Positions 1 through 64,000 of a stretch of DNA of 64,000 nucleotides are shown piece after piece. The position numbers were made by a program, and so were the translations under genes. Every line of letters begins with the position of its first letter. The first letter of the stretch is position 1. The stretch comes from Ensifer oleiphilus (GTDB lineage Bacteria; Pseudomonadota; Alphaproteobacteria; Rhizobiales; Rhizobiaceae): assembly GCF_013371465.1 (NCBI RefSeq), contig NZ_JABWDU010000004.1, positions 186,001-250,000 of the forward strand, read 5' to 3'. The notes below the pieces were generated by a model. The model made no database searches. It worked only from the letters and a program-made list of their open reading frames with translations, and had not been told where the DNA came from.

Positions 1-575
1 CCACCATTCATCACCGTGGTCAGGCCCTCGGTTTCGATCGGCGTATGGCTGACGATCTTCAAGAGTTGCTTGTGCGACCAGACGTCGTCCTCGAGCGGCG
101 CGATGTTGAGATCGCCGACGAGGATCGACGAGATGCCGGCATCAGCCTCGGCGTGCAACAGCTTCATCTCTTCCACGAAATCGAGCTTGTGGCCGAACTT
201 TGGATTGATCGAGCGGTCCGGTTCGTCGCCGCCGGCCGGAACGTAGAAATTGTGCAGCCGGATTTTTTTGCCGCCGGCTTCAAACACCACCGAGAGGTGG
301 CGCGCATCGCCGACGCCGCAATAGTCGCGGCGATCGCTGAGTTCGTGCAGCGGCAGGCGCGAGATCGTCGCGACGCCGTGATAGCCCTTCTGGCCATGCA
401 TCTCGATATGGTTATAGCCGAGCGCTTTCAGCGGCTTCGATGGAAACTGGTCGTTTGGGCACTTGGTTTCCTGAAGGCAGAGAATGTCGGGCTGCCAGGT
501 CTTCAAGAGGTGCTCGACCAGCGGCATGCGCAGGCGAACGGAGTTGATGTTCCACGTGGCGACGGAAAGGGCCAT
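1..575 (-). CDS. xthA: Exodeoxyribonuclease III, 3' end outside the window
   Basis: AP endonuclease / 3'-5' exonuclease of base excision repair. The frame opens at ATG 573-575 and leaves the window at base 1, so about 191 codons of a protein normally near 260 residues are visible. The N-terminus MALSVATWNINSVRLR and the following LCLQETK (metal-binding Glu) are the classic Xth opening, and LVGDLNIAP further in is the conserved Asp/Asn metal and substrate site of the EEP fold. A GGGGA lies about eight bases before the ATG. It is the last gene in the leftward ftsK-lolA-xthA series but is separated from lolA by a terminator, so it probably has its own promoter in 576-700. Confidence 0.93.
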   Translation of the reverse strand, partial: MALSVATWNINSVRLRMPLVEHLLKTWQPDILCLQETKCPNDQFPSKPLKALGYNHIEMHGQKGYHGVATISRLPLHELSDRRDYCGVGDARHLSVVFEAGGKKIRLHNFYVPAGGDEPDRSINPKFGHKLDFVEEMKLLHAEADAGISSILVGDLNIAPLEDDVWSHKQLLKIVSHTPIETEGLTTVMNG

Positions 576-699
576 TGCTCATTCCCCATGATCGGGTAGG
601 TCCGGGCGTTCGACCGATGGGAAGCCGGCTCAGGACGGGTGTATTCTCGATGTCCGAGCGGTTTAAGCAGGTCCGGCGGCCGGCGACAAGGAAGGCATG

Positions 700-722
700 A
701 AAAAGGCCGCCTAAAGGCGGCC
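700..722 (-). terminator. Rho-independent terminator of lolA
   Basis: A perfect 7-bp stem GGCCGCC/GGCGGCC (705-711 with 716-722) with a four-base loop is followed, on the minus strand, by five T residues. It sits 33 bases past the lolA stop and before xthA. Confidence 0.85.
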
Positions 723-754
723 GATGTCCACAAGCACGGCTGACGAAAAGGCCG

Positions 755-1414
755 TCAACGGCCCTTGTTGCGCACTTCGTCGTAGGGGATCTTGAACACC
801 TTGTCGTCCAGCGCCATGCCGGTCTGGACGTTGAAGATCATCACCGAAGTGTCCTTCTTCTGCGCGTCGGTAATCGTCCACTGGCGCAGGTCGTAGGTCT
901 TCGGGTCGAACATCATGGTGATGGTCGAATCGCCGAAGATCGAGCGGTCGCCGAGCACGATGGTGATGAGATCGGACTCTTCCTTGACGCCGCGCACCAT
1001 CTTGCCTCGCAGGTCGATCCGTTCGCTGAGCAACAGGTTGAGCGGCGTCTTCGACAGCGGGTAGATGTCCCATGTCTTCAGCTTCATGTTGCCGATGACC
1101 ACCGACTTGCCGTCGGCGATCACGCGCATGGGCGAAGGCGCCTCGTAGTTGAAGCGGATGCGGCCGGGGCGGCGGATGTAGAACTTGCCGCCGGTCTGCT
1201 CGCCGCGTGGCCCGAATTGCACGAATTCGCCGGCCATGGTTTTGACGGACGAGAAATGGTCGGCGATCTTCTGGGCGGAGCCCGTCGCCTGCGCAAAGGC
1301 TTTCGTGACGTCAAGACCGGCGCCACCCATGCCCGCGAGCGCCGCGAGGCCACCAACGAATACGCGGCGCGATATCGCCGGATTGTTGCCCTGGGTGGTT
1401 TTCGTTTCTGTCAT
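755..1414 (-). CDS. lolA: Outer-membrane lipoprotein carrier protein LolA, with twin-arginine-like signal
   Basis: Periplasmic chaperone that carries lipoproteins from LolCDE to the outer membrane; 219 residues, normal for the family. After the signal the mature part has the LolA barrel pattern: FSSVKTMAGEFVQFGPRG, FYIRRPGRIRFNYEAP, and a C-terminal half ending KIPYDEVRNKGR. The start at 1414 is preferred to the ATG at 1429 because AAGGAG lies seven bases before it, while the upstream ATG is inside that Shine-Dalgarno. The signal region has AISRRVFVGG, a hydrophobic stretch and an Ala-Gln cleavage site (AFAQ), which looks like a Tat signal rather than the usual Sec signal. It lies downstream of ftsK, the common alphaproteobacterial order. 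Confidence 0.9.
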   Translation of the reverse strand: MTETKTTQGNNPAISRRVFVGGLAALAGMGGAGLDVTKAFAQATGSAQKIADHFSSVKTMAGEFVQFGPRGEQTGGKFYIRRPGRIRFNYEAPSPMRVIADGKSVVIGNMKLKTWDIYPLSKTPLNLLLSERIDLRGKMVRGVKEESDLITIVLGDRSIFGDSTITMMFDPKTYDLRQWTITDAQKKDTSVMIFNVQTGMALDDKVFKIPYDEVRNKGR

Positions 1415-1551
1415 CGCAGTCTCCTTCATTTCCTAGATCATCTGGAGCGCAAGTGCGGCACCTTCAAGGCGTTTTTCATGGCCTTCGAGGCGCTGCGCTC
1501 TCACATGACCGTTACCGGGCTGCCGTTTTGTCGCCCCGCTGAGGATCGGGC

Positions 1552-4242
1552 TTATCGGCCGGTGATTTCCGCTTCGGTCGGCACGAGAATTTCCCGTTTT
1601 CCGGCGTGGTTCGCCGGGCCGATGATGCCTTCCTGCTCCATGCGCTCGATCAGCGACGCGGCCCTATTATAGCCGATCCCGAGGCGACGTTGCACGTAGG
1701 ATGTGGAGGCCTTGCCGTCGCGCAGCACGATCGCCACGGCCTGGTCATAAGGGTCGTCGGAATCGGCGAGATTGGACGTGCCGGCCGGGCCGCCGCCATC
1801 GTTGTCCTCGTCGTCATCTTCGGTGATCGCGTCGAGATATTGCGGCGTGCCCTGGGTCTTCAGATAGGCGACGACTTCCTCGACTTCGGTGTCGGAGACG
1901 AACGGACCGTGGACGCGCTGGATGCGCCCGCCGCCGGCCATGTAGAGCATGTCGCCCATGCCGAGCAGCTGTTCGGCGCCCTGTTCGCCAAGGATGGTGC
2001 GGCTGTCGATCTTCGAGGTCACCTGGAAGGAGATGCGGGTCGGGAAGTTGGCCTTGATCGTGCCGGTGATGACGTCGACCGAGGGGCGCTGCGTCGCCAT
2101 GATCACATGGATGCCGGCGGCGCGCGCCATCTGCGCCAGCCGCTGCACTGCGCCTTCGATGTCCTTGCCGGCGACCATCATCAGGTCGGCCATTTCGTCG
2201 ATGATGACGACGATATAGGGCATCGGCGACAGGTCGAATTCCTCGGTCTCGTAGATCGCTTCGCCGGTCTGGCGGTCGAAGCCGGTCTGCACCGTGCGGG
2301 TGATCGCATCACCCTTGGCCAGTGCCTGCTCGACGCGGGTGTTGAAGCCGTCGATGTTGCGCACGCCGATCTTCGACATCTTCTTGTAGCGCTCTTCCAT
2401 CTCGCGCACCGTCCACTTGAGCGCGACGACCGCCTTCTTCGGGTCGGTCACCACGGGCGAAAGCAGGTGCGGAATGCCGTCATAGACGGAGAGTTCGAGC
2501 ATCTTGGGATCGATCATGATCAGCCGGCACTGGTCGGGACGCAGGCGGTAGAGCAGCGACAGGATCATGGTGTTGATTGCCACCGACTTGCCCGAGCCGG
2601 TGGTGCCGGCGACGAGCAGATGCGGCATCTTGGCGAGATCGGCGACCACGGGTTCGCCACCGATGGTCTTGCCGAGCGCCATGGCCAGGCGCGCCTTGCT
2701 CGTCTCGAAGTCACGCGATCCGACCAGTTCGCGCAGATAGACGGTTTCGCGGCGCTGGTTCGGCAGTTCGATACCGATGGCGTTGCGGCCGGGAACGACG
2801 GCGACGCGGGCAGCGATCGCGCTCATCGAGCGGGCGATGTCGTCGGCAAGCCCGATGACGCGGGAGGATTTGATGCCCGGCGCCGGCTCCAGTTCATAGA
2901 GGGTGACGACCGGACCGGGGCGAACGTGGATGATCTCACCCTTGACGCCGAAGTCCTCGAGCACGCCCTCGAGCATGCGGGCGTTCTGCTCCAGCGCGTC
3001 GGCGGAGAGCGAGGCATCGCGGGTGACGTTCTTCGGCTCGGCGAGGAAATGCATCGGCGGCAGCGCGAAATCGCCGTCGTCGTCTTCGACGAAGGAGCGC
3101 TGCGCTTCGCGTTCGAGCCGCTCGCTCGTCTTCGGGCGAGGGGGCGGCGTCGCAACCCGCGAACCGGCCTTCTGCAGACCCTGCTTCGGCGGTGCGGATT
3201 TCGGTGCCCAATCGGATGCGATGTCGTCGTCTTCGTCATCCGGCAGAATGCCGGCGGGGCGGCGCTCGTCCATGTCGAAGGGCATGTCGTCATCGTCGTC
3301 GGCCATGATCGGCGGCGGCGTGACGACGCGGCGCTCGGAGCGGTCAAGTGACCGCTCGGAGCGGTCGAGGGAAGGTTCGATGCGGTCGCCCGCGGCCATC
3401 GGCTTCGGCCGGGCCGGCTCGTTCAGCGTGCCGAATTCGTCATTGTTGAAATCGTAGGGTTCGTCGTACTGGCGCTTGGTCGGGGTGCGGGTGCCGCTCA
3501 TGCCGAAGATGCGGCGCACGCGCGCCTGGACCGTATAGCGCATATGCGCGAACGAGCCCATCAGCAGCGTGAAGGGGCCTTCGCTGTCGTCTTCATCCAG
3601 TTCGTCGCGCACGGTGCGCGCCTTGCTCGGCGTCGGCTCTTCGATCTCGTCTTCGTCCTCTTCCTCGCCGACACCGATCAGACCGGCGCTGTAGATCAGG
3701 CACCAGGCGGCCGGGGCGGCAAAGATGCAGGCGAGCACGGTGGCGAAGGTGCCGGTCGGGAAGGCGCCGGTGAAGAGCGCCGGAAAACGCAGGATCATGT
3801 CGCCGAAGACGCCACCGAGGCCATTGGGCAGCGGCCAGGTGATCGGCGCAGGCACGCAGCTCAAGGCAGCGCCGGCAAGCACCGATCCGACGAACCAGAG
3901 GGCGAGACGCTTGACGATCTTGTCGAAGCGCTTGCCGCCGATCAGCACCAGTGCCCAGGCGACGGCCGGGAGCAGCGCGACGACGCTTGCAAGCCCGAAG
4001 AACTGCATGAAGATGTCGGCAAACGCTGCGCCCGCATAACCAAGCACATTGGTCGGCTCGTCCGAGGTGGCATAGGAGAAGCTCGGATCGGCAACGTTCC
4101 ATGTCGACAGCGCGGCGATGGCCAGCGCCAGCGCGCCAAACAGCGCGAAGCCCGCCAGCGACGCGATCTGTCGCCAAACGAAAGTGGTTAGCACGAACCG
4201 GTTGGAACGGCTGTCAAGCGTTGCCGGATTGCTTCTGCTCAT
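1552..4242 (-). CDS. ftsK: DNA translocase FtsK
   Basis: Septal DNA pump that segregates chromosome termini and activates XerCD recombination; 896 residues from this start. The N-terminal 200 residues hold about four hydrophobic membrane spans (for example [15 protein letters not shown]). A long acidic, Pro/Arg-rich linker follows (clusters of Asp such as [16 protein letters not shown]). The motor has Walker A GTTGSGKS near residues 545-553 and Walker [12 protein letters not shown]. The C-terminal winged-helix gamma domain ([19 protein letters not shown] onward) recognises the orienting DNA sequence. An ATG 45 bases upstream (4287) is possible; the chosen start begins [12 protein letters not shown] as I recall for rhizobial FtsK. 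The next gene downstream is lolA. Confidence 0.95.
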
Positions 4243-4385
4243 GTTGCCTGCTGCCCGTCTCGATCTTAAAGGCACATTGCGCGCCATGGAATCAACCTAA
4301 GCGAAGCACGGTTAATGCGACATTAACCATGCGCGTGTGCTGCTAAAATACCGAGGGCGAAGGTCCGAAACCCGCGCAATTCAGC

Positions 4386-4413
4386 AAAAAAGCCCGGATC
4401 TTTCGATCCGGGC
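4386..4413 (-). terminator. Rho-independent terminator of glnK-amtB
   Basis: Perfect 9-bp stem GCCCGGATC/GATCCGGGC (4392-4400 with 4405-4413), four-base loop, six T on the minus strand. It lies 72 bases past the amtB stop. Confidence 0.88.
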
Positions 4414-4484
4414 CAAAGGCGATCCGCATCAGACGGACCGCGACGGGACGGTGAGCGGCGCCTGTGGACGGCGCCGCAATTGGC

Positions 4485-5849
4485 TTAGTTGTGATAGGCG
4501 GCTTCGCCGTGGGACGAGAGGTCGAGACCTTCGCGTTCGGCTTCGACCGAAACCCGGAGCCCGACGATCGCGTCGACGACCTTGTAGAGGATGGCCGAGA
4601 CCACGCCGCACCAGACGATGGTGATGGCGACGGCGGTCAGCTGGGTCATGAACTGGCCGCCCATGGTGACGCCGTCTGCGTAACCGATGCCGCCGAGCGA
4701 CGACGAGGCGAAGATGCCGGTCGCCAGCGCGCCGAAGAAGCCACCGACGCCATGGACGCCGAAGACGTCAGCGGTGTCGTCGTAACCGAACTTGTTCTTC
4801 ACCACCGAGACGAAGAAGTAGCACAGCGGCGAAACGATCAGACCCATGACGATCGCGCCCATCGGACCGGCAATGCCGGCAGCCGGCGTGATGGCGACGA
4901 GGCCGGCGATCATGCCCGAGGCGGCGCCCAGCATCGAGGCCTTGCCGCGGGTAAAGGTTTCGACGACCGACCAGGAGAGGATGGCCGCTGCTGTTGCAAG
5001 GAAGGTGTTGACGGTTGCGAGCATCGCGCCGCCTGACGCTTCAAGGTTGGACCCGGCGTTGAAGCCGAACCAGCCGAACCACAGCATCGCCGCACCGACG
5101 AGTGTCAGTGTCATCGAATGCGGTGCCATCATGTCCTTGCCGAAGCCTGTGCGCTTGCCGACCATGATCGCGCCGATCAGGCCCGCAACGCCGGCATTGA
5201 TGTGTACGACGGTGCCGCCGGCAAAATCGAGAGCGCCCATGCCGAAGAGCAGGCCGTTGCCGTCCCAGACCATGTGGGCGATCGGGAAGTAGACGAAGGT
5301 TGCCCAGAGCACGGAGAAGAGTACAGCTGCGGAGAACTTGATGCGCTCGGCAAAGGCGCCGATGATGAGGGCCGGCGTCAGCGCCGCGAACGTCATCTGG
5401 AACAGCATGAAGATGTATTCCGGAATGACCACGCCTTCGGAGAAGGTGGCCGACGTGCTGTCAGTCGAGACGCCTGCCAGGAACATCTTGGCAAAGCCGC
5501 CGAAGTAGGGGCTGGTCGAGCCGCCGAAGGCGAAGGAATAGCCGTATACGACCCAGACGATCATCATCGTTGCGCCGATGACCGTGCACTGCATCAGCAC
5601 CGACAGCATGTTCTTGGCGCGTGCGAGGCCACCATAGAACAAGGCGAGGCCCGGGATCAGCATGAAGAAGACGAGCAGGGTGGAGATGAACATGAAGGCC
5701 GTGTCGGCCTTGTCGGGAACGGGCGCTGCGGCCGTGGCAGCGGCTGCTGCCGGTGCGGCTTCCTGGGCAAAGGCGACGACCGGCGAAAGAAGGGCGGCAG
5801 AGGCTGCGCCGATCCTGACCAGAGAGGTAGAAAGTTTGCTTGACGACAT
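4485..5849 (-). CDS. amtB: Ammonium transporter AmtB
   Basis: Inner-membrane trimeric ammonium channel; 454 residues. A signal sequence (ends VVAFAQ) and an Ala/Pro-rich linker precede eleven predicted spans beginning TAFMFISTLLVFFMLIPGLA. The pore histidines are seen in GGTVVHINAG and DVFGVHGVGG, and the phenylalanine gate region and the AHMVWDGNG segment are present. GGGAG lies ten bases before the ATG. It follows glnK with a 27-base gap, the near-universal glnK-amtB operon in which GlnK blocks AmtB under nitrogen excess. Expression would come from the candidate sigma-54 promoter before glnK. Confidence 0.96.
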   Translation of the reverse strand: MSSSKLSTSLVRIGAASAALLSPVVAFAQEAAPAAAAATAAAPVPDKADTAFMFISTLLVFFMLIPGLALFYGGLARAKNMLSVLMQCTVIGATMMIVWVVYGYSFAFGGSTSPYFGGFAKMFLAGVSTDSTSATFSEGVVIPEYIFMLFQMTFAALTPALIIGAFAERIKFSAAVLFSVLWATFVYFPIAHMVWDGNGLLFGMGALDFAGGTVVHINAGVAGLIGAIMVGKRTGFGKDMMAPHSMTLTLVGAAMLWFGWFGFNAGSNLEASGGAMLATVNTFLATAAAILSWSVVETFTRGKASMLGAASGMIAGLVAITPAAGIAGPMGAIVMGLIVSPLCYFFVSVVKNKFGYDDTADVFGVHGVGGFFGALATGIFASSSLGGIGYADGVTMGGQFMTQLTAVAITIVWCGVVSAILYKVVDAIVGLRVSVEAEREGLDLSSHGEAAYHN

Positions 5850-5876
5850 CGAATAGTGCTCCCTGAACGGCGTGGC

Positions 5877-6296
<420 letters not shown>

Positions 6297-6301
6297 CTAC
6301 A

Positions 6302-6317
6302 TTCAAGGGGCGTGCCA
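6302..6317 (-). promoter_or_regulatory. Candidate sigma-54 promoter of glnK-amtB
   Basis: On the minus strand TGGCACGCCCCTTGAA matches the -24 half (TGGCACG) exactly with the right four-base spacer to TTG, but the usual GC of the -12 half reads GA. No convincing NtrC palindrome was found upstream. The match is good but not perfect. Confidence 0.55.
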
Positions 6318-6445
6318 GATTCGTTGCGATGAGCTAAGATCATGAAAAGGCATGGGAAAATTATCGCGCGCAGCAAGTGTGCCGCGACGCGCTAAAAAAT
6401 CGTCACTTTAGAAGATCAAAAAATAGGCAGAAAAGATTAAGCGCC

Positions 6446-7336
6446 TTATTTTTGTTCAAGTGCCTTTTTCCGGATCAGGCCTTCCTGCGCCACCGAGGCA
6501 ATCAGCACGCCGGAGCGATCAAAAAGGCTGCCACGGGTCATGCCGCGGGCACCATGGGCGCTGGGGCTGTCCTGGGTGTAGAGCAGCCAGTCGTCCATCT
6601 TGCAGGGGCGATGGAACCACATGGCGTGATCGAGGCTTGCAACCTGCAGGTTGCGATCGAACACCGACGTGCCATGGGCATAGAGCGAGGTGTCGAGCAG
6701 CGTCATGTCGGAGAGGTAGGCAAGCACGGCGGCCTGCAGATGGCGCTCGTCGGGCACCTGGCCGACGGCCTTGACCCAGACGTCCTGGGTCGGCTTGCCG
6801 TCGTTGCGGGCGAAATAGTGGGCGAGCGAGACCGGCCGGATTTCGATCGGCCGCGGCCGTTCCCAGTAGCGGCGGATCGCTTCGGGTGCATGCGCCAGGA
6901 ACTTGTCCTTCAGTTCCTGTTCGCCCGGCAGAGTTTCCGGCATCGCCACATTGGGTATGTCGATCTGATGCTCGAAGCCGTCCTCGTCATACTGGAACGA
7001 TGCCGACATCGAGAAGATTGCCTTGCCATGCTGGATGGCGACGACACGGCGGGTGGCGAAGCTCGAGCCGTCGCGAATGCGGTCGACCTCGTAGATGATC
7101 GGCACCGAGGGGTCGCCGGGGCGCATGAAATAGGCGTGCAGCGAGTGCACGTAGCGGCCTTCGTCGACGGTGCGCTGGGCTGCGACCAGGGCCTGGCCGA
7201 TCACCTGGCCGCCGAACACGCGCTGCCAGCCGACCTGGGGACTGCGGCCACGGAACAGGTTCTCCTCAAGCTTTTCGAGGTCGAGTGTGGCAAGCAGCGC
7301 ATCCATAGGCGTTGCGGTCTCAGTGGGGCGCGACAT
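6446..7336 (-). CDS. tesB: Acyl-CoA thioesterase II
   Basis: Hydrolyses acyl-CoA to free fatty acid and CoA; cytoplasmic double-hotdog enzyme, 296 residues. The first hotdog has ENLFRGRSPQVGWQRVFGG and the second has SLDHAMWFHRP (catalytic Asp), a Thr/Ser in RGMTRGSLFD and SVAQEG (catalytic Gln), the Asp-Thr-Gln triad of TesB. The start at 7336 (MSRPTETATP) is preferred to an upstream ATG at 7402 because GGAGA lies nine bases before it. It is divergent from the hydroxylase gene at 7422, leaving only 85 bases for both promoters. Confidence 0.92.
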   Translation of the reverse strand: MSRPTETATPMDALLATLDLEKLEENLFRGRSPQVGWQRVFGGQVIGQALVAAQRTVDEGRYVHSLHAYFMRPGDPSVPIIYEVDRIRDGSSFATRRVVAIQHGKAIFSMSASFQYDEDGFEHQIDIPNVAMPETLPGEQELKDKFLAHAPEAIRRYWERPRPIEIRPVSLAHYFARNDGKPTQDVWVKAVGQVPDERHLQAAVLAYLSDMTLLDTSLYAHGTSVFDRNLQVASLDHAMWFHRPCKMDDWLLYTQDSPSAHGARGMTRGSLFDRSGVLIASVAQEGLIRKKALEQK

Positions 7337-7421
7337 TTCGGCTGTCTCCAACGGTAGGAACGGCGATGGCATTGATCTATATAGGCATGAAACGATGCTC
7401 AAGTGCGACGGGAGAAAGCGG

Positions 7422-8636
7422 ATGATCGATGTGTTGATTGCCGGTGGCGGCTATGTCGGCCTTTCGCTCGCGGTGTCGCTGAAGAAGGCGGCGCCGCATC
7501 TGGCCGTCTCCGTCATCGACGGTGCGCCGGAGGGCGCCTGGAAGCGCGACGAGCGCGCGTCTGCCGTCGCTTCCGCCGCCGAGCGCATGCTTGACGTTCT
7601 CGGCGTCTGGCAAGCGATTGCGCCGGAGGCCGAACCGATCCGGCGCATGGTCATCACCGATTCGAAGACGTCGGATCCGGTGCGGCCGGTTTTCCTCACC
7701 TTCGACGGCGAAGGCGAGGAGGGCAGGCCCTTTGCCCATATGGTGCCGAACACCGCCATGGTCGGTGCGCTGCGTGATGCCTGCGAGGAATTGGGCGTTG
7801 TCGTGCGTCAATCGACGATGGTCGAAACCTTCGAAAGCGGCGATCATGCGGTTGCCGTGACGCTTGCCGGCGGCGAACAGCTGGAAGCCCGGCTGCTGGT
7901 TGCCTGCGACGGCGTGCGCTCGAAGCTGCGCGATGCGGCCGGTATCAAGACGGTCGAGTTCGACTACGGCCAGTCTGGTATCGTCACGACCGTCGAGCAT
8001 GAGCGTCCGCATGAGGGCACGGCCGAGGAGCATTTCCTGCCGGCCGGTCCTTTCGCCACGCTGCCGCTCAAGAACAATCGCTCGTCGCTGGTGTGGACCG
8101 AGCGCACCGCCGATGCCGAGCGCCTGGTCAAGGGCGACGATTTTCTGTTCGAGGAAGAGCTGGAGCGCCGCTTCGGCCACAGGCTCGGCCATCTTAAGGT
8201 CGTGGGCGGTCGCCGCGCCTTTCCGCTCGGCCTGACGCTGGCGCGCGATTTCGTCAAGCCGCGGTTTGCGCTTGCGGGCGATGCCGCCCACGGAATCCAT
8301 CCGATCTCCGGCCAGGGCCTCAATCTCGGCTTCAAGGACGTGGCGGCGCTGGCCGAGACGATCGTCGAGGCGGACCGCCTCGGGCTCGACATCGGTTCGC
8401 TCGCCATCCTTGAGCGCTACCAGAGCTGGCGCCGGTTCGACACGTTCCGCATGGGGGTGACGACCGATGTGCTCAACCGGCTGTTTTCGAACGACATCAC
8501 GCCGGTCCGGATCGCCCGCGATTTCGGCCTCGGGCTCGTCGACCGGCTGCCGTCGCTGAAAAGCTTCTTCATCCGCCAGGCTGCCGGCATTGCCGGCGAC
8601 GCGGACCCGCGGCTGCTATCCGGTCAGGCGATCTGA
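7422..8636 (+). CDS. ubiH: UbiH/UbiF-family FAD-dependent hydroxylase
   Basis: Predicted ubiquinone-ring hydroxylase (class A flavoprotein monooxygenase), 404 residues. It begins MIDVLIAGGGYVGLSLAV, a Rossmann GxGxxG FAD site; the mid-region has the DG motif (LLVACDGVRSKLRDAAG) and the C-terminal FAD motif is LAGDAAHGIHPISGQGLN, diagnostic of the UbiH/COQ6 family. GGGAGA lies six bases before the ATG. Which ring position it hydroxylates cannot be told from sequence. The 3' end is followed 30 bases later by a RIME-like repeat. Confidence 0.88.
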   Translation: MIDVLIAGGGYVGLSLAVSLKKAAPHLAVSVIDGAPEGAWKRDERASAVASAAERMLDVLGVWQAIAPEAEPIRRMVITDSKTSDPVRPVFLTFDGEGEEGRPFAHMVPNTAMVGALRDACEELGVVVRQSTMVETFESGDHAVAVTLAGGEQLEARLLVACDGVRSKLRDAAGIKTVEFDYGQSGIVTTVEHERPHEGTAEEHFLPAGPFATLPLKNNRSSLVWTERTADAERLVKGDDFLFEEELERRFGHRLGHLKVVGGRRAFPLGLTLARDFVKPRFALAGDAAHGIHPISGQGLNLGFKDVAALAETIVEADRLGLDIGSLAILERYQSWRRFDTFRMGVTTDVLNRLFSNDITPVRIARDFGLGLVDRLPSLKSFFIRQAAGIAGDADPRLLSGQAI

Positions 8637-8665
8637 TCCGCAAAGCGCGGCATTCCTGGGTTTGC

Positions 8666-8837
8666 CCCTCACCCTAGCCCTCTCCCCGCAGGCGGGGCGA
8701 GGGGACGCGGGAAACGGACACGCTATAACGCTGGTTTGCCATCGAAGACGAGCAGTCGCCGTGAGAACGGGCGGACGCCGCGGGTGTCCTTCTCCCCGCA
8801 TGCGGGGAGAAGGTGGCCGGCAGGCCGGGTGAGGGGG
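8666..8837 (+). repeat. RIME-like palindromic intergenic element, copy A
   Basis: About 170 bases bounded by GCCCCTCACCCTAGCC and its inverse GGGTGAGGGG. Inside are two strong palindromes, CTCCCCGCAGGCGGGGCGAG and CCTTCTCCCCGCATGCGGGG, separated by a variable middle. It closely matches copies at 15310-15466 (inverted) and 20229-20394. The architecture fits the Rhizobium-specific intergenic mosaic elements known from Sinorhizobium; it carries no gene. Confidence 0.85.
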
Positions 8838-8878
8838 AAGCAGACGTAGGCTGGCCATGGCCGGCCCGTCTGCCTGCG

Positions 8879-9067
8879 TCAGTCCTCGATCTTGCGCGCC
8901 TCGGAGATCAGCATGATTGGGACGCCATCGCGGATGGGATAGGCGAGCCGCGCCTTTTCCGAGATCAGCTCGCCTGCTTCGGCGTGATAGCTCAGCCGGC
9001 CCTTGGTCAGCGGGCAGACGAGCAGTTCGAGCAGTTTCGGATCGACCTTACTGGCGTTGACGTCCAC
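8879..9067 (-). CDS. Trm112-like (UPF0434) small zinc-ribbon-type protein
   Basis: Short cytoplasmic protein, 62 residues from GTG. The core [20 protein letters not shown] and [20 protein letters not shown] is the Trm112/YcaR family signature; Trm112 proteins act as activating subunits for methyltransferases in other organisms, but no such role is shown for this copy. Only one Cys of the ribbon remains, as is usual in the bacterial form. The GTG at 9067 lies just after a GAGGG and ten bases past the LON-gene stop; an ATG at 9100 would overlap that gene and lacks a ribosome site. Probably translated from the LON-gene mRNA. Confidence 0.8.
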
Positions 9068-9077
9068 GAGCCCTCGC

Positions 9078-9758
9078 TTACTGCAGGATGTTGTCGACAT
9101 CGCCGAAATTGCGCGCGAGCACGATCTCGGTGATGGCGATCAGCGTCTCGGCGCGGGTCTTGAGGTCGGGGGCTTCCAGCAGCGCCTGTTTCTCCGCAGG
9201 CCCATAGGGCGACATCATTGCCATGGAATTGACCAGCGTGCGGTTGCTGGCGCGCTCGACACTCTCCCAATCGGCCTTCAGCTTGTTGGCCTCCAGATAG
9301 GCCCTGAAGGCTGCCAGCAGCGCCGAACGGTCGACAAGGCTTTCATCGTCGCGATTTTCAAGGTCGGCGGTGAACGGTCCGATACGGAAGCGGCGGTAGC
9401 CGCGCGTGCCGGCGACCTCGTTAAACAGCCGGTAGCGGCACACGCCCGTCAGCGAGGTGATGTAGCGGCCGTCGCCGGTTTCGGCAAAGGAGGTGATACG
9501 GCCGATGCAGCCGACCTGACAGAGTGCGGGAACCGGCCCGACGCCGATATCGTTGCGGCCTTCGCAGAAGGAGGGCTGCACGATCCCGATCAACCGATTG
9601 CCGGAAAGGGCATCGTCGAGCATCGCCAGGTAACGCGGCTCGAAGATGTTGAGCGGCAGCTGGGCGCCAGGCAAAAGCAGCGCGCCGGTCAGCGGAAACA
9701 CCGGAATGATCTCCGGCAAGTCCTGCGGACCTAGATAACGTGCATTTCCGACATGCAT
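9078..9758 (-). CDS. LON peptidase substrate-binding domain protein
   Basis: Stand-alone LON N-terminal domain (COG2802 type), 226 residues, without ATPase or protease domains. Visible signatures are [35 protein letters not shown] and [17 protein letters not shown]. The C-terminal helical part ends FGDVDNILQ. The function is not established; it is a cytoplasmic protein presumed to bind proteins. The Trm112-like gene follows immediately and the thioredoxin-TPR gene precedes it, an arrangement recalled as common in rhizobia. Confidence 0.9.
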
Positions 9759-9883
9759 TCCGATCGACCTTGCAGATGTCCGGTCTCGCCCCCGCCACGC
9801 ATCGCAGCGTGGCCAACCAGATCAAGAAATGGTGCGCCCCTTGAAAATCTCAAGGGAAAAACGCACCGATCTTGCTGCGTGGT

Positions 9884-10861
9884 TCAGGAAAACAGGATCG
9901 ACGACAGCTTGCGGCGGGCGGCGATCGTCGCCGGGTCTTTCGGACCCCAGACTTCGAAGAAGGAGACGAGCTCGCGGCGTGCGCCGTCATCGTCGAAAGC
10001 CCGGTCGCGTTTCATGATCGTCAGCAGGTGATCCGCCGCGCCATTGCGGTCGCCTTCGACGTTGCGGATCTTGGCCAGCATCAGGCGGGCTTCATGGTCG
10101 TCGGGATTGGCTGCCAGGCGCTGTTCCAGAGCATTGGGATCGCCGAGCTTGCGGGCTTCCTCGATCTGGTTGAGCTTCTTGGCAACCGCGCTGATGCCGG
10201 CGTCCTTGGCAAGATCTTCCGGCAGGCTCGTCAGCGCTTCGCGCGCTTCGACAATCTGGCCAAGGGTGATCATGCAATCGACCATGCCGGCAATCGCTAC
10301 GGTATTCTCCGGGTCTGCCTGCAGCACGGCGCCGAAGAGGCCGGCGGCGTTTTCGGCATCGCCCGTTTCCAGCAGAGCCTTGGCATCGGCAAGCACGGCC
10401 TCGATCTCGGCCTTGCTGTCGTCGACGGCAGGGCCGGCGATCTTTTCGATGAATTGCTTGATCTGGCTCTCAGGCACCGCCCCCATGAAGCCGTCGACCG
10501 GTCGCCCGCCGACGAAGGCGATGACGGCGGGGATCGACTGGATGCCGAGCTGGCCGGCGATCGACGGATGGTCGTCGATGTTCATCTTGACGAGCTTCAC
10601 GCGGCCGGCAGCTTCGGTCACGACCTTTTCGATCACCGGGGTCAGCTGCTTGCACGGACCGCACCAGGGTGCCCAGAAGTCGACGAGAACAGGCTGCTGG
10701 CGCGACGCGTCGAGCACATCCTTGGCGAAGTTGGCGGTCGTCGTTTCCTTGATCAGATCGCCGCTTGGGGGCGCGGCTGCCGGCGGCTGGCCGCCAAAGG
10801 AAGCTGAAGCGGTCATCTGGTTGCCGAAGGACCCTGCATAGGGATTGTCGTTGCCCGTCAT
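9884..10861 (-). CDS. Thioredoxin-TPR protein (YbbN/CnoX-like co-chaperone)
   Basis: 325 residues. An N-terminal disordered Gly/Ala/Pro stretch leads to a thioredoxin domain (about residues 35-145) with intact active site FWAPWCGPCKQL and the cis-Pro motif SIPAV. The C-terminal half is TPR-like (DDSKAEIEAVLADAKALLE, ENTVAIAGMVDCMITLGQIV). This is the architecture of E. coli CnoX/YbbN, a redox-protective holdase that hands clients to GroEL; here both active-site Cys are kept, unlike E. coli. GAGGAGAG stands directly before the ATG. Confidence 0.9.
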   Translation of the reverse strand: MTGNDNPYAGSFGNQMTASASFGGQPPAAAPPSGDLIKETTTANFAKDVLDASRQQPVLVDFWAPWCGPCKQLTPVIEKVVTEAAGRVKLVKMNIDDHPSIAGQLGIQSIPAVIAFVGGRPVDGFMGAVPESQIKQFIEKIAGPAVDDSKAEIEAVLADAKALLETGDAENAAGLFGAVLQADPENTVAIAGMVDCMITLGQIVEAREALTSLPEDLAKDAGISAVAKKLNQIEEARKLGDPNALEQRLAANPDDHEARLMLAKIRNVEGDRNGAADHLLTIMKRDRAFDDDGARRELVSFFEVWGPKDPATIAARRKLSSILFS

Positions 10862-10919
10862 TCTTCTCTCCTCGCCGGCTCTTCATCCGGCTTCCTGCAT
10901 TCGCGCCAAAGATCGTATG

Positions 10920-11429
10920 TCAGGCTGTCACTTTCAAGACAAGCGGTTCATGTCCCGTGGCTTCCATGAAGCGCAACAGGTCCTTCGAGCCGATCGAGGT
11001 CGTCGCGTCGTTGGAAAGCGGGTGGCAGTTGATAACATCGAACGCCATCAGGTCTTCGTCGATGATCACCTTGACGTTGCCGCCGGTGTCGTTGATCGCG
11101 CCGAGCGCGGTGACCGCTCCCGGAATGACGCCGAGATATTCCATCAGCTTTTCCGGCTTGCCGAAGGAAACCTTGCTGGCGGCGCCGATGACCTGGTGCA
11201 CCGTCTTCAGATCGACAGTCGCGTGTTCTTCGACGGTCAGGAGGAAATAATTGTCCTTCTTGTCCTTCACGAACAGGTTCTTGGTGTGGCCGCCGGGGAT
11301 TTCGTCACGCAGCGCCACCGATTCGGCCACGGTGAACACGGGCTCGTGTTTTTTTGTGCTGTGTTCGATGCCGAGATCGTCGAGAAAGCGAAAAAGGTCG
11401 TCCGCGGTCTTCGGTTGCGCGTCGTTCAT
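10920..11429 (-). CDS. Prolyl-tRNA deacylase, YbaK/ProX family
   Basis: Trans-editing enzyme that hydrolyses Ala mischarged on tRNA-Pro; 169 residues, single INS-like domain. Conserved YbaK/ProX features are KHEPVFTVAES, HTKNLFVKDKKDNYFLLTVE (the KNLF lysine used in catalysis) and ITDTGG-like INDTGGNVKVIID. The start at 11429 has AGGAGA nine bases upstream; the longer frame to 11600 adds a low-complexity N-terminus and is not supported. The thioredoxin-TPR gene follows 58 bases downstream. Confidence 0.9.
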   Translation of the reverse strand: MNDAQPKTADDLFRFLDDLGIEHSTKKHEPVFTVAESVALRDEIPGGHTKNLFVKDKKDNYFLLTVEEHATVDLKTVHQVIGAASKVSFGKPEKLMEYLGVIPGAVTALGAINDTGGNVKVIIDEDLMAFDVINCHPLSNDATTSIGSKDLLRFMEATGHEPLVLKVTA

Positions 11430-11682
11430 CGGGGTGATTCTCCTGCCGATCGATTTTTTTCCAGTCTGCTTTAGGGGAGAACGGCCGCGCCGTGCAATCT
11501 CAGAGACGGCGGCGCGGGGCGAAAACGCGGCATTTGCGGGCTTCCTGAGGAGGCTCCCAAAAAATATTCGATTTCTCGACATTTCCCTGTTGCATTCCAA
11601 AATCGCTTAGGCCATATAGCGCCCGTCGCCGCAAGTCAGCGGCACCCACGGTCCACCGACTACCCCCGGACCGAGGTAATGA

Positions 11683-11757
11683 GCGGGTGTAGCTCAGGGG
11701 TAGAGCACAACCTTGCCAAGGTTGGGGTCGGGCGTTCGAATCGCCTCACCCGCTCCA
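11683..11757 (+). tRNA. tRNA-Gly (anticodon GCC)
   Basis: Full cloverleaf: acceptor GCGGGTG/CACCCGC, D-arm GCTC..GAGC, anticodon stem CAACC/GGTTG with loop TTGCCAA (anticodon GCC), T-arm GGGCG-TTCGAAT-CGCCT, discriminator T and encoded CCA at 11755-11757. Reads GGC/GGU glycine codons. Confidence 0.98.
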
Positions 11758-11887
11758 ATTTTCCCAACCGATTGTAATATAAATATTCTTCGCCTCGGGC
11801 GAAGCGCTGAATAATTCGGACAGGCGTCAGCCGTGCGGCTAACGTTCGCGGCAATGCACGCGTCACCGATCGTCTCGGCAAAAATCC

Positions 11888-12910
11888 TCAGCTCTTCATG
11901 AAGACGTAATCCGTTTCCTGGCGACGGGTCTCGCCGGGACGCAGAACGGCGTTCGGAAAGCCCTGGTGATTGACGGCATCCGGCCACACCTGGGTTTCCA
12001 GGCAGAAGCCGGCAAAGGCGCCATAGCGGCGTCCTTCGAGGCCGGGCACCGGCACGTCGAGCTTGAAGCCGGTATAGAGCTGGACGCCGGGCTCGGTCGT
12101 CAGCACTTCCATCGTCACGCCGGAATTGAGGCTGCGTGCAAGAGCGACGGAATGTTTTGCCATGCGCTCCGGCGAAAGACAGAAATTGTGATCGTAGGCG
12201 ATGCGTTTACCCTCGGTCTGGCGCCTGAGCGATGTCATCTCCCTGAGATCGAAGGCAGTGCCTTCGACCGGGCGGATTTCACCGGTTGGGACCTGGCGTT
12301 CGTTGGTCGGCAGATAGTGGTCGGCGGCAATCATGATATCATGGCCGAGCGCTTCCGCGCCGCCATCGAGATTGAAGTAGCTGTGCTGGCAGACATTCGC
12401 GAGCGTCGGCCGGTCCGTCTCCGTCTCGTAGACGACGCTGAGCACGCCGCCGGGCTTCAGCTGGTAGGTGCAGCGGGTTTGACAGTTGCCAGGATATCCA
12501 GCGCGGCCATCCGGGTCGATGATCTCCAGCGTGACGCTGTCGCGCGTCCGCTCGACGATCGTCCAGTTGCGCTTTCCGATGTTGTCGCTGCCGCCGTGCA
12601 GGTGCGTCACGCCCTTTTCGTTCAATTCGAGCTGATGGGGCTCGCCATCGAGCATGAAGCGCCCGTCGCCGATGCGGTTGGCACAGCGGCCGGGCGTCGC
12701 GCCGAAATAAGGGGAATGGGCGACATAGCTTTCGAGATCGGTAAAGCCGAGCACCAGCGGCGGCTCATGGCCCTCCAGCCGCAGGTCCTGGATCACGCTT
12801 CCCCAGGTAAGAATATGGGCGGTCAGGCCGCCACCGGAAAGTGCAACACGGTGAACAGGCTCACCCGATGACAGGTGTCCGAAGATATCCGTGTCCGCAT
12901 GCTTGTCCAT
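11888..12910 (-). CDS. galM: Aldose 1-epimerase (mutarotase)
   Basis: Interconverts alpha and beta anomers of aldoses; cytoplasmic beta-sandwich enzyme, 340 residues. Visible are the substrate-binding HLHGGSDNIGKRNW, the catalytic His in VCQHSYFNLDGG and the catalytic Glu in CLETQVWPDAVNH. GGGGAGA lies nine bases before the ATG at 12910; the in-frame ATG at 12952 adds 14 unlike residues. It is the third gene after metA and the VWA gene, with an 87-base gap, so it may still be on that transcript. Confidence 0.92.
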   Translation of the reverse strand: MDKHADTDIFGHLSSGEPVHRVALSGGGLTAHILTWGSVIQDLRLEGHEPPLVLGFTDLESYVAHSPYFGATPGRCANRIGDGRFMLDGEPHQLELNEKGVTHLHGGSDNIGKRNWTIVERTRDSVTLEIIDPDGRAGYPGNCQTRCTYQLKPGGVLSVVYETETDRPTLANVCQHSYFNLDGGAEALGHDIMIAADHYLPTNERQVPTGEIRPVEGTAFDLREMTSLRRQTEGKRIAYDHNFCLSPERMAKHSVALARSLNSGVTMEVLTTEPGVQLYTGFKLDVPVPGLEGRRYGAFAGFCLETQVWPDAVNHQGFPNAVLRPGETRRQETDYVFMKS

Positions 12911-12997
12911 CGTCTGGTTCTCCCCGTCCTTGCGGCAAGCAACCTGCGTCATTTCCTGGGGATCGGCAACCGGAAATCGAGATTTTCTGCGGTAGAT

Positions 12998-14182
12998 TCA
13001 GCGCGATAGTTGTTTCGTCGCTTCCTGCAGTCCGGCAAGCGTCAAAGGAAACATGCGGCCTGCGAAGAGGGTCCTGATCATGCCGATCGACTGGGTATGG
13101 CGCCAGTGCTGCTCTGCAACGGGATTGAGCCAGATGGAGCGGGGAAAGTGGGCGGCGATGCGCGAGAGCCAGAGGCCACCGGCCTCGTCGTTCCAATGCT
13201 CGACCGAGCCGCCGGGATGGCTGATCTCATAAGGGCTCATCGAGGCATCGCCGACGAAGATCGCGCGGTAGTCGCTGCCGTAGGTGCGCAGCAGCTCCGT
13301 CGTGCGGGTGATGTCGGCGCGGCGGCGGCGATTGTCCTTCCACAGGCCTTCGTAGACGCAGTTGTGGAAATAGAAATGCTCCATGTGGCGGAATTCGCCG
13401 CGCGCGGCCGAAAACAGCTCCTCGACGATGCGGATATGGTCGTCCATCGAGCCGCCGACGTCGAAGAACATCAGGAGCTTGACGGCGTTGCGTCGTTCCG
13501 GCCGGGTCACGACATCGAGATAACCGTGCTCGGCGGTGGCACGGATCGTGCCGGAAAGGTCGAGTTCGTCGGCAGCACCTTGGCGCACCCAGCGCCTGAG
13601 CCGCTTGAGCGCCACCTTGATGTTGCGCGTGCCAAGCTCGACCGTGTCGTCGTAATCCTTGAACTCGCGCCGGTCCCAGACCTTGACGGCACGGCGGTGG
13701 CGCGAGCCGTCCTGGCCGATCCTGACCCCTTCGGGATTGTAGCCATAGGCGCCGAAGGGTGAGGTGCCGGCGGTGCCGATCCATTTTGAGCCGCCCTGGT
13801 GGCGCCCCTCCTGCTCGCGGAGCCGCTGGCGCAAAGTCTCCATCAGCGTCTCGAAGCCGCCGAGGCTTTCGACCAGGCGTTTTTCTTCTTCCGTCAGATA
13901 CTTCTCGGCCAGCTTGCGCAGCCATTCCTCGGGGATCGCCGCCTGCTCGAAATCATCAGCGGGGGTGATGGCCTCAAGGCCGGAAAAGCAATGCCGAAAC
14001 ACGCCGTCGAAGCGGTCGATATGGCGTTCGTCCTTCACCAGCGCCGTGCGGGCGAGAAAGTAGAACGCCTCGATATCGAAGGTGGCGATACCCGCCTCCA
14101 GGCCCTCGATCAGGGACAGGAATTCCCGGAGCGTCACCGGGATCTTCGCAGCCTTCAATTCGAGGAAGAAGGGGATGAACAT
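12998..14182 (-). CDS. VWA domain protein, CoxE-like (COG3825)
   Basis: 394 residues. The N-terminal half has the CoxE-type helical region (MFIPFFLELKAAKIPVTLRE...). The VWA domain begins near KLLMFFDVGGSMDDHIR; the metal-ion-dependent adhesion site reads DxGxS instead of the common DxSxS. VWA proteins of this class work with MoxR-family AAA+ ATPases in protein assembly or cofactor insertion (established for the family); a MoxR gene is 1.7 kb upstream at 15893-16732. The ATG is only six bases past the metA stop, so this gene is probably cotranscribed with metA. Target unknown. Confidence 0.88.
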   Translation of the reverse strand: MFIPFFLELKAAKIPVTLREFLSLIEGLEAGIATFDIEAFYFLARTALVKDERHIDRFDGVFRHCFSGLEAITPADDFEQAAIPEEWLRKLAEKYLTEEEKRLVESLGGFETLMETLRQRLREQEGRHQGGSKWIGTAGTSPFGAYGYNPEGVRIGQDGSRHRRAVKVWDRREFKDYDDTVELGTRNIKVALKRLRRWVRQGAADELDLSGTIRATAEHGYLDVVTRPERRNAVKLLMFFDVGGSMDDHIRIVEELFSAARGEFRHMEHFYFHNCVYEGLWKDNRRRRADITRTTELLRTYGSDYRAIFVGDASMSPYEISHPGGSVEHWNDEAGGLWLSRIAAHFPRSIWLNPVAEQHWRHTQSIGMIRTLFAGRMFPLTLAGLQEATKQLSR

Positions 14183-14188
14183 TTGGCT

Positions 14189-15115
14189 TCAGTCTTGTTC
14201 TTTGCCGATCAGGTCCATGTCGTAAGGGGTCGTCTGGTACATCTCGTTGATCCAGTTGCCGAAGAACAGATGCGCGTGGCTGCGCCAGCGGTTCTGCGGC
14301 GGCAGGGTCGGATCGTTGTGCGGGAAATAGTCGTGCGGCATCTTGATCGGCACGCCCGCATCCACGTCCCGGAAATACTCGTCCGACAGCGAGGTGGAAT
14401 CATACTCCACGTGATTGAACATGTAGAGGCGCTTGCCCTTCTTCTCGTGCACGAGGCAGACGCCCATCTCCTTCGATTCCATCAGGATCTCGAGGTCGGC
14501 GACCCCATTGATGTCGGCGCGGCGCACTTCGGTCCAGCGCGACACCGGCACGGCGAAGTCGTCGGAAAAGCCATTGAGATAGACGGAGGAGGGCTGCAGG
14601 TTCTGGTGGCGATAGACGCCGAAGGCTTTCTCCTTAAGCAGGTATTTCGGCACGCCGTGGAAATGATAGATCGCCGCCATCGCGCCCCAGCAGACGTTGA
14701 GCGTCGAATGCACGTTGGTCGTCGTCCAGTCGAGGATGCGCTTCAACTCGTCCCAGTAGGTGACGTCCTCGTATTCCAGTGTTTCGACGGGCGCACCGGT
14801 GATGATGAAGCCGTCGAACTTGCGGTCCTTCACCTCCTCCCAGGTCTGGTAGAAAGCGAGCAGGTGTTCCTCGGACGTGTTCTTCGCCCGGTGCGCGCCG
14901 ATGCGGATCAGCGACAGCTCGACCTGCAGCGGCGAGGCGCCGATCAGGCGCGCCATCTGGATCTCGGTCTTGACCTTGTTCGGCATGAGGTTGAGGAGCC
15001 CGATCTGGAGCGGACGGATATCCTGACGGATCGCCACGGTCTCGGTCATCACCCGCACGCCCTCGGTCGCGAGGGTTTCGAAGGCGGGCAGCGTATCGGG
15101 TATCTTGATGGGCAT
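14189..15115 (-). CDS. metA: Homoserine O-acetyltransferase, MetA type
   Basis: First committed step of methionine synthesis; 308 residues. The catalytic Cys142 is in [13 protein letters not shown] and the His/Glu pair in FNHVEYDS. Residue 111, which sets acyl donor choice in the MetA family, is Glu (ITGAPVE111), the state linked to acetyl-CoA use; E. coli-type succinyltransferases have Gly there. The usual annotation homoserine O-succinyltransferase is therefore likely wrong. GGAAG lies four bases before the ATG. A SAM-II riboswitch and terminator precede it. Confidence 0.95.
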
Positions 15116-15137
15116 GGGGCTTCCACTCGATCAATAC

Positions 15138-15169
15138 AAAAAAACCGGCGGCGATTGATCGCGACCGGT
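15138..15169 (-). terminator. Riboswitch-linked terminator before metA
   Basis: On the minus strand ACCGG pairs with CCGGT (15165-15169 with 15144-15148), inside which GCGAT pairs with ATCGC, followed by seven T. It lies 25 bases after the SAM-II aptamer and 22 bases before the metA ATG, so it can act as the expression platform for SAM-dependent attenuation. Confidence 0.85.
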
Positions 15170-15194
15170 CCTCGGAAAATCCACGTTTCCTCGG

Positions 15195-15247
15195 CCCTTT
15201 AGCGATTTGTTTAACGTGGCTGCAAGCCGGCCGGCCAAATCACCACG
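15195..15247 (-). ncRNA. SAM-II (SAM_alpha) riboswitch
   Basis: On the minus strand the element opens CGTGGTGATTTG, has the conserved GGCTTGCAGCCACG, where CCACG closes P1 with the opening CGTGG, then TTAAACAAATCGCTAAAGGG with the 3' pseudoknot strand. These blocks and their spacing match the SAM-II class known from upstream of metA/metX in rhizobia and relatives. SAM binding is expected to lower expression of metA and of anything cotranscribed with it (the VWA gene). Confidence 0.93.
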
Positions 15248-15309
15248 GATTATTTGATAGCGCGGCAGGGGCGCGGGGGTCAATGAAAAACGATTCGCCG
15301 GCTAGAAGG

Positions 15310-15466
15310 CCCCTCATCCCGCTGCCGCGACCTTCTCCCCGCAGGCGGGGAGAAGGACCAATGCCGCGGCCGCTTTGTTCCATTTTAGGCTTGCAGCAGG
15401 CGGCGAGCTCACCGGCTGCCTGCGTCCCCTCGCCCCGCCTGCGGGGAGAGGGCTAGGGTGAGGGGC
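15310..15466 (-). repeat. RIME-like palindromic intergenic element, copy B
   Basis: Inverted relative to copy A: reading the minus strand it opens GCCCCTCACCCTAGCCCTCT and the first palindrome matches copy A base for base (CTCCCCGCAGGCGGGGCGAG). A second palindrome CCTTCTCCCCGCAGGCGGGG lies at the other end. It abuts and contributes to the 3' end of the Nudix gene, whose TAG stop (15453-15455) is inside CCCTAGCC. Confidence 0.87.
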
Positions 15467-15896
15467 AATCTCGCAGCAAGTGCAGAGCGTCCTGCATGCC
15501 ATAGCCGAGCCGGGGCGCGGCCTCATCAAAACCGAGCCAGAAGAAGTGAAAACGGATCGGCTCGCCGCCGCCGAAAGGCGTCATTTCCTGATGCAACCAG
15601 GTCTGCCGATGTTCGCCGGCAAGCGCGACGTGAAAATAATGTCGGCGATGGCAAATGGCCCGGCCATCTTTCAGGAAGGAATAGTCCTGCGTGAAGAGGT
15701 GGACGAGCCTTTCTGGCGGCGCCAATCCGGTCTCCTCGACAAATTCGCGCAAGGCGGCGTCTTGCGGGCTTTCGCCGGGCTCAATCGTGCCGCCCGGGAC
15801 CTGCAGGTCCACATCGGGAAAGTCCGGCTCGTCGAAAACGAGCAGCTGCTCCTGCCAGGTGGCGTAGATCAGCACCTTGTGCGCGTCGGGCCTCAC
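15453..15896 (-). CDS. Nudix hydrolase
   Basis: 147 residues, single Nudix domain. The Nudix box GGTIEPGESPQD..REFVEETGL fits GX5EX7REUXEEXGU exactly (around residues 35-57). Substrate cannot be assigned. The GTG start overlaps the MoxR stop by four bases (GTGA), so translation is probably coupled. The final four residues (CPSP) and the stop codon are encoded by the adjoining RIME-like repeat, suggesting that the repeat replaced the original C-terminus. Confidence 0.88.
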   Translation of the reverse strand: MRPDAHKVLIYATWQEQLLVFDEPDFPDVDLQVPGGTIEPGESPQDAALREFVEETGLAPPERLVHLFTQDYSFLKDGRAICHRRHYFHVALAGEHRQTWLHQEMTPFGGGEPIRFHFFWLGFDEAAPRLGYGMQDALHLLRDCPSP

Positions 15897-16732
15897 TGGT
15901 CGCGGCGCGCCATGAAGGCCAAGCGTTCGAAGAGGTGGACGTCCTGCTCGTTCTTCAAGAGCGCACCATGCAGCTTCGGCAGCATGGTTTTCGGGTCGGC
16001 GCGCAGGTCGGCCGGGTCGATCTCGTCGGCGACGAGCAGGCGGATCCAGTCCAATGCCTCGGAAGTCGATGGTTTTTTCTTCAGCCCCGGCACCTGGCGG
16101 ATGTCGTAGAAGGCGGCAAGGGCTGCCGAAAGCAGGGTTTTGCGAATGCCGGGATAGTGCACCTCGACGATGCGGGCGAGCGTGTCGGCATCTGGAAAGC
16201 GGATATAGTGGAAGAAGCAGCGGCGCAGGAAGGCGTCCGGCAGCTCCTTCTCGTTGTTGGAGGTGATGATGACGATCGGCCGCTGGCGGGCCCGGATCGT
16301 CTCATTGGTCTCATAGACGTGGAACTCCATGCGGTCGAGTTCCTGCAGCAGGTCGTTCGGAAACTCGATGTCGGCCTTGTCGATCTCGTCGATCAAAAGC
16401 ACCACCCGTTTGCCGGCCTCGAATGCCTGCCAGAGCTTGCCCTTGCGAATGTAGTTCTTGACGTCGTTGACGCGCGCGTCGCCGAGTTGGCTGTCGCGCA
16501 GGCGCGAGACGGCGTCATATTCATAGAGCCCCTGCTGCGCCTTGGTTGTCGACTTGACGCTCCATTCGATGAGCTCGAGACCGAGGGCGGCCGCAATCTG
16601 GCGGGCAAGTTCGGTCTTGCCGGTGCCGGGCTCGCCCTTGACGAGCAGCGGCCGTTCCAGCCGGATCGCGGCGTTGACCGCGATCATCAGGTCCTTGTCG
16701 GCGATATAGTCGGCGGTGCCTTCGAATTGCAT
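15893..16732 (-). CDS. MoxR-family AAA+ ATPase
   Basis: 279 residues. Walker A GEPGTGKT, Walker B VVLLIDEIDKAD, sensor-1 IVIITSNNEKELPD and an Arg-finger segment AFLRRCFFHYI show an intact AAA+ module of the MoxR class. These ATPases act with VWA proteins as chaperone-like assembly or metal-insertion factors; the likely partner here is the CoxE-like protein at 12998-14182. The ATG at 16732 follows GGAAGAAG; an upstream ATG at 16759 is less likely. It is coupled to the downstream Nudix gene. Confidence 0.9.
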   Translation of the reverse strand: MQFEGTADYIADKDLMIAVNAAIRLERPLLVKGEPGTGKTELARQIAAALGLELIEWSVKSTTKAQQGLYEYDAVSRLRDSQLGDARVNDVKNYIRKGKLWQAFEAGKRVVLLIDEIDKADIEFPNDLLQELDRMEFHVYETNETIRARQRPIVIITSNNEKELPDAFLRRCFFHYIRFPDADTLARIVEVHYPGIRKTLLSAALAAFYDIRQVPGLKKKPSTSEALDWIRLLVADEIDPADLRADPKTMLPKLHGALLKNEQDVHLFERLAFMARRDQ

Positions 16733-16854
16733 GGGCTTCTTCCGGTCGTGGCGATGCACACGATGGGTCTGCGGTGAGACCCGTCGTCATACGTCTGCAG
16801 TAGCGCATAAGCGGGGTGGGTGCCAATGCCGTGTCGTCTGCCGCTGGCCACAGG

Positions 16855-17235
16855 TCAACCGCGGAAGGCGGTGACCTCGATCTCGATCAGCATTTCCGGG
16901 CGGATGAGATCGCAGACGATCATGGTGGCGGCCGGGCGGATCTCGCCGAACATCTCGCCGAAGATCGGGAAAACCCGATCGGCGAAGCTGGCATCGGTGA
17001 CGTAGTAGTGGTTGCGCACCACGTCCGAAAGCGAGAAGCCCGCCTCCTTCAGCGCGCCCTCGATCGTCTTCAGGCAATTGCGTGCCTGGTCTTCCACCGT
17101 TTCCGGCATGGTCATGGTGGCGTAGTCGTAGCCGGTGGTGCCGGAAACGAAACACCAGTCGCCCTTGGCGACGGCACGCGAATAGCCTGCCGTCTTCTCG
17201 AAGGGCGACCCGGAGGAGATGAGCTTGCGCGTCAT
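16855..17235 (-). CDS. Rid (YjgF/YER057c) family protein lacking the RidA arginine
   Basis: 126 residues, the normal single-domain size. The family pattern is clear in WCFVSGTTGYDYATMTMPET, QARNCLKTIEGALKEAGFSL and IEIEVTAF. RidA enamine/imine deaminases use an Arg in PARSC; the aligned position here is Ala (RPAATMIV), so this belongs to an Arg-less Rid subgroup and imine deaminase activity should not be assumed. It lies nine bases past leuD, most likely in the same transcript. Confidence 0.88.
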   Translation of the reverse strand: MTRKLISSGSPFEKTAGYSRAVAKGDWCFVSGTTGYDYATMTMPETVEDQARNCLKTIEGALKEAGFSLSDVVRNHYYVTDASFADRVFPIFGEMFGEIRPAATMIVCDLIRPEMLIEIEVTAFRG

Positions 17236-17244
17236 CCCTTCAGC

Positions 17245-17850
17245 TCAGGCCCAGGGGCGCGAGGCGGCGGTCGACTTTTCGAAGCTGTCGATGGCCGTTG
17301 CCTTCTCCAGCGTCAGGCCGATATCGTCGAGGCCGTTCAGCAGGCAGTGGCGCTTGAAGGCATCGATCTCGAACTTGACAGTGCCGCCATCAGGGCCGGT
17401 GATTTCCTGGGATTCCAGGTCGATCGACAGGATTGCGTTGGAACCGCGCGATGCGTCGTCCATCAGCTTGTCCAGGTTCTCCTGGCTGACGACGATCGGC
17501 AGGATGCCGTTCTTGAAACAGTTGTTGTAGAAGATGTCGGCAAACGAGGTCGAGATCACGCAGCGGATGCCGAAGTCGAGAAGCGCCCACGGCGCATGCT
17601 CGCGCGAGGAGCCGCAGCCGAAGTTGTCGCCGGCGACCAGGATCTTGGCGTTCTGGTAAGCGGGCTTGTTGAGCACGAAGTCCGGGTTGACCGAGCCGTC
17701 TTCGTTGTAGCGTGCTTCGGCGAAAAGCCCGGTGCCGAGGCCGGTGCGCTTGATCGTCTTCAGGTAATCCTTCGGAATGATCATGTCCGTGTCGACGTTG
17801 ACGACGGGGAGGGGAGCGGCGACGCCGGTGAGCTTGACGAACTTTTCCAT
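17245..17850 (-). CDS. leuD: 3-isopropylmalate dehydratase small subunit
   Basis: Swivel-domain subunit of the leucine-pathway isomerase, working with LeuC (not in this window); 201 residues. Recognisable are [30 protein letters not shown], and the conserved substrate-recognition block [17 protein letters not shown]. The ending [18 protein letters not shown] is typical. The Rid gene follows nine bases later. Confidence 0.96.
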
Positions 17851-17930
17851 AACTTCAGGCCTTCGATTTCAGCGAAATGTTGCGTAAGCGTTTAGATCAG
17901 TTTTGCGCCGAAATGAAGGAAAATCTATCC

Positions 17931-17972
17931 CGAAAATGCTTGCCGGGCGGGGGAAATCGCCTGCCCGGCAAG
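17931..17972 (-). terminator. Candidate terminator of the VOC gene
   Basis: Perfect 10-bp inverted repeat CTTGCCGGGC/GCCCGGCAAG (17939-17948 with 17963-17972), loop 14 bases. On the minus strand it is followed by CATTTTC, a short T run. It lies about 80 bases past the VOC-protein stop. Confidence 0.55.
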
Positions 17973-18051
17973 TGTTGCAGCGGCTGTTGTCTGCGTTGGA
18001 GCGCCTTGGCCGCTCGGCTTTGCGGACACCGGCCGGATTCTGGTGCGGGTT

Positions 18052-18480
18052 TCAACCTGCTTTGGGTGCGTTCAGCGCCCAGAGCACGCCGAAGGGGTCG
18101 CGCAACTGTCCGTAGCGGTCGCCCCAGAACATCAGCTCGATCGGCATCACGACTTCGGCGCCTGCGGCGACGGCTTTGCTCCACCACGCGTCGATATCGT
18201 CGACCGGCAACATCAGGCTGAATGCCTGCGGTTTCTCCAGTGGATGGCCGTATTCCGGGTAGGCGTCGCTCAGCATCAGCGAACTGCCGTTGATGTGGAG
18301 GTGGATGTGCATCGTCCGACCCTGGTCGTCGACCGGTTGCCGATAGGCTTCCTTGGCGCCGAAGGCGTGCTTGTAGAATTCCGCTGCCTTGGCCGCGCCA
18401 TTGACCTGGAGATAGGGCACCAACCCGTTAAGCGCCTGAGGCAACTGGTTTGCGTCTGTTTTCTGCGTCGTGCTGTCCAT
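18052..18480 (-). CDS. VOC-family (PhnB/glyoxalase-like) protein
   Basis: 142 residues forming one vicinal-oxygen-chelate module pair. The PhnB-like hallmarks are LVPYLQVNGAAKAAEFYKHA, MHIHLHINGSSLMLSDAYPE, the DDIDAWWSKAVAAGAEV second half and DRYGQLRDPFGVLWAL. Substrate unknown; members include dioxygenases, isomerases and resistance proteins, and PhnB itself has no proven reaction. It stands alone between leuD and a small membrane protein gene. Confidence 0.85.
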   Translation of the reverse strand: MDSTTQKTDANQLPQALNGLVPYLQVNGAAKAAEFYKHAFGAKEAYRQPVDDQGRTMHIHLHINGSSLMLSDAYPEYGHPLEKPQAFSLMLPVDDIDAWWSKAVAAGAEVVMPIELMFWGDRYGQLRDPFGVLWALNAPKAG

Positions 18481-18740
18481 GTCATGCTCCTATTGGGGAA
18501 TGATAACGTGGCCAGGATCTTTGCTGGCCTGATCCAAGGACGAACGCAGAAGGGACTTGCCGACAGGGGTATCGAAAAAAAATCGCACGGGTTGAGCTGC
18601 CGCGCCGGACAGCGCTTCAGCGCGTCGAGGAATCGCGAAGCGATTTTCCGTCAGGAAATGTGCAGAAACGAGAAGTTGGAGCGCTTCCGTGCCTCGGTCT
18701 GAAGCAAGCCGGAAACGCTCTTTGGGGGGGGAAGCGATCC

Positions 18741-18986
18741 CTAGAGATCGATGATCGTGCCGCGACCGTCGTTCCAGATGCGCATTTCGCGCGGCGCGGG
18801 GCCGGAGGTCGGGCGGGCCGTTGCGCGGGCGGTTTTGAAATTCAACCGGGCTGCTATGGCACTGCCGATCGCGACAACGGCAGCGATGCCGGCGAGCGCA
18901 AGCGCAAGCGATGCAGTGAAGACGAAGGCCGCCAGCGTGATGGTGATGGCGAGGGCCGTAAAGAGAACAGAACGTATGCTTTGCAT
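18741..18986 (-). CDS. Small predicted membrane protein, unrecognised
   Basis: 81 residues from the ATG at 18986, which has AAAGGTGA just upstream; the longer frame to 19103 adds a Cys-rich N-terminus without support. The first 45 residues are strongly hydrophobic (SVLFTALAITITLAAFVFTA and LALALAGIAAVVAIGSAIAA), giving one or two membrane spans, and the basic C-terminal tail (FKTARATARPTSGPAPREM) would be cytoplasmic by the positive-inside rule. No family recognised. It is divergent from the lyase gene. The 250 bases between it and the VOC gene hold nothing I can name. Confidence 0.7.
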   Translation of the reverse strand: MQSIRSVLFTALAITITLAAFVFTASLALALAGIAAVVAIGSAIAARLNFKTARATARPTSGPAPREMRIWNDGRGTIIDL

Positions 18987-19096
18987 GATCGTCACCTTTC
19001 TGGTCCCGATGTGGGTGTTGCCGTCGCGGCTTGCAAGAGAGGTGCGGCGGTTCGCCTCGCCTTGCGGAAAAAATGAAAGGCGGGCACAACTGCCGC

Positions 19097-20002
19097 ATGA
19101 CAAAACCGATCGAACATCACCCCGTTCGCCTGCGCCGTTCGGTGCTTTGCGTCCCGGCAGACAATGTCCGCGCGTTGGCGAAAATTTCGGAACTGGCCAT
19201 CGATGCCGCGATATTCGACCTCGAGGATGCGGTGGCCCCCGAGCGCAAGGCCGAGGCCCGGGACGGGCTCGTTCGCTACCTCAGCGAAAACCGGCCGGAT
19301 TGCGAGATCGTCATCCGCATCAATGCGCTCGGATCGGGCTTCGGCCAAGACGATCTGGCGGCGGCTCTTGAGGCAAAGCCCGATGCGATCCTCTTGCCCA
19401 AGGTCGAAAGCCCTGGTGATATCCAGATCGCTGCCGACTGGCTGGCGGACAACGGCGCGCCGGAGGACCTGCGCCTGTGGGCGATGATCGAGACGCCGCG
19501 TGGGGTCGTCAATGCGCCTGCGATCGCCGAGACCGGCCGCACCTTCGGCGGCAGGCTCGATTGTTTCGTCGTCGGTCTCAACGACCTGCGCAAGGAAACC
19601 GGCGTTCCCGATCGTCCGGGCCGGCCGTACCTGATCCCCTGGCTGATGCAGATCCTGCTCGCCGCGCGCGGTAGCGGCCTCGACGTCATCGATGCGGTGT
19701 TCAACGACTTCCGCGACACGGACGGTTTCGACGAGGAATGCCGGCAGGGGCGCGACATGGGCTATGACGGCAAGATGCTTATCCACCCGTTGCAGATCGG
19801 CCCGGCCAACGAGCGCTTCGGCGTCGAGCAGGCCGCCGTTGATGAGGCGCGCGCCATCATCGCCGCCTTCGCGCTGCCGGAGAACGCAGCCAAGGGCGTC
19901 ATCAATCTTCACGGCCGGATGATCGAGCGGCTGCATCTCGATCAGGCCCTGAAGCTTGCCGCCAAGGCGGACACGATTGAAAAACGAAAGGCAAGACTTT
20001 GA
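19097..20002 (+). CDS. HpcH/HpaI aldolase / CitE-like lyase
   Basis: 301-residue TIM-barrel enzyme of the citrate lyase beta / malyl-CoA lyase family. Key blocks are RRSVLCVPADNVRALAK, FDLEDAVAPERKAEAR (metal Asp/Glu), IRINALGSGFGQDDL, LLPKVESPGDI and AMIETPRGVVNAPAIA (metal Glu). These fit an acyl-CoA lyase, but CitE-like members also include citramalyl- and malyl-CoA thioesterases, so the substrate is open. The ATG at 19097 gives a family-like N-terminus though its ribosome site is weak; an ATG at 19073 is possible. Its stop overlaps the TTG of the next gene (TTGA). Confidence 0.85.
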   Translation: MTKPIEHHPVRLRRSVLCVPADNVRALAKISELAIDAAIFDLEDAVAPERKAEARDGLVRYLSENRPDCEIVIRINALGSGFGQDDLAAALEAKPDAILLPKVESPGDIQIAADWLADNGAPEDLRLWAMIETPRGVVNAPAIAETGRTFGGRLDCFVVGLNDLRKETGVPDRPGRPYLIPWLMQILLAARGSGLDVIDAVFNDFRDTDGFDEECRQGRDMGYDGKMLIHPLQIGPANERFGVEQAAVDEARAIIAAFALPENAAKGVINLHGRMIERLHLDQALKLAAKADTIEKRKARL

Positions 20003-20205
20003 AACTTTACCGCTTCCTCACCGGCCCTGACGATGCGTCCTTCTGCCATAAGGTGACGGCGGCGCTGAACCAGGGCTGGTCCCTGCACGGCTCGCCGACC
20101 TACGCGTTCAATGCGGATACGCAGCACATGCAATGCGGACAGGCCGTATTCAAGGAAGTCGAAGGCAAGGATTATAATCCCGACATCAAGCTGTCGGAAC
20201 AGTAA
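19999..20205 (+). CDS. DUF1737 domain protein
   Basis: 68 residues. LYRFLTGPDDASFCHKVTAA, LNQGWSLHGSPTYAFN and MQCGQAVFKEV match the DUF1737 family, whose function is unknown. Start is TTG, overlapping the upstream stop by four bases, with AAAGG eight bases before it, so translation is coupled to the CitE-like lyase. DUF1737 genes beside CitE-like genes suggest a shared role (inference). Confidence 0.85.
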   Translation: MKLYRFLTGPDDASFCHKVTAALNQGWSLHGSPTYAFNADTQHMQCGQAVFKEVEGKDYNPDIKLSEQ

Positions 20206-20228
20206 AGCGAGCCGTTAGGCACGTTTGG

Positions 20229-20394
20229 TCCCTCACCCTAGTCTCCCCGCAGGCGGGGGGAGGGGATGTGGGCGAAGCTCCGTCGTCCCGTGGTGTCGTC
20301 CCTCTGCGCAGATGATTTCATAGAAGCGAGCGGGTGCCGCGATGTTCCTTCTCCCCGCCTGCGGGGAGAAGGTGCCGGCAGGCGGATGAGGGGC
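20229..20394 (+). repeat. RIME-like palindromic intergenic element, copy C
   Basis: Same orientation as copy A: begins TCCCTCACCCTAG, first palindrome CTCCCCGCAGGCGGGGGGAG, second CCTTCTCCCCGCCTGCGGGG, ends GGATGAGGGGC. It fills nearly all of the gap between the DUF1737 gene and the peptidase gene, which converge on it. Confidence 0.85.
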
Positions 20395-20413
20395 AAAATA
20401 TCGGGCGGGTTCG

Positions 20414-20848
20414 TTATCCGCCCACGTGCTCCACGCTCGCCTCGATCCGCTCCATGTCGTCGTCGGAGAGGCCGAAATGGTGGCCGATCTCATGGATCAG
20501 CACGTGGGTGATGATGTCACCCAGCGTTTCCTCGTTCTCCGCCCAGTAATCGATGATCGGGCGGCGATAAAGGGTGATCCGGTTCGGAAACTCGCCCGTC
20601 TCCATGGTGAAGCGTTCGGTAATCCCGCGGCCTTCGAACAGGCCGAGCAGGTCGAACGGCGTTTCCAGCGCCATGTCCTCGAAGACGTCGTCGCTGGGGA
20701 AATCGGCAACCTCGATGATGAGGTCGGTCGTCAGCTTGCGGAATTCCTGCGGCAGGTGGCCATAGGCTTCCACTGCGAGCTGTTCGAATGTCGTGAGCGT
20801 CGGTGCGTGGCGTTCCCGCCAATCATCGGTCTGGTCAATGCGGGCCAT
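20414..20848 (-). CDS. Zinicin-like zinc metallopeptidase family protein (DUF1025)
   Basis: 144 residues. The C-terminal HVLIHEIGHHFGLSDDDMER contains HExxH followed by a downstream His, the zincin zinc site of the DUF1025/COG3824 family; the N-terminal half is mixed alpha/beta (LITEVADFPSDDV-like block and LGLFEG). Proteolysis has not been shown for the family. The ATG at 20848 has AAGGAG five bases upstream; the longer frame would begin inside that site. Convergent with the DUF1737 gene across RIME copy C. Confidence 0.85.
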   Translation of the reverse strand: MARIDQTDDWRERHAPTLTTFEQLAVEAYGHLPQEFRKLTTDLIIEVADFPSDDVFEDMALETPFDLLGLFEGRGITERFTMETGEFPNRITLYRRPIIDYWAENEETLGDIITHVLIHEIGHHFGLSDDDMERIEASVEHVGG

Positions 20849-20980
20849 AGGCACTCCTTATTGTCCTCCATATAGCGATTTTGCCTTTGTTTTTCGAGTG
20901 TTGAATTCCTGATGCGAGGGTCAAGGAATAAATTCTTAAATTTGGTTATTGACTCCTCCTGATGGCTCTGGAATCTATAA

Positions 20981-20995
20981 GAACATAACAGGAAC
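20981..20995 (+). promoter_or_regulatory. LexA (SOS) box of imuA-imuB-dnaE2
   Basis: GAACATAACAGGAAC is a perfect GAAC-N7-GAAC direct repeat, the complement of the alphaproteobacterial GTTC-N7-GTTC LexA site. It ends 23 bases before the imuA ATG, so it would overlap the promoter or start site. Confidence 0.9.
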
Positions 20996-21018
20996 ATCTT
21001 AAATGGGAGTTGACCGTC

Positions 21019-21978
21019 ATGGCCGAGAACGCCGTGCAGCGGGAGACCGTTCTTTCGCTTCGCGAAACCATAGCCCGGATCGAAAATCGCAGGCTTGCAG
21101 GCGTCGTGAAGACAGTCAAGGCGGCCGATCCAGCAGGCTTCCGGAGCAGGAAAGAGGGTAGCCAGTCTTCCGGCCGCAAGGTCCTGCCGCTCGGCATTCC
21201 CGAACTCGACGCTATCCTCGAGGGCGGGTTGCCGCTCGAAGGCATGACGGAAATCCGCAATTTCGAGACGCGCGATGCCGGCGCTGCTGCCGGATTTGCA
21301 ACCGCGCTCGGTGCCCTCTGTCAGCAGGCGCGCCAGCAGAAGGGCGACGATCGAGCACCGGTTCTGTGGATCAGCCAGTCGCTCGCCTCGACCGAGGCGG
21401 GCCTGCCCTATGGCCTCGGCCTCAAGGCGTATGGGCTCGACATTCGAAGCCTGATCCTCAGCCTGCCGCGCACGGTCAAGGACGCGCTCTGGATTGCCGA
21501 GACGGCGCTTTCCGTTTCGGCCTTCTGTGCCGTCATTCTCGAAATTCGCGGCAATCCGGCATCGTTGGCCTTGAGCGAAAGCCGGCGCCTGCATGTGCGC
21601 GCCCGCGCCGGTCGTATTCCTCTTCTGCTTCTGCGTCAGTCCGGCCACGAGGAGGCGAGCAGCGCCTTCTTCCGGCTTCATATCGAACCGGCGCCCGCCC
21701 GCGAGCGCCCCCTCCCTGACGGCTCGATGCTTTGCGGCAGCATCGGCCATCCCGTCTTTCACGTCATTGCCGAAAAAAGCAGGTCTCCTGCCCCCGTCGG
21801 CCTCTTCCTGGAGTGGAACCCCCATGACCGCCGCTTTTACCCCGTCGAGCCCCTACCAGCCGCTGCTGCGGCAAATCCAGAACCAGCGCATTCTGTCGCT
21901 CGACTTTCCGCATCTTCCGGCCGACCGGGTGGCGCGGAGCCGCTGGGGCACCTCCTGGCTTTCCCGCGGGCGTCCTGA
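21019..21978 (+). CDS. imuA: ImuA, SOS mutasome accessory protein
   Basis: 319-residue SulA/RecA-like protein of the ImuA-ImuB-DnaE2 mutagenesis cassette. Family features are VLPLGIPELDAILEGGLPLE, a RecA-like VLWISQSLASTEAGLPYGLG and VILEIRG. It lacks a canonical Walker A, as usual for the family. GGGAG lies nine bases before the ATG. The C-terminus overlaps imuB by 155 bases. It is under the adjacent LexA box and is expected to be induced by DNA damage and to aid translesion synthesis with ImuB and DnaE2. Confidence 0.92.
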   Translation: MAENAVQRETVLSLRETIARIENRRLAGVVKTVKAADPAGFRSRKEGSQSSGRKVLPLGIPELDAILEGGLPLEGMTEIRNFETRDAGAAAGFATALGALCQQARQQKGDDRAPVLWISQSLASTEAGLPYGLGLKAYGLDIRSLILSLPRTVKDALWIAETALSVSAFCAVILEIRGNPASLALSESRRLHVRARAGRIPLLLLRQSGHEEASSAFFRLHIEPAPARERPLPDGSMLCGSIGHPVFHVIAEKSRSPAPVGLFLEWNPHDRRFYPVEPLPAAAAANPEPAHSVARLSASSGRPGGAEPLGHLLAFPRAS

Positions 21979-23446
21979 GCATCCGCCTGTCGTCTTTGCC
22001 GACCGCGTCAGGAATGCCATGCGCCTCGTCGCGCTCGATGGCCTTGCCGAAAAGTCCGGCTTCCAGCTGGGCCAGGGCGTTGCCGAGGCGCGGGCCATGT
22101 GTCCCGAGGTCGATGTGCTGCCCGCCGACCGGGCGGCGGATCGCGCCCTTCTCGACGGGCTTGCCGACTGGTGCAGCCGCTATACCCCGCTGGTGGCGCT
22201 CGACGGCGACAGCGGCCTTTATCTCGACATCACCGGCTGCGCCCATCTCTTGGGCGGAGAGAAATCGCTTCTCGACGACCTGCTCGCCCGGCTCTTTCAT
22301 CTGGGTATCGAGGCGCGTGCGGCGATCTCGTCTTCAGCCGGGCTCTCCTGGGCCGTGGCGCGCTTCGGCTCGCAAGGCGTGATCGCTCCGGATGAGGCGG
22401 CACGCGTGCTGGCGCCGCTGCCGATGGCGGCTCTCAGGCTTACGTCCGACATGATCGAAACGCTCGGCCGGGTCGGGCTCAAGCAGGTCGGCGACATCAT
22501 CGAGGCGCCGCGGGCGCCGCTTGCCCGCCGCTTCGGGGCCACGCTGCTGTTACGCCTCGATCAGGCCATGGGGCTGGAAGACGAGCCGCTTTCGCCGCGG
22601 CTTCCCGTTGCCAGCCTCTCGGCCGAGCGGCGGCTTTCAGAGCCGGTCCAGGGCGAAGACGATATTCTCGTGCTGACGCAGGAGCTGGCGGCACGGCTGA
22701 AGCCGGAACTGGAAAAGCGTGGGCAAGGCGGACGGCTGTTCGAGCTCTTGCTCTTTCGTGTCGACGGCCGGGTCTTTCGCATCGCTGCCGGAACCTCTTC
22801 GCCGCTGATTGAACCGGGCCGCATTGCCGGCCTGTTCCGCGAGCGGCTGCAGGCGGTGCATGACGATCTCGATGCCGGCTTCGGCTTCGAGATCCTGCGG
22901 CTGTCGGTTCCCAAAAGCGAAAAATACGAGGTGATGCAGGAGGATTTTTCTGGCACGCCGGACCGGCAGCGGCCGCTTGCGGCCTTTGCCGACAGGGTCA
23001 TGGCGCGGCTGGGCGCGGAAAGCCTGTTTCTGCCCGTCCTGTCTGAGAGCCACGTGCCGGAGCGTGCCGCCGTCTTTCAGCCGCTTGCGGATGTGGGAAT
23101 GCTGAAGACGGCAGAGGAGGGTGCCTGCTCTGTTCCGGCCAGCCTTCTGGCGGCCTCCGTTCGGCCGCAGCGGCTGTTTCAAAGTCCGGAACCGGTGGAA
23201 GCCGTGGCCGAGGTGCCGGAAGGGCCGCCCAGAAGCTTTCGCTGGCGGCGGAGCCTTCACCGCATCGCGCGCGCCGAGGGGCCGGAACGGATTGCGCCGG
23301 AATGGTGGCTCGATGGCGAGACGGCGGCCGAGCGGGATTATTTCCGGGTGGAGGATGAGAGAGGCCGGCGCTTCTGGCTGTTTCGCGAGGGACATTACGG
23401 CGGGCCGACGCAGCCGCGCTGGTTCATGCATGGGGTCTTCGCGTGA
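21824..23446 (+). CDS. imuB: ImuB, Y-family polymerase homologue
   Basis: 540 residues. It has the Y-family fold opening [36 protein letters not shown] and a helix-hairpin-helix region ([16 protein letters not shown]). ImuB proteins lack a full set of catalytic acids and act as the hub joining ImuA, DnaE2 and the beta clamp (established in Caulobacter and Mycobacterium). The ATG at 21824 follows GGAG and lies well inside imuA; no later start would keep the conserved N-terminus. The stop overlaps the dnaE2 GTG (GTGA). Confidence 0.92.
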
Positions 23447-26400
23447 GCACGCCCTATTTCGAGATCGGCGCCTGGTCGAATTTCTCCTTCCTCGAAGGAG
23501 CCTCCCATCCGGGCGAGATGATCGTTGCCGCCAGCCGGCTCGGCATTTCCGGCCTCGGCGTCGCCGACCGCAATACGGTCGCGGGCGTGGTGCGCGCCCA
23601 TGCGCAGGCGAAGGTGGAAGGATACGCCTTCCAGCCCGGCGCCCGGCTTTGTTTTGCCGAGGATATCCCGGATGTGCTCGCCTATCCGCGCAACCGCCGC
23701 GGCTGGGGCAATCTCTGCCGCATGCTGAGTGCCGGAAACCTCCGGTCGACAAAGGGCGACTGCACGCTCTACGAGGCCGATCTTGTCGAGTGGGGTGAGG
23801 ATATCCTCCTTGCCGTCGTGCCCGATCCGGTGATCGGAGCGCCGGAGGCCAACAAGCTTTCGGCGTTCCTGAAGCGGCTGAAGCCGCAGTTCGCCGATCG
23901 GCTCTATCTGGCGCTGGTGCCACGCTATGATGGTTTCGACCAGCTGGTCTTTGCCGGGTTGGCCACCATCGCGCGCAATGCGGGCACGCGGCTGATTGCC
24001 ACCAACAGCCCGCTGTTCCACGGGCCGGCACGCCGGCCGCTCGCCGATATCGTCACCGCCATTCGCGAGCATGTGACGGTGGCGCAGGCAGGGTTCCGGC
24101 TTCAGGCCAATGCCGAACGGCATCTGAAACCGTCGGGGGAAATGGCGCGCATCTTTCGCGACTACCCGGAAGCGATCGCCAATACCGGACATTTTTTCCG
24201 CCGGTTGGATTTCACCTTGGCGCAACTCGAATATCAGTATCCCGACGAGAGCTTTGCCGGCGAAACGACGACTGAGACCCTCAGGCGACTGACGATGGAA
24301 GGCGCCCATCGACGCTATCCCCGCGGTATTCCCGAGAAGGTCTCGAACCAGATCGAATACGAGCTCGATCTGATCGCCGACAAGCGCTACGAGCCCTATT
24401 TCCTCACCGTGCGCAACATCATGGAATATGCGCGAAGCGTCGACATTCTCTGTCAGGGGCGCGGGTCGGCGGCGAATTCGACGGTCTGTTATTGCCTTGG
24501 TATTACCGAGGTAAACCCACTGAAGACCACCCTGCTCTTCGACCGTTTCCTGTCGACCGAGCGCGACGAGCCGCCGGATATCGACGTCGATTTCGAGCAT
24601 GAGAAGCGAGAAGAGGTCATCCAGCATATCTATCGGACTTACGGCAAGGAGCATGCGGGGCTGACCGCGGCCGTCATCAGCTACCGGGCGCGCTCGGCCG
24701 GCCGCGAAACGGCAAAGGCCTTCGGCTTTTCGGAGGACGTACAGTCGGCGCTTGCCGGCTCTGTCTGGGGGTGGTCGGCCGCCGACCTGTCGGAGCGGGA
24801 GGCGCAGGCCGCCGGCCTCGACACCAAGGATCCGACGACGGTGCGGGTTCTCGACTATGCCACCCAGCTGATGAGCTTCCCCCGGCATCTCTCCCAGCAT
24901 GTCGGCGGTTTCGTCATCACCCGCGACCGGCTCGACGAGGTGGTGCCGATCATGAACACGGCGATGCCCGATCGCTACATGATCGAGTGGGACAAGGATG
25001 ACCTCGATACGCTGAAAATCCTGAAGATCGACGTCCTGGCGCTCGGCATGCTGACCTGCATCGCCCGGGCCTTCAAGCTTCTCGACCGGCATTATGGCGT
25101 GAAGAAAGACCTGCACACGCTGTTCAAGGATGAGCAGGAGGCCGTCTACGACATGATCTGCCGGGCCGATACGATCGGCGTCTTCCAGATCGAGAGCCGG
25201 GCGCAGATGAGCATGCTGCCGCGGCTCAGGCCCCGCATCTTCTACGACCTCGTCATCGAAGTGGCGATCGTGCGGCCGGGACCGATCCAGGGCAACATGG
25301 TGCATCCCTATCTGAAGCGGCGGGAGCAGCGCCGTCACAACATCCCGATCGAATATCCGAGCCCGGAGCTGCAAGTGGTGCTGGAGCGGACCCTCGGCGT
25401 GCCCCTGTTCCAGGAGCAGGCGATGCAGATCGCCATCACCGCGGCAAAATTCACGCCCGGCCAGGCCGATCAGCTCAGGCGGGCGATGGCGACCTTCAAG
25501 CGGACCGGCACCATTCACACCTTCGAGCAGAGGATGGTCGAGGGCATGGTCGACAATGGTTACGACAGAGATTTCGCCGTTCGCTGCTTCAAGCAGATCG
25601 AGGGCTTTGGCGAATACGGCTTTCCGGAAAGCCATGCGGCGTCCTTCGCGCTGCTCGTCTATGTCTCTTCCTGGCTGAAGACCTATTATCCCGACGTCTT
25701 CTGCGCGGCACTCTTGAACTCGCAGCCGATGGGCTTTTACGCTCCTGCGCAATTGGTGCGGGATGCGCGCGAGCATGGCGTGCGGGTGATGCCGGTCGAT
25801 ATCAACCATTCGGACTGGGATTCGGGCCTCGAGGACGGCGGGCACGACAGGCGCGCGGTGGAGCCACGCCATCGCGACATGCTGGGGGTGATCAGGACGG
25901 AAAAGGTCATCCGCATCGGCTTCAGCCTGGTCAAGGGTCTCCGAGAGGCCGACATCATCGACAAGCTCGTCGCCCGTCGCGGTGCCGGCTATACGTCGGT
26001 TCGCGATCTCTGGCTGCGCTCGGGACTGCCGCGGCCGGTGCTGGAAAAGCTTGCCGATGCGGATGCGTTCCGCTCGATCGGCCTAGATCGCCGCAACGCG
26101 CTCTGGGCGGTCAAGGCGCTGGACGAGAAAAGCGCTGCCGAGCGGCTGCCGCTGTTCGAGCAGGTGACGCAGGACGAATTCCAGCTGGAGCCGGCGATGT
26201 CGTTGCCGGTGATGCTGGAGGGCGAGCAGGTCATCAACGATTATCGCGCTCTCACATTCTCGCTGAAGGCGCATCCGGTTTCCTTCCTGCGGGCCGAGTT
26301 TTCGGCGCAGGGGCTGGTCGAAAGTCGCGCTCTTGCCACCGCACCCGTCGGCCGCAGGGTGACGGTTGCCGGGCTGGTGCTCGTTCGCCAGCGTCCGGGC

Positions 26401-26799
26401 TCGGCCAAGGGGGTCATCTTCATGACGATCGAGGACGAGACCGGCGTTGCCAACGCCATCGTCTGGCCGAAGGTCTTCGATCAGTATCGCCCGGTGATCA
26501 TGGGCGCGCGTCTCGTCAAGATCCGGGGCCGGCTTCAGCGCGAAAGCGAGGTCATCCATGTGGTGGCGGAATATATCGAGGACATGACCCCGATGCTCGG
26601 ACTGTTGCGCAAGGAAGCGCGGCACTTCGGCGCCAACGACCGTGCCGACGAGGTGCTGCGGCCAACGGCCGACGCAAGAGAGAAAAAGGTGCTGAAGGAC
26701 CTGCGCCTCGCGGCCGCTCGCCGTGCCGCCGGTGCCGATCAGCAGGCCGTTGCGACAGAGGTCGCCGACGTCATGCCGAAGGGGCGTAATTTCCACTGA
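23443..26799 (+). CDS. dnaE2: Error-prone DNA polymerase III alpha subunit DnaE2
   Basis: C-family polymerase for SOS mutagenesis, 1118 residues. It has the PHP domain ([20 protein letters not shown]), the polymerase core with catalytic acids in [20 protein letters not shown], the [14 protein letters not shown]-like block [17 protein letters not shown], and a C-terminal OB fold ([20 protein letters not shown]). The GTG start overlaps the imuB stop by four bases, so the three genes form one LexA-controlled unit. It is distinct from replicative DnaE1 by size and context. Confidence 0.95.
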
Positions 26800-26968
26800 C
26801 ACAGGGGTAATGTTCGGTTCGAACCATGCAAGCGACCGGCAGCAGCTCTTGCGCGAAACTGCGTGCAGGACAAAGCCATTGGTAAGTCGCGGAGATGACG
26901 GCTGCGTCCAAGGCGTATTTCAGCGCTGAATCCTGGTGGAGATCGCCCGGCCGGGAACATCGCCTGAG

Positions 26969-26991
26969 GACTGCGTAAAAATGTCGCAGTC
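26969..26991. repeat. Small inverted repeat downstream of dnaE2
   Basis: GACTGCG and CGCAGTC (7-bp arms, 9-base AT-rich loop) lie 170 bases past the dnaE2 stop. There is no T tract, so it is not a standard terminator. The rest of 26800-27070 holds no gene that I can support. Confidence 0.35.
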
Positions 26992-27077
26992 TACCAGCGG
27001 GCTTGCATAGAAATCCACAGCCGAAAAGGTCATCGGCGTGGAGCTAATATTATGAAAATACGATGTTTTCCATCATG

Positions 27078-27094
27078 TTTGGATTCGTTCTAAT
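27078..27094 (+). promoter_or_regulatory. Candidate Irr-binding ICE box of bfd-bfr
   Basis: TTTGGATTCGTTCTAAT fits the rhizobial iron-control element TTTRGAA-N3-TTCYAAA with two mismatches and correct spacing. It lies 33 bases before the -35 hexamer of the bfd promoter. Irr represses iron-storage genes in low iron in this clade, which would suit bfr. Confidence 0.55.
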
Positions 27095-27126
27095 CGACGT
27101 GCAACTTCCACTCGCGGAGTTTTTTG

Positions 27127-27155
27127 TTGACAGTAAATGTCCTCTTTTGCTTTAT
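27127..27155 (+). promoter_or_regulatory. Promoter of bfd-bfr with overlapping RirA-like site
   Basis: TTGACA at 27127-27132, 17-base spacer, then CTTTAT as a weak -10. TGA-N9-TCC (27128-27142) overlaps the -35 and matches the RirA iron operator TGA-N9-TCA with one mismatch. It lies 40 bases before the bfd ATG. Confidence 0.5.
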
Positions 27156-27194
27156 GAGCGAATTCAGGACGTTGCGTTACACAGGCAAGACGAC

Positions 27195-27506
27195 ATGCTG
27201 GTTTGCAGCTGCAATTTCATCACGGAAAAAGACATCGAAGATACGATCGTAGCCCTCCTCGATGAGGACTGTTGGCAGCTGATCGTGCCGGCGAAGGTCT
27301 ATCACGCGATGGAGAAACGCGGTCGCTGCTGCGGTTGTTTCCCCAATGTCGTCGACATCATCATCCGTACCACCGAGCAATATCACGGCCGTCGCGACTC
27401 GACGGACGTCGAGATATTTGATTTCATGGCCCGCCTCAAACAATTCCATGAAGACAACCGGAGGGCGGATCTTGAAAGGCGACAAAAAGGTCATCGAGCA
27501 GCTTAA
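27195..27506 (+). CDS. bfd: Bacterioferritin-associated ferredoxin-like (2Fe-2S) protein
   Basis: 103 residues. [16 protein letters not shown] gives the first two cysteines (C-x-C) and [16 protein letters not shown] the second pair, the Bfd-type [2Fe-2S] fold. Bfd reduces the ferritin core to release iron from bacterioferritin. The protein is longer than E. coli Bfd (64 residues) because of a charged C-terminal helix ([20 protein letters not shown]). ATG 27195 is chosen because it gives the family N-terminus; an upstream in-frame ATG at 27063 lies within the promoter. It overlaps bfr by 35 bases. Confidence 0.85.
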
Positions 27507-27963
27507 CGAAGCGCTCTATCTCGAACTCGGTGCCGTCAATCAGTACTGGCTGCATTTCCGCCTTCTCGAAGATTGGGGCTACACGCTCCTGGCCAAGAAG
27601 GAACGTGCCGAGTCGATCGAGGAAATGCACCACGCCGACAAGCTCGTGGCGCGAATCATCTTCCTCGAAGGTCATCCGAACCTGCAGACGGTAGGTCCGC
27701 TGCGCATCGGTCAGAATGTCAAGGAAGTGCTGACAGCGGATCTCGCCGGCGAATACGACGCCCGCAAGGCCTACAAGAAATCCCGCGACATCTGTCACGA
27801 GGCCGGAGACTATGTCTCCATGAAGCTGTTCGAAGAGCTGCTGGCCGATGAGGAAGGTCACATCGACTTCCTCGAAACCCAGCTCGAGCTGCTTGAGAAG
27901 ATCGGCGAAGAGAAGTACGGCCAACTCAATGCCGCACCGGCCAACGAAGCCGAAGTCGACTGA
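27472..27963 (+). CDS. bfr: Bacterioferritin
   Basis: Iron-storage haemoferritin, 163 residues, 24-mer with haem at dimer interfaces. With a TTG start at 27472 the numbering fits E. coli Bfr exactly: Glu18 in LNEALYLE, Glu51-Met52-His54 in SIEEMHH (ferroxidase ligands and haem Met52), and a later [15 protein letters not shown] block carries Glu127/His130. GGAGGG lies six bases before the TTG. An in-frame ATG at 27448 would add eight residues and swallow the ribosome site. It is cotranscribed and coupled with bfd. Confidence 0.95.
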
Positions 27964-27983
27964 GCGCCCCGCACCCTTCAAGC

Positions 27984-28020
27984 AAAAGGCCGTCGATCAT
28001 TTCGGCGGCCTTTTCGTTTT
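27984..28020 (+). terminator. Rho-independent terminator of bfd-bfr
   Basis: AAAAGGCCG..CGGCGGCCTTTT hairpin starting 20 bases past the bfr stop, followed by CGTTTT. Confidence 0.8.
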
Positions 28021-28023
28021 AAA

Positions 28024-28068
28024 GCATGTCGCGCAAAAGTGTGCCGCGGTTTTGCGGTAACGACATGC
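28024..28068. repeat. Dispersed rhizobial palindromic repeat
   Basis: GCATGTCG..CGACATGC outer arms (28024-28031 with 28061-28068) enclose CAAAA..TTTTG inner arms, giving a long interrupted hairpin. The stretch onward to AAAACAAGATCTTAAAGCGC resembles an intergenic motif that I recall as very common in rhizobial genomes. No second copy was found in this window. Confidence 0.6.
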
Positions 28069-28589
28069 GTGAAAACAAGATCTTAAAGCGCTCTAGGCTC
28101 AGTCCAGGGAGATCTTTGATGCGCCCGCCGCCGATGGCGTTCAAGGGGTGGATGCGAAGGCTGCTGGTTGCCATGGGCGTGGCGCATCCCGATAAACCTG
28201 ATCGAAGCTTGCGAAACCTCTGATCGGGTGCATCCAACCTTCCCCCTTCAAGTGGCACGGCGACCCTGCGCGCAACCGGTCCGGCTCGAACAATCCCGGA
28301 GCGACACCAACCTCTGCGCTGCCACTGACGTCTTGCGCCACAGCGACTCTTCCTTCCGGTAACGACAAAGCGGCAACCGGGGTCAAGCGGCTCTCACAGG
28401 GGCTATAAGGTGGTAGGACGTCGTGCCTTCCGCTGGGTCGTCCGCAAGCCATCGGCGGCGGCAATCGCAGGCCGATGCAAAGATATCGCTCCGCAGCCCG
28501 CTCCTTGCCGGCGGCCGGCCCGACGCAATCGGTCATCGGCGCAGGTTGGTATCACCCGCGCTGGTCAACGCCTGTTCAACAAGGCGCAG
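28069..28589. other. Gene-free spacer between bfr and rppH
   Basis: About 520 bases. Open frames here (for example minus 28141-28536) lack ribosome sites and family features. The sequence is coding-like in composition, so it may hold decayed gene fragments or an extension of the neighbouring repeat; nothing can be named. Confidence 0.5.
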
Positions 28590-29117
28590 TTACGGCGCCA
28601 GATGGGCGAAGCTGGCGACGACCTCTTCATAGACCTTGCGTTTGAACGACACGATCATGTCCGGCAGGTCGCGCATCGGCTTCCAGTCCCAGGCGTCGAA
28701 TTCCGGCTCGTGGCCGCCGGGCGGCGGGTTGATGGCGATCTCGCTCTCATCGCCCTCGAAGCGGAAGGCATACCAGCGCTGCGTCTGGCCGCGAAATTTG
28801 CCCTTGAGGCCGATGCCGATCAGATGCGATGGCAGGTCGTAGTTGATCCAGCCGGGCGCTTCGGCGAGCAGCGAGACCGTGCGCATGCCTGTCTCTTCAT
28901 AAAGCTCGCGATAGGCGGCTTTCAGCGGATCCTCACCCTTGTCGATACCGCCTTGCGGCATCTGCCACTGCTGCGGCGAGCCGTCATATTCGGAATTGCC
29001 GACGGCAATCCGGTGGCCGGCCCAGACGAGGCCGGCGCGGTTCAGCACCATGATGCCGACGCAGGGGCGATAGGGCAGGTCTTCCGGCCGGAGGGTCTTG
29101 TCATTGTGCTTGCTCAT
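28590..29117 (-). CDS. rppH: RNA pyrophosphohydrolase RppH
   Basis: Removes pyrophosphate from 5'-triphosphorylated mRNA to start decay; 175 residues. [20 protein letters not shown], the Nudix box [20 protein letters not shown], and [14 protein letters not shown] are RppH/IalA-type. The rest of the Nudix fold ends [15 protein letters not shown]. In related bacteria it follows the polysaccharide deacetylase gene, as here, but the gap of 272 bases is long; I see no gene in that gap. Confidence 0.93.
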
Positions 29118-29389
29118 CCGCTGTCCTCTCCTGGCTCACGGCGCAACGCGACCGCCTGGTCGCAATCCAGCGCCGCCCTGAAATGTTCGAACCGTTTCGA
29201 TGTCTCATCGCACCCCGGTTCCGGGTCCGCAATGGTTTCTTGCGGTTCGCCATCAGCGCCGGGCCTCAGATGGGAGGCAAACGCTCCGCCAGCTTCCGGC
29301 CAACGTCTCTCCTATCCGCCGGATCCAGGAAACTCCGCACCCGCCGCTCGATCACCAGCCGGTTTGGCGGCCACGCCCTCGCTCCGCAC

Positions 29390-30607
29390 CTATCTCTCCT
29401 GCGGATCCTTGACGAGCGCCGAGACGCCGACGATCTCGATGCCGCGTCCCTGTGCCTCGCCCGCCCATTGCGCTATCGCAGCGACGCTCTCGTCGAAGGC
29501 CGAGGCAACGCCGATAGCCGTGCCATTGCGCCGGGCGATGCGCTCCAGTTCATCGAGCTTCTTCAGGATGGCATTGCGGCTGAGTTCGCTGTCGACCGTC
29601 ATATCGGCAAAGCCGTGGGGAACATCGAAGGCGTCCGCAAGCTTGCCGGACAGCGATTGGGCCGACGTCCCGTCGTCGAGGAAAAGCACGCCCCGCTTGC
29701 CGAGATCGCGCATCACCGGCTCCAGCGCATCGGCATCGGAGAGAAAGCGTCCGCCGAGATAGTTCATGATGCCGGTATAGTTGGTGATCTGCGCCATGTT
29801 CTTGTGCAGCGCGGCCAGGTTCTTCGCAGGCCCGAGCGAGAGGCGCAGCGCGTTCGGCCCCGGGTCGTTGTCGGGGTAGTCGAACGGCTCCATCGGGATC
29901 TGCAGCAGGACCTCGTGACCGCTGCGCCTTGCCTCCTGCATCCAGCGCTGCAGGCTGTTGCCGGCGGCGGCAAAAGCAAGTGTCACATCCGGCGGCAGGT
30001 CGCGGATGGCCTTCTGCGTTCCGGTCTGGCTGAGCCCAAGGCCGCCGACCACAAGGGCGATGCGGGTGCCGCGCGCGCCCGACCAGGGGCGGGCATATTG
30101 ATCCATCGGCCGCAGCCCGTCGGCGCCGGTGATCGGCAGGCGGCCCTCGGCACTGTCTTCCAACAGGTCGTCATTCGGAAGGGCAGCCATGCGCGGATCC
30201 TGGCCGCGGATCGGGCCGACATTGATCAATGCTGGGCCGCTGCCGTCACGCTGGCGCGGTGTGAACTTGGTGACAGTGGTGCCGTCGTTCGTCAGGGTTT
30301 CCTCGACATGGGCGCCGGAAAAGGCGCTGCCCGGCTTCAGCGTACCGCCGCTGGTGTTCGATGCCTGGCCGCTTACCGGATTGGGTGTCTTTTCCGCTGT
30401 TTGTGCCGTTTCTGGCGCTGCCTCGCCTTCAGTTGAGGCTTGCCTGCGCAATCCATCTGGAGAGATGGCGTTCCAGGCGGAAAGGCCGACTAGGCAAGCA
30501 GTGATGACGCCGACAAGCGAATAGCTGAGCACGCGACGCCGGTCGCGTTTTGGCGCGGGTTTTTCCCGGCGGTTCTGGCCAAGGGGGGCATTGAGATCTG
30601 TTCCCAA
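29390..30607 (-). CDS. Divergent polysaccharide deacetylase family protein (YibQ/DUF610)
   Basis: 405 residues from the TTG at 30607. A basic cytoplasmic N-terminus is followed by one membrane span (RRRVLSYSLVGVITACLVGL), a low-complexity periplasmic linker and a deacetylase-like barrel (RIALVVGGLGLSQTGTQKAI, VLLQIPMEPFDYP, NYLGGRFLSDADALEPVM, RGVLFLDDGTS). The family conserves a metal-binding Asp in the GGLG strand region and is thought to act on the cell wall or glycans, without a proven substrate. The TTG has GAGG six bases upstream; a GTG at 30688 gives a longer form without support. Downstream of envC-ctpA. Confidence 0.85.
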   Translation of the reverse strand: MGTDLNAPLGQNRREKPAPKRDRRRVLSYSLVGVITACLVGLSAWNAISPDGLRRQASTEGEAAPETAQTAEKTPNPVSGQASNTSGGTLKPGSAFSGAHVEETLTNDGTTVTKFTPRQRDGSGPALINVGPIRGQDPRMAALPNDDLLEDSAEGRLPITGADGLRPMDQYARPWSGARGTRIALVVGGLGLSQTGTQKAIRDLPPDVTLAFAAAGNSLQRWMQEARRSGHEVLLQIPMEPFDYPDNDPGPNALRLSLGPAKNLAALHKNMAQITNYTGIMNYLGGRFLSDADALEPVMRDLGKRGVLFLDDGTSAQSLSGKLADAFDVPHGFADMTVDSELSRNAILKKLDELERIARRNGTAIGVASAFDESVAAIAQWAGEAQGRGIEIVGVSALVKDPQER

Positions 30608-30699
30608 ACGGAGCCTCGGTCGACCTGAAGGAGCGTTGCCGGTGAGGGATGCGCCGTCTTTGAGAGAATCAGCGGTTTCCGGCAGCACCTGCTGCCGAC

Positions 30700-30735
30700 A
30701 TAGTATAAAGGCGCCGGGTTGACCAGCCCGGCGCC
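30700..30735 (-). terminator. Candidate terminator after ctpA
   Basis: Perfect 9-bp inverted repeat GGCGCCGGG/CCCGGCGCC (30710-30718 with 30727-30735), eight-base loop, then TTTATA on the minus strand. It lies just past the ctpA stop; readthrough could still feed the deacetylase gene. Confidence 0.6.
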
Positions 30736-30744
30736 TTCAATGGC

Positions 30745-32067
30745 TTACTTCTTGAGCTCTGCCTGCTCCGGGCTTGCCGGAAAGGCCGGATCGGACTTCG
30801 TGCCGCGCAACAGGTCGAGCGCGTAGTTGAGCTGAAGGTCGTCCTTGGTTTCCGGCGGCACATAGGCAACCGAGCCGGACCCTTCGTCGGTTTCGCTCTG
30901 TCCCTGGATGTGACCGCGCAGATCGGATTCGCCCTGGGCTTCGACCTTGCCGAGCAGTTCCGGCGGCAGCGGCTGTTCGACCTTGATGTCGGGCGTGATG
31001 CCCGTACCCTGGATCGATTTGCCCGACGGCGTGTAGTAGAGCGCCGTCGTCAGGCGCAGAGCGCCGGCTTCGCCAAGCGGAATGATCGTCTGCACGGAGC
31101 CCTTGCCGAAGGAACGCGTGCCGAGAACGGTCGCGCGCTTCAGATCCTGCAAGGCGCCGGCAACGATTTCCGATGCGGAGGCCGAGCCGCCGTTGACGAG
31201 AACGACCACCGGCTTGCCGTCGGTCAGATCGCCAGGTGTGGCGTTGAAGCGTCGGGTCTCGTCCGGATTGCGGCCGCGGGTCGAAACGACCTCGCCACGC
31301 TCCAGGAAGGCATCCGAAACGTTGATCGCCTGATCAAGCAGACCGCCTGGATTGAGGCGCAGGTCGAGGACATAGCCCTTGAGCTTGTCGGCCGGCACTT
31401 CGGACTTGATCTTTTCGATGCCCTTCTTCAGGTCGTCATAGGTCTTCTCGGTGAACGAGATCACGCGGAGATAGCCGACGTCGCCTTCGGTGCGGAACTT
31501 GACGGCGCGAACAGCGATCACGTCACGCACGATCGACAGTTCGATCGGCTTGTCGGCGCCCTTGCGCAGGATCGTCAACTTGATCGGGGTGCCCACGGCG
31601 CCACGCATCTTTTCGACCGCATCCTCGAGCTTCAGGCCACGAACGTCCTGGCCATCGATCTTGGAAATGAAGTCGCCGGCGAGAACACCGGCGCGGGCGG
31701 CCGGCGTGTCGTCGATCGGGCTCGTCACCTTGACGAGGTCGTCTTCCATCGTCACTTCGATGCCGAGGCCGCCGAATTCGCCACGGGTCTGGGTGCGCAT
31801 GTCCTCGGCGTCTGTCGAGTTCATGTAGCTCGAATGCGGATCAAGCGACGAGAGCATGCCGTTGATGGCATTCTCGATCAGCTTGTCATCCTGCGGAGGG
31901 GTGACGTACTGCGCGCGCACGCGCTCGAACACGTCGCCAAAAATCGCCAGCTCGCGATAAGTCGAGGTATTGGCGGCAACAGCTGGAACGACAGCCGAAT
32001 AAACGACGCCCATAGCGGTTGCACCCATCAGCGCCCCGACCAGAACAAGTGAAGCCCTACGTATCAT
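30745..32067 (-). CDS. ctpA: C-terminal processing peptidase CtpA (S41)
   Basis: Periplasmic Ser-Lys protease, 440 residues. A signal/anchor (RASLVLVGALMGATAMGVVYSA) leads to the helical cap, a PDZ domain (about residues 85-165, GGLGIEVTMEDDLVKVTSPI) and the S41 core. Catalytic Ser is in NGGSASASEIVAGAL and catalytic Lys in TRSFGKGSVQT. AAAGG lies seven bases before the ATG at 32067; the longer frame is unsupported. It overlaps the envC stop by 11 bases. The pair plus the deacetylase suggests a cell-wall remodelling unit. Confidence 0.94.
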   Translation of the reverse strand: MIRRASLVLVGALMGATAMGVVYSAVVPAVAANTSTYRELAIFGDVFERVRAQYVTPPQDDKLIENAINGMLSSLDPHSSYMNSTDAEDMRTQTRGEFGGLGIEVTMEDDLVKVTSPIDDTPAARAGVLAGDFISKIDGQDVRGLKLEDAVEKMRGAVGTPIKLTILRKGADKPIELSIVRDVIAVRAVKFRTEGDVGYLRVISFTEKTYDDLKKGIEKIKSEVPADKLKGYVLDLRLNPGGLLDQAINVSDAFLERGEVVSTRGRNPDETRRFNATPGDLTDGKPVVVLVNGGSASASEIVAGALQDLKRATVLGTRSFGKGSVQTIIPLGEAGALRLTTALYYTPSGKSIQGTGITPDIKVEQPLPPELLGKVEAQGESDLRGHIQGQSETDEGSGSVAYVPPETKDDLQLNYALDLLRGTKSDPAFPASPEQAELKK

Positions 32068-33490
32068 TTCGCGCCTTTCCAACCTCAGCTGCGGTCCACC
32101 ACGGTCGGGAATCAACCGGTTTTCCGTCTTTTCGGAATTCAATGTAAAGCGTCGGCCGGTCCGTTTCCAGCGCCAAGGCCGCAGCACTTGCGACTCTTTT
32201 TGCACCCATCGTCGCAAGCGGTTCTCCCGCCACGACAAATTGTCCGGTCTGCACGCTCACCGTCTCCATGCCCGACAGTACCACATGGTAGCCGTCGCCC
32301 GGATTGAGAATGATCATCTGCCCATAGCTGCGGAAATTGCCTGCATAGACGATCCAGCCATCTGACGGCGCAGTCACCAGCGCGCCGGGGTTGGTTTCCA
32401 ACATTATCCCTTGCAGGGAGTGCCCTGTACCATCGGCATCACCGAACTTTCGCAAAAGCGATCCCGCGGCCGGATAGGCAAGCTTATTCCTCAGCTCCGA
32501 GAAGACGTATGCTGGCGCAATGCGGTTTTTGTCAGGCACGGCGCTGCGGGCCAGCTCGCGCGCGGCTTCGCGCTCTGCCTCGCTCATGCGCAGGCGCTCT
32601 TCCTCCTGGGCGCGGGCGGCGGCCGCCGCATCGCGCACCGAGGCGATCTCGTTTTCGAGCGAACCGATGAGCCCTTCGAGATTGGTCGCCTGGGAGGCCA
32701 GTTCCTGGGCTTTTCGCTGCTCGGCGGCAAGTTCCGCCTCGCTCTTCTGGCGCAGTTTTTCCTTTTCAGCGACGAGCATCGACATGCGACGCTCTTCCTC
32801 GGCATTAGCCGTCATCGCTGCCGTCAGCTCTTCACGCTGCTTGCCGATGCCGGCGCGGATATCGGCAAGCGCCTTCAGGTCGGCGACGAGGTTATCCGTT
32901 TCCTCGCGAATGCCGGGCACGACGGCGCCGAGCAGAATGGCGCTGCGAACGGAGCCGAGCGCATCCTCCGGTGTCACCAGGATCGCCGGCGGCGGGTTGC
33001 GGCCCATGCGCTGCAGGGCTGCCAGCACTTCAGCCAGAACACCGCGCCGCGCGCGCAACGATCGGCGCACGGTATCTTCCTTGGCGCGCAGATCGCTCAG
33101 CTTCTTTTCGCCATCGACGATCTGCTGCTCCAGATCCTGCCGTTTTTTGGCGGAATCGACGATGGCGCTGCGCAGCGCCTCATTGCTCTTGTCGATCTCG
33201 GCAATGGTTGCCGCCAGCTCGTCGGCGCGCTCCTGCGACAGCGTGATCGTTTTCGACAGCGCATCGAGTTCGCTGCGGGTGCTGTCGCGACGAAGCGTCA
33301 GGTTTGCTGCCGGATCGGGTGGCCCCTGCTGCTGATCCACGCCAGACGTGCCAGGCGTCGCGGGGACGTCCTGAGCGGACGCGGGAAGGGCGACGGCAAG
33401 CCCGAGCGCCAGCAGCGCCGCAGCGCGGGCGGGCCGCCATACATCGCCACCGATCTTTTCGAAAGCGCTGATCATGCTTCGGCGCGTCAT
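32057..33490 (-). CDS. EnvC-like murein hydrolase activator (degenerate M23)
   Basis: 477 residues. A signal peptide (ends ALPASAQD) is followed by a long coiled coil (about residues 60-300, with heptads such as RADELAATIAEIDKSNEALR) and a C-terminal LytM-like domain (LRKFGDADGTGHSLQGIML, GDGYHVVLSGMETVSVQTGQ). The LytM zinc ligands (HxxxD and HxH) are not intact, so it should activate amidases rather than cut peptidoglycan. Start could also be the ATG at 33475. It is the first gene of the envC-ctpA pair. Confidence 0.9.
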   Translation of the reverse strand: MTRRSMISAFEKIGGDVWRPARAAALLALGLAVALPASAQDVPATPGTSGVDQQQGPPDPAANLTLRRDSTRSELDALSKTITLSQERADELAATIAEIDKSNEALRSAIVDSAKKRQDLEQQIVDGEKKLSDLRAKEDTVRRSLRARRGVLAEVLAALQRMGRNPPPAILVTPEDALGSVRSAILLGAVVPGIREETDNLVADLKALADIRAGIGKQREELTAAMTANAEEERRMSMLVAEKEKLRQKSEAELAAEQRKAQELASQATNLEGLIGSLENEIASVRDAAAAARAQEEERLRMSEAEREAARELARSAVPDKNRIAPAYVFSELRNKLAYPAAGSLLRKFGDADGTGHSLQGIMLETNPGALVTAPSDGWIVYAGNFRSYGQMIILNPGDGYHVVLSGMETVSVQTGQFVVAGEPLATMGAKRVASAAALALETDRPTLYIEFRKDGKPVDSRPWWTAAEVGKARNDT

Positions 33491-33697
33491 TCGTCCCTAG
33501 GCGTCCAGCCGACAATAGCTGCACTCATGCCTGCCAACAGAAACCGGTTGTCGGAAAACGGCACGTGCAGTTTCAATGCTTCGGAGCGTTGGCCGGGCAT
33601 TCCTGCCGGGCGCGTGACACTCTTCTCAAAAAGCCTAATCTGATTTGGCGGATGCGACCAACACATATTCTCGTTATCGCCGGCTTGATCGTGCGCC

Positions 33698-34180
33698 TCA
33701 GACACGGTGATAGGGGTGGCCGGAAAGGATGGTCACGGCGCGATAGAGCTGCTCGGCGATCAGAATGCGCACGAGCTGATGCGGCCAGGTCATCTTGCCG
33801 AGGTTGAGCACGGCGTCGGCGCGCGAATGAAGGCTTGGGTCGAGCCCATCGGCGCCGCCGATGGCGATCATCAGGTCGCGTTTGCCGCTGTCGCGAAAGG
33901 TGCCGAGCAGCGATGCGAAGCCTTCGGAATCAAGCGCCTTGCCGTGTTCGTCGAGCAGCACTAGCAGGCTGCCGTCGGCCAGCGCTTTTTCGAGCTGCGC
34001 TGCCTCGTCGCGCTTGCGCGTGTCGGAGTTGGACGCACGGCTTTCGTTGACTTCGACCACGCGGGAAAGCTCGAGGCCAATTGCCGGACCGGCCTTGGCA
34101 AAACGATCGAGATAGCGAGCCGCAAGGTCCTTTTCCGGCCCCGCCTTGAGGCGGCCGACTGCGAAAAGTCCGATACGCAT
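33698..34180 (-). CDS. rlmH: 23S rRNA pseudouridine-1915 N3-methyltransferase RlmH
   Basis: SPOUT methyltransferase of 160 residues. MRIGLFAVGRLKAGPE, LVLLDEHGKALDSEGFASLL, DLMIAIGGADGLDPSLH and the C-terminal MTWPHQLVRILIAEQLYRA..GHPYHRV give the complete family. The upstream gene on this strand is rsfS (gap 265 bases), the usual nadD-rsfS-rlmH-envC order of alphaproteobacteria. The 206 bases up to envC hold no supportable gene. Confidence 0.95.
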   Translation of the reverse strand: MRIGLFAVGRLKAGPEKDLAARYLDRFAKAGPAIGLELSRVVEVNESRASNSDTRKRDEAAQLEKALADGSLLVLLDEHGKALDSEGFASLLGTFRDSGKRDLMIAIGGADGLDPSLHSRADAVLNLGKMTWPHQLVRILIAEQLYRAVTILSGHPYHRV

Positions 34181-34445
34181 GACCCAATCGTCTCCGTCTG
34201 CGCTGGACCGCGCGTTGCACACCTCCTGAAACCGGGGTCGATTCAAGGAGAAGATCATGCAGCGCTCTAGAGCCTGACAGCGACCTTTGCGCGTCATACC
34301 AGACGGGCGGCGCTGCAGCTACGATCAGTCGCAACAATCATCTCGGCTGTGATGCGCCCTTTCGGCGATGACAGCCACATTCCCAACATGCATGACCGCA
34401 ACCCGGCTCGCGCGACGGCTCAGACGTCCGACGAACCCGACGGTC

Positions 34446-34937
34446 TCAATGCAGCGTGCCGTCCTCGATTTCCGGTGTCGCCCACATCTTTTCGATGTTG
34501 TAGAACTCCCGGATTTCCGGCCTGAAGATGTGAATGATCACATCGCCGGTATCGATCAGCACCCAGTCACCTGTTTCCAGACCTTCAACGCGGGCGTTGC
34601 CGAAGCCCTCGTCCTTCAGGTCGGTGGTTAGATGGTCGGCAATCGCCGCGACATGCCTGCTCGATCGCCCGGAGACAACGACCATGAAGTCTCCCAGCGC
34701 CGACTTGCCGGCAATGTTGATGGTGACGATATCTTCTGCCTTCGAGTCCTCTAGGCTTTCGAGGACCAGGTTAAGCGCACGGACAGCGGCTTCGTCGCTA
34801 GATCCCGTGCTGCGTGGGAACGCGGAGGCCGCATATCCCTTGGCGTGTGCTGTTGTCAGGGTCTTTCCTTTCCAAGTGAACAGAACAGGCACTTCCGATT
34901 CGACTGTTTCGCTCGAACCGTCAGTAAATGTAGGCAT
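34446..34937 (-). CDS. rsfS: Ribosomal silencing factor RsfS
   Basis: Binds uL14 of the 50S subunit and blocks subunit joining in poor conditions; 163 residues as drawn. The core runs LESLEDSKAEDIVTINIAGK, SALGDFMVVVSGRSSRHVAA, ARVEGLETGDWVLIDTGDVI and IHIFRPEIREFYNIEKMW. The N-terminal 30 residues before TTAHAKGYAA are unlike the family; the true start could be internal, but no good ATG/GTG with a ribosome site was found. The next gene upstream is nadD. Confidence 0.9.
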   Translation of the reverse strand: MPTFTDGSSETVESEVPVLFTWKGKTLTTAHAKGYAASAFPRSTGSSDEAAVRALNLVLESLEDSKAEDIVTINIAGKSALGDFMVVVSGRSSRHVAAIADHLTTDLKDEGFGNARVEGLETGDWVLIDTGDVIIHIFRPEIREFYNIEKMWATPEIEDGTLH

Positions 34938-34981
34938 CAAACCACAGTGGTTTCAAGACGCGAGAAATGAATCATTCGATT

Positions 34982-35605
34982 TCACGCCGTCCTGGCGGAC
35001 CGAAGGGCCGTCGAACTCATGGAAGAGCGCGGCCCGTGGATGAAGGTCCAGGCGGGTGCCCGGTGAAAAGCAAGGCGGCGGGCGTCGTCCTCGTCGATGC
35101 GGGCGTAGTCGAAGGTTTTTGCCATGCGCGAGGAGAGATAGGCAAGCGTCGAGCCTGGGCGGTCGATGACGGCAATCGGGAAGGTGCGGGCAATCTTCTG
35201 CCAGTTCTGCCAGCGATGAAAGCTCTTGAGGTTGTCGGCGCCCATGATCCAGACAAATCGGATATCGCGGTTGCGCGCCTGGACCATCGCAAGGGTGCGG
35301 GCGGTATAGCTCTGCCCCAGCGCCTTTTCGAAGGCGGTCACCTTGATCCGTGGATCGGGGGCGATCTTTTCGCTGAGCGCGATGCGGTCGGCAAGCGGCG
35401 CGAGATTGTTATGGTTCTTCAGCGGGTTTCCTGGCGTGACCATCCACCAGAGCTGGTTGAGGCCGAGGCGCTGGATCGCCGTTTCGGCCACCAGCACATG
35501 CCCCTCGTGCGGCGGATTGAACGAGCCGCCGAACAGGCCGACCACCATGCCGCTTTCGACATGGGGCATGCGCAGATAGCGGCCGTTCACGTCCGAAAAT
35601 GTCAC
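34982..35605 (-). CDS. nadD: Nicotinate-nucleotide adenylyltransferase NadD
   Basis: NAD biosynthesis, cytoplasmic; 207 residues. GLFGGSFNPPHEGHVLVAE contains the nucleotidyltransferase (H/T)xGH site, WIMGADNLKSFHRW the NaMN-binding block, and SSMSSTALRS the C-terminal SSTxxR motif. It starts with GTG one base after the proA stop. An internal GTG or ATG (MVVGLFGG) is possible. Confidence 0.94.
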   Translation of the reverse strand: MTFSDVNGRYLRMPHVESGMVVGLFGGSFNPPHEGHVLVAETAIQRLGLNQLWWMVTPGNPLKNHNNLAPLADRIALSEKIAPDPRIKVTAFEKALGQSYTARTLAMVQARNRDIRFVWIMGADNLKSFHRWQNWQKIARTFPIAVIDRPGSTLAYLSSRMAKTFDYARIDEDDARRLAFHRAPAWTFIHGPRSSMSSTALRSARTA

Positions 35606-35606
35606 G

Positions 35607-36890
35607 TCAGGGCCTGACCTGTCCGGCGCCGCGCACGCGATACTTGAACGACGTCAGCTGCTCGACGCCAACCGGGCCGCGAGCGTGCATCTTGCCGGTG
35701 GCAATGCCGATCTCGCCGCCCATGCCGAATTCGCCGCCGTCGGCAAACTGGGTGGAGGCATTGTGCAGGAGGATGGCCGAATCGATCTCGGCGAAGAACC
35801 GTTCGACGACTTCGGCATCCTCGGCGATGACAGCCTCGGTGTGCGCCGAGGACCACGTGTTGATGTGCTCGATCGCGCCGGAGATGCCGTCCACCAGCCG
35901 GACCGAGATGATCGCGTCGAGATATTCCGTCGACCAATCCGCGTCGGTCGCGGGTTTCAATCCGTCGATGCTGCCGGCAAGCTCGCTCGACACCCGCACT
36001 TCGCAGCCGGCCGAAAGAAGTGCCTGAAGCAGCGGCTTTGCCAGCCTGTCGGCAGCATTTCTGTCGATCAGCAGCGTCTCGGCAGCGCCGCAGATGCCGG
36101 TGCGGCGCATCTTGGCATTGACGACGATCTTTTCGGCCATGGCGAGATCGGCCGACGCGTCGACATAGATGTGGCAGAGGCCTTCGAGATGGGCGAACAC
36201 CGGCACGCGTGCCTCGTTCTGGACCCGGGCAACGAGGCTTTTTCCGCCACGCGGAACAATGACGTCAATGCAGCCGCCGAGGCCGGAAAGCATGGCGCCG
36301 ACGGCGGCGCGATCGGCAACCGGCACCATCTGGATCGCATGCTCGGGCAGGCCGGCGGCCTTCAGGCCCGCGACAAGGCAGGCATGGATGGCGCGCGAGG
36401 AGTGGAAACTGTCGGAGCCGCCGCGCAGGATGACGGCGTTGCCGGCCTTCAGGCAGAGGGCACCTGCGTCGGCCGTCACGTTGGGCCGGCTTTCATAGAT
36501 CACGCCGATGACGCCGAGCGGCGTGCGGACGCGCTCGATGTGCAGCCCATTGGGGCGGTCCCATTCGGCGATGATATCGCCAACCGGATCCTTCAAGTCT
36601 GCAATCGCGCGAATACCGCTTGCCATGTCGCGGATGCGCTCTTCGCTCAGAGTCAGGCGGTCGATGAAGGAGGCTGCAACGCCGGACTGGCGGGCGTTTT
36701 CAAGGTCAATCGCATTGGCAGCGAGAATCTGGTCGCGGCGGTTGACGATGGTCTCGGCCATGGCGACCAGCGCCGCATGCTTGCGTTCGGCAGTGGCGAC
36801 GGCAAGCGGACGGCTTGCGGCTTTCGCCTGGCGGCCGATCTCGAGCATGACGCTCTCGACGTCATCCGTCTTCCTGACTTCATCAAGCAT
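35607..36890 (-). CDS. proA: Gamma-glutamyl phosphate reductase
   Basis: Second step of proline synthesis; 427 residues, aldehyde-dehydrogenase fold. Visible are [40 protein letters not shown] and the catalytic Cys in [17 protein letters not shown] lies nine bases before the ATG at 36890; the ATG at 36899 has no spacing from it. It overlaps the proB stop by eight bases, so it is translationally coupled to proB. Confidence 0.95.
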
Positions 36891-38052
36891 GGACTTCATC
36901 CCTCCGGCCGTCCTTCTCTTCGGCGCGTTTGCCGGTCATCACCAGATCGTCGCGGTGCACCATGGCGGCGCGGCCGGCGTACCCAAGGATCGCAGGGATC
37001 TCGGCGGATTTCTTGCCGGCGATCTGGCGGGCCTCGTCGGCGTCATAGCCGGCAAGCCCTCGGGCGATCTCGCGGCCCGATGCACCGAGAATGGCAATGG
37101 TGTCGCCACGGCTGAAAGTGCCCTTCACCTCGCGCACACCGGCAGGCAGCAGGCTTTTGCCCGATCTCAGTGCCTCTTCGGCGCCGGCATCGATCGAGAG
37201 CGTTCCGGCCGGAAGCAGCTGACCGGCGATCCAGGTTTTTCGCGCGGTGACCGGCGAGCCTGATGGAGCGAACCAGGACGAGCGGGCGCCGTCTTCGATG
37301 GCGGCCAGCGGATGGTTCGGTTTGCCTGAGGCAATAATCATGGCGCAGCCGGCAGTGGTTGCGATCTTGCCGGCGTCGATCTTGGTGCGCATGCCGCCGC
37401 GCGACAGTTCGGACGCCGCACCGCCCGCCATCGCCTCGATCTCGGGCGTGATCTCGGCGATCGTGTCGAGGAACCGGGCGTCGGGGTCGAGATGCGGGGG
37501 GGCGGTATAAAGGCCGTCGATGTCGGACAGCAGCACCAGCAGGTCGGCGCCGACCATGGTGGCGACGCGGGCAGCCAAGCGGTCGTTGTCGCCGTAGCGG
37601 ATCTCGGTGGTGGCGACCGTATCGTTCTCGTTGATGATCGGCACGGCGCCGAGCTTGAGGAGCTGGTTGATCGTGGCGCGGGCATTGAGATAGCGGCGGC
37701 GCTCCTCGGTGTCGCCGAGCGTCAGGAGCACCTGGCCGGCGACGATGGCGTCGGTCGAAAGGCTTTCCGACCAGGCGCGGGCGAGCGCGATCTGGCCGAC
37801 GGCGGCAGCCGCCTGGCTCTCTTCGAGCTTCAAAGCCCCTGCCGGTAGCTTCAGCACCGTGCGGCCAAGCGCGATGGCGCCGGAGGAGACGACGAGAACG
37901 TCGACGCCCCTGGCCCTGAGCGCGGCAATGTCGGCGCACATGGCGTCGAGCCAGGCCTTTTTCAGCCCGGTCGCGCGATCGACCAACAGCGCCGATCCGA
38001 TCTTGATGACGACCCGGCGATACTTCTGAAGCGGCTTGCGGGTCTTCGTCAT
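36883..38052 (-). CDS. proB: Glutamate 5-kinase
   Basis: First step of proline synthesis; 389 residues. The amino acid kinase domain has [29 protein letters not shown] and [13 protein letters not shown]; a PUA domain occupies the last ~75 residues ([20 protein letters not shown]). It is feedback-inhibited by proline in the family. The ATG lies one base past the obg stop, and proA overlaps its end; obg-proB-proA-nadD thus form a tight operon. Confidence 0.95.
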
Positions 38053-38053
38053 G

Positions 38054-40010
<1,957 letters not shown>

Positions 40011-40015
40011 CAAGG

Positions 40016-40052
40016 CTCCCCCCGGGACGGCATGCCCCGCGGGGGAGTTTTT
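40016..40052 (+). terminator. Rho-independent terminator of the EEP gene
   Basis: CTCCCCCCGGG..CCCGCGGGGGAG hairpin followed by TTTTTC, starting five bases past the stop codon. It separates this gene from the converging GNAT genes. Confidence 0.85.
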
Positions 40053-40054
40053 CT

Positions 40055-40639
40055 TCAGTTCGGCCGGCGCAGATCTGCCGCGGTCAGCCGTGTCTCGATA
40101 TGGGCGACCATGGCGTTGCGGGCGAGCGCATAAACCTGGCTGCACCCGGTCACCTGGAAGCCGAGCTTCTCCTGGACCTTGAGCGACCCCGGATTGTCGG
40201 CGAAGACGCCGGAATGCAGGGTCGTTTCCGGCATGCGCCGGAAGAAGCGCTCGATCGCGGCATAGGCTGCCTCGCTCGCCAGGCCCTTGCCCCAGTAGAA
40301 CCGGTTCAGCCAATAGCCGACGTGCCATTGGCCGTGCATGAGCTCGATGCCGATGCAGCCGATATGCACGTCGTCACCGGTGGTGATCGCCAGCGTCCAG
40401 TCGGGGGTGAGCCCCGAGGTCTGGCTTGCCAGCCAATCGAGCGCATCCTGCTGGTCATAGGGGGCGGGCACACGCGAGAGCATGCGCGCCACCTGGAAAT
40501 CGCCGAGCGATTGGGCGATCGCTCCGGAATCACCTTGCCGGTGGGGCCGAAGCACAAGCCGCTTTGTCTCGATGACAGGGCAGGGCCCGGGGCCGGGGCG
40601 GATCGCGGTGCGCGAGCGTTCGGAAGTGAGCGCGTTCAT
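40055..40639 (-). CDS. GNAT family N-acetyltransferase (RimJ-like)
   Basis: 194 residues. ETKRLVLRPHRQGD opening, acetyl-CoA-binding YWLNRFYWGKGLASEAAYAA (QxxGxG/A variant) and HSGVFADNPGSLKVQEKLGF are the Acetyltransf_3 / RimJ pattern. GGAGG lies six bases before the ATG. It overlaps the upstream GNAT gene by four bases (ATGA). Such enzymes acetylate protein N-termini or small amines; no target can be assigned. Confidence 0.88.
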   Translation of the reverse strand: MNALTSERSRTAIRPGPGPCPVIETKRLVLRPHRQGDSGAIAQSLGDFQVARMLSRVPAPYDQQDALDWLASQTSGLTPDWTLAITTGDDVHIGCIGIELMHGQWHVGYWLNRFYWGKGLASEAAYAAIERFFRRMPETTLHSGVFADNPGSLKVQEKLGFQVTGCSQVYALARNAMVAHIETRLTAADLRRPN

Positions 40640-41268
40640 CGCATGCCTCCCCAGCTTCTCAAGGAAACCCAGGTCTTGCGGTCGAGCCGGTACCATTCGA
40701 CGGAGATCGAGCCGCCCAGCGCCAGGCTGCCGACCATGCCGCTGCCCTGGAACTGGAAGCCGCACTTCTGGATGACCCGGCGCGACGCCAGGTTCATGAC
40801 CCGGCAGCGCGCATCGATCTGGTCGATGTCGCGGGTGCGGAAGGCCATGTCTGTCAGCGCCTGGGCTGCCTCGGTGGCATAGCCCTGGTTCCAGTAAGGC
40901 TCGCCCAGCCAGTAGCCGAGTTCCGCCGTCTTGCCATCGGGATGCGGCTCGATACCGCAACAACCGAGAAATGCGCCATTATCCGCTTTGGTAATCGCAT
41001 AGACGCACTTGCCAATCGTGCCGGCTTTGGCGCGTCGCACGAAATCGGCGGCATCGGCCGTCGTATACGGGTGCGGCATGCGCGAGACCATGGTGGCGAC
41101 ATTGGCATTGTTGGCAAGATGGGCAAGGGCGTCGATATCGTCTTCATGGGGCGCGCGCAGAACGAGCCGGGGTGACAACAATATCGGGCAATCGGTCCTT
41201 GACCTCTGGGGCCTCAGCCTCTGTTCGGGAGACCGTGATTGGTCTTCCCTCAACAATTCGGTTTGCAT
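40636..41268 (-). CDS. GNAT family N-acetyltransferase (RimJ-like)
   Basis: 210 residues. ILLSPRLVLRAPHEDDID, GYWLGEPYWNQGYATEAAQA and RVMNLASRRVIQKCGFQFQG place it in the same RimJ-like group as its downstream neighbour, with about a paralogue's similarity. GGAGGACG precedes the ATG. Located between rpmA and obg, where one or two GNAT genes are common in rhizobia (from memory). Confidence 0.88.
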   Translation of the reverse strand: MQTELLREDQSRSPEQRLRPQRSRTDCPILLSPRLVLRAPHEDDIDALAHLANNANVATMVSRMPHPYTTADAADFVRRAKAGTIGKCVYAITKADNGAFLGCCGIEPHPDGKTAELGYWLGEPYWNQGYATEAAQALTDMAFRTRDIDQIDARCRVMNLASRRVIQKCGFQFQGSGMVGSLALGGSISVEWYRLDRKTWVSLRSWGGMR

Positions 41269-41288
41269 GGTTCGTCCTCCAGAACGAG

Positions 41289-41325
41289 AAAAAGGGGAGT
41301 TGGGTATTGCCCCATCTCCCCTTTT
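41289..41325 (-). terminator. Rho-independent terminator of rplU-rpmA
   Basis: AAAAGGGGAG pairs with CTCCCCTTTT (41290-41299 with 41316-41325), loop 16 bases, T5 on the minus strand. It lies 74 bases past the rpmA stop and before the GNAT genes. Confidence 0.8.
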
Positions 41326-41398
41326 CAGGTCTGGCTTGGAACCATCAGGTGCGCCAGCCGGGTCGATGAGACGCCGGCTGTTTTAGAGCGCTACCGGC

Positions 41399-41668
41399 TT
41401 ATTCCGCTGCTTCCGCTTTCGGCATTACAGACACGTACACGCGGCCATTGGCCTTCGTACGGAAGTCCACGTTACCCGCCGTAAGCGCAAAAATCGTGTG
41501 GTCCTTGCCGAGGCCGACATTGGCGCCCGGATGCCACTTGGTGCCGCGCTGACGCAGAATGATGTTGCCGGCGATGACCTTCTCGCCGCCGAACTTCTTC
41601 ACGCCAAGGCGCTTGGACTCAGAATCGCGACCGTTGCGCGACGAACCGCCAGCTTTTTTGTGTGCCAT
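41399..41668 (-). CDS. rpmA: 50S ribosomal protein L27
   Basis: 89 residues starting [20 protein letters not shown] with the conserved basic N-terminus that reaches the peptidyl-transferase centre; no Firmicute-type leader. [20 protein letters not shown] is family-typical. 33 bases after rplU. Confidence 0.98.
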
Positions 41669-41701
41669 TGGTGTTCTCCTTTAAACCTTCGATCCCAAAA
41701 C

Positions 41702-42073
41702 TCAGTTTGCAGCTTCAGCGGCGGCTTCAGACTTCTTGGAAGCCTTCTTTGCCTTGCCACCGGCAGCAGCGATGTCCAGGATGCGGACGGTCGTCTGGTG
41801 CTGGCGGTGACCGCGCGAGCGCTTGGAGTTCTGGCGGCGACGCTTCTTGAAGGCGATGACCTTCTTGGCGCGGCCCTGTTCAACGACTTCGGCGCTGACG
41901 ACAGCACCTTCGACAAACGGAGCGCCGATGGTTGCATCGGCGCCGACGCCGACCATCAGGATCTCGGTGAATTCAATCTTGTCGCCTGCAACGCCTTCCA
42001 GCTTTTCGATGGTTACGACGTCGTTGGCTGCCACGCGGTACTGCTTACCGCCGGTCTTGATGACTGCGAACAT
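41702..42073 (-). CDS. rplU: 50S ribosomal protein L21
   Basis: 123 residues. [20 protein letters not shown] opening and the [20 protein letters not shown] basic block define L21; a C-terminal Ala/Lys/Glu tail ([14 protein letters not shown]) extends it by about 20 residues, as in other rhizobia. First gene of rplU-rpmA, with a clear promoter about 170 bases upstream. Confidence 0.98.
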
Positions 42074-42242
42074 TCTTTATCCTTTCATGTTCGGGCCGGC
42101 TCTTTACCCCCAGGGGGCAAGGCCGTCTTTTTGTCAGTCGACTTTTAGCAGGATTTTCGGGATCATTCCCGAGGCCCTGCCGGTGAATGGGCGCAAATCA
42201 CACCCGCTGCGGTGAGGGCAAGCCACACCACTTCCATTGCGC

Positions 42243-42271
42243 GAATTAAGGGAAACGCTCCTTTCTGTCAA
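42243..42271 (-). promoter_or_regulatory. Promoter of rplU-rpmA
   Basis: On the minus strand TTGACA, a 17-base spacer and TAATTC form a near-consensus vegetative promoter. The transcript would start near 42236, leaving a leader of about 160 bases with a CCCCCTGGGGG hairpin; autoregulation through this leader is possible but not shown. Confidence 0.75.
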
Positions 42272-42377
42272 GAAGAAGCCACGCGCCACATTGGATAATC
42301 TTCATCGAGGCTCTTGCCAGCACCCGAATCTGCCGCTATGAACCCGACCGCGCTAACCAAGCGCCGACCGACTATGC

Positions 42378-42467
42378 GGAGAGGTGGCAGAGTGGTCGAA
42401 TGCACCGCACTCGAAATGCGGCATACCTGCAAGGGTATCGTGGGTTCAAATCCCACCCTCTCCGCCA
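42378..42467 (+). tRNA. tRNA-Ser (anticodon CGA)
   Basis: Class II tRNA of 90 bases: acceptor GGAGAGG/CCTCTCC, anticodon loop CTCGAAA (CGA), long variable arm ATACCTGCAAGGGTAT, T-loop TTCAAAT, discriminator G and encoded CCA. Reads UCG. Confidence 0.97.
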
Positions 42468-42556
42468 TCGGGACTTCGATCCTGCCCCAGCCCAAATGTC
42501 TTCCGTCTCGCCAGAGTAACCTCAGGCGACGGTGAACTGTTGCCGGCGATCCAACG

Positions 42557-43054
42557 TCAGGCGACTTTCAACGCCGCCGATATTTCCGACAGGGTCGCCT
42601 TCTCCGCATCGCTGACGGCCACGCCGCCGAAACCCAGGAACCCGCCCTCCTTGGCGGCTTCCGCCACGCGCTGGCTGATCTGGTACAGCCAGGCGGTGAA
42701 GGCGCCGGCATCATCAGGCGCCTTGGCTTCGACGACCGCGCGGGCCTGTTGCAGCGTTTCGATGCACTTGGCTTTCATGTCCTCGGGCTTGGCGCCTTTC
42801 AGCTTTGCCTGCAGGCCGTCGCGGGCTGTGGTTCGCCCTTGCGATGTTTCGAAGTCGGCCACGAGCGCTTTGACCAGCGGATTTGCGGCCGCGTCGGTTT
42901 TTGCCTGCAGCAGCGCGCTGCTGTTGGCAAGGCCCTCCTTCAGCATACCCCACAGGCCGCTCGGCTCCGCCGCAGTCACGGCAATGCCCGCCATCATCAC
43001 GCTTTCCAGAAGCAGCGTCCATTCGTCCGGCGTGAATGTCGATTTGTCAGCCAT
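42557..43054 (-). CDS. Unrecognised 165-residue protein
   Basis: AAGGAGG lies seven bases before the ATG at 43054. The predicted protein is alpha-helical with small residues (LLLESVMMAGIAVTAAEPSG, AVVEAKAPDDAGAFTAWLYQ, and GGFLGFGGVAVSDAEKATL). The pattern of an N-terminal MMAGIAVTAAEPSG segment is shared by bacterial 'hypothetical' proteins that I cannot name. No signal peptide or membrane span. It is followed by no gene and preceded by the DUF937 remnant at 43144. Confidence 0.75.
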   Translation of the reverse strand: MADKSTFTPDEWTLLLESVMMAGIAVTAAEPSGLWGMLKEGLANSSALLQAKTDAAANPLVKALVADFETSQGRTTARDGLQAKLKGAKPEDMKAKCIETLQQARAVVEAKAPDDAGAFTAWLYQISQRVAEAAKEGGFLGFGGVAVSDAEKATLSEISAALKVA

Positions 43055-43143
43055 GGCTGAGCCTCCTTCGTTCGATCTCTTGCACAGCACAGGAATTGCC
43101 GGAGCCCCAGGGGAGCGCCGGCTGTGGGCGATTGCTTGCAGCA

Positions 43144-44294
43144 TCAAGCCGAAAGGGTGGCAAGCTTTGTCTTCAACGCATCGATCGCGGGTTTCAGGAT
43201 GTCCGAAACGCCGGGAATGGCGAGCACCTTGTCGAACAGACCATTGAGCGTCGACATCGTCGGGGTGATCAGGGCCGCAAGGGCCGCCTTTTGCTCGGCC
43301 GAAAGTTGCCCGGCCACGCCGGTGACTTTGTCGAGCCCGGTCGAGACGTCCTCGAGCTTCGGCAGGGCGGCGGTCGCCGAGGCAGCGTCGGTAACGCCTG
43401 TCAGCGTCGTCTGCAGGCTGGCCATGCTGTCGCGCACCTGCTGGCCGACATCGATGCCGCCCACGGTCAGGCTCGGCTCCGGTGTACCGGCTTGGGGCGT
43501 GACCTGCTCGGGTGTCGCGGCCTGGGGCACAACCTGCTCGCCCGGCCGGCCGAAGAGGTAGAAAAGGACGCCAGCGATCACCAGTGCGGCGATTACCCAA
43601 TAGAGCCAGTTGCGCGACGAGGTCGGAGCCGCTGCCGCTGCCGCGCGCTGGCTCGCGCCGCTTGCGGCGGCGGCCGAGGCGGAAGCGCTGCGGGCGGCTT
43701 GGCTTGCTGCCTGACTTGCCGCTTGACTGGCGGAGGCTGCAGCGGTCTGCGCCGAAGCGCCGAGCGAGCCGAGTGACCCGAGCAGGCCGGTGCCGCCAAG
43801 CAAATCTCTAACGCCCGCCGGCAATGCGGCGGCGATATTGTCCTTCTGACTGGCAAGCAGTCCGGCGATGCCGTTGGCGCTCAGGTCTCCGCCGCTCTGC
43901 CGGGCAAGGCCGCCCATCACCAGAGGAGCAAGCGTTGCAAGCAGCGAGCCGCTCGCTCTTTGATCAATGCCGGAAGCCCCGCCGATGGCGTTTGCGAGCG
44001 CACTGCCGTCCTTGGCACCAAACAGCGATGAAATGATCTGGGATCCGCTCTGGGCAAGTGATGTCTGGTCGCCGCCTGCAAGCATTCCCCGCCTTGTTGC
44101 TTGGCGGTATCGGCGATTTTTTGCGCGCCGCCGGGTTGGGCGGCTATGCCGGTCAGTCCGGCGAGCACTGCAGGTACGGCAGCGGCAACAGCGCCCTGCA
44201 CCTTGCTGCTATCGAGCCCCAGCGCCGAGGCGATGCGGGCGATCATGTCAGGGGTAAGCATCTGCGCGATGTAGGAAACAAGATTGCTGGCCAT
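43144..44294 (-). pseudogene. DUF937 (YidB-like) gene, frameshifted
   Basis: The N-terminal part starts at ATG 44294 (GGAGG eight bases upstream) and encodes MASNLVSYIAQMLTPDMIAR and GAVAAAVPAVLAGLTGIAAQ, the DUF937 opening. At about 44085-44100 the frame breaks: the DUF937 continuation (GDQTSLAQSGSQIISSLFGA, SGSLLATLAPLVMGGLARQ) resumes in another frame from an ATG at 44085. The C-terminal part has an Ala/Ser linker, a membrane span (NWLYWVIAALVIAGVLFYLF) and a helical tail to 43144. The missing linker between the two parts is about eight residues in other family members, so a small deletion of 3n+1 bases is likely; sequencing error or reinitiation at 44085 remain possible. Confidence 0.7.
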
Positions 44295-44742
44295 TGGCTT
44301 TTCCTCCACGTTGATGTCGCCGAAAAACGACTCTGCTCATCGAGCGGGGCTCGACGGCGCGGCAATTGGCTGCAAGCAATTCGCGTTTATCTGATTATCG
44401 ACTGCGAGATTTGTTCGCCAGGAACCCTAGGCGCCAAAACATTAGCACCTGTGGATGTATTGCGCCAGTTCCTGGCAACCCTTGGGAACAAGAGGGTTGT
44501 CGCCGATGCGAAAGCGCGCCTGCATTGCCACGCCGCTACTGCTTGTTCGCCTCGTCTCCCGGAGGGCCGGCACAGAACGGTGCTCCGGAGCATTTGCAAC
44601 CGGCTTTGGGGGGCTTCATTTCATCCCCTCTGCATATCGGCGGCATGCTTCAACGCGCAGACAGCTGCGCCGGGCTCACCAGAAGTTCAACGACCGGCAA
44701 CGAACTCGTACCCGATCCCTCGACCAGGTTTTCATCTCCAGA
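44295..44742. other. Gene-free spacer
   Basis: About 450 bases between the DUF937 gene and the next one. Open frames on both strands lack ribosome sites and family features. I see no clear RNA, terminator or repeat. Confidence 0.5.
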
Positions 44743-45255
44743 TCAGTCTTCGTGCGTGCGCAGCCATGTCTCCAGTCCGGCGATCACCGCGAGCCTCAGG
44801 CTGGCATTTTTGGCAAGGGCCCGGGCGAGGGATGACCCATCGGACAAAAAGCCCATCTCACCCATGACGTCGTCGGGTTTTAGCCGGCGTTTCGCCATGA
44901 TCGCCTTGATGCGCGTGATCGTGGAAGGAAGCAGGTAACGGCCACTGGCGATGGGGACTCCTGCCGGGAAGGGGGGAAGAACAGCAGTGTCGGCGGCGGG
45001 CGTTTGAGAGGCCGTGGGCAGCACGCCTGATATCGCCAGCCATGTGAGGAAGCCCTCGCGCTCGCCTGGCGTCGCCTTTCCCCACGAATTCTTCAGTTTC
45101 TCCAGGCGGGTGCGCTGCGGCTTCAGGCCGGCAATGACAAGCGCCTTGCGCAAGGAGGAGATCCTGCCCGCCAATACGTCGCCGTAGATGTCGGGAAATT
45201 CCGCCTTCAATCGCTGCTCGTAATGGGCGTTATCGCGCTTCGGCTTCTTCGACAT
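44743..45255 (-). CDS. Basic helical protein of unknown family
   Basis: 170 residues. The N-terminal part (KRDNAHYEQRLKAEFPDIYG, AGRISSLRKALVIAGLKPQR) and the middle (LEKLKNSWGKATPGEREGF, LTWLAISGVLP) are helical and basic. I recall a similar 'DNAHYE.RL...P' opening in proteins annotated only as hypothetical. The C-terminal half (LPSTITRIKAIMAKRRLKP) resembles a helix-turn-helix; it could bind nucleic acid. No signal peptide. No operon partner. Confidence 0.7.
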   Translation of the reverse strand: MSKKPKRDNAHYEQRLKAEFPDIYGDVLAGRISSLRKALVIAGLKPQRTRLEKLKNSWGKATPGEREGFLTWLAISGVLPTASQTPAADTAVLPPFPAGVPIASGRYLLPSTITRIKAIMAKRRLKPDDVMGEMGFLSDGSSLARALAKNASLRLAVIAGLETWLRTHED

Positions 45256-45522
45256 TTTCAGTCCCGACGTTCATCTCTCGCGTCCTCTAGCGCGCCGCGC
45301 GGGCAAGGGCGAGAAAAAAGGCGATGGCGCCGTGTCGTGCCGGGGAAGCCACCTGCTTCCGAGAGCCCTTGGATGAATGAAGCAGCGGTGGTCGGGAGGC
45401 GGTTCGCCAAGTCGCCGACCAGCGCGTGAGGCATCTGTTGGTTCGTCCAGCTTTGCACAAGTCGGCCCCCATACCATCACGTCAAGAGCCGGGATGTGAC
45501 ACGGCGAACAAAGGACGATGAT

Positions 45523-45684
45523 ATGTCAAACGATGTCGAGCACTATGCCGATCCGCAGGATGCGGCTGTTGCCCTCTTCCTCACCAACAATGACGGCGAA
45601 GAGCTGACCAATGTGCTGGTTGCAGCACTCGAAGATGCGTTCCGTATCCTTCGCGACGAGGTTTCCGGCGAAACGATGCACTGA
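45523..45684 (+). CDS. Small acidic protein, unrecognised
   Basis: 53 residues from ATG 45523, with AAAGGA eight bases upstream. Sequence MSNDVEHYADPQDAAVALFL and LTNVLVAALEDAFRILRDEV is acidic and helical. No known family. Coding potential is judged from the ribosome site and composition only. The 255 bases after it contain a perfect 8-bp hairpin (45870-45888) but no gene. Confidence 0.5.
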   Translation: MSNDVEHYADPQDAAVALFLTNNDGEELTNVLVAALEDAFRILRDEVSGETMH

Positions 45685-45939
45685 GGCGGGTTGCTTCAAA
45701 CGATGCGGCAGAATTGAAGCTGTCGTCGAAACCGTATGGTCGCGCCAGCAACGCGGTTCGCCGGCGTGGCTGGCTCACACTTCCGCGGTACCCGCTCAAA
45801 GGTCGAGCAACAGCTATTGCTTGTTCAAGGCGCGAGAATCCCGTTAATGATGCAAGGCTTCAGGGGGCGCTCTGGTCTGCGACCAGAGTTGGCGACAAAT
45901 CGAGCGGCCAGGGGATACGATCACCGATCGCTGGCGTTT

Positions 45940-47247
45940 TCATTTCTGCCGCAACAGCTCCTCTACGGAGGCCGCGATCGCCAACAGCGTCCTGTCCGTT
46001 CCGTTCCGGCCCACCAGCATCAGCCCCGCCGGGCGGGTCAGTCCCGGCATCGGTAGCGTTATGGCGGTGAGGTCGAACTGGTTTGCGACCTGGCAGTTGC
46101 GCAACAGCAAGCCCTCGACACGGTCATATTCCGCCTCATTCGCCTCCACCGAGGCGATCGACACCGCCGCGATCGGCGTCGTCGGCAGGACGATGAGGTC
46201 GTAGGCCGAGAGCCGTTCGTCCATGGCGCGCGCCAGGCCTGCTCTCGTCTCCAGCAGCGCATCGAGCGCCGCCTGCGGGGTCTGTAAACGACGCCGGAGC
46301 GTTGATGAAACCCTGACATCCACGGGTGCGTCCTCGTCAGAAAGCCAGTCGGTATGCAGCCGGCTTGCCTCGAGGCCGGCGATCGAGCCGATGACGGTCG
46401 CTTGCCGCAAGCGGTCGATCAGATCGTCGATGCTGCAATCCACGAGCTGGGCGCCGGCAGCCTTGAGGCGGTCGAGACTGGCGGCGAACGCCTCTGAAAT
46501 CTCAGGTGAGAGGTCGGCCAGAAGCTGGCCGCGCGGCACGCCGATGCGCAGGCCGGCGATCGGGCGTGGTACAAGCGTTGTCGCCGTTTCGCCGGCCATG
46601 ATGGCATCGGCAGCTGCGCAGTCGCTGACTGCAAGGGCAAGCGGGCCGATCGAGTCGAGGCTCGGAGCAAGAGGAAAGGCACCGTCGAGCGGGATACGGC
46701 TTGCAGTCGGCTTGAAGCCGACAAGGCCGTTCAGCGCCGCCGGGATGCGCACGGAGCCGCCGGTGTCGGAGCCGATGGCGATGTCGCAAGTGCCTTCCGC
46801 CGCAGACACAGCAGCACCCGAGGACGAGCCGCCGGGGATCAGGCTTTCATCGGTGGCGTTGCCCGGCACCGGATAATGGGGATTGAGCCCGACCGCGGTG
46901 AAGGCGAATTCTGTCATGTGGGTCTTGCCGACGATCACGGCGCCGGCGGCGCGCAAGCGCTCGACGATGACAGCCTCCTGTTGCGGCACGGCTGCCGTGC
47001 GCTTGATGATCGAGCCGGCGAGCGTCGGTTCGCCCGCGATGTCGAAGAGATCCTTGATCGAGATGATCCTGCCGTCGAGCGGCCCGAGCGTGTTGCCCGC
47101 CTGCCGGCGGCGATCGGCGGCATCGGCCTCGGCGCGCGCGCTTTCCGCGTAGAGTTTCACATAGGTCTTTTCGTTGTCGCGGCGGGCATCGAGCCTCGCC
47201 AGGACCTGTTCGAGATGATCGCTTACGGGAGTGGTCGATTGGGACAC
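45940..47247 (-). CDS. Amidase-signature family hydrolase
   Basis: 435 residues from GTG 47247. The Ser-Ser-Lys triad is present: Lys in IISIKDLFDIAG, and the AS motif GGSSSGAAVSAAEGTCDIAI followed by GSDTGGSVRIPA. These define the amidase signature family (GatA, AtzF, aryl-amidases). The substrate is not predictable; it is not GatA, as no gatB/gatC neighbours and the C-terminus differs. The GTG is favoured by AGG and by the family N-terminus; an ATG at 47304 would add 19 residues. Confidence 0.88.
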   Translation of the reverse strand: MSQSTTPVSDHLEQVLARLDARRDNEKTYVKLYAESARAEADAADRRRQAGNTLGPLDGRIISIKDLFDIAGEPTLAGSIIKRTAAVPQQEAVIVERLRAAGAVIVGKTHMTEFAFTAVGLNPHYPVPGNATDESLIPGGSSSGAAVSAAEGTCDIAIGSDTGGSVRIPAALNGLVGFKPTASRIPLDGAFPLAPSLDSIGPLALAVSDCAAADAIMAGETATTLVPRPIAGLRIGVPRGQLLADLSPEISEAFAASLDRLKAAGAQLVDCSIDDLIDRLRQATVIGSIAGLEASRLHTDWLSDEDAPVDVRVSSTLRRRLQTPQAALDALLETRAGLARAMDERLSAYDLIVLPTTPIAAVSIASVEANEAEYDRVEGLLLRNCQVANQFDLTAITLPMPGLTRPAGLMLVGRNGTDRTLLAIAASVEELLRQK

Positions 47248-47407
47248 GATGAGGAACCTGCCGGTATCTGCGGTCGCCGGGCGGCGCGTTGTTTTTTCGT
47301 CCATTGCCCGGTGCGAAAGTCGCCGTCAGGCAAGACGGCAATCTTCATAGCAGGGCTTTCGGCAAATGCCATGCGGTTGCCGATGGCAGTCCACGCAACC
47401 CGACCCT

Positions 47408-48214
47408 TCAACCGGGCTTGTGGGCGCAGAGAATGAAGCGGCGATAGACGAAGGTACGCAGGCAGTTTCGCAGGTTTGCGGTCTTGCGCTGTGCGGCGGC
47501 GATCGGCCGGTGGGATGTCCGCTCGATGGTCCCGAAGCCGGCAAGTTTCAGCATCGGCAGCAGCGTCTCGGCGGTCAGGCCCTCGCCGAAGGGCAGGTTC
47601 TGCATGATCGTCGCATGGCGGTCGCTGAGCGCGCCGTCGTAGTGATTGTCCGGCCCGATCACCCGGTCGATCTGGCGGATCGCCCAGGTCGCCAGGCGTC
47701 CAACCGTGGTTGGCTTCGCCCAGTCGCCGTCAAAAACCAGCAGCTTGCCGCCGGGCTTCAGCAAGCGGAACCATTCGCCAAGCGTCGCCTGCGGTTGGGT
47801 CAGCGTCCACACCAGATGCCGGCAGACGATCGCGTCATAGCGCTCGTCCGGCTCCATGGTGTTTTCCGCGTCGGCAAGGAGGAAGCGAAGGCGGGGTTTG
47901 CCGGCATGTTTTTTCCCGGCGACGGCAAGCATCGCCTCGGAGAAATCGAGTGCGGTGACGTCGTGGCCAAGGTCGTGGATCAGCCGCGTCACTTCGCCGG
48001 TGCCGCAGGCAAGCTCGAGCACCCGCAGCGGCTTGGCCCCGAGAAAGTCGCGCACCGGTTTCTGCCAGGCATCGAATTCCGGGCCGTGCGGGATGCGGTG
48101 GCCGAAGGCAAGGTCGAAGGTTTCGGAGCGTTTCGACCAGTAGTCGCGGATCTCGTCCTTGAGGTCGAAGTTTGCCCTTGCGTCCGGCCTGGCTCTTTCA
48201 GCCAGCTCGCTCAT
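47408..48214 (-). CDS. Class I SAM-dependent methyltransferase
   Basis: 268 residues. Motif I VLELACGTGEVTRLI, acidic LDFSEAML, post-motif VCRHLVWTLTQPQATLGEW and LLKPGGKLLVFDGDWAKP are the Methyltransf_11/25 pattern. The substrate is unknown. The ATG overlaps the stop of the cupredoxin gene by four bases (ATGA), so it is translationally coupled and lies in the cobalamin-riboswitch operon. Its presence there could point to a corrinoid- or metal-related substrate (inference only). Confidence 0.88.
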   Translation of the reverse strand: MSELAERARPDARANFDLKDEIRDYWSKRSETFDLAFGHRIPHGPEFDAWQKPVRDFLGAKPLRVLELACGTGEVTRLIHDLGHDVTALDFSEAMLAVAGKKHAGKPRLRFLLADAENTMEPDERYDAIVCRHLVWTLTQPQATLGEWFRLLKPGGKLLVFDGDWAKPTTVGRLATWAIRQIDRVIGPDNHYDGALSDRHATIMQNLPFGEGLTAETLLPMLKLAGFGTIERTSHRPIAAAQRKTANLRNCLRTFVYRRFILCAHKPG

Positions 48215-48660
48215 TGCGCCGCCTTTGCCTGATCGATGCGGGCGAAGATCGCATCGAAGCGGCCGCGCGCCCGACCGGGAACCTCGGCCTTGCGGAAGGC
48301 CTCGGTCAGTTCCGCCTCGCCGACCTTGATCAGCATCACCATGCCCATGGCGAAATGTGGCGAGCACTTGATGCCGTAGAAGCCCGGCGTGTCGAAGCTG
48401 ACCTCGATCTCCTCGTTGATCTGGCCCTTGAAGCCGGCATAGTCCGCAGGCACCATGCCGTCGATCGAGGCGGCGTTGTGGCTCTTGTGTCCGACCCGAA
48501 ATTTGACGCGGTCGCCGGGCTTCAGCTCGACATAGTCAGGCTCGAAGACCATCGAGCCGTTTTCGCCGCGGTTGAGCATCTTCACTTCGATGGTCTCGGC
48601 AAAGGCCGGAGCGGTGGTGAGCCCGAGGGCGAGAAGGGCAGCAGCGATCTTAGCGCGCAT
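48211..48660 (-). CDS. Pseudoazurin-like cupredoxin
   Basis: 149-residue periplasmic blue copper protein. Signal AKIAAALLALGLTTAPAFA. Copper ligands of pseudoazurin are all present: His in HKSHNAAS, and Cys-Ser-Pro-His followed by Met eight residues after the Cys (IKCSPHFAMGMVML). It carries electrons, often to nitrite or N2O reductase, but no such gene is near. The C-terminal tail (AFRKAEVPGRARGRFDAIFA) is long and basic. It begins inside the end of the ATPase gene and overlaps the methyltransferase. The first ATG at 48666 is also possible. Confidence 0.92.
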   Translation of the reverse strand: MRAKIAAALLALGLTTAPAFAETIEVKMLNRGENGSMVFEPDYVELKPGDRVKFRVGHKSHNAASIDGMVPADYAGFKGQINEEIEVSFDTPGFYGIKCSPHFAMGMVMLIKVGEAELTEAFRKAEVPGRARGRFDAIFARIDQAKAAQ

Positions 48661-49465
48661 GGTCATGTCTCTTCATGGTGTCGGATATCAGGTGCAGTTT
48701 TGGACGCGGGCGGCGATAGCGAACGAAGCACGAGCCGTCCTCGTCGTGCTCGACCGTCGCTGCGACCCCGAAGACCGCGAGAATTCGCTCTTCCGTCAGG
48801 ATCTCCGTCGGGGTCCCGAGCGCGACGATGCGGCCGCGATCCATCACGGCGATGCGGTCGCAGAAGACGGCGGCGTGGTTGAGATCGTGCAGGGCGGCAA
48901 CGACCGTCAACGGCTGTCCCCGGACGAGCTCGAGCAGGCCGATCTGGTGGTGGATGTCGAGATGGTTGGTCGGTTCGTCGAGCAGCAGGATCTGCGGCTG
49001 TTGTGCCAGTGCCCGGGCGATATGCAATCGCTGGCGCTCGCCGCCGGACAGCGTGTGCCACATGCGATCGGCAAAATCGCTCATGCCCACATGGTCGAGC
49101 GCTCGGGCGACGATATCGGTGTCGCGCCCCGACCAGGGTGAAAGCGCGCCGAGATGCGGCGTGCGGCCGAGCTCGACCGCCTGGCGGGCGGTGATGCGTT
49201 CGGTGGTTTCCGCCTGCTGCTCGACCAGCGCGATGCGTTGCGCGATGTCGCGCCGCGTAGATTTTGCGAGCGGGTGCCCTTCGAGACTGACGATGCCGGA
49301 TTTCGGCGGGCGGATGCCTGCGAGCAGCGAGATCAGGCTGGTCTTGCCTGATCCGTTCGGGCCGATGATGCCGAGAAACTCTTGCGGCATAACCTCGAGG
49401 TCGACGGCGTCGACGATCAGCCGGCCGCCGGCCGACCAGGAAACGGTTTCGGCCTTGAGGCTCAT
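48650..49465 (-). CDS. btuD: ABC transporter ATPase, BtuD/FecE type
   Basis: 271 residues. Walker A GIIGPNGSGKTSLISL, signature LSGGERQRLHIARAL, Walker B ILLLDEPTNHLDIHH and the H-loop VVAALHDLNH are intact. Similarity to iron-siderophore/cobalamin import ATPases (FecE, BtuD, HmuV). Its start overlaps the permease stop by four bases. The cobalamin riboswitch upstream of the operon favours a vitamin B12 or corrinoid substrate over iron. Confidence 0.9.
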   Translation of the reverse strand: MSLKAETVSWSAGGRLIVDAVDLEVMPQEFLGIIGPNGSGKTSLISLLAGIRPPKSGIVSLEGHPLAKSTRRDIAQRIALVEQQAETTERITARQAVELGRTPHLGALSPWSGRDTDIVARALDHVGMSDFADRMWHTLSGGERQRLHIARALAQQPQILLLDEPTNHLDIHHQIGLLELVRGQPLTVVAALHDLNHAAVFCDRIAVMDRGRIVALGTPTEILTEERILAVFGVAATVEHDEDGSCFVRYRRPRPKLHLISDTMKRHDHAR

Positions 49466-50490
49466 GACGCCGCTCTCCCGCGGCTGAGGATCAGCGCGAA
49501 GGCCGGGGCGCCGACGAGCGCGGTGATCACGCCGATCGGCAGCACCTGGCCGGGAATGATGACCCTCGACAAGATGTCGGCGGCGATCATGAAGATCGCT
49601 CCGGTGAGTGCTGCTGCCGGCAGCAGCAGGCCGTGGCGCACGCCGACCAGGAAGCGTGCGGCATGCGGTATGACGAGGCCGACGAAGCCGATGGAGCCGA
49701 CGATGCTGACCATCACCGCCGTCATCAGCGCCGTTGCCGAAATGAGGGTCGCATAGACGCGTTTCACCGGGATGCCGAGCGAGGCGGCCGATTCGGCGCC
49801 GAAGGTGAAGGCGTCGAGCGCGCGGGCATGCCAGAGGCAGACGAGGAGGCCGGCAAGCGCCACCGGCAAGGCCAGCGCCACATCCGGCCAGCGCACGCCC
49901 GAGAGGTTGCCGAGCAGCCAGAACATGATGCCCCGGGCCTGCTCGGCATTGGCGGATTTGGTGACGATGAAGGAGGTGAGCGCGTTGAAGAGTTGCGAGC
50001 CGGCAACGCCGGCGAGAATGATGGCACCGGTGCCGCGGCCCGCCCTCAGCGCCAGGAGGGAGACGAGCGCGAAGGCGAAGACCGCGCCGAAGAAGGCGCC
50101 GAGCGACAGCGTCAACATGCCCGCGCCGATGCCGAGAATGGCGACGGCGACCGCACCGGTCGATGCGCCGGCGGAGATGCCGAGGATATAGGGATCGGCC
50201 AGGGAATTGCGGAGCAGTGCCTGCAAGACGACGCCGCAGAGCGACAGTGCTGCTCCGCAGCACGCGGCCACGACAGCGCGGCTGAGGCGATAGTTCCAGA
50301 CGATGCCCTCGTCGATCGCATCGAGCGGGTATCCGGCACCCCAGAGGCGGTTGGCGACCGTCTTGCCGACGACGTCGAGTGGGATCGCTGTTTCGCCGAT
50401 GGCGGCGCCGAGCGCCAGCGCCAGGAAAAGCAGTGCGAACGCCGTCAGGACGGCGCCCGTTCTATTGATCGTTGGAGGTATTGACCTCAC
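49462..50490 (-). CDS. btuC: ABC transporter permease, BtuC/FecCD type
   Basis: 342 residues with about ten membrane spans. The FecCD family features GVVLQALLRNSLADPYILGI, ALVGAPAFALILSRGR and GLVIPHAARFLVG are present. It starts with GTG overlapping the binding-protein stop (GTGA) and overlaps the ATPase start. Forms the membrane dimer of the importer. Confidence 0.92.
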   Translation of the reverse strand: MRSIPPTINRTGAVLTAFALLFLALALGAAIGETAIPLDVVGKTVANRLWGAGYPLDAIDEGIVWNYRLSRAVVAACCGAALSLCGVVLQALLRNSLADPYILGISAGASTGAVAVAILGIGAGMLTLSLGAFFGAVFAFALVSLLALRAGRGTGAIILAGVAGSQLFNALTSFIVTKSANAEQARGIMFWLLGNLSGVRWPDVALALPVALAGLLVCLWHARALDAFTFGAESAASLGIPVKRVYATLISATALMTAVMVSIVGSIGFVGLVIPHAARFLVGVRHGLLLPAAALTGAIFMIAADILSRVIIPGQVLPIGVITALVGAPAFALILSRGRAAS

Positions 50491-51530
50491 TTCGCCAGGC
50501 CGGCTTTTTCGATGGCGTCAGCCAGCACCTCGATGCCCTCGATCGTGCGGATCGTCGGGTTCATCGCCTGTGCGTCCATGACGACGATATGGTCCGCCTT
50601 GACCGCCGGCATTAGGCTGGTCACCGGGTCGGACTTCAGGAACTTCATCTTCAGTTCCCAGTCGTCGGCCGGGAAGCGGCGGCGGTCCATCTTGCCGATC
50701 ACCACGATCTTCGGATTGGCCTTGGCGATGGTTTCCCAGCCGATGGTCGGCCATTCCTCTTCGGTGGAGACGACATTCTTGATGCCGAGCGCCGACAGGA
50801 TGTAGCCAGGAGCGCCATTGGTGCCGGCGACATAGGGGTCGATGTCCATCTCGGCGCTGGAGAACCAGAAGACCGCCGACAGCTTGCCGTCGGCATTGGC
50901 GATCTTGCCGCGTGCGGCTTCTTCGCGGGCCTTCAGCTTGGCGACCAGCGCTTGCCCTCGATCCTGCACGTCGAAGATCTCGGCGAGCTCAGCGATCTCC
51001 TGGTAGATGAGGTCCATCGAGAAGGATTTGTGGCGCACGCCGTCGCCGCCAGCCGAATTGTCCTTGGCGGCGCAATCGGCAGGAGAGACATAGACGGGGA
51101 TCGACAGTTCGGCGAACTGCTTCGGCGTCGCGACGATGCCTTCAGGCCCGACATGCCACTGGAACTGGGCGGTCACCAGATTCGGCTTGGTGGCAACGAC
51201 GCTTTCGAAGCTCGGGTCGTTGTCGGCAAGGCGCGGAACCTTGCTGTTGACGTCCTCGTAGCCGTCGATAACAGGGCCGATCCAGACGGCTGTGCCGACG
51301 ACCTTGTCTGCGAGGCCGAGAAGATAAAGGATTTCCGTGCTGCTCTGACCGATCGAGGCGGTGCGCGTCGGCGCCGCCTTAAAGGTAACCTCCTGGCCGC
51401 AATTCTTTAAGGTCAGGGGGTAGCTCGTCGCGGCCGCAAGAGCGGTTGCGGGAGCGACGGTCAGAAGCAGGGCCACGGAAACGGCAAGGGATGGGCAATG
51501 GCGCCCGACGGCATTCAAAATGGCTTTCAA
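50487..51530 (-). CDS. btuF: ABC transporter substrate-binding protein, BtuF type
   Basis: 347 residues. A signal (VALLLTVAPATALAA) precedes the class III binding-protein fold: SIGQSSTEILYLLGLADKVV, NPKIVVIGKMDRRRFPAD and a C-terminal IEGIEVLADAIEKAGLAK. Substrates of this fold are B12, haem or siderophores; the riboswitch upstream points to cobalamin. The start is TTG at 51530 with a weak AG-rich site. A 35-codon leader ORF ends 33 bases before it. Confidence 0.9.
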   Translation of the reverse strand: MKAILNAVGRHCPSLAVSVALLLTVAPATALAAATSYPLTLKNCGQEVTFKAAPTRTASIGQSSTEILYLLGLADKVVGTAVWIGPVIDGYEDVNSKVPRLADNDPSFESVVATKPNLVTAQFQWHVGPEGIVATPKQFAELSIPVYVSPADCAAKDNSAGGDGVRHKSFSMDLIYQEIAELAEIFDVQDRGQALVAKLKAREEAARGKIANADGKLSAVFWFSSAEMDIDPYVAGTNGAPGYILSALGIKNVVSTEEEWPTIGWETIAKANPKIVVIGKMDRRRFPADDWELKMKFLKSDPVTSLMPAVKADHIVVMDAQAMNPTIRTIEGIEVLADAIEKAGLAK

Positions 51531-51563
51531 GGGAATTCTTTCTTCTCGTGAGCTTACGAAGGG

Positions 51564-51671
51564 TCAACCGGAGCGGCGACAGTCGGCCGAGCGAATTTCG
51601 GGAGACAATCGATCGCAAACGTCGAGAAGGACGGGAAGAGAGGGCGCAAAGCCGCGCGATATGCGGATCAT
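51564..51671 (-). CDS. Leader ORF between cobalamin riboswitch and btuF
   Basis: 35 codons. ATG 51669-51671 has AGGAG exactly six bases upstream, a better site than that of btuF. The product reads MIRISRGFAPSLPVLLDVCD and ends DCRRSG, with two cysteines. The stop is 33 bases before the btuF start, so translation could be coupled. A CGGGC/GCCCG hairpin lies just before its Shine-Dalgarno. Not a known family; coding status is inferred from the ribosome site. Confidence 0.55.
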   Translation of the reverse strand: MIRISRGFAPSLPVLLDVCDRLSPEIRSADCRRSG

Positions 51672-51723
51672 GGACAACTCCTGTTCCGGGCAACCCCGCC
51701 CGTGACGCTGGATCTTCTGCTTG

Positions 51724-51903
51724 ACGGCAGGTCTCCTGGCTCGCGGATGGTTCGCCCTCCACCTGCCTTCCCGCAACGCGCATGACGCAATCGCAGTGGC
51801 ATGGCGCTGTCGCGCCACAGGGGTGTCCGGCATTCCGCTTACAGTTGCGGGGGCAGCCACGGTCTCGGTCCCTTTTGGGTCGTCCTCACCGTGTTCCCTA
51901 TTA
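51724..51903 (-). ncRNA. Cobalamin riboswitch
   Basis: On the minus strand the class I/II core is clear in order: GGGAACACGGTG opening, ACCGTGGCTGCCCCCGCAAC followed by TGTAAGCGG, GCCACTG, GGGAAGGCAGG, and the 3' B12 box GAGCCAGGAGACCTGCC. Binding of coenzyme B12 normally represses the downstream genes. It controls the btuFCD-cupredoxin-methyltransferase operon. Confidence 0.95.
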
Positions 51904-52090
51904 ATCCCCGTTAGAGTCATCCTTCGGGGAACCGTCGCCGCTACCCTTAGTGTCCCGGTCCGTGCGGCGTCAAGCCGACCGGTTGCGGAAACCGCCTTGC
52001 TGCTACCGCGTTGCGGCGGCTTACCGTAAAGCGTGGCAAGGGTCCGCCTTCACCGAATTGTCGCGAAACCGTTCAAATTGTTTCATGTCG

Positions 52091-52108
52091 CTGTCAACGC
52101 GCTGACAT
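52091..52108 (+). promoter_or_regulatory. PHO box of phoD
   Basis: CTGTCAA-CGCG-CTGACAT is the two-repeat PhoB site CTGTCAT-N4-CTGTCAT with one mismatch in each repeat. It lies 65 bases before the phoD TTG. Expect induction on phosphate starvation. Confidence 0.75.
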
Positions 52109-52172
52109 CAGAACAACCAAAAGTCCGGCACGCGAAACGCAGCTTTTCGCGAGGTTCGAACCGGAGGCTTGT

Positions 52173-53735
52173 TTGGCCGAAATCCTCACCACGCTCACCC
52201 GCCGCTCCTTTCTTCTGTCTGCCGGTGCTGCCGGCCTCGTCGCGTCCTCCGGTCTTGCCACGCCGTTTTATGCCCGCGGTTACGGCCGGCCGGAATTCAT
52301 CCATGGCGTGCAGTCGGGCGATGTCGACACAAGCTCCGGCATGGTGTGGACTCGGGTCGACAGGCCGTCGCGGGTAACGCTGGAGTACTCGACGACCGAA
52401 AGCTTTTCCAATCCGGTTCGGCTTGCCGATCTCACCGCGACACCGCAGACGGATTGCGCGGTGAAGTGTTCGCTCGACAATCTCCTGCCCGATCAGGACA
52501 TCTTCTACCGGTTCATCGCGACCGATCTCTACGACGTCAACCGGGTGTCGGAGCCTGTCATCGGCCGGTTTCGCACAGCGCCCTTGCGCAAGCGCTCGAT
52601 CCGCTTCGTCTGGTCCGGAGATACAGCCGGCCAGGGCTGGGGCATCGACGATGTCGGCATGAAGACCTATTCCACCATGCGCCTGCACGAGCCGGACTTC
52701 TTCATCCATTCCGGCGACACGATCTATGCCGACAATCCCATTCCCGACGAGATCCCCTTGCGCGATGGTGGCATCTGGAAGAACCGGGTGGTGACGCATG
52801 AGAAACGCGACGTGGCGCGCACGCTCGAAGAGTATCGCGGCCAATGGAAGTACAATCTTCTCGACAGCCATGTGCGTGAACTCAACGCCGTCTGTCCGAC
52901 CTTCTATCAATGGGACGACCACGAGGTCTTGAACAACTGGTCGGCCTCGACGAATCTTCGCGACGATCCGCGTTATCCGGAAAAGGACGTTGCCGTCTAT
53001 GCGGCCCGCGCTAGCCGGGCATTCAGCGAGATGACGCCGATCCGCATGCCACCGGCACAGCCGGGTCGCATCTTCCGCAAGATCGCCTACGGCCCGCTTC
53101 TCGATGTCTTCTTCGTCGATCTCCGGTCCTACCGCGGCCCCAACCAGGGGGAGGGCGATGGCGGCCTGTTCGGTTGGCGCCAGGCGGATTGGCTGAAGCG
53201 GGAGCTGGCCGCCTCACGCGCGGTGTGGAAGGTGATCGCCTGCGACATGCCCATCGGCCTCGTCGTCTGGGACGATTATGCCAACAGGCGCGGCTCCGAT
53301 GCCATCGCCAATGGCGATAATGGTGCGCCGACGGGCCGCGAAACCGAATTTGCCGACCTGCTCCGCTTCATCAGGGACAATGCCATCGACAACCTCGTCT
53401 GGCTGACGGCGGATGTGCATTACACGGCGGCGCATCACTACGATCCGTCGCGCGCAGCCTTCAAGGATTTCCTGCCCTTCTGGGAGTTCGTTTCCGGTCC
53501 CTTGCATTCCGGCACCTATGGTCCGAAGGAGCTGGACATGACCTTCGGCCCGGACGTGCGCTTCATCAAGGCATCGGGCGGCGGCGTCGACAGCAACCTG
53601 CCGCCATCCGCCGGCCTGCAGTTCTTCGGCATCGTCGATATCAATGGCCAGACGAAGCAGATGACGGTGCGCCTGATGGATCGGCAAGACCAGGAACTGT
53701 GGCGCGTGACGCTCGATCCGGCCGCTGTCGCGTGA
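52173..53735 (+). CDS. phoD: Alkaline phosphatase D (PhoD)
   Basis: 520-residue Tat-exported phosphomono/diesterase. The start is TTG (GGAGG five bases upstream). The N-terminus has the Tat signal TTLTRRSFLLSAGAAGLVAS. The PhoD domains show FIHGVQSGDV, FVWSGDTAGQGWGIDD, FFIHSGDTIYADN (metal Asp), FYQWDDHEVLNNW and LTADVHYTAAHHY (metal His). Upstream is a PHO box. No partner genes. Confidence 0.94.
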   Translation: MAEILTTLTRRSFLLSAGAAGLVASSGLATPFYARGYGRPEFIHGVQSGDVDTSSGMVWTRVDRPSRVTLEYSTTESFSNPVRLADLTATPQTDCAVKCSLDNLLPDQDIFYRFIATDLYDVNRVSEPVIGRFRTAPLRKRSIRFVWSGDTAGQGWGIDDVGMKTYSTMRLHEPDFFIHSGDTIYADNPIPDEIPLRDGGIWKNRVVTHEKRDVARTLEEYRGQWKYNLLDSHVRELNAVCPTFYQWDDHEVLNNWSASTNLRDDPRYPEKDVAVYAARASRAFSEMTPIRMPPAQPGRIFRKIAYGPLLDVFFVDLRSYRGPNQGEGDGGLFGWRQADWLKRELAASRAVWKVIACDMPIGLVVWDDYANRRGSDAIANGDNGAPTGRETEFADLLRFIRDNAIDNLVWLTADVHYTAAHHYDPSRAAFKDFLPFWEFVSGPLHSGTYGPKELDMTFGPDVRFIKASGGGVDSNLPPSAGLQFFGIVDINGQTKQMTVRLMDRQDQELWRVTLDPAAVA

Positions 53736-53936
53736 GCGTTCTGGCTTTGACCGATCCCTTTCCTGAGCCGGTTGGCGTGGCCCTTTCCGGTTGCAAACCC
53801 ATGGCCTGTCGGGGCTTCGGCGCCGGTCTCTTGCGCACGCCCCCCTTTCGCAATCGCAAAAAAACCTGTATGAGCCCGACCATTGAAAAAGCGGCGTGGC
53901 CCATTGGGGCGTGCCCTAAACCTTCCGAGACGAAAA

Positions 53937-55763
53937 ATGAGCATTCGTAACATCGCGATTATCGCGCACGTCGACCATGGGAAAACGACCCTTGTCGACG
54001 AGCTTCTGAAGCAGTCGGGCTCGTTCCGCGAAAACCAGCGCGTTGCCGAACGCGTCATGGACTCCAACGACATCGAAAAAGAGCGCGGCATCACCATTCT
54101 TGCCAAGGCGACGTCGGTCGAGTGGAAGGGCGTGCGCATCAACATCGTCGACACCCCCGGCCACGCCGACTTCGGCGGCGAAGTCGAGCGCATCCTGTCG
54201 ATGGTGGACGGCGCCATCGTTCTCGTAGACGCCTCCGAAGGCCCGATGCCGCAGACGAAGTTCGTCGTCGGCAAGGCGCTGAAGGTCGGCTTGAAGCCGA
54301 TCGTCGCGATCAACAAGATCGACCGCCCGGACGGACGCCACGAAGAAGTCATCAACGAAGTCTTCGACCTCTTCGCGAACCTCGACGCCACCGACGAACA
54401 GCTCGACTTCCCGATCCTCTACGGTTCGGGCCGTGACGGCTGGATGAACGTCGCGCCTGAAGGTCCGAAGGACCAGGGCATGGCTCCGCTTCTCGACCTC
54501 GTGCTGAAGCACGTTCCCGAGCCGACGGTTGCCGAAGGTCCGTTCCGCATGATCGGCACGATCCTTGAAGCAAACCCCTTCCTCGGCCGCATCATCACCG
54601 GCCGCATCCATTCGGGTTCTCTGAAGCCGAACCAGCCTGTCCGGGTTCTCGGCCAGGACGGCAAGCTGCTCGAAACCGGCCGTATCTCGAAGATCCTCGC
54701 TTTCCGCGGTATCGAGCGCCAGCCGATCGAAGAAGCGCATGCAGGTGATATCGTTGCGATCGCCGGCCTGACCAAGGGCACCGTCGCCGACACCTTCTGC
54801 GACCCGTCGGTCACCGAAGCGCTGACGGCACAGCCGATCGACCCGCCGACCGTCACCATGTCCTTCATCGTCAACGACAGCCCGCTTGCCGGCACCGAAG
54901 GCGACAAGGTCACGAGCCGCGTCATCCGCGACCGTCTGTTCAAGGAAGCCGAAGGCAACGTTGCGCTGAAGATCGAAGAATCCTCCGAGAAGGATTCGTT
55001 CTTCGTCTCCGGTCGCGGCGAATTGCAGCTCGCGGTTCTGATCGAAACCATGCGCCGCGAAGGCTTCGAACTCGCCGTCTCGCGTCCGCGCGTTGTCATG
55101 CACAAGGATGACAACGGTCAGCTGCTCGAGCCGATCGAAGAAGTGGTCATCGACGTGGACGAGGAGCATTCCGGTGTCGTCGTTCAGAAGATGTCGGAGC
55201 GCAAGGCCGAGATGGTCGAGCTGCGTCCGTCCGGCGGCAATCGCGTCCGTCTGGTGTTCTTCGCTCCGACCCGCGGCCTGATCGGCTACCAGTCGGAACT
55301 GCTGACGGATACGCGCGGCACGGCGGTCATGAACCGTCTGTTCCACGCCTACCAGCCGTACAAGGGCGAGATCGGTGGCCGCGTCAACGGCGTGCTGCTC
55401 TCCAACGACGCCGGCGAATCGGTCGCCTATGCCATGTTCAACCTGGAAGACCGCGGCCCGATGATCATCGAAGCCGGCGAGAAGGTCTATGCCGGCATGA
55501 TCATCGGCATCCACACGCGCGACAACGACCTCGAGGTCAACGTGTTGAAGGGCAAGAAGCTCACCAACATGCGCGCATCGGGCAAGGACGAAGCCGTCAA
55601 GCTGACGCCGCCGATCCGCATGACGCTCGAGCGGGCGCTGTCCTGGATCCAGGACGACGAACTCGTCGAAGTCACGCCGAAGTCGATCCGTCTGCGCAAG
55701 ATGTACCTCGACTCGAACGACCGCAAGCGCTTCGAGAAGTCGCGCACGGCCGGCGCTGCTTAA
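53937..55763 (+). CDS. typA: Translational GTPase TypA/BipA
   Basis: 608 residues. G1 AHVDHGKTTLVDELL, G2 ERGITI, G3 DTPGHADF, G4 NKIDRPD; the TypA-specific C-terminal domain follows (LIGYQSELLTDTRGTAVMNR). Ribosome-associated GTPase with roles in stress and 50S assembly. The start MSIRNIAIIAHVD at 53937 is family-typical. Codon use is strongly biased, as for a highly expressed gene. Terminator follows. Confidence 0.97.
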   Translation: MSIRNIAIIAHVDHGKTTLVDELLKQSGSFRENQRVAERVMDSNDIEKERGITILAKATSVEWKGVRINIVDTPGHADFGGEVERILSMVDGAIVLVDASEGPMPQTKFVVGKALKVGLKPIVAINKIDRPDGRHEEVINEVFDLFANLDATDEQLDFPILYGSGRDGWMNVAPEGPKDQGMAPLLDLVLKHVPEPTVAEGPFRMIGTILEANPFLGRIITGRIHSGSLKPNQPVRVLGQDGKLLETGRISKILAFRGIERQPIEEAHAGDIVAIAGLTKGTVADTFCDPSVTEALTAQPIDPPTVTMSFIVNDSPLAGTEGDKVTSRVIRDRLFKEAEGNVALKIEESSEKDSFFVSGRGELQLAVLIETMRREGFELAVSRPRVVMHKDDNGQLLEPIEEVVIDVDEEHSGVVVQKMSERKAEMVELRPSGGNRVRLVFFAPTRGLIGYQSELLTDTRGTAVMNRLFHAYQPYKGEIGGRVNGVLLSNDAGESVAYAMFNLEDRGPMIIEAGEKVYAGMIIGIHTRDNDLEVNVLKGKKLTNMRASGKDEAVKLTPPIRMTLERALSWIQDDELVEVTPKSIRLRKMYLDSNDRKRFEKSRTAGAA

Positions 55764-55792
55764 GCGCATCCGATCATCATCGGCAATTTTTG

Positions 55793-55819
55793 AAACCCCG
55801 GAGCGATCCGGGGTTTTTT
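55793..55819 (+). terminator. Rho-independent terminator of typA
   Basis: AACCCCGGA/TCCGGGGTT perfect stem (55794-55802 with 55807-55815), four-base loop, then six T in total. It starts 30 bases past the stop. Confidence 0.9.
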
Positions 55820-55865
55820 GCTGTGTGTGCCAGTGGGGGGCGGCTTGCGGATAAAGTTAAAAAGG

Positions 55866-55909
55866 CGTTAACCTTCCACAGGATGCCGTTAAAGTTGCCT
55901 GTGGGTTAA
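55866..55909. repeat. Inverted repeat upstream of GNAT gene
   Basis: GTTAACC-tt-CCACAGG (55866-55881) is mirrored by CCTGTGG-GTTAAC (55897-55909) with a 15-base loop. No T tract. It lies 61 bases before the GNAT ATG, where an operator or mRNA structure could sit. Confidence 0.5.
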
Positions 55910-55969
55910 CACGACGCGGCTCCCGGGCGGGATTCCTGTTCGCCTTGTGTGTGTTTAGAGTCGTGAGTC

Positions 55970-56476
55970 ATGAAGACTGTTTCGATCGAGGTCAGACCCG
56001 GAGAACCGCAAGAGGCGGCGGCCATTGCCGACGTGCATCGCGTTTCATGGCTGCAGACCTATGGCGGCATCATTCCGCACCGCCCGCTGATCCAGATGGT
56101 CAATCGTCGAGACGAGGTCTGGTGGCGCAAGGCAACCCGGGGTCCGGCGACCCTGCTGGTTGTCGACGTAGCGGGAACGATTGCCGGCTATGCCACCCTC
56201 GGCCTCAGCCGCGCCAAGGCGCTGCCGCAGGAAGGCGAAATCTACGAGATTTACCTGCGTCCGGAATACCAGGGCATCGGCCTTGGGCGGGTGCTGTTCG
56301 GCGAAGCCAAGAGCCTGCTGCGCTCGCTCGGTTGCCAGGGGCTCGTCGTCTGGTGCCTTGAGGACAGCGATCACGCCTATCAGTTCTTCCAAGGCGCCGG
56401 CGGCAGCGATATCGCCGAAGGCATGGAAGATTTCGGCGACAAGCACCTCAAGAAGGTCGGCTTCGCCTGGAACTGA
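55970..56476 (+). CDS. GNAT family N-acetyltransferase
   Basis: 168 residues. IEVRPGEPQEAAAIADVHRV, IYEIYLRPEYQGIGLGRVLF (QxxGxG acetyl-CoA loop) and LVVWCLEDSDHAYQFFQGAG place it in the Acetyltransf_1 (RimI-like) family. Substrate unknown. Monocistronic, by its neighbours. Confidence 0.88.
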   Translation: MKTVSIEVRPGEPQEAAAIADVHRVSWLQTYGGIIPHRPLIQMVNRRDEVWWRKATRGPATLLVVDVAGTIAGYATLGLSRAKALPQEGEIYEIYLRPEYQGIGLGRVLFGEAKSLLRSLGCQGLVVWCLEDSDHAYQFFQGAGGSDIAEGMEDFGDKHLKKVGFAWN

Positions 56477-56527
56477 CGCCCGCCGTGAAAGCCTTCGCTG
56501 GCTATGGCGATAGAGTTATCTCCGAAA

Positions 56528-57130
56528 TCACTCCGGCAGTTCGTTGTTGGGTTCGGCGGCCTTGTCGCCGCGTTTGCCGTGGAATACCGCCTGGTCAACG
56601 CCGCAGCGAAATGTCGGCGCCACCTCGTCGGCGACTTTTCGGGCGATCGTGTTAGGATCAGGATTGGCGAGCGCATCGACATAGCCGGCGACGCAGCCCT
56701 TGCCGTCAAGCTTCTCGGCCACCTTGGAGACGACGAGAACCTGGCCCTCGAGCGCCGGCACCGATTCACCGGTCTTCGGATCCGGGTTTTCGATGATCCA
56801 GCGGAGAATTGTCGCAACCGCGGTGCCGCCCTTGGCGACGCGCCATTCCACCATGGTGCCCGCGTGGTTGAAGGGGATGAAGCTCTCGAATGCCCCGTCG
56901 AGGTATTCCTTGCCGATATGGCCGAAGGAGAAGCTCTGGCGAACATCGATCTCCTTGAAATGGACCGGATAGTCGCCGTAACCGGGGCAGCTCATCAGGG
57001 CGTACATGCCCGGCTCCTCGGCAATCGTCTTGCACTTGTCGCGGCTGACGTCGACATAGACGCTGTCATTGGCAATGGCTGATCCGGCAGACAGCAGGAT
57101 CAGCGACAGGCACGCAACCTTTCCGTTCAT
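56528..57130 (-). CDS. Exported protein of unknown function
   Basis: 200 residues from ATG 57130 (GGGAGG five bases upstream). Signal VACLSLILLSAGSAIANDS followed by SVYVDVSRDKCKTIAEEPGM, SCPGYGDYPVHFKEIDVRQS and CVAGYVDALANPDPNTIARK. Three or four cysteines may form disulphides in the periplasm. No family recognised. Divergent from ppa. Confidence 0.75.
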   Translation of the reverse strand: MNGKVACLSLILLSAGSAIANDSVYVDVSRDKCKTIAEEPGMYALMSCPGYGDYPVHFKEIDVRQSFSFGHIGKEYLDGAFESFIPFNHAGTMVEWRVAKGGTAVATILRWIIENPDPKTGESVPALEGQVLVVSKVAEKLDGKGCVAGYVDALANPDPNTIARKVADEVAPTFRCGVDQAVFHGKRGDKAAEPNNELPE

Positions 57131-57288
57131 CATGACCTCCCTTCGACAGGATTTGTCGACCTGTCCCGGCCATTCGACCACGACAAAACGACCGGTTGAA
57201 TCTGCGCTGCGGACGAAAGTTATATTGCATCGCGGCATGTTTCCCTTTATCCGACGGGCAAACGTCCCAACTGACCCTGGAGTAGTCC

Positions 57289-57825
57289 ATGCGCATTGAC
57301 GCGATTTCCATCGGAAAGAATCCACCAGAAGATGTCAACGTGATCGTTGAGGTTCCCGTTGGCGGCCATCCCATCAAGTACGAGATGGACAAGGAAGCCG
57401 GCACGCTCGTCGTCGACCGTTTCCTCTACACGCCGATGCACTATCCGGGGAACTACGGCTTCGTGCCGCACACGCTTTCCGACGATGGCGACCCGATCGA
57501 CGTCCTGATCTGCAACACCCGTCCGCTCGTTCCGGGCTGCGTCATCAACGTGCGCCCGATCGGCGTGATGATGATGGAAGACAACTCCGGCAAGGACGAA
57601 AAGATCATCGCGGTTCCGTCGGGTCACCTGACGCAGCGCTATGACAAGGTGCATGAATACACCGACCTGCCGGAAATCACGCTCAAGCAGATCGAGCACT
57701 TCTTCGAGCACTACAAGGATCTGGAGCCCGGCAAGTGGGTGAAGATTTTTGGCTGGAAGGACGCCGCCGTCGCCAAGCAGCTGATCAAGGAAGCTGTCGA
57801 GCGCGCCGCGAACGAAAAGAAGTAA
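57289..57825 (+). CDS. ppa: Inorganic pyrophosphatase
   Basis: Family I soluble enzyme, 178 residues. Active-site blocks [40 protein letters not shown] and [12 protein letters not shown] carry the metal-binding Asp residues. GGAG lies ten bases before the ATG. Terminator lies 45 bases past the stop, inside the opposing DUF167 gene. Confidence 0.97.
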
Positions 57826-57833
57826 GCTTCAGC

Positions 57834-58151
57834 TCACTTGCCGACCAGTTCGGCAAGTCGCTTCAAAACATCCTCCGGGTCGGCATCGATCCGGAGGATT
57901 TTTTTGCGCTGCGTTTCGCCTGAAAGGAAGGAAATGCGGTTCTTGGCGATACCGATCTCCTTGGCGAGAACGGCGATCAGGGCCTGGTTGGCCTTGCCCT
58001 TTTCCGGAATGGCGCGCACGCGGACCTTGAGATGGTCCTGCCCGTCGGCGCCGCTCTCCACCCCATCGATCCCGTCGCGTCCCCCGTTCGGTGTCAGCCG
58101 GACGGTGACGCGCACGTGATCGCCGTGGGCTGTAAACGCTTGGGTCGTCAA
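57834..58151 (-). CDS. DUF167 (YggU) family protein
   Basis: 105 residues, start TTG. VRVTVRLTPNGGRDGIDGVE, LKVRVRAIPEKGKANQALIA and ISFLSGETQRKKILRIDADP are the YggU/DUF167 signatures. Function unknown; YggU often follows YggT, as here (four-base gap). The last 36 codons contain the ppa terminator on the other strand. Confidence 0.9.
   Translation of the reverse strand: MTTQAFTAHGDHVRVTVRLTPNGGRDGIDGVESGADGQDHLKVRVRAIPEKGKANQALIAVLAKEIGIAKNRISFLSGETQRKKILRIDADPEDVLKRLAELVGK
57870..57905 (+). terminator. Terminator of ppa, inside the DUF167 gene
   Basis: ATCCTCCGG/CCGGAGGAT perfect 9-bp stem (57870-57878 with 57891-57899), 12-base loop, seven T from the stem end. It lies on the plus strand within the coding sequence of the convergent DUF167 gene. 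Confidence 0.85.
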
Positions 58152-58155
58152 TTTA

Positions 58156-58449
58156 TCAGCGCAGCAGCGCCGGTGCGATCGTCGTGTTCAGGAACAGCTG
58201 GATGAAATAGAGGATCACCAGCACCACCAGAGGCGAAAGATCGACGCCGCCCATGTTGGGCAGAACCCGGCGGATCGGACGGTAGAGCGGCTCGGTCAGC
58301 TGGTAGAGCGAGCGGCCGATCATGTTGATCGCCTGGTTGTTCACGTTGATGACGTTGAACGCATAGAGCCAGGAAAAGATGGCGGACGCGATGATCAGAA
58401 ACCACGCGATGTTGATAATAAAGTTCAAGGTGCCGATGACAGCAATCAT
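58156..58449 (-). CDS. YggT family membrane protein
   Basis: 97 residues. Two membrane spans (ITLNFIINIAWFLIIASAIF-like start and LVVLVILYFIQLFLNTTIAP end) flank the YggT signature RSLYQLTEPLYRPIRRVLPN. YggT proteins are linked to osmotic/potassium handling and cell division in some bacteria, without a proven role. The ATG at 58449 follows GGAGA by five bases; an earlier start at 58479 is less likely. Confidence 0.88.
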   Translation of the reverse strand: MIAVIGTLNFIINIAWFLIIASAIFSWLYAFNVINVNNQAINMIGRSLYQLTEPLYRPIRRVLPNMGGVDLSPLVVLVILYFIQLFLNTTIAPALLR

Positions 58450-58582
58450 GCCGGTCTCCAAATCGTTATTGACAGACATGTAGACATTGAGACCTAAACG
58501 AGCAAGTACGCCGATTTGCCACGCGCGATCATGTTTAATGCAGGTCGGACAAAGATCGGTACCATCGAGGAGCGTTTCCCCT

Positions 58583-59824
58583 ATGTCGGCCGTTCATACC
58601 ACCCACCGCTTCGCCGCGTTTCGGCATGTCGGCTATCGTCGCTACTTCTTCTCGCGCTTTCTCGCTTACTTTGCCATCCAGATCATTTCGGTCGCCGTCG
58701 GCTGGCAGATCTACGACCTGACGCGCGATCCGTTCGATCTCGGGCTCATCGGCCTCTTCCAGTTCCTGCCGTCGCTGGTGCTGATCCTCGTCACCGGATC
58801 TGTTGCCGATCGCTACAACCGGCGCATGATCATGGGCGTCTGCATGGTCGTCAGCACGCTGTGCGCCGTAGCGCTCTTGACGTTGACGGTCACCGGGCTT
58901 TTCTCACCCTGGCCCGTCTACGCGATCCTGGTCGTCTTCGGCATCGAGCGGGCGTTTCTGGCGCCGGCGTCGCAGTCGCTGGCACCCAATCTGGTGCCGC
59001 CGGAAGACCTGCCCAATGCGATCGCCTGGAATTCGACGTCCTGGCAGACGGCAATGATCGTCGGTCCGGTCGCCGGTGGCCTGATCTACGGCTTCGGCTC
59101 CATCGTGCCCTATGCCGTCGGTGTCTGTTTCTTTGCCGCGGCCGCTTTGATGGTGTTTGCGATCCCGAAGCCCGCGGCGCGCTCCAAGGCCCCGGTGCAG
59201 AGCTGGGAGACGATCACCGCCGGGTTCCGCTATATCAAGGCGGAGAAGGTGGTGCTGGGGGCGATCTCGCTCGATCTCTTCGCGGTGCTGCTCGGTGGCG
59301 CCGTCGCGCTGATGCCGGTCTTTGCCCGCGACATCCTCGATCTCGGCCCCTGGGGGCTGGGGCTGCTGCGCGCCGCCCCCGGCGTCGGCGCCGTCGGCAT
59401 GGCCATCTGGCTGGCCGCCCACCCCATCCGCCATCGTGCCGGTATCCTGATGTTTACCGGTGTTGCGCTCTTCGGTCTCGGCACCGTTGTCTTCGGCCTG
59501 TCGGCAACGCCGTGGCTGTCGATCGCAGCGCTCGTGATCATGGGTGCTGCCGACATGATCTCGGTCTATGTGCGCGAGATCCTGATCACGCTGTGGACGC
59601 CCGACGAGCTGCGCGGCCGCGTCAATGCCGTCAATATGGTGTTTGTCGGTGCCTCCAACGAGCTTGGCGAGTTCCGGGCCGGCATGATGGCGTCTGGCTT
59701 CGGCGCGGTCTTTGCCGTCGCGTTCGGCGGCGCCGGTACGCTGCTGGTGTCGGTGCTCTGGGCACTCGGCTTCCCGCAGTTGCGCAAGATCGACACGCTC
59801 GATGTGCCGGAGCATCGCCGCTAG
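58583..59824 (+). CDS. MFS transporter, EntS-like
   Basis: 413 residues, about twelve membrane spans. The first loop motif SVADRYNRRMIMGVCM and the later PNAIAWNSTSWQTAMIVGP are typical of the MFS_3 (EntS/enterobactin exporter) family. GAGGAG lies ten bases before the ATG at 58583. Substrate unknown; no siderophore genes are near. It diverges from the YggT gene. Confidence 0.88.
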   Translation: MSAVHTTHRFAAFRHVGYRRYFFSRFLAYFAIQIISVAVGWQIYDLTRDPFDLGLIGLFQFLPSLVLILVTGSVADRYNRRMIMGVCMVVSTLCAVALLTLTVTGLFSPWPVYAILVVFGIERAFLAPASQSLAPNLVPPEDLPNAIAWNSTSWQTAMIVGPVAGGLIYGFGSIVPYAVGVCFFAAAALMVFAIPKPAARSKAPVQSWETITAGFRYIKAEKVVLGAISLDLFAVLLGGAVALMPVFARDILDLGPWGLGLLRAAPGVGAVGMAIWLAAHPIRHRAGILMFTGVALFGLGTVVFGLSATPWLSIAALVIMGAADMISVYVREILITLWTPDELRGRVNAVNMVFVGASNELGEFRAGMMASGFGAVFAVAFGGAGTLLVSVLWALGFPQLRKIDTLDVPEHRR

Positions 59825-59836
59825 TGGGGTTTGTCG

Positions 59837-60565
59837 CTACGCGGCCTTTCTGACGCCCGCCTGCAGGAAGATCAGGTCGAGAAAGTTCTCCATCCAGGTG
59901 CGCAATGGACCGTCATGCTGCATGCGCCCGTCGAGATGGGCCTTGCCGATCTGCGCTCCCGGCATTTCAAAGCGATGGGCGCCGTGCACCACCCAGCGAT
60001 GCATCATGGCGCGCGTCAGTTCGCCGTGAAACTGGATGCCCCAGGCGTTTTCGCCGTAGCGGAAGGCCTGGTTCGGATAGGTTTCGCCCGTTGCCAGAAG
60101 CTCGGCGCCGGCAGGCAGATCGAAGCCCTCGCGGTGGAAGTGGTAGACCATATCAGGCCAGTCCATCAGTGCACGACCGGCGTCGGTGGCAACCAGAGGA
60201 TACCAGCCGATCTCCGTCATGCCTTCATGATGTGGCGCGACCTTGCCGCCGAGATTGCGCGCCAGCATCTGGGCGCCGAGGCAGATGCCGAGATAGGGTT
60301 TGTTTTCCCTGAGTGGCACCGACAGCCAGTCGATCTCGCGCCGGACGAAATCCTCCTCGTCATTGGCGCTCATCGGCCCGCCGAAGATGATCGTGCCGCC
60401 ATGGTGTTCCAGCGTCGGCGGCAGCTCGTCTCCGAGGGCCGGACGGCGGATGTCGAGGGAAAAACCCTTCTGCATGAGGATCTGGCCGACACGGCCGGCG
60501 CTCGATCTCTCCTGGTGCAGGACGATGAGGATTGGTTTCCTGTCGATCTCGGCGGCTATCGGCAT
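59837..60565 (-). CDS. Class I glutamine amidotransferase-like protein
   Basis: 242 residues, GATase1 fold. Nucleophile Cys in YLGICLGAQMLARNLGG and His-Glu in WGIQFHGELTRAMM are intact. Stand-alone amidotransferases of this type include GMP-synthase-like and gamma-glutamyl-hydrolase-like proteins; the substrate is not known. GGAAAG lies five bases before the ATG. It follows the TerB gene by one base or so, suggesting an operon. Confidence 0.88.
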   Translation of the reverse strand: MPIAAEIDRKPILIVLHQERSSAGRVGQILMQKGFSLDIRRPALGDELPPTLEHHGGTIIFGGPMSANDEEDFVRREIDWLSVPLRENKPYLGICLGAQMLARNLGGKVAPHHEGMTEIGWYPLVATDAGRALMDWPDMVYHFHREGFDLPAGAELLATGETYPNQAFRYGENAWGIQFHGELTRAMMHRWVVHGAHRFEMPGAQIGKAHLDGRMQHDGPLRTWMENFLDLIFLQAGVRKAA

Positions 60566-60566
60566 G

Positions 60567-61049
60567 TCAGCTTTCCTGTTGCGGTTCGCCTTCTTCCGCC
60601 GCATCGATCCTTGCCGCAACTTCCCGTCGTTTCAAGATCCGGTCCCGGCCGGAAACACCGAGAAGATCGGCGATCCGCCAGATCACGTGGTCTTCCATCT
60701 CGCTGCGCTCGCCGTCGGCATAGACAACCTCCCAGAGCATGCCGATGAGTTCGATGCGCTGCTCTTCGGAAAGGTGGCGCTTCACTTCGGCGGTGAACTG
60801 ATAGAAGTCGATCGCTTCGCTTTCGGCCGACTGGCCGGCCTCGACCAGCGCGTCGAGCGCCGCATCGTCAAGCGCATAGTGCTGCTTGATGATGGCGCGC
60901 ATCGTGCGCTGCTCGGAGGCGAGGATCTTGCCGTCCGCCTCCATCACCTGGATGCAGAGCGCGATGACCGCCACGCGCGGATCGCCCCTCTCGATCCGTG
61001 TCGTCGGGCCGGTCAGGCCCTCGAGAAACGTCCGGAAGCGTTCAAACAT
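60567..61049 (-). CDS. TerB-like (DUF533-type) protein
   Basis: 160 residues, all-helical. DPRVAVIALCIQVMEADGKI and LIGMLWEVVYADGERSEMED are the paired TerB calcium/metal-binding-type repeats (DGK-D/E and DGE-x-E acid pairs). Tellurite resistance is not implied; there are no other ter genes. Start at ATG 61049 (alternative GTG 61061). Cotranscribed with hemY-like and amidotransferase genes. Confidence 0.85.
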   Translation of the reverse strand: MFERFRTFLEGLTGPTTRIERGDPRVAVIALCIQVMEADGKILASEQRTMRAIIKQHYALDDAALDALVEAGQSAESEAIDFYQFTAEVKRHLSEEQRIELIGMLWEVVYADGERSEMEDHVIWRIADLLGVSGRDRILKRREVAARIDAAEEGEPQQES

Positions 61050-61077
61050 GGTTTCGCCCACAGCCCCTTACAAAAAC

Positions 61078-62724
61078 TCAGAACAATCGGAAACTGGTCT
61101 TTTCCGGCAGCTTCTCGCCGACAGCCGGTTCCCGCACGCCGGGATCATCGGGGGGGCGGCCGAAGAACGGGTCGGCGACCGGCTCGCCATTGGAGGCGCC
61201 ATCCTTTTCGCGGGGCTTTTCGACGACCGAGGCCGGTTTTCTGGCTTCCGCAACCTTGATCGGCTCCGGGCGCTCCCGCGGAGGTTCGGATACCGCTTCG
61301 ATGATCACGGGCGTGTCGACAACCTGTCTTGCTGGAGCCGTGCCATGGGCCACCGGAGGGTGATCGGCGAGCACTGGCGGCAGGCTGCGGATTGCTTGAT
61401 CGGCGCTCAGATGGCCGTCCTCGACCTGTGTGGCAAGCTGCAGCGACGGTGCCTTCCATTCGAAGGCGTCAAGCCGTCCGCTAACCGGCGAGACCGGCAG
61501 CCAGGTCGGCGAGGTCACGCCGTCAGCCGTCCAGGCCGGGTCGCGCGGGCTCTTCAGGGCCTGGGCCATCCAGTGGCGGATGCGGCCCTCGTCGCCGGTG
61601 TCGGCCTCCTCGATGTCGGCAAGCAGCAAGAAGATGCTCTCGGTCGGCTCCAGCCGCGCTGCGGCCTCCGCCTTGGTGCGGGCGAGCAGAAGCTCGCGGG
61701 CTTCCAGCGCCGCCTCGGCGACGGCGGCCATGGCAACCGCGTTGTTCGGGCGGAGCGATTCAAGTTTTCTCGCCCGCTTCAGCCGGTCGACCGCCGTGTC
61801 GCCGCCACGTGCCCTGACGTAAAGGCGGGCGATGTCGGGATGCGGTTCATGCTTCCACGCTTTTTCGAGGATCGATGCGCCCTTGCGCAGGTTGTCCTCG
61901 CGAAACAGCGCTTTTGCCGCGATGAGTGCTGCCGGCACAAGGTTCTCGTCGAGCCTGAGCGCTGCAAGCGCATCGTCGCGAGCCGTCTTGGCATCGCCGT
62001 CGAGGCGGGTCATCGCGCGGGCGGTCAAAAGCACAGCCTTCTTGCGGTCGGCGTCCTTTCGATCAAGCACGTGAGCGGTGCGGCTCTGGTCCAGCAGGCG
62101 CAATGCCTCGTCCCATTGTCCGGCCTGGCTCTGGCTGTCGAGCGTTGCCAGCGTCGCCCAAGGCAAATGCGGCGCCTTCTCTGCCGCCCGCTCGGCATAT
62201 TGGCGTGCCGCTTCGTGCGCACCCAAACGCTTGGCTTCGAGATAGAGACCGCGCAGGCCGAGCTCGCGCGTCTCCGGATCGTCGGCCATCAGTTCGAACT
62301 TCTTGCGAGCGTCGTCGTACTTGCCCTCGATCAGGAAGGTCTGGGCTTCGAGAAGATGAATCAGCGGTTCCTGGTCGGCGCTGATCAGGCCGCGGGTGCG
62401 CGCCGTCATCTTGCGCGCCTGGTTGGCGTCGCCGGCGCCGGCGGCAATCAACCCGGTCGACAGCGCCTGGTAACCCCTGTCGCGCTTGCGGGCGCGGAAG
62501 TAGCGGGTGACGGTGTGCGGCGACAGCCAGATGGTGCGCACCAGCCAGATGGCGATCAACACCGCGGCGACCAGCGAGATCAGCAGCGACGCCGCACGCA
62601 TCAGGCTCATCTCGATGAGCTGGCCTTGCCAGACGAGCGACAGCTCGCCGGGCCGATCCGCGAGCCACGCGAAGCCGAGGCCGAGGCCGAGCACGATCAG
62701 GATGAAGATCAAAATGCGGATCAT
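61078..62724 (-). CDS. hemY: HemY-like membrane TPR protein
   Basis: 548 residues. Two N-terminal membrane spans (IRILIFILIVLGLGLGFAWL and AASLLISLVAAVLIAIWLVR) are followed by TPR repeats (HEAARQYAERAAEKAPHLPW, ALRLDENLVPAALIAAKALF) and a Pro-rich C-terminal tail. It matches the HemY N-terminal family found next to hemC-hemD in proteobacteria; the role in haem synthesis is not settled and it is not protoporphyrinogen oxidase. GGAAGA precedes the ATG. Confidence 0.85.
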   Translation of the reverse strand: MIRILIFILIVLGLGLGFAWLADRPGELSLVWQGQLIEMSLMRAASLLISLVAAVLIAIWLVRTIWLSPHTVTRYFRARKRDRGYQALSTGLIAAGAGDANQARKMTARTRGLISADQEPLIHLLEAQTFLIEGKYDDARKKFELMADDPETRELGLRGLYLEAKRLGAHEAARQYAERAAEKAPHLPWATLATLDSQSQAGQWDEALRLLDQSRTAHVLDRKDADRKKAVLLTARAMTRLDGDAKTARDDALAALRLDENLVPAALIAAKALFREDNLRKGASILEKAWKHEPHPDIARLYVRARGGDTAVDRLKRARKLESLRPNNAVAMAAVAEAALEARELLLARTKAEAAARLEPTESIFLLLADIEEADTGDEGRIRHWMAQALKSPRDPAWTADGVTSPTWLPVSPVSGRLDAFEWKAPSLQLATQVEDGHLSADQAIRSLPPVLADHPPVAHGTAPARQVVDTPVIIEAVSEPPRERPEPIKVAEARKPASVVEKPREKDGASNGEPVADPFFGRPPDDPGVREPAVGEKLPEKTSFRLF

Positions 62725-62735
62725 ATCTGTCTTCC

Positions 62736-63968
62736 TCAGCCTTCGGTCGCGGTCTTGTTCATCGTTGCAGCGACCGCCGCATCGATGATGCCCTCGACCC
62801 GCAGACGCTGGTCAAGCTTGACCTTGAACGCTTCGCCGGCAGTCTTGGCGGCTGCCGGCAGAGCATCCCATTCCAAGGCCGCGCCCTTGAGATCGCCATT
62901 GTTCAGCTTGTCCTCGATACGGGCAACCACGGCCTCCGGCGTGTCGCCTTCGACGCTGCCGACGGGGCGCACGCGAATGCCCGACATAGCGCTGGAGACG
63001 AGGCGGTCGAAGATGCCCTCTTTCGGGTCCGGTTGATTGAGCGTATCGAGCATCGTATCGGCCACCGTTGCAAAGTCGCGCCGAAGGTCGGCCCGCGTTG
63101 CCACGCCTGTCGTCGCATCCTGCGAAAGCTCGGTAACTGCCTTTTCCTCCGGAGCGATGCTGCGAAGTGCGTCGAGCTCGGCCAGGAACGGCCCGCCGCG
63201 GTCGATCGCGCTCTTCAGCGCCGTCACGGCGACAGCCTTGGCGACCTGGATGTCGTTGGCGGGCTCGTTGAGCTTCTGTTCGGCGGTGTCGATGCGGCTT
63301 GCCAGCTCGGCTCTCGCCGCCGTTGCCGATTGTTGCGCGTCGGCGAGGCCCGATTTCAGCGCGGCGATTTCCTTGGTCAGGTTCGTCACTTCGGCTTGCA
63401 GAGCCGTCATCTCGGCGGCCGGCGCTCCGCCTGCATCAGGTCCGGCCTGCTCCAGGGCTGCGAGGCGGTTCTCTAGCGGCGCGATATCGATGGTCGCAGC
63501 CGGTGCCTGAATGCCGGCCACCTGGTCGCGCAGCGCCTGGACTTCGCTCGAAAGCGTTAGCTCCGTGGTCGACGCGCCTCGGTCGGGGCCAAGCCCCGGT
63601 ATATAGCCGGCATATTGCAGCACGCCGAAGCCGGCGAGCGTGACGAGGCCGCCGAGGATGCCCGCCGCCAGCGCGCCGGCGCTCGAAGGCGGTTTTTGCA
63701 CCACTGTCGCCTCGGGCGTGCGACTGATATGCGGCGGCTCTTCGGTGAAGACGGCGGCGGCCGCGTCGGCGCGCTGCTCCTCGATCTCCTCTTCGAGGCG
63801 CGCTTCAGCGGCCCCATCGACTTCGGGGGGCTCGGTCGGCTCATCGGCAGCTGCTGCGTGGCTCGCGGTCGCCTCGGCATTTTCCGTCACGGACTTTTCC
63901 GCTTCAAGGTCGATCGTCAGCGGCTCTTTCTCGGCTTTCGAGCGGCGCGGCGGGTTTTCCGATACCAT
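62736..63968 (-). CDS. Mitofilin-like (COG4223) membrane protein
   Basis: 410 residues. An acidic cytoplasmic N-terminus (1-95), one membrane span (about 97-119, AGALAAGILGGLVTLAGFGV), a coiled coil (PLENRLAALEQAGPDAGG, and TALQAEVTNLTKEIAALKSG) and a C-terminal mitofilin-type domain (GALEWDALP-like KGAALEWDALPAAAKTAGE). AGGAGG lies just before the ATG. Alphaproteobacterial relatives of mitochondrial Mic60 shape inner membranes in some species (established for purple bacteria). Sits ahead of hemY; hemD/hemC are expected off the right edge (inference). Confidence 0.88.
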   Translation of the reverse strand: MVSENPPRRSKAEKEPLTIDLEAEKSVTENAEATASHAAAADEPTEPPEVDGAAEARLEEEIEEQRADAAAAVFTEEPPHISRTPEATVVQKPPSSAGALAAGILGGLVTLAGFGVLQYAGYIPGLGPDRGASTTELTLSSEVQALRDQVAGIQAPAATIDIAPLENRLAALEQAGPDAGGAPAAEMTALQAEVTNLTKEIAALKSGLADAQQSATAARAELASRIDTAEQKLNEPANDIQVAKAVAVTALKSAIDRGGPFLAELDALRSIAPEEKAVTELSQDATTGVATRADLRRDFATVADTMLDTLNQPDPKEGIFDRLVSSAMSGIRVRPVGSVEGDTPEAVVARIEDKLNNGDLKGAALEWDALPAAAKTAGEAFKVKLDQRLRVEGIIDAAVAATMNKTATEG

Positions 63969-64000
63969 GGTGACCTCCTACCGTTGTTGCCTGTCGGTTC

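Follow-up and report, generated by a model that had tools for sequence, protein, structure and literature searches.

A distinct branch of pseudoazurins encoded in cobalamin riboswitch–ABC importer operons of Ensifer and other Proteobacteria

To our knowledge, B12 importers have been described as a binding protein plus an ABC transporter, with no redox protein among their parts. Cupredoxin-assisted metal uptake is known from the FtrABCD, EfeUOB and P19 systems, and the locus analyzed here resembles them, by description, in that a periplasmic cupredoxin is encoded alongside a metal importer; it differs in that its cupredoxin is of another family and its importer is an ABC transporter preceded by a B12 riboswitch. 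This locus lies in a 64,000-nucleotide stretch of Ensifer oleiphilus DNA (contig NZ_JABWDU010000004.1, positions 186,001 to 250,000), hereafter the window. The available text of PMC2245857 lists smb20056 of S. meliloti behind a B12 riboswitch, and by its coordinates, with the listing in PMC2396165, this gene is the orthologue of the window gene. The ABC family of this transporter has been considered hard to assign by sequence (PMC2667541, available part).

The features of the operon are given in Table 1. As in BtuFCD operons under cobalamin riboswitches, an RF00174 aptamer, whose score is above the gathering score of 31.5 bits, precedes a PF01497 binding protein, a FecCD permease and an ATPase. 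The original prediction had placed the riboswitch at 51724–51903, which is the core of the match, followed by btuF, btuC and btuD with four-base overlaps; order and overlaps stand, as do the overlaps of the two downstream genes, but curated models do not support the btu names. The permease scores 195.7 bits against the BtuC model (cut-off 334) and the ATPase 117.9 against BtuD (cut-off 281), and BtuF is absent among the five NCBIfam matches listed for the binding protein, the best of which is EitA (341.2 bits, cut-off 640); EitA and F420-0 ABC models are closer than the Btu ones. The operon also differs from BtuFCD in its added pseudoazurin and methyltransferase cistrons, and the genome has a separate riboswitch–TonB receptor–binding protein–FecCD locus; other riboswitches there precede metE, cbtA, a DUF1636–ABC set and others.

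Table 1. Features of the riboswitch operon (window coordinates)
Feature	Position	Strand	Details
Cobalamin riboswitch aptamer RF00174	51709..51951	-	cmscan 108.8 bits, E 2.5e-26
Hairpin CGGGC-GGGGTT-GCCCG, behind the aptamer and ahead of the ribosome site	51687..51702	-	sequence
Shine-Dalgarno-like AGGAG of upstream ORF	51678..51682	-	sequence
Short upstream ORF, 35 codons	51564..51671	-	start served by riboswitch-proximal ribosome site
Periplasmic binding protein of FecCD-type ABC importer, 347 aa, TTG start	50487..51530	-	PF01497 142 bits
FecCD permease, 342 aa, GTG start, overlaps binding-protein gene 4 nt	49462..50490	-	PF01032 280.7 bits
ATPase, 271 aa, overlaps permease gene 4 nt	48650..49465	-	PF00005 122.3 bits
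Pseudoazurin, operon subfamily, 151 aa, signal-like N-terminus, overlaps ATPase gene 17 nt	48211..48666	-	PF00127; TIGR02375
Class I SAM-dependent methyltransferase, 268 aa, overlaps pseudoazurin gene 4 nt	47408..48214	-	PF08241 79.5 bits

The leader hairpin, which we take from its position to be P13-like, has many counterparts: in 67 of 68 leaders a GC stem with GGG in its loop stands ahead of the start codon (20 shuffles: mean 7.3, maximum 13/68). An exact L5–L13 complement of at least 4 nt occurs in 20/67 leaders by a crude search run without a control, and the minimum free energy of the leader is no better than that of shuffles (z 1.37; 188/200 at least as good). A Shine-Dalgarno sequence with a start codon follows the riboswitch in 68 of 78 leaders; two control windows gave 6/78 and 5/78, and none of 50 shuffles exceeded 11/78. 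These 78 remained after double hits of a fuzzy motif were removed from an earlier set of 85, in which the strict motif was present in 60 leaders (controls 5 and 7; other riboswitches 5/22). In the window this start opens an upstream ORF (uORF) whose stop lies 33 nt before the TTG of the binding-protein gene, and such a uORF is found in all five Ensifer-group leaders. Among the 63 leaders measured, the uORF stop and a candidate start of the binding-protein gene share 1–4 nt in 10, a count biased towards short distances by use of the nearest in-frame candidate. What is new here is that the riboswitch-proximal ribosome site usually opens a short uORF and not the binding-protein gene. Conservation of a uORF peptide was considered and rejected, since variable sites in the five Ensifer-group copies are spread 7, 5 and 6 over codon positions 1, 2 and 3 and so give no sign that a peptide is kept. 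The nearest precedent is the Mycobacterium tuberculosis ppe2 B12 riboswitch with its uORF relay (PMC11260477; reviewed in PMC12713380; both as far as their available text goes), in which the ribosome site behind the riboswitch likewise opens a uORF; our case differs in being a proteobacterial transport operon and in having the 33 nt gap in place of a stop–start overlap (AUGA). Neither "proteobacteria" nor "Rhizob" appears in the available text of PMC11260477. Given the uORF, a reporter fused only to the start of the binding-protein gene could fail to capture the point of regulation.

The linkage recurs well beyond Ensifer. The transporter lies directly upstream of the pseudoazurin gene in 27 of the 80 pseudoazurin loci found, RF00174 precedes the binding protein in 26 of these (the contig of the 27th, L044, ends there), and the riboswitch motif was found in 0/53 of the examined stretches of the remaining loci. 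The ATPase–pseudoazurin junction measures -20 to +30 nt in 41/43 loci. Operon pseudoazurins occur in Rhizobiaceae, Brucellaceae, Aurantimonadaceae, Paracoccaceae/Roseobacteraceae, Geminicoccaceae, Acetobacteraceae and Comamonadaceae, and an arrangement found across orders is more than chance. That both added genes are tied to the riboswitch–transporter operon in relatives, on which the original prediction depended, is borne out by this comparison. Permease distances correlate with those of pseudoazurins nearly as well as with those of binding proteins (r 0.80 vs 0.84; 0/500 permutations), though common host history confounds the correlation.

A sample of Rhizobiaceae loci collected by permease shows the limits of the association. 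Riboswitches precede 36 of the 51 loci, 34 recognized by pattern (which recovered 26/26 known ones) and two, L192 and L202, when further stretches were scanned with cmscan; the other 15 gave no RF00174 match by cmscan, the L203 stretch ending 140 nt before the gene, and contain no cupredoxin or methyltransferase gene (0/15). A cupredoxin gene is present in 11/36 riboswitch operons, and two of the 11 copies have decayed (L176 has lost its ligands and L184 is broken). Pseudoazurin carriage is therefore facultative; with 25/36 riboswitch operons lacking the gene and two copies decayed, uptake does not need it. In a Rhodobacteraceae-type sample the permease was found at 1e-90 in 8/120 genomes; among the nine stretches taken, six have the riboswitch motif and three a pseudoazurin gene (L234, L237 and L241, of which L234 and L241 are from the genomes of the already known L081 and L096), and L236, having no ATPase match, is uninformative. 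Cob genes adjoin the operon in 8/34 loci; three of these loci were themselves sources of query proteins. Among the 25 largest clusters of genes behind the ATPase, many of them frame shadows, only the cupredoxin, the methyltransferase, an Ensifer-group amidase and cob genes were recognized as recurrent.

The window cupredoxin passes the TIGR02375 pseudoazurin equivalog model (125.9 bits, cut-off 109.85), matches Paracoccus pantotrophus pseudoazurin 4bwu (phmmer E 9.4e-32) and has all four copper ligands, His40, Cys78, His81 and Met86, together with Arg10 and Ala43. It thus resembles the pseudoazurins known as denitrification donors, and differs from them in belonging to a branch of its own: in the tree the operon pseudoazurins lie on one side of a branch with SH-aLRT 95.7, which also includes the orphan L132. 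Arg10 is present in 47/47 operon copies and Ala43 in 46/47, whereas 78 of 81 other pseudoazurins have Glu43; outside the operon Ala43 was seen in L132 and one further pseudoazurin, L255. The type-1 ligands His, Cys, His and Met are intact in 46/47 operon copies, the window's included, L176 being the exception. These 47 copies represent 45 distinct loci (L131 and L061 share one record, and L179 and L046 one sequence); L006, L010 and L126, which belong to the window itself, were excluded from the pseudoazurin set, L184 from the alignment, and L184 and L176 from the tree.

The methyltransferase is a looser companion of the riboswitch operon. Among the 36 Rhizobiaceae riboswitch operons, 11 have the cupredoxin, eight a methyltransferase of at least 50% identity and four both (Fisher p 0.21), and the idea that the two genes form one module was dropped for want of a significant association. 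The methyltransferase follows the transporter without a cupredoxin in L214–L217 and in L127, where it is split over two frames; of these, L217 contains the transporter (permease 77%), but its stretch shows no RF00174. Relatives at 38–44% stand beside other FecCD importers lacking RF00174 in all eight cases read, four in the same operon and four within ~3 kb. Where both genes occur on the same strand they overlap in 17/17 pairs above 40% identity, three of these by 136 nt owing to the start chosen; the methyltransferase gene of Roseomonas marmotae is convergent. The protein has a Rossmann fold with a SAM-binding motif (PF08241; AlphaFold2 model, mean pLDDT 91.9; best Foldseek match 4ine, E 1.9e-14), and RHLVWTL is invariant across 26 aligned sequences. 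No substrate follows from the fold, whose matches are small-molecule methyltransferases of generic type (phosphoethanolamine methyltransferases, MitM, AtmM).

We tentatively propose a B12-repressed operon for import of a corrinoid or its precursor, to which a dedicated pseudoazurin branch was added as fourth cistron. B12 bound to the aptamer would allow the hairpin behind it to mask the adjacent ribosome site; at low B12, ribosomes would enter, translate the uORF and restart at the binding-protein gene, and the gene overlaps could then hand them down the operon. The binding protein, permease and ATPase would import the ligand, presumably a corrinoid because of the riboswitch, the cob genes beside some relatives and the absence of the accessory genes from riboswitch-less paralogues. 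The methyltransferase would be a cytosolic accessory, common to other FecCD importers, with a small molecule as its substrate.

For the pseudoazurin, our best guess is that it serves the corrinoid being imported as an electron carrier in the periplasm, where its type-1 copper site would exchange single electrons with the cobalt. Pseudoazurin has a potential of about +0.26 V, and aquacobalamin about +0.2 V for Co(III)/Co(II) and about -0.6 V for Co(II)/Co(I). Electrons should therefore pass from Co(II) to copper and not the reverse, which makes the "reductive handling" of the cobalt centre in the original prediction a poor fit for a blue copper protein. The protein would most likely take an electron from Co(II) and keep the ligand as Co(III), much as cupredoxins are thought to handle iron in FtrABCD- and EfeUOB-type uptake. 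Aquacobalamin arises readily in air and no catalyst is required, which makes an oxidant less necessary. It is possible, and we would put it no higher, that a dedicated blue copper subfamily sets the cobalt redox state before import during corrinoid uptake in Alpha- and Betaproteobacteria; we found no description of a copper-protein step in corrinoid acquisition in the open-access literature.

Alternatively, the pseudoazurin might be a passenger that joined the operon once and was kept as a reserve carrier of electrons that plays no part in uptake. Its facultative presence (11/36), the two decayed copies and the position within the branch of L132, an orphan from Roseomonas mucosa with no operon, are what one would expect of a passenger, but the spread over families from Rhizobiaceae to Comamonadaceae, the tight junctions and the diagnostic residues make this rather doubtful. 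We consider it unlikely that the protein buffers copper or counters redox stress, shielding the uptake machinery or ligand from copper or oxidants without exchanging electrons with the corrinoid: the whole type-1 site (46/47), the signal-like N-terminus and its restriction in the Rhizobiaceae sample to the riboswitch-type transporter (0/15 others) would suit such a role, but the clusters read show no recurrent gene for copper handling downstream of the ATPase; what recurs there is the cupredoxin, the methyltransferase and, in three loci, cob genes.

A general electron carrier under B12 control is a further candidate. Denitrification reductases receive electrons from pseudoazurin, and N2O inactivates B12 and alters B12-riboswitch genes in Paracoccus denitrificans (PMC5987163 and PMC8390676, available parts, citing Sullivan 2013); N2O from denitrification could thus open the switch and supply more pseudoazurin for NosZ or NirK. 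The window genome has nirK, but it lacks nosZ and encodes a second, higher-scoring pseudoazurin (192.9 vs 126.2 bits), and 14 of 28 genomes with an operon pseudoazurin have neither gene above cut-off. In the Rhizobiaceae sample nosZ occurs in 2/11 genomes with and 6/25 without the cupredoxin gene (Fisher p 1.0), and nirK in 5/11 and 14/25 (p 0.72). On these counts denitrification was rejected as the general reason, and we regard it as improbable. Least probable is the reading built on the original proposal in which cupredoxin and methyltransferase act together in reducing and methylating the imported cobalt, for although the genes overlap in the window and the best NCBIfam match of the methyltransferase, well under its cut-off, is the corrinoid-protein-associated NF043040 (CpaM; 67.9 of 180 bits), the genes assort separately, the potentials are unfavourable, the methyltransferase relatives sit beside riboswitch-less importers (8/8), and the proteins appear, by reading of their sequences, to act in different compartments, the cupredoxin with a signal-like N-terminus and the methyltransferase without.

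A search for sigma-70-type sites between 47000 and 52300 gave none, where chance would give 0.7, which is weak evidence in an alphaproteobacterium. There are eight terminator-like sites on the two strands (3.9 expected); those on the operon strand, at 50459–50436 within the permease gene and 47766–47737 (three overlapping) within the methyltransferase gene, speak against a single uninterrupted transcript.

If the branch is truly tied to the transporter, pseudoazurins are more than denitrification carriers and their blanket annotation as such is unwise; Ala43 offers a handle for finding those of the operon type. At the positions we take to belong to the lysine ring, Lys38 is gone in most operon copies and Lys57 and Lys77 are retained.

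The window's genome (Ensifer oleiphilus; 32 contigs, 6.76 Mb) carries a cobalamin riboswitch (RF00174) followed on the minus strand by genes for a binding protein, a permease, an ATPase, a pseudoazurin and a methyltransferase, in that order and with successive overlaps of 4, 4, 17 and 4 nt. The coordinates bear out the original observation of a riboswitch ahead of overlapping transporter, cupredoxin and methyltransferase genes. The closest named relatives of the operon are from Ensifer/Sinorhizobium (L040, L041 and L043) and a Rhizobiales bacterium (L042), with cupredoxin identities of 87–93%. An amidase gene lies about 100 nt beyond the methyltransferase gene; of the pseudoazurin loci examined for an upstream transporter, only four close relatives show it, and we do not count it as an operon member. 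Terminator-like sites lie inside the permease gene and inside the methyltransferase gene, so a single transcript across all the operon genes is uncertain.

Features of the window operon and genes behind the other cobalamin riboswitches of the same genome
Feature	Location	Strand	Description and basis
Cobalamin riboswitch	window 51951-51709	minus	covariance-model search
Upstream ORF	window 51671-51564	minus	35 codons
Amidase gene	window 45940-47304	minus	3' of operon; PRK05962, 703.8 bits
L219 riboswitch set	C22:420000-427000		DUF1636 (PF07845) first, PF01497, FecCD (Pfam); ATPase (by reading)
L220 riboswitch set			TonB receptor, PF01497 binding protein, FecCD permease (Pfam)
L221 riboswitch			cobalamin-independent methionine synthase (Pfam)
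L221, second riboswitch			nrd genes (reading of translation)
L222 riboswitch			CbtA (Pfam)
L005 riboswitch	C11, at 830078		directly ahead of Rieske/ring-hydroxylating oxygenase gene (Pfam)
L007 riboswitch			nitroreductase-family protein (Pfam)

The cupredoxin scores over the cut-off of the curated pseudoazurin model, and solved pseudoazurins align with its residues 25–144. Family models place the transporter in the FecCD/PF01497 type; it does not reach the curated BtuC and BtuD cut-offs, and its binding protein is closer to the EitA and F420-0 models, likewise under their cut-offs. The names btuF, btuC and btuD that these genes had been given therefore derive from the riboswitch and are not upheld by the curated models.

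When a genome collection was searched with the cupredoxin as query, 80 loci were kept, 27 of which have the transporter directly upstream of the pseudoazurin gene. By cmscan, 26 of these 27 have RF00174 before the binding-protein gene, and the 27th (L044) is cut by a contig end; a riboswitch pattern that recovered 26/26 of the known riboswitches found none in the other 53 loci (stretches up to 8 kb each side). The linkage of the cupredoxin to a riboswitch transporter thus recurs in relatives. Plasmid records add operon carriers in Rhodobacter capsulatus, Haematobacter, Comamonas, Paracoccus pantotrophus, Roseomonas marmotae, Shinella, Ensifer and Cereibacter; the Haematobacter operon has cobF in the methyltransferase position, and in Comamonas a porin gene is next. 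cob genes are near the operon in 8 of 34 loci, three of which are the source of the query proteins. We also note that four loci (L192, L202, L231 and L232) have one riboswitch and three tandem binding-protein genes before the permease, ATPase and pseudoazurin genes, and that three others (L173, L184 and L102) have an extra binding-protein match at the operon end.

When 151 Rhizobiaceae genomes were searched with the permease (E 1e-90), 52 places were found, spread over 48 genomes, and all 51 outside the window's genome were examined. A riboswitch is present at 36 (the pattern found 34, and cmscan of further stretches added L192 and L202), and RF00174 was absent by cmscan at the other 15, where the stretch for L203 starts just 140 nt before the binding-protein match. 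Cupredoxin genes occur at 11/36 riboswitch loci versus 0/15 riboswitch-less loci, and methyltransferase genes (≥50% identity) at 8/36 versus 0/15, the riboswitch loci also containing two weaker matches. Of the 11 cupredoxin genes, two are decayed (L176 lacks the ligands and L184 is broken). The pseudoazurin therefore tracks the riboswitch type of transporter, yet is dispensable to it. Locus L217 (G050:C1:242500-249300), where a transporter (permease 77%) and a methyltransferase occur in a stretch that lacks RF00174, is an exception to a strict riboswitch rule. On pSymB of S. meliloti ABS7 (L127), the riboswitch operon has no pseudoazurin gene and its methyltransferase is split over two frames.

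In a pseudoazurin tree (127 rows, 141 columns, quick method) the operon copies, together with an orphan Roseomonas mucosa copy that lacks the operon (L132), fall together on one side of a branch (SH-aLRT 95.7). All four copper ligands are retained in 46 of the 47 operon copies, which include two second copies of already counted loci. Position 10 is Arg in 47/47 operon copies and Lys in 65/81 others, position 43 is Ala in 46/47 and Glu in 78/81 (L062, L132 and L255 being the three exceptions among the 81), and position 37 is Asp in 1/47 versus 75/81. Pairwise pseudoazurin distances correlate with permease distances (r 0.80), to which shared host ancestry contributes, and the ATPase–pseudoazurin junction falls between −20 and +30 nt in 41/43 loci. 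One non-operon pseudoazurin (L109, 8001-8426) has Asp replacing the first His ligand.

Operon anatomy and conservation, and the family, ligands and subfamily of the pseudoazurin, make up the observed part of the case, to which a mechanism may be added. B12 would repress the operon, the imported ligand would be a corrinoid, and in the periplasm the pseudoazurin would exchange electrons with the corrinoid cobalt, its likeliest role being that of acceptor from Co(II). This last step is suggested by redox potentials and by analogy with cupredoxins that take part in iron uptake. It is also possible that the pseudoazurin is a passenger, or that it acts as a copper/redox buffer. A role as a denitrification gene, for which the N2O–B12 link known in Paracoccus (PMC5987163, PMC8390676) is the strongest prior reason, is unlikely as the general explanation, since nosZ and nirK are both below cut-off in 14 of the 28 genomes with the operon pseudoazurin and its presence shows no association with either: in the Rhizobiaceae riboswitch sample, nosZ accompanies 2/11 operons that have the cupredoxin gene versus 6/25 that lack it, and nirK 5/11 versus 14/25. 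Some nirK genomes (G361, G347, G278) have a higher-scoring second pseudoazurin close to nirK.

In the open-access literature we found no pseudoazurin linked to a cobalamin riboswitch, and neither cupredoxin with cobalamin and riboswitch nor azurin with "B12 riboswitch" and regulon gave a match. Open-access papers on pseudoazurin and vitamin B12 or cobalamin appear to concern denitrification, copper or metal proteomics. A 2007 list already includes the S. meliloti riboswitch before smb20056 (PMC2245857).

The nearer methyltransferase relatives (about 60–90%) sit in operons of this type, some of which have the cupredoxin and some not. Eight relatives at 38–44% (L223–L230) adjoin other FecCD permeases/ATPases in 8/8 stretches examined, four sharing an operon with the importer and four lying within about 3 kb, and RF00174 was found in 0/8 of these stretches. 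The predicted fold is of the small-molecule methyltransferase type. We read the methyltransferase as an accessory that FecCD importers use in general; its occurrence beside importers without RF00174 speaks against the proposal that it and the cupredoxin perform a joint step.

Downstream of the aptamer there is a GC hairpin, then a Shine-Dalgarno sequence and a start codon. This Shine-Dalgarno and start motif occurs in 68/78 leaders; two control windows gave 6/78 and 5/78, and 50 shuffles averaged 5.1 (maximum 11 of 78). Of the 68, 64 have the start codon between +46 and +54, and 67 have a hairpin with GGG in its loop (mean 7.3, maximum 13 in 20 shuffles). A stricter motif is found in 60/85 leaders versus 5 and 7 in controls, and in 5/22 at other riboswitches. 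In six of the 68 leaders the start shares the reading frame of the binding protein, and three of these (L189, L193 and L197) have no later start candidate listed; the remaining 62 starts each begin an independent ORF, 21–74 codons long in 59 leaders and 1, 5 or 313 codons long in the rest. In most leaders, then, the riboswitch-proximal Shine-Dalgarno serves the upstream ORF and not the binding protein. In 10/63 measured leaders the stop of the upstream ORF and a candidate start of the binding protein share 1–4 nt. No codon-position bias was detected in the peptide among five close copies, so it seems to be translation rather than the peptide that matters. A B12 riboswitch with an upstream-ORF relay is known at M. 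tuberculosis ppe2 (PMC11260477, PMC12713380), and none of the papers among the matches listed in a search for further cases appears to concern this operon.

Across the same genome, eight riboswitches score above the cut-off and one falls slightly under it. Judged by the Pfam content behind them, at least three ABC sets here, the window operon among them, are linked to a riboswitch. The operon's binding protein shares 29% identity with its counterpart in the DUF1636 set and does not match that of the TonB-receptor set significantly. DUF1636 we take to be a cysteine-rich, possibly redox, protein, and so a second riboswitch transporter (L219) may be accompanied by a redox protein. We read the nitroreductase-family protein of L007 as BluB, and the L005 oxygenase is perhaps a B12-independent demethylase. 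Finally, the window also contains a SAM_alpha riboswitch at 15256-15179 (minus strand, 85.8 bits).
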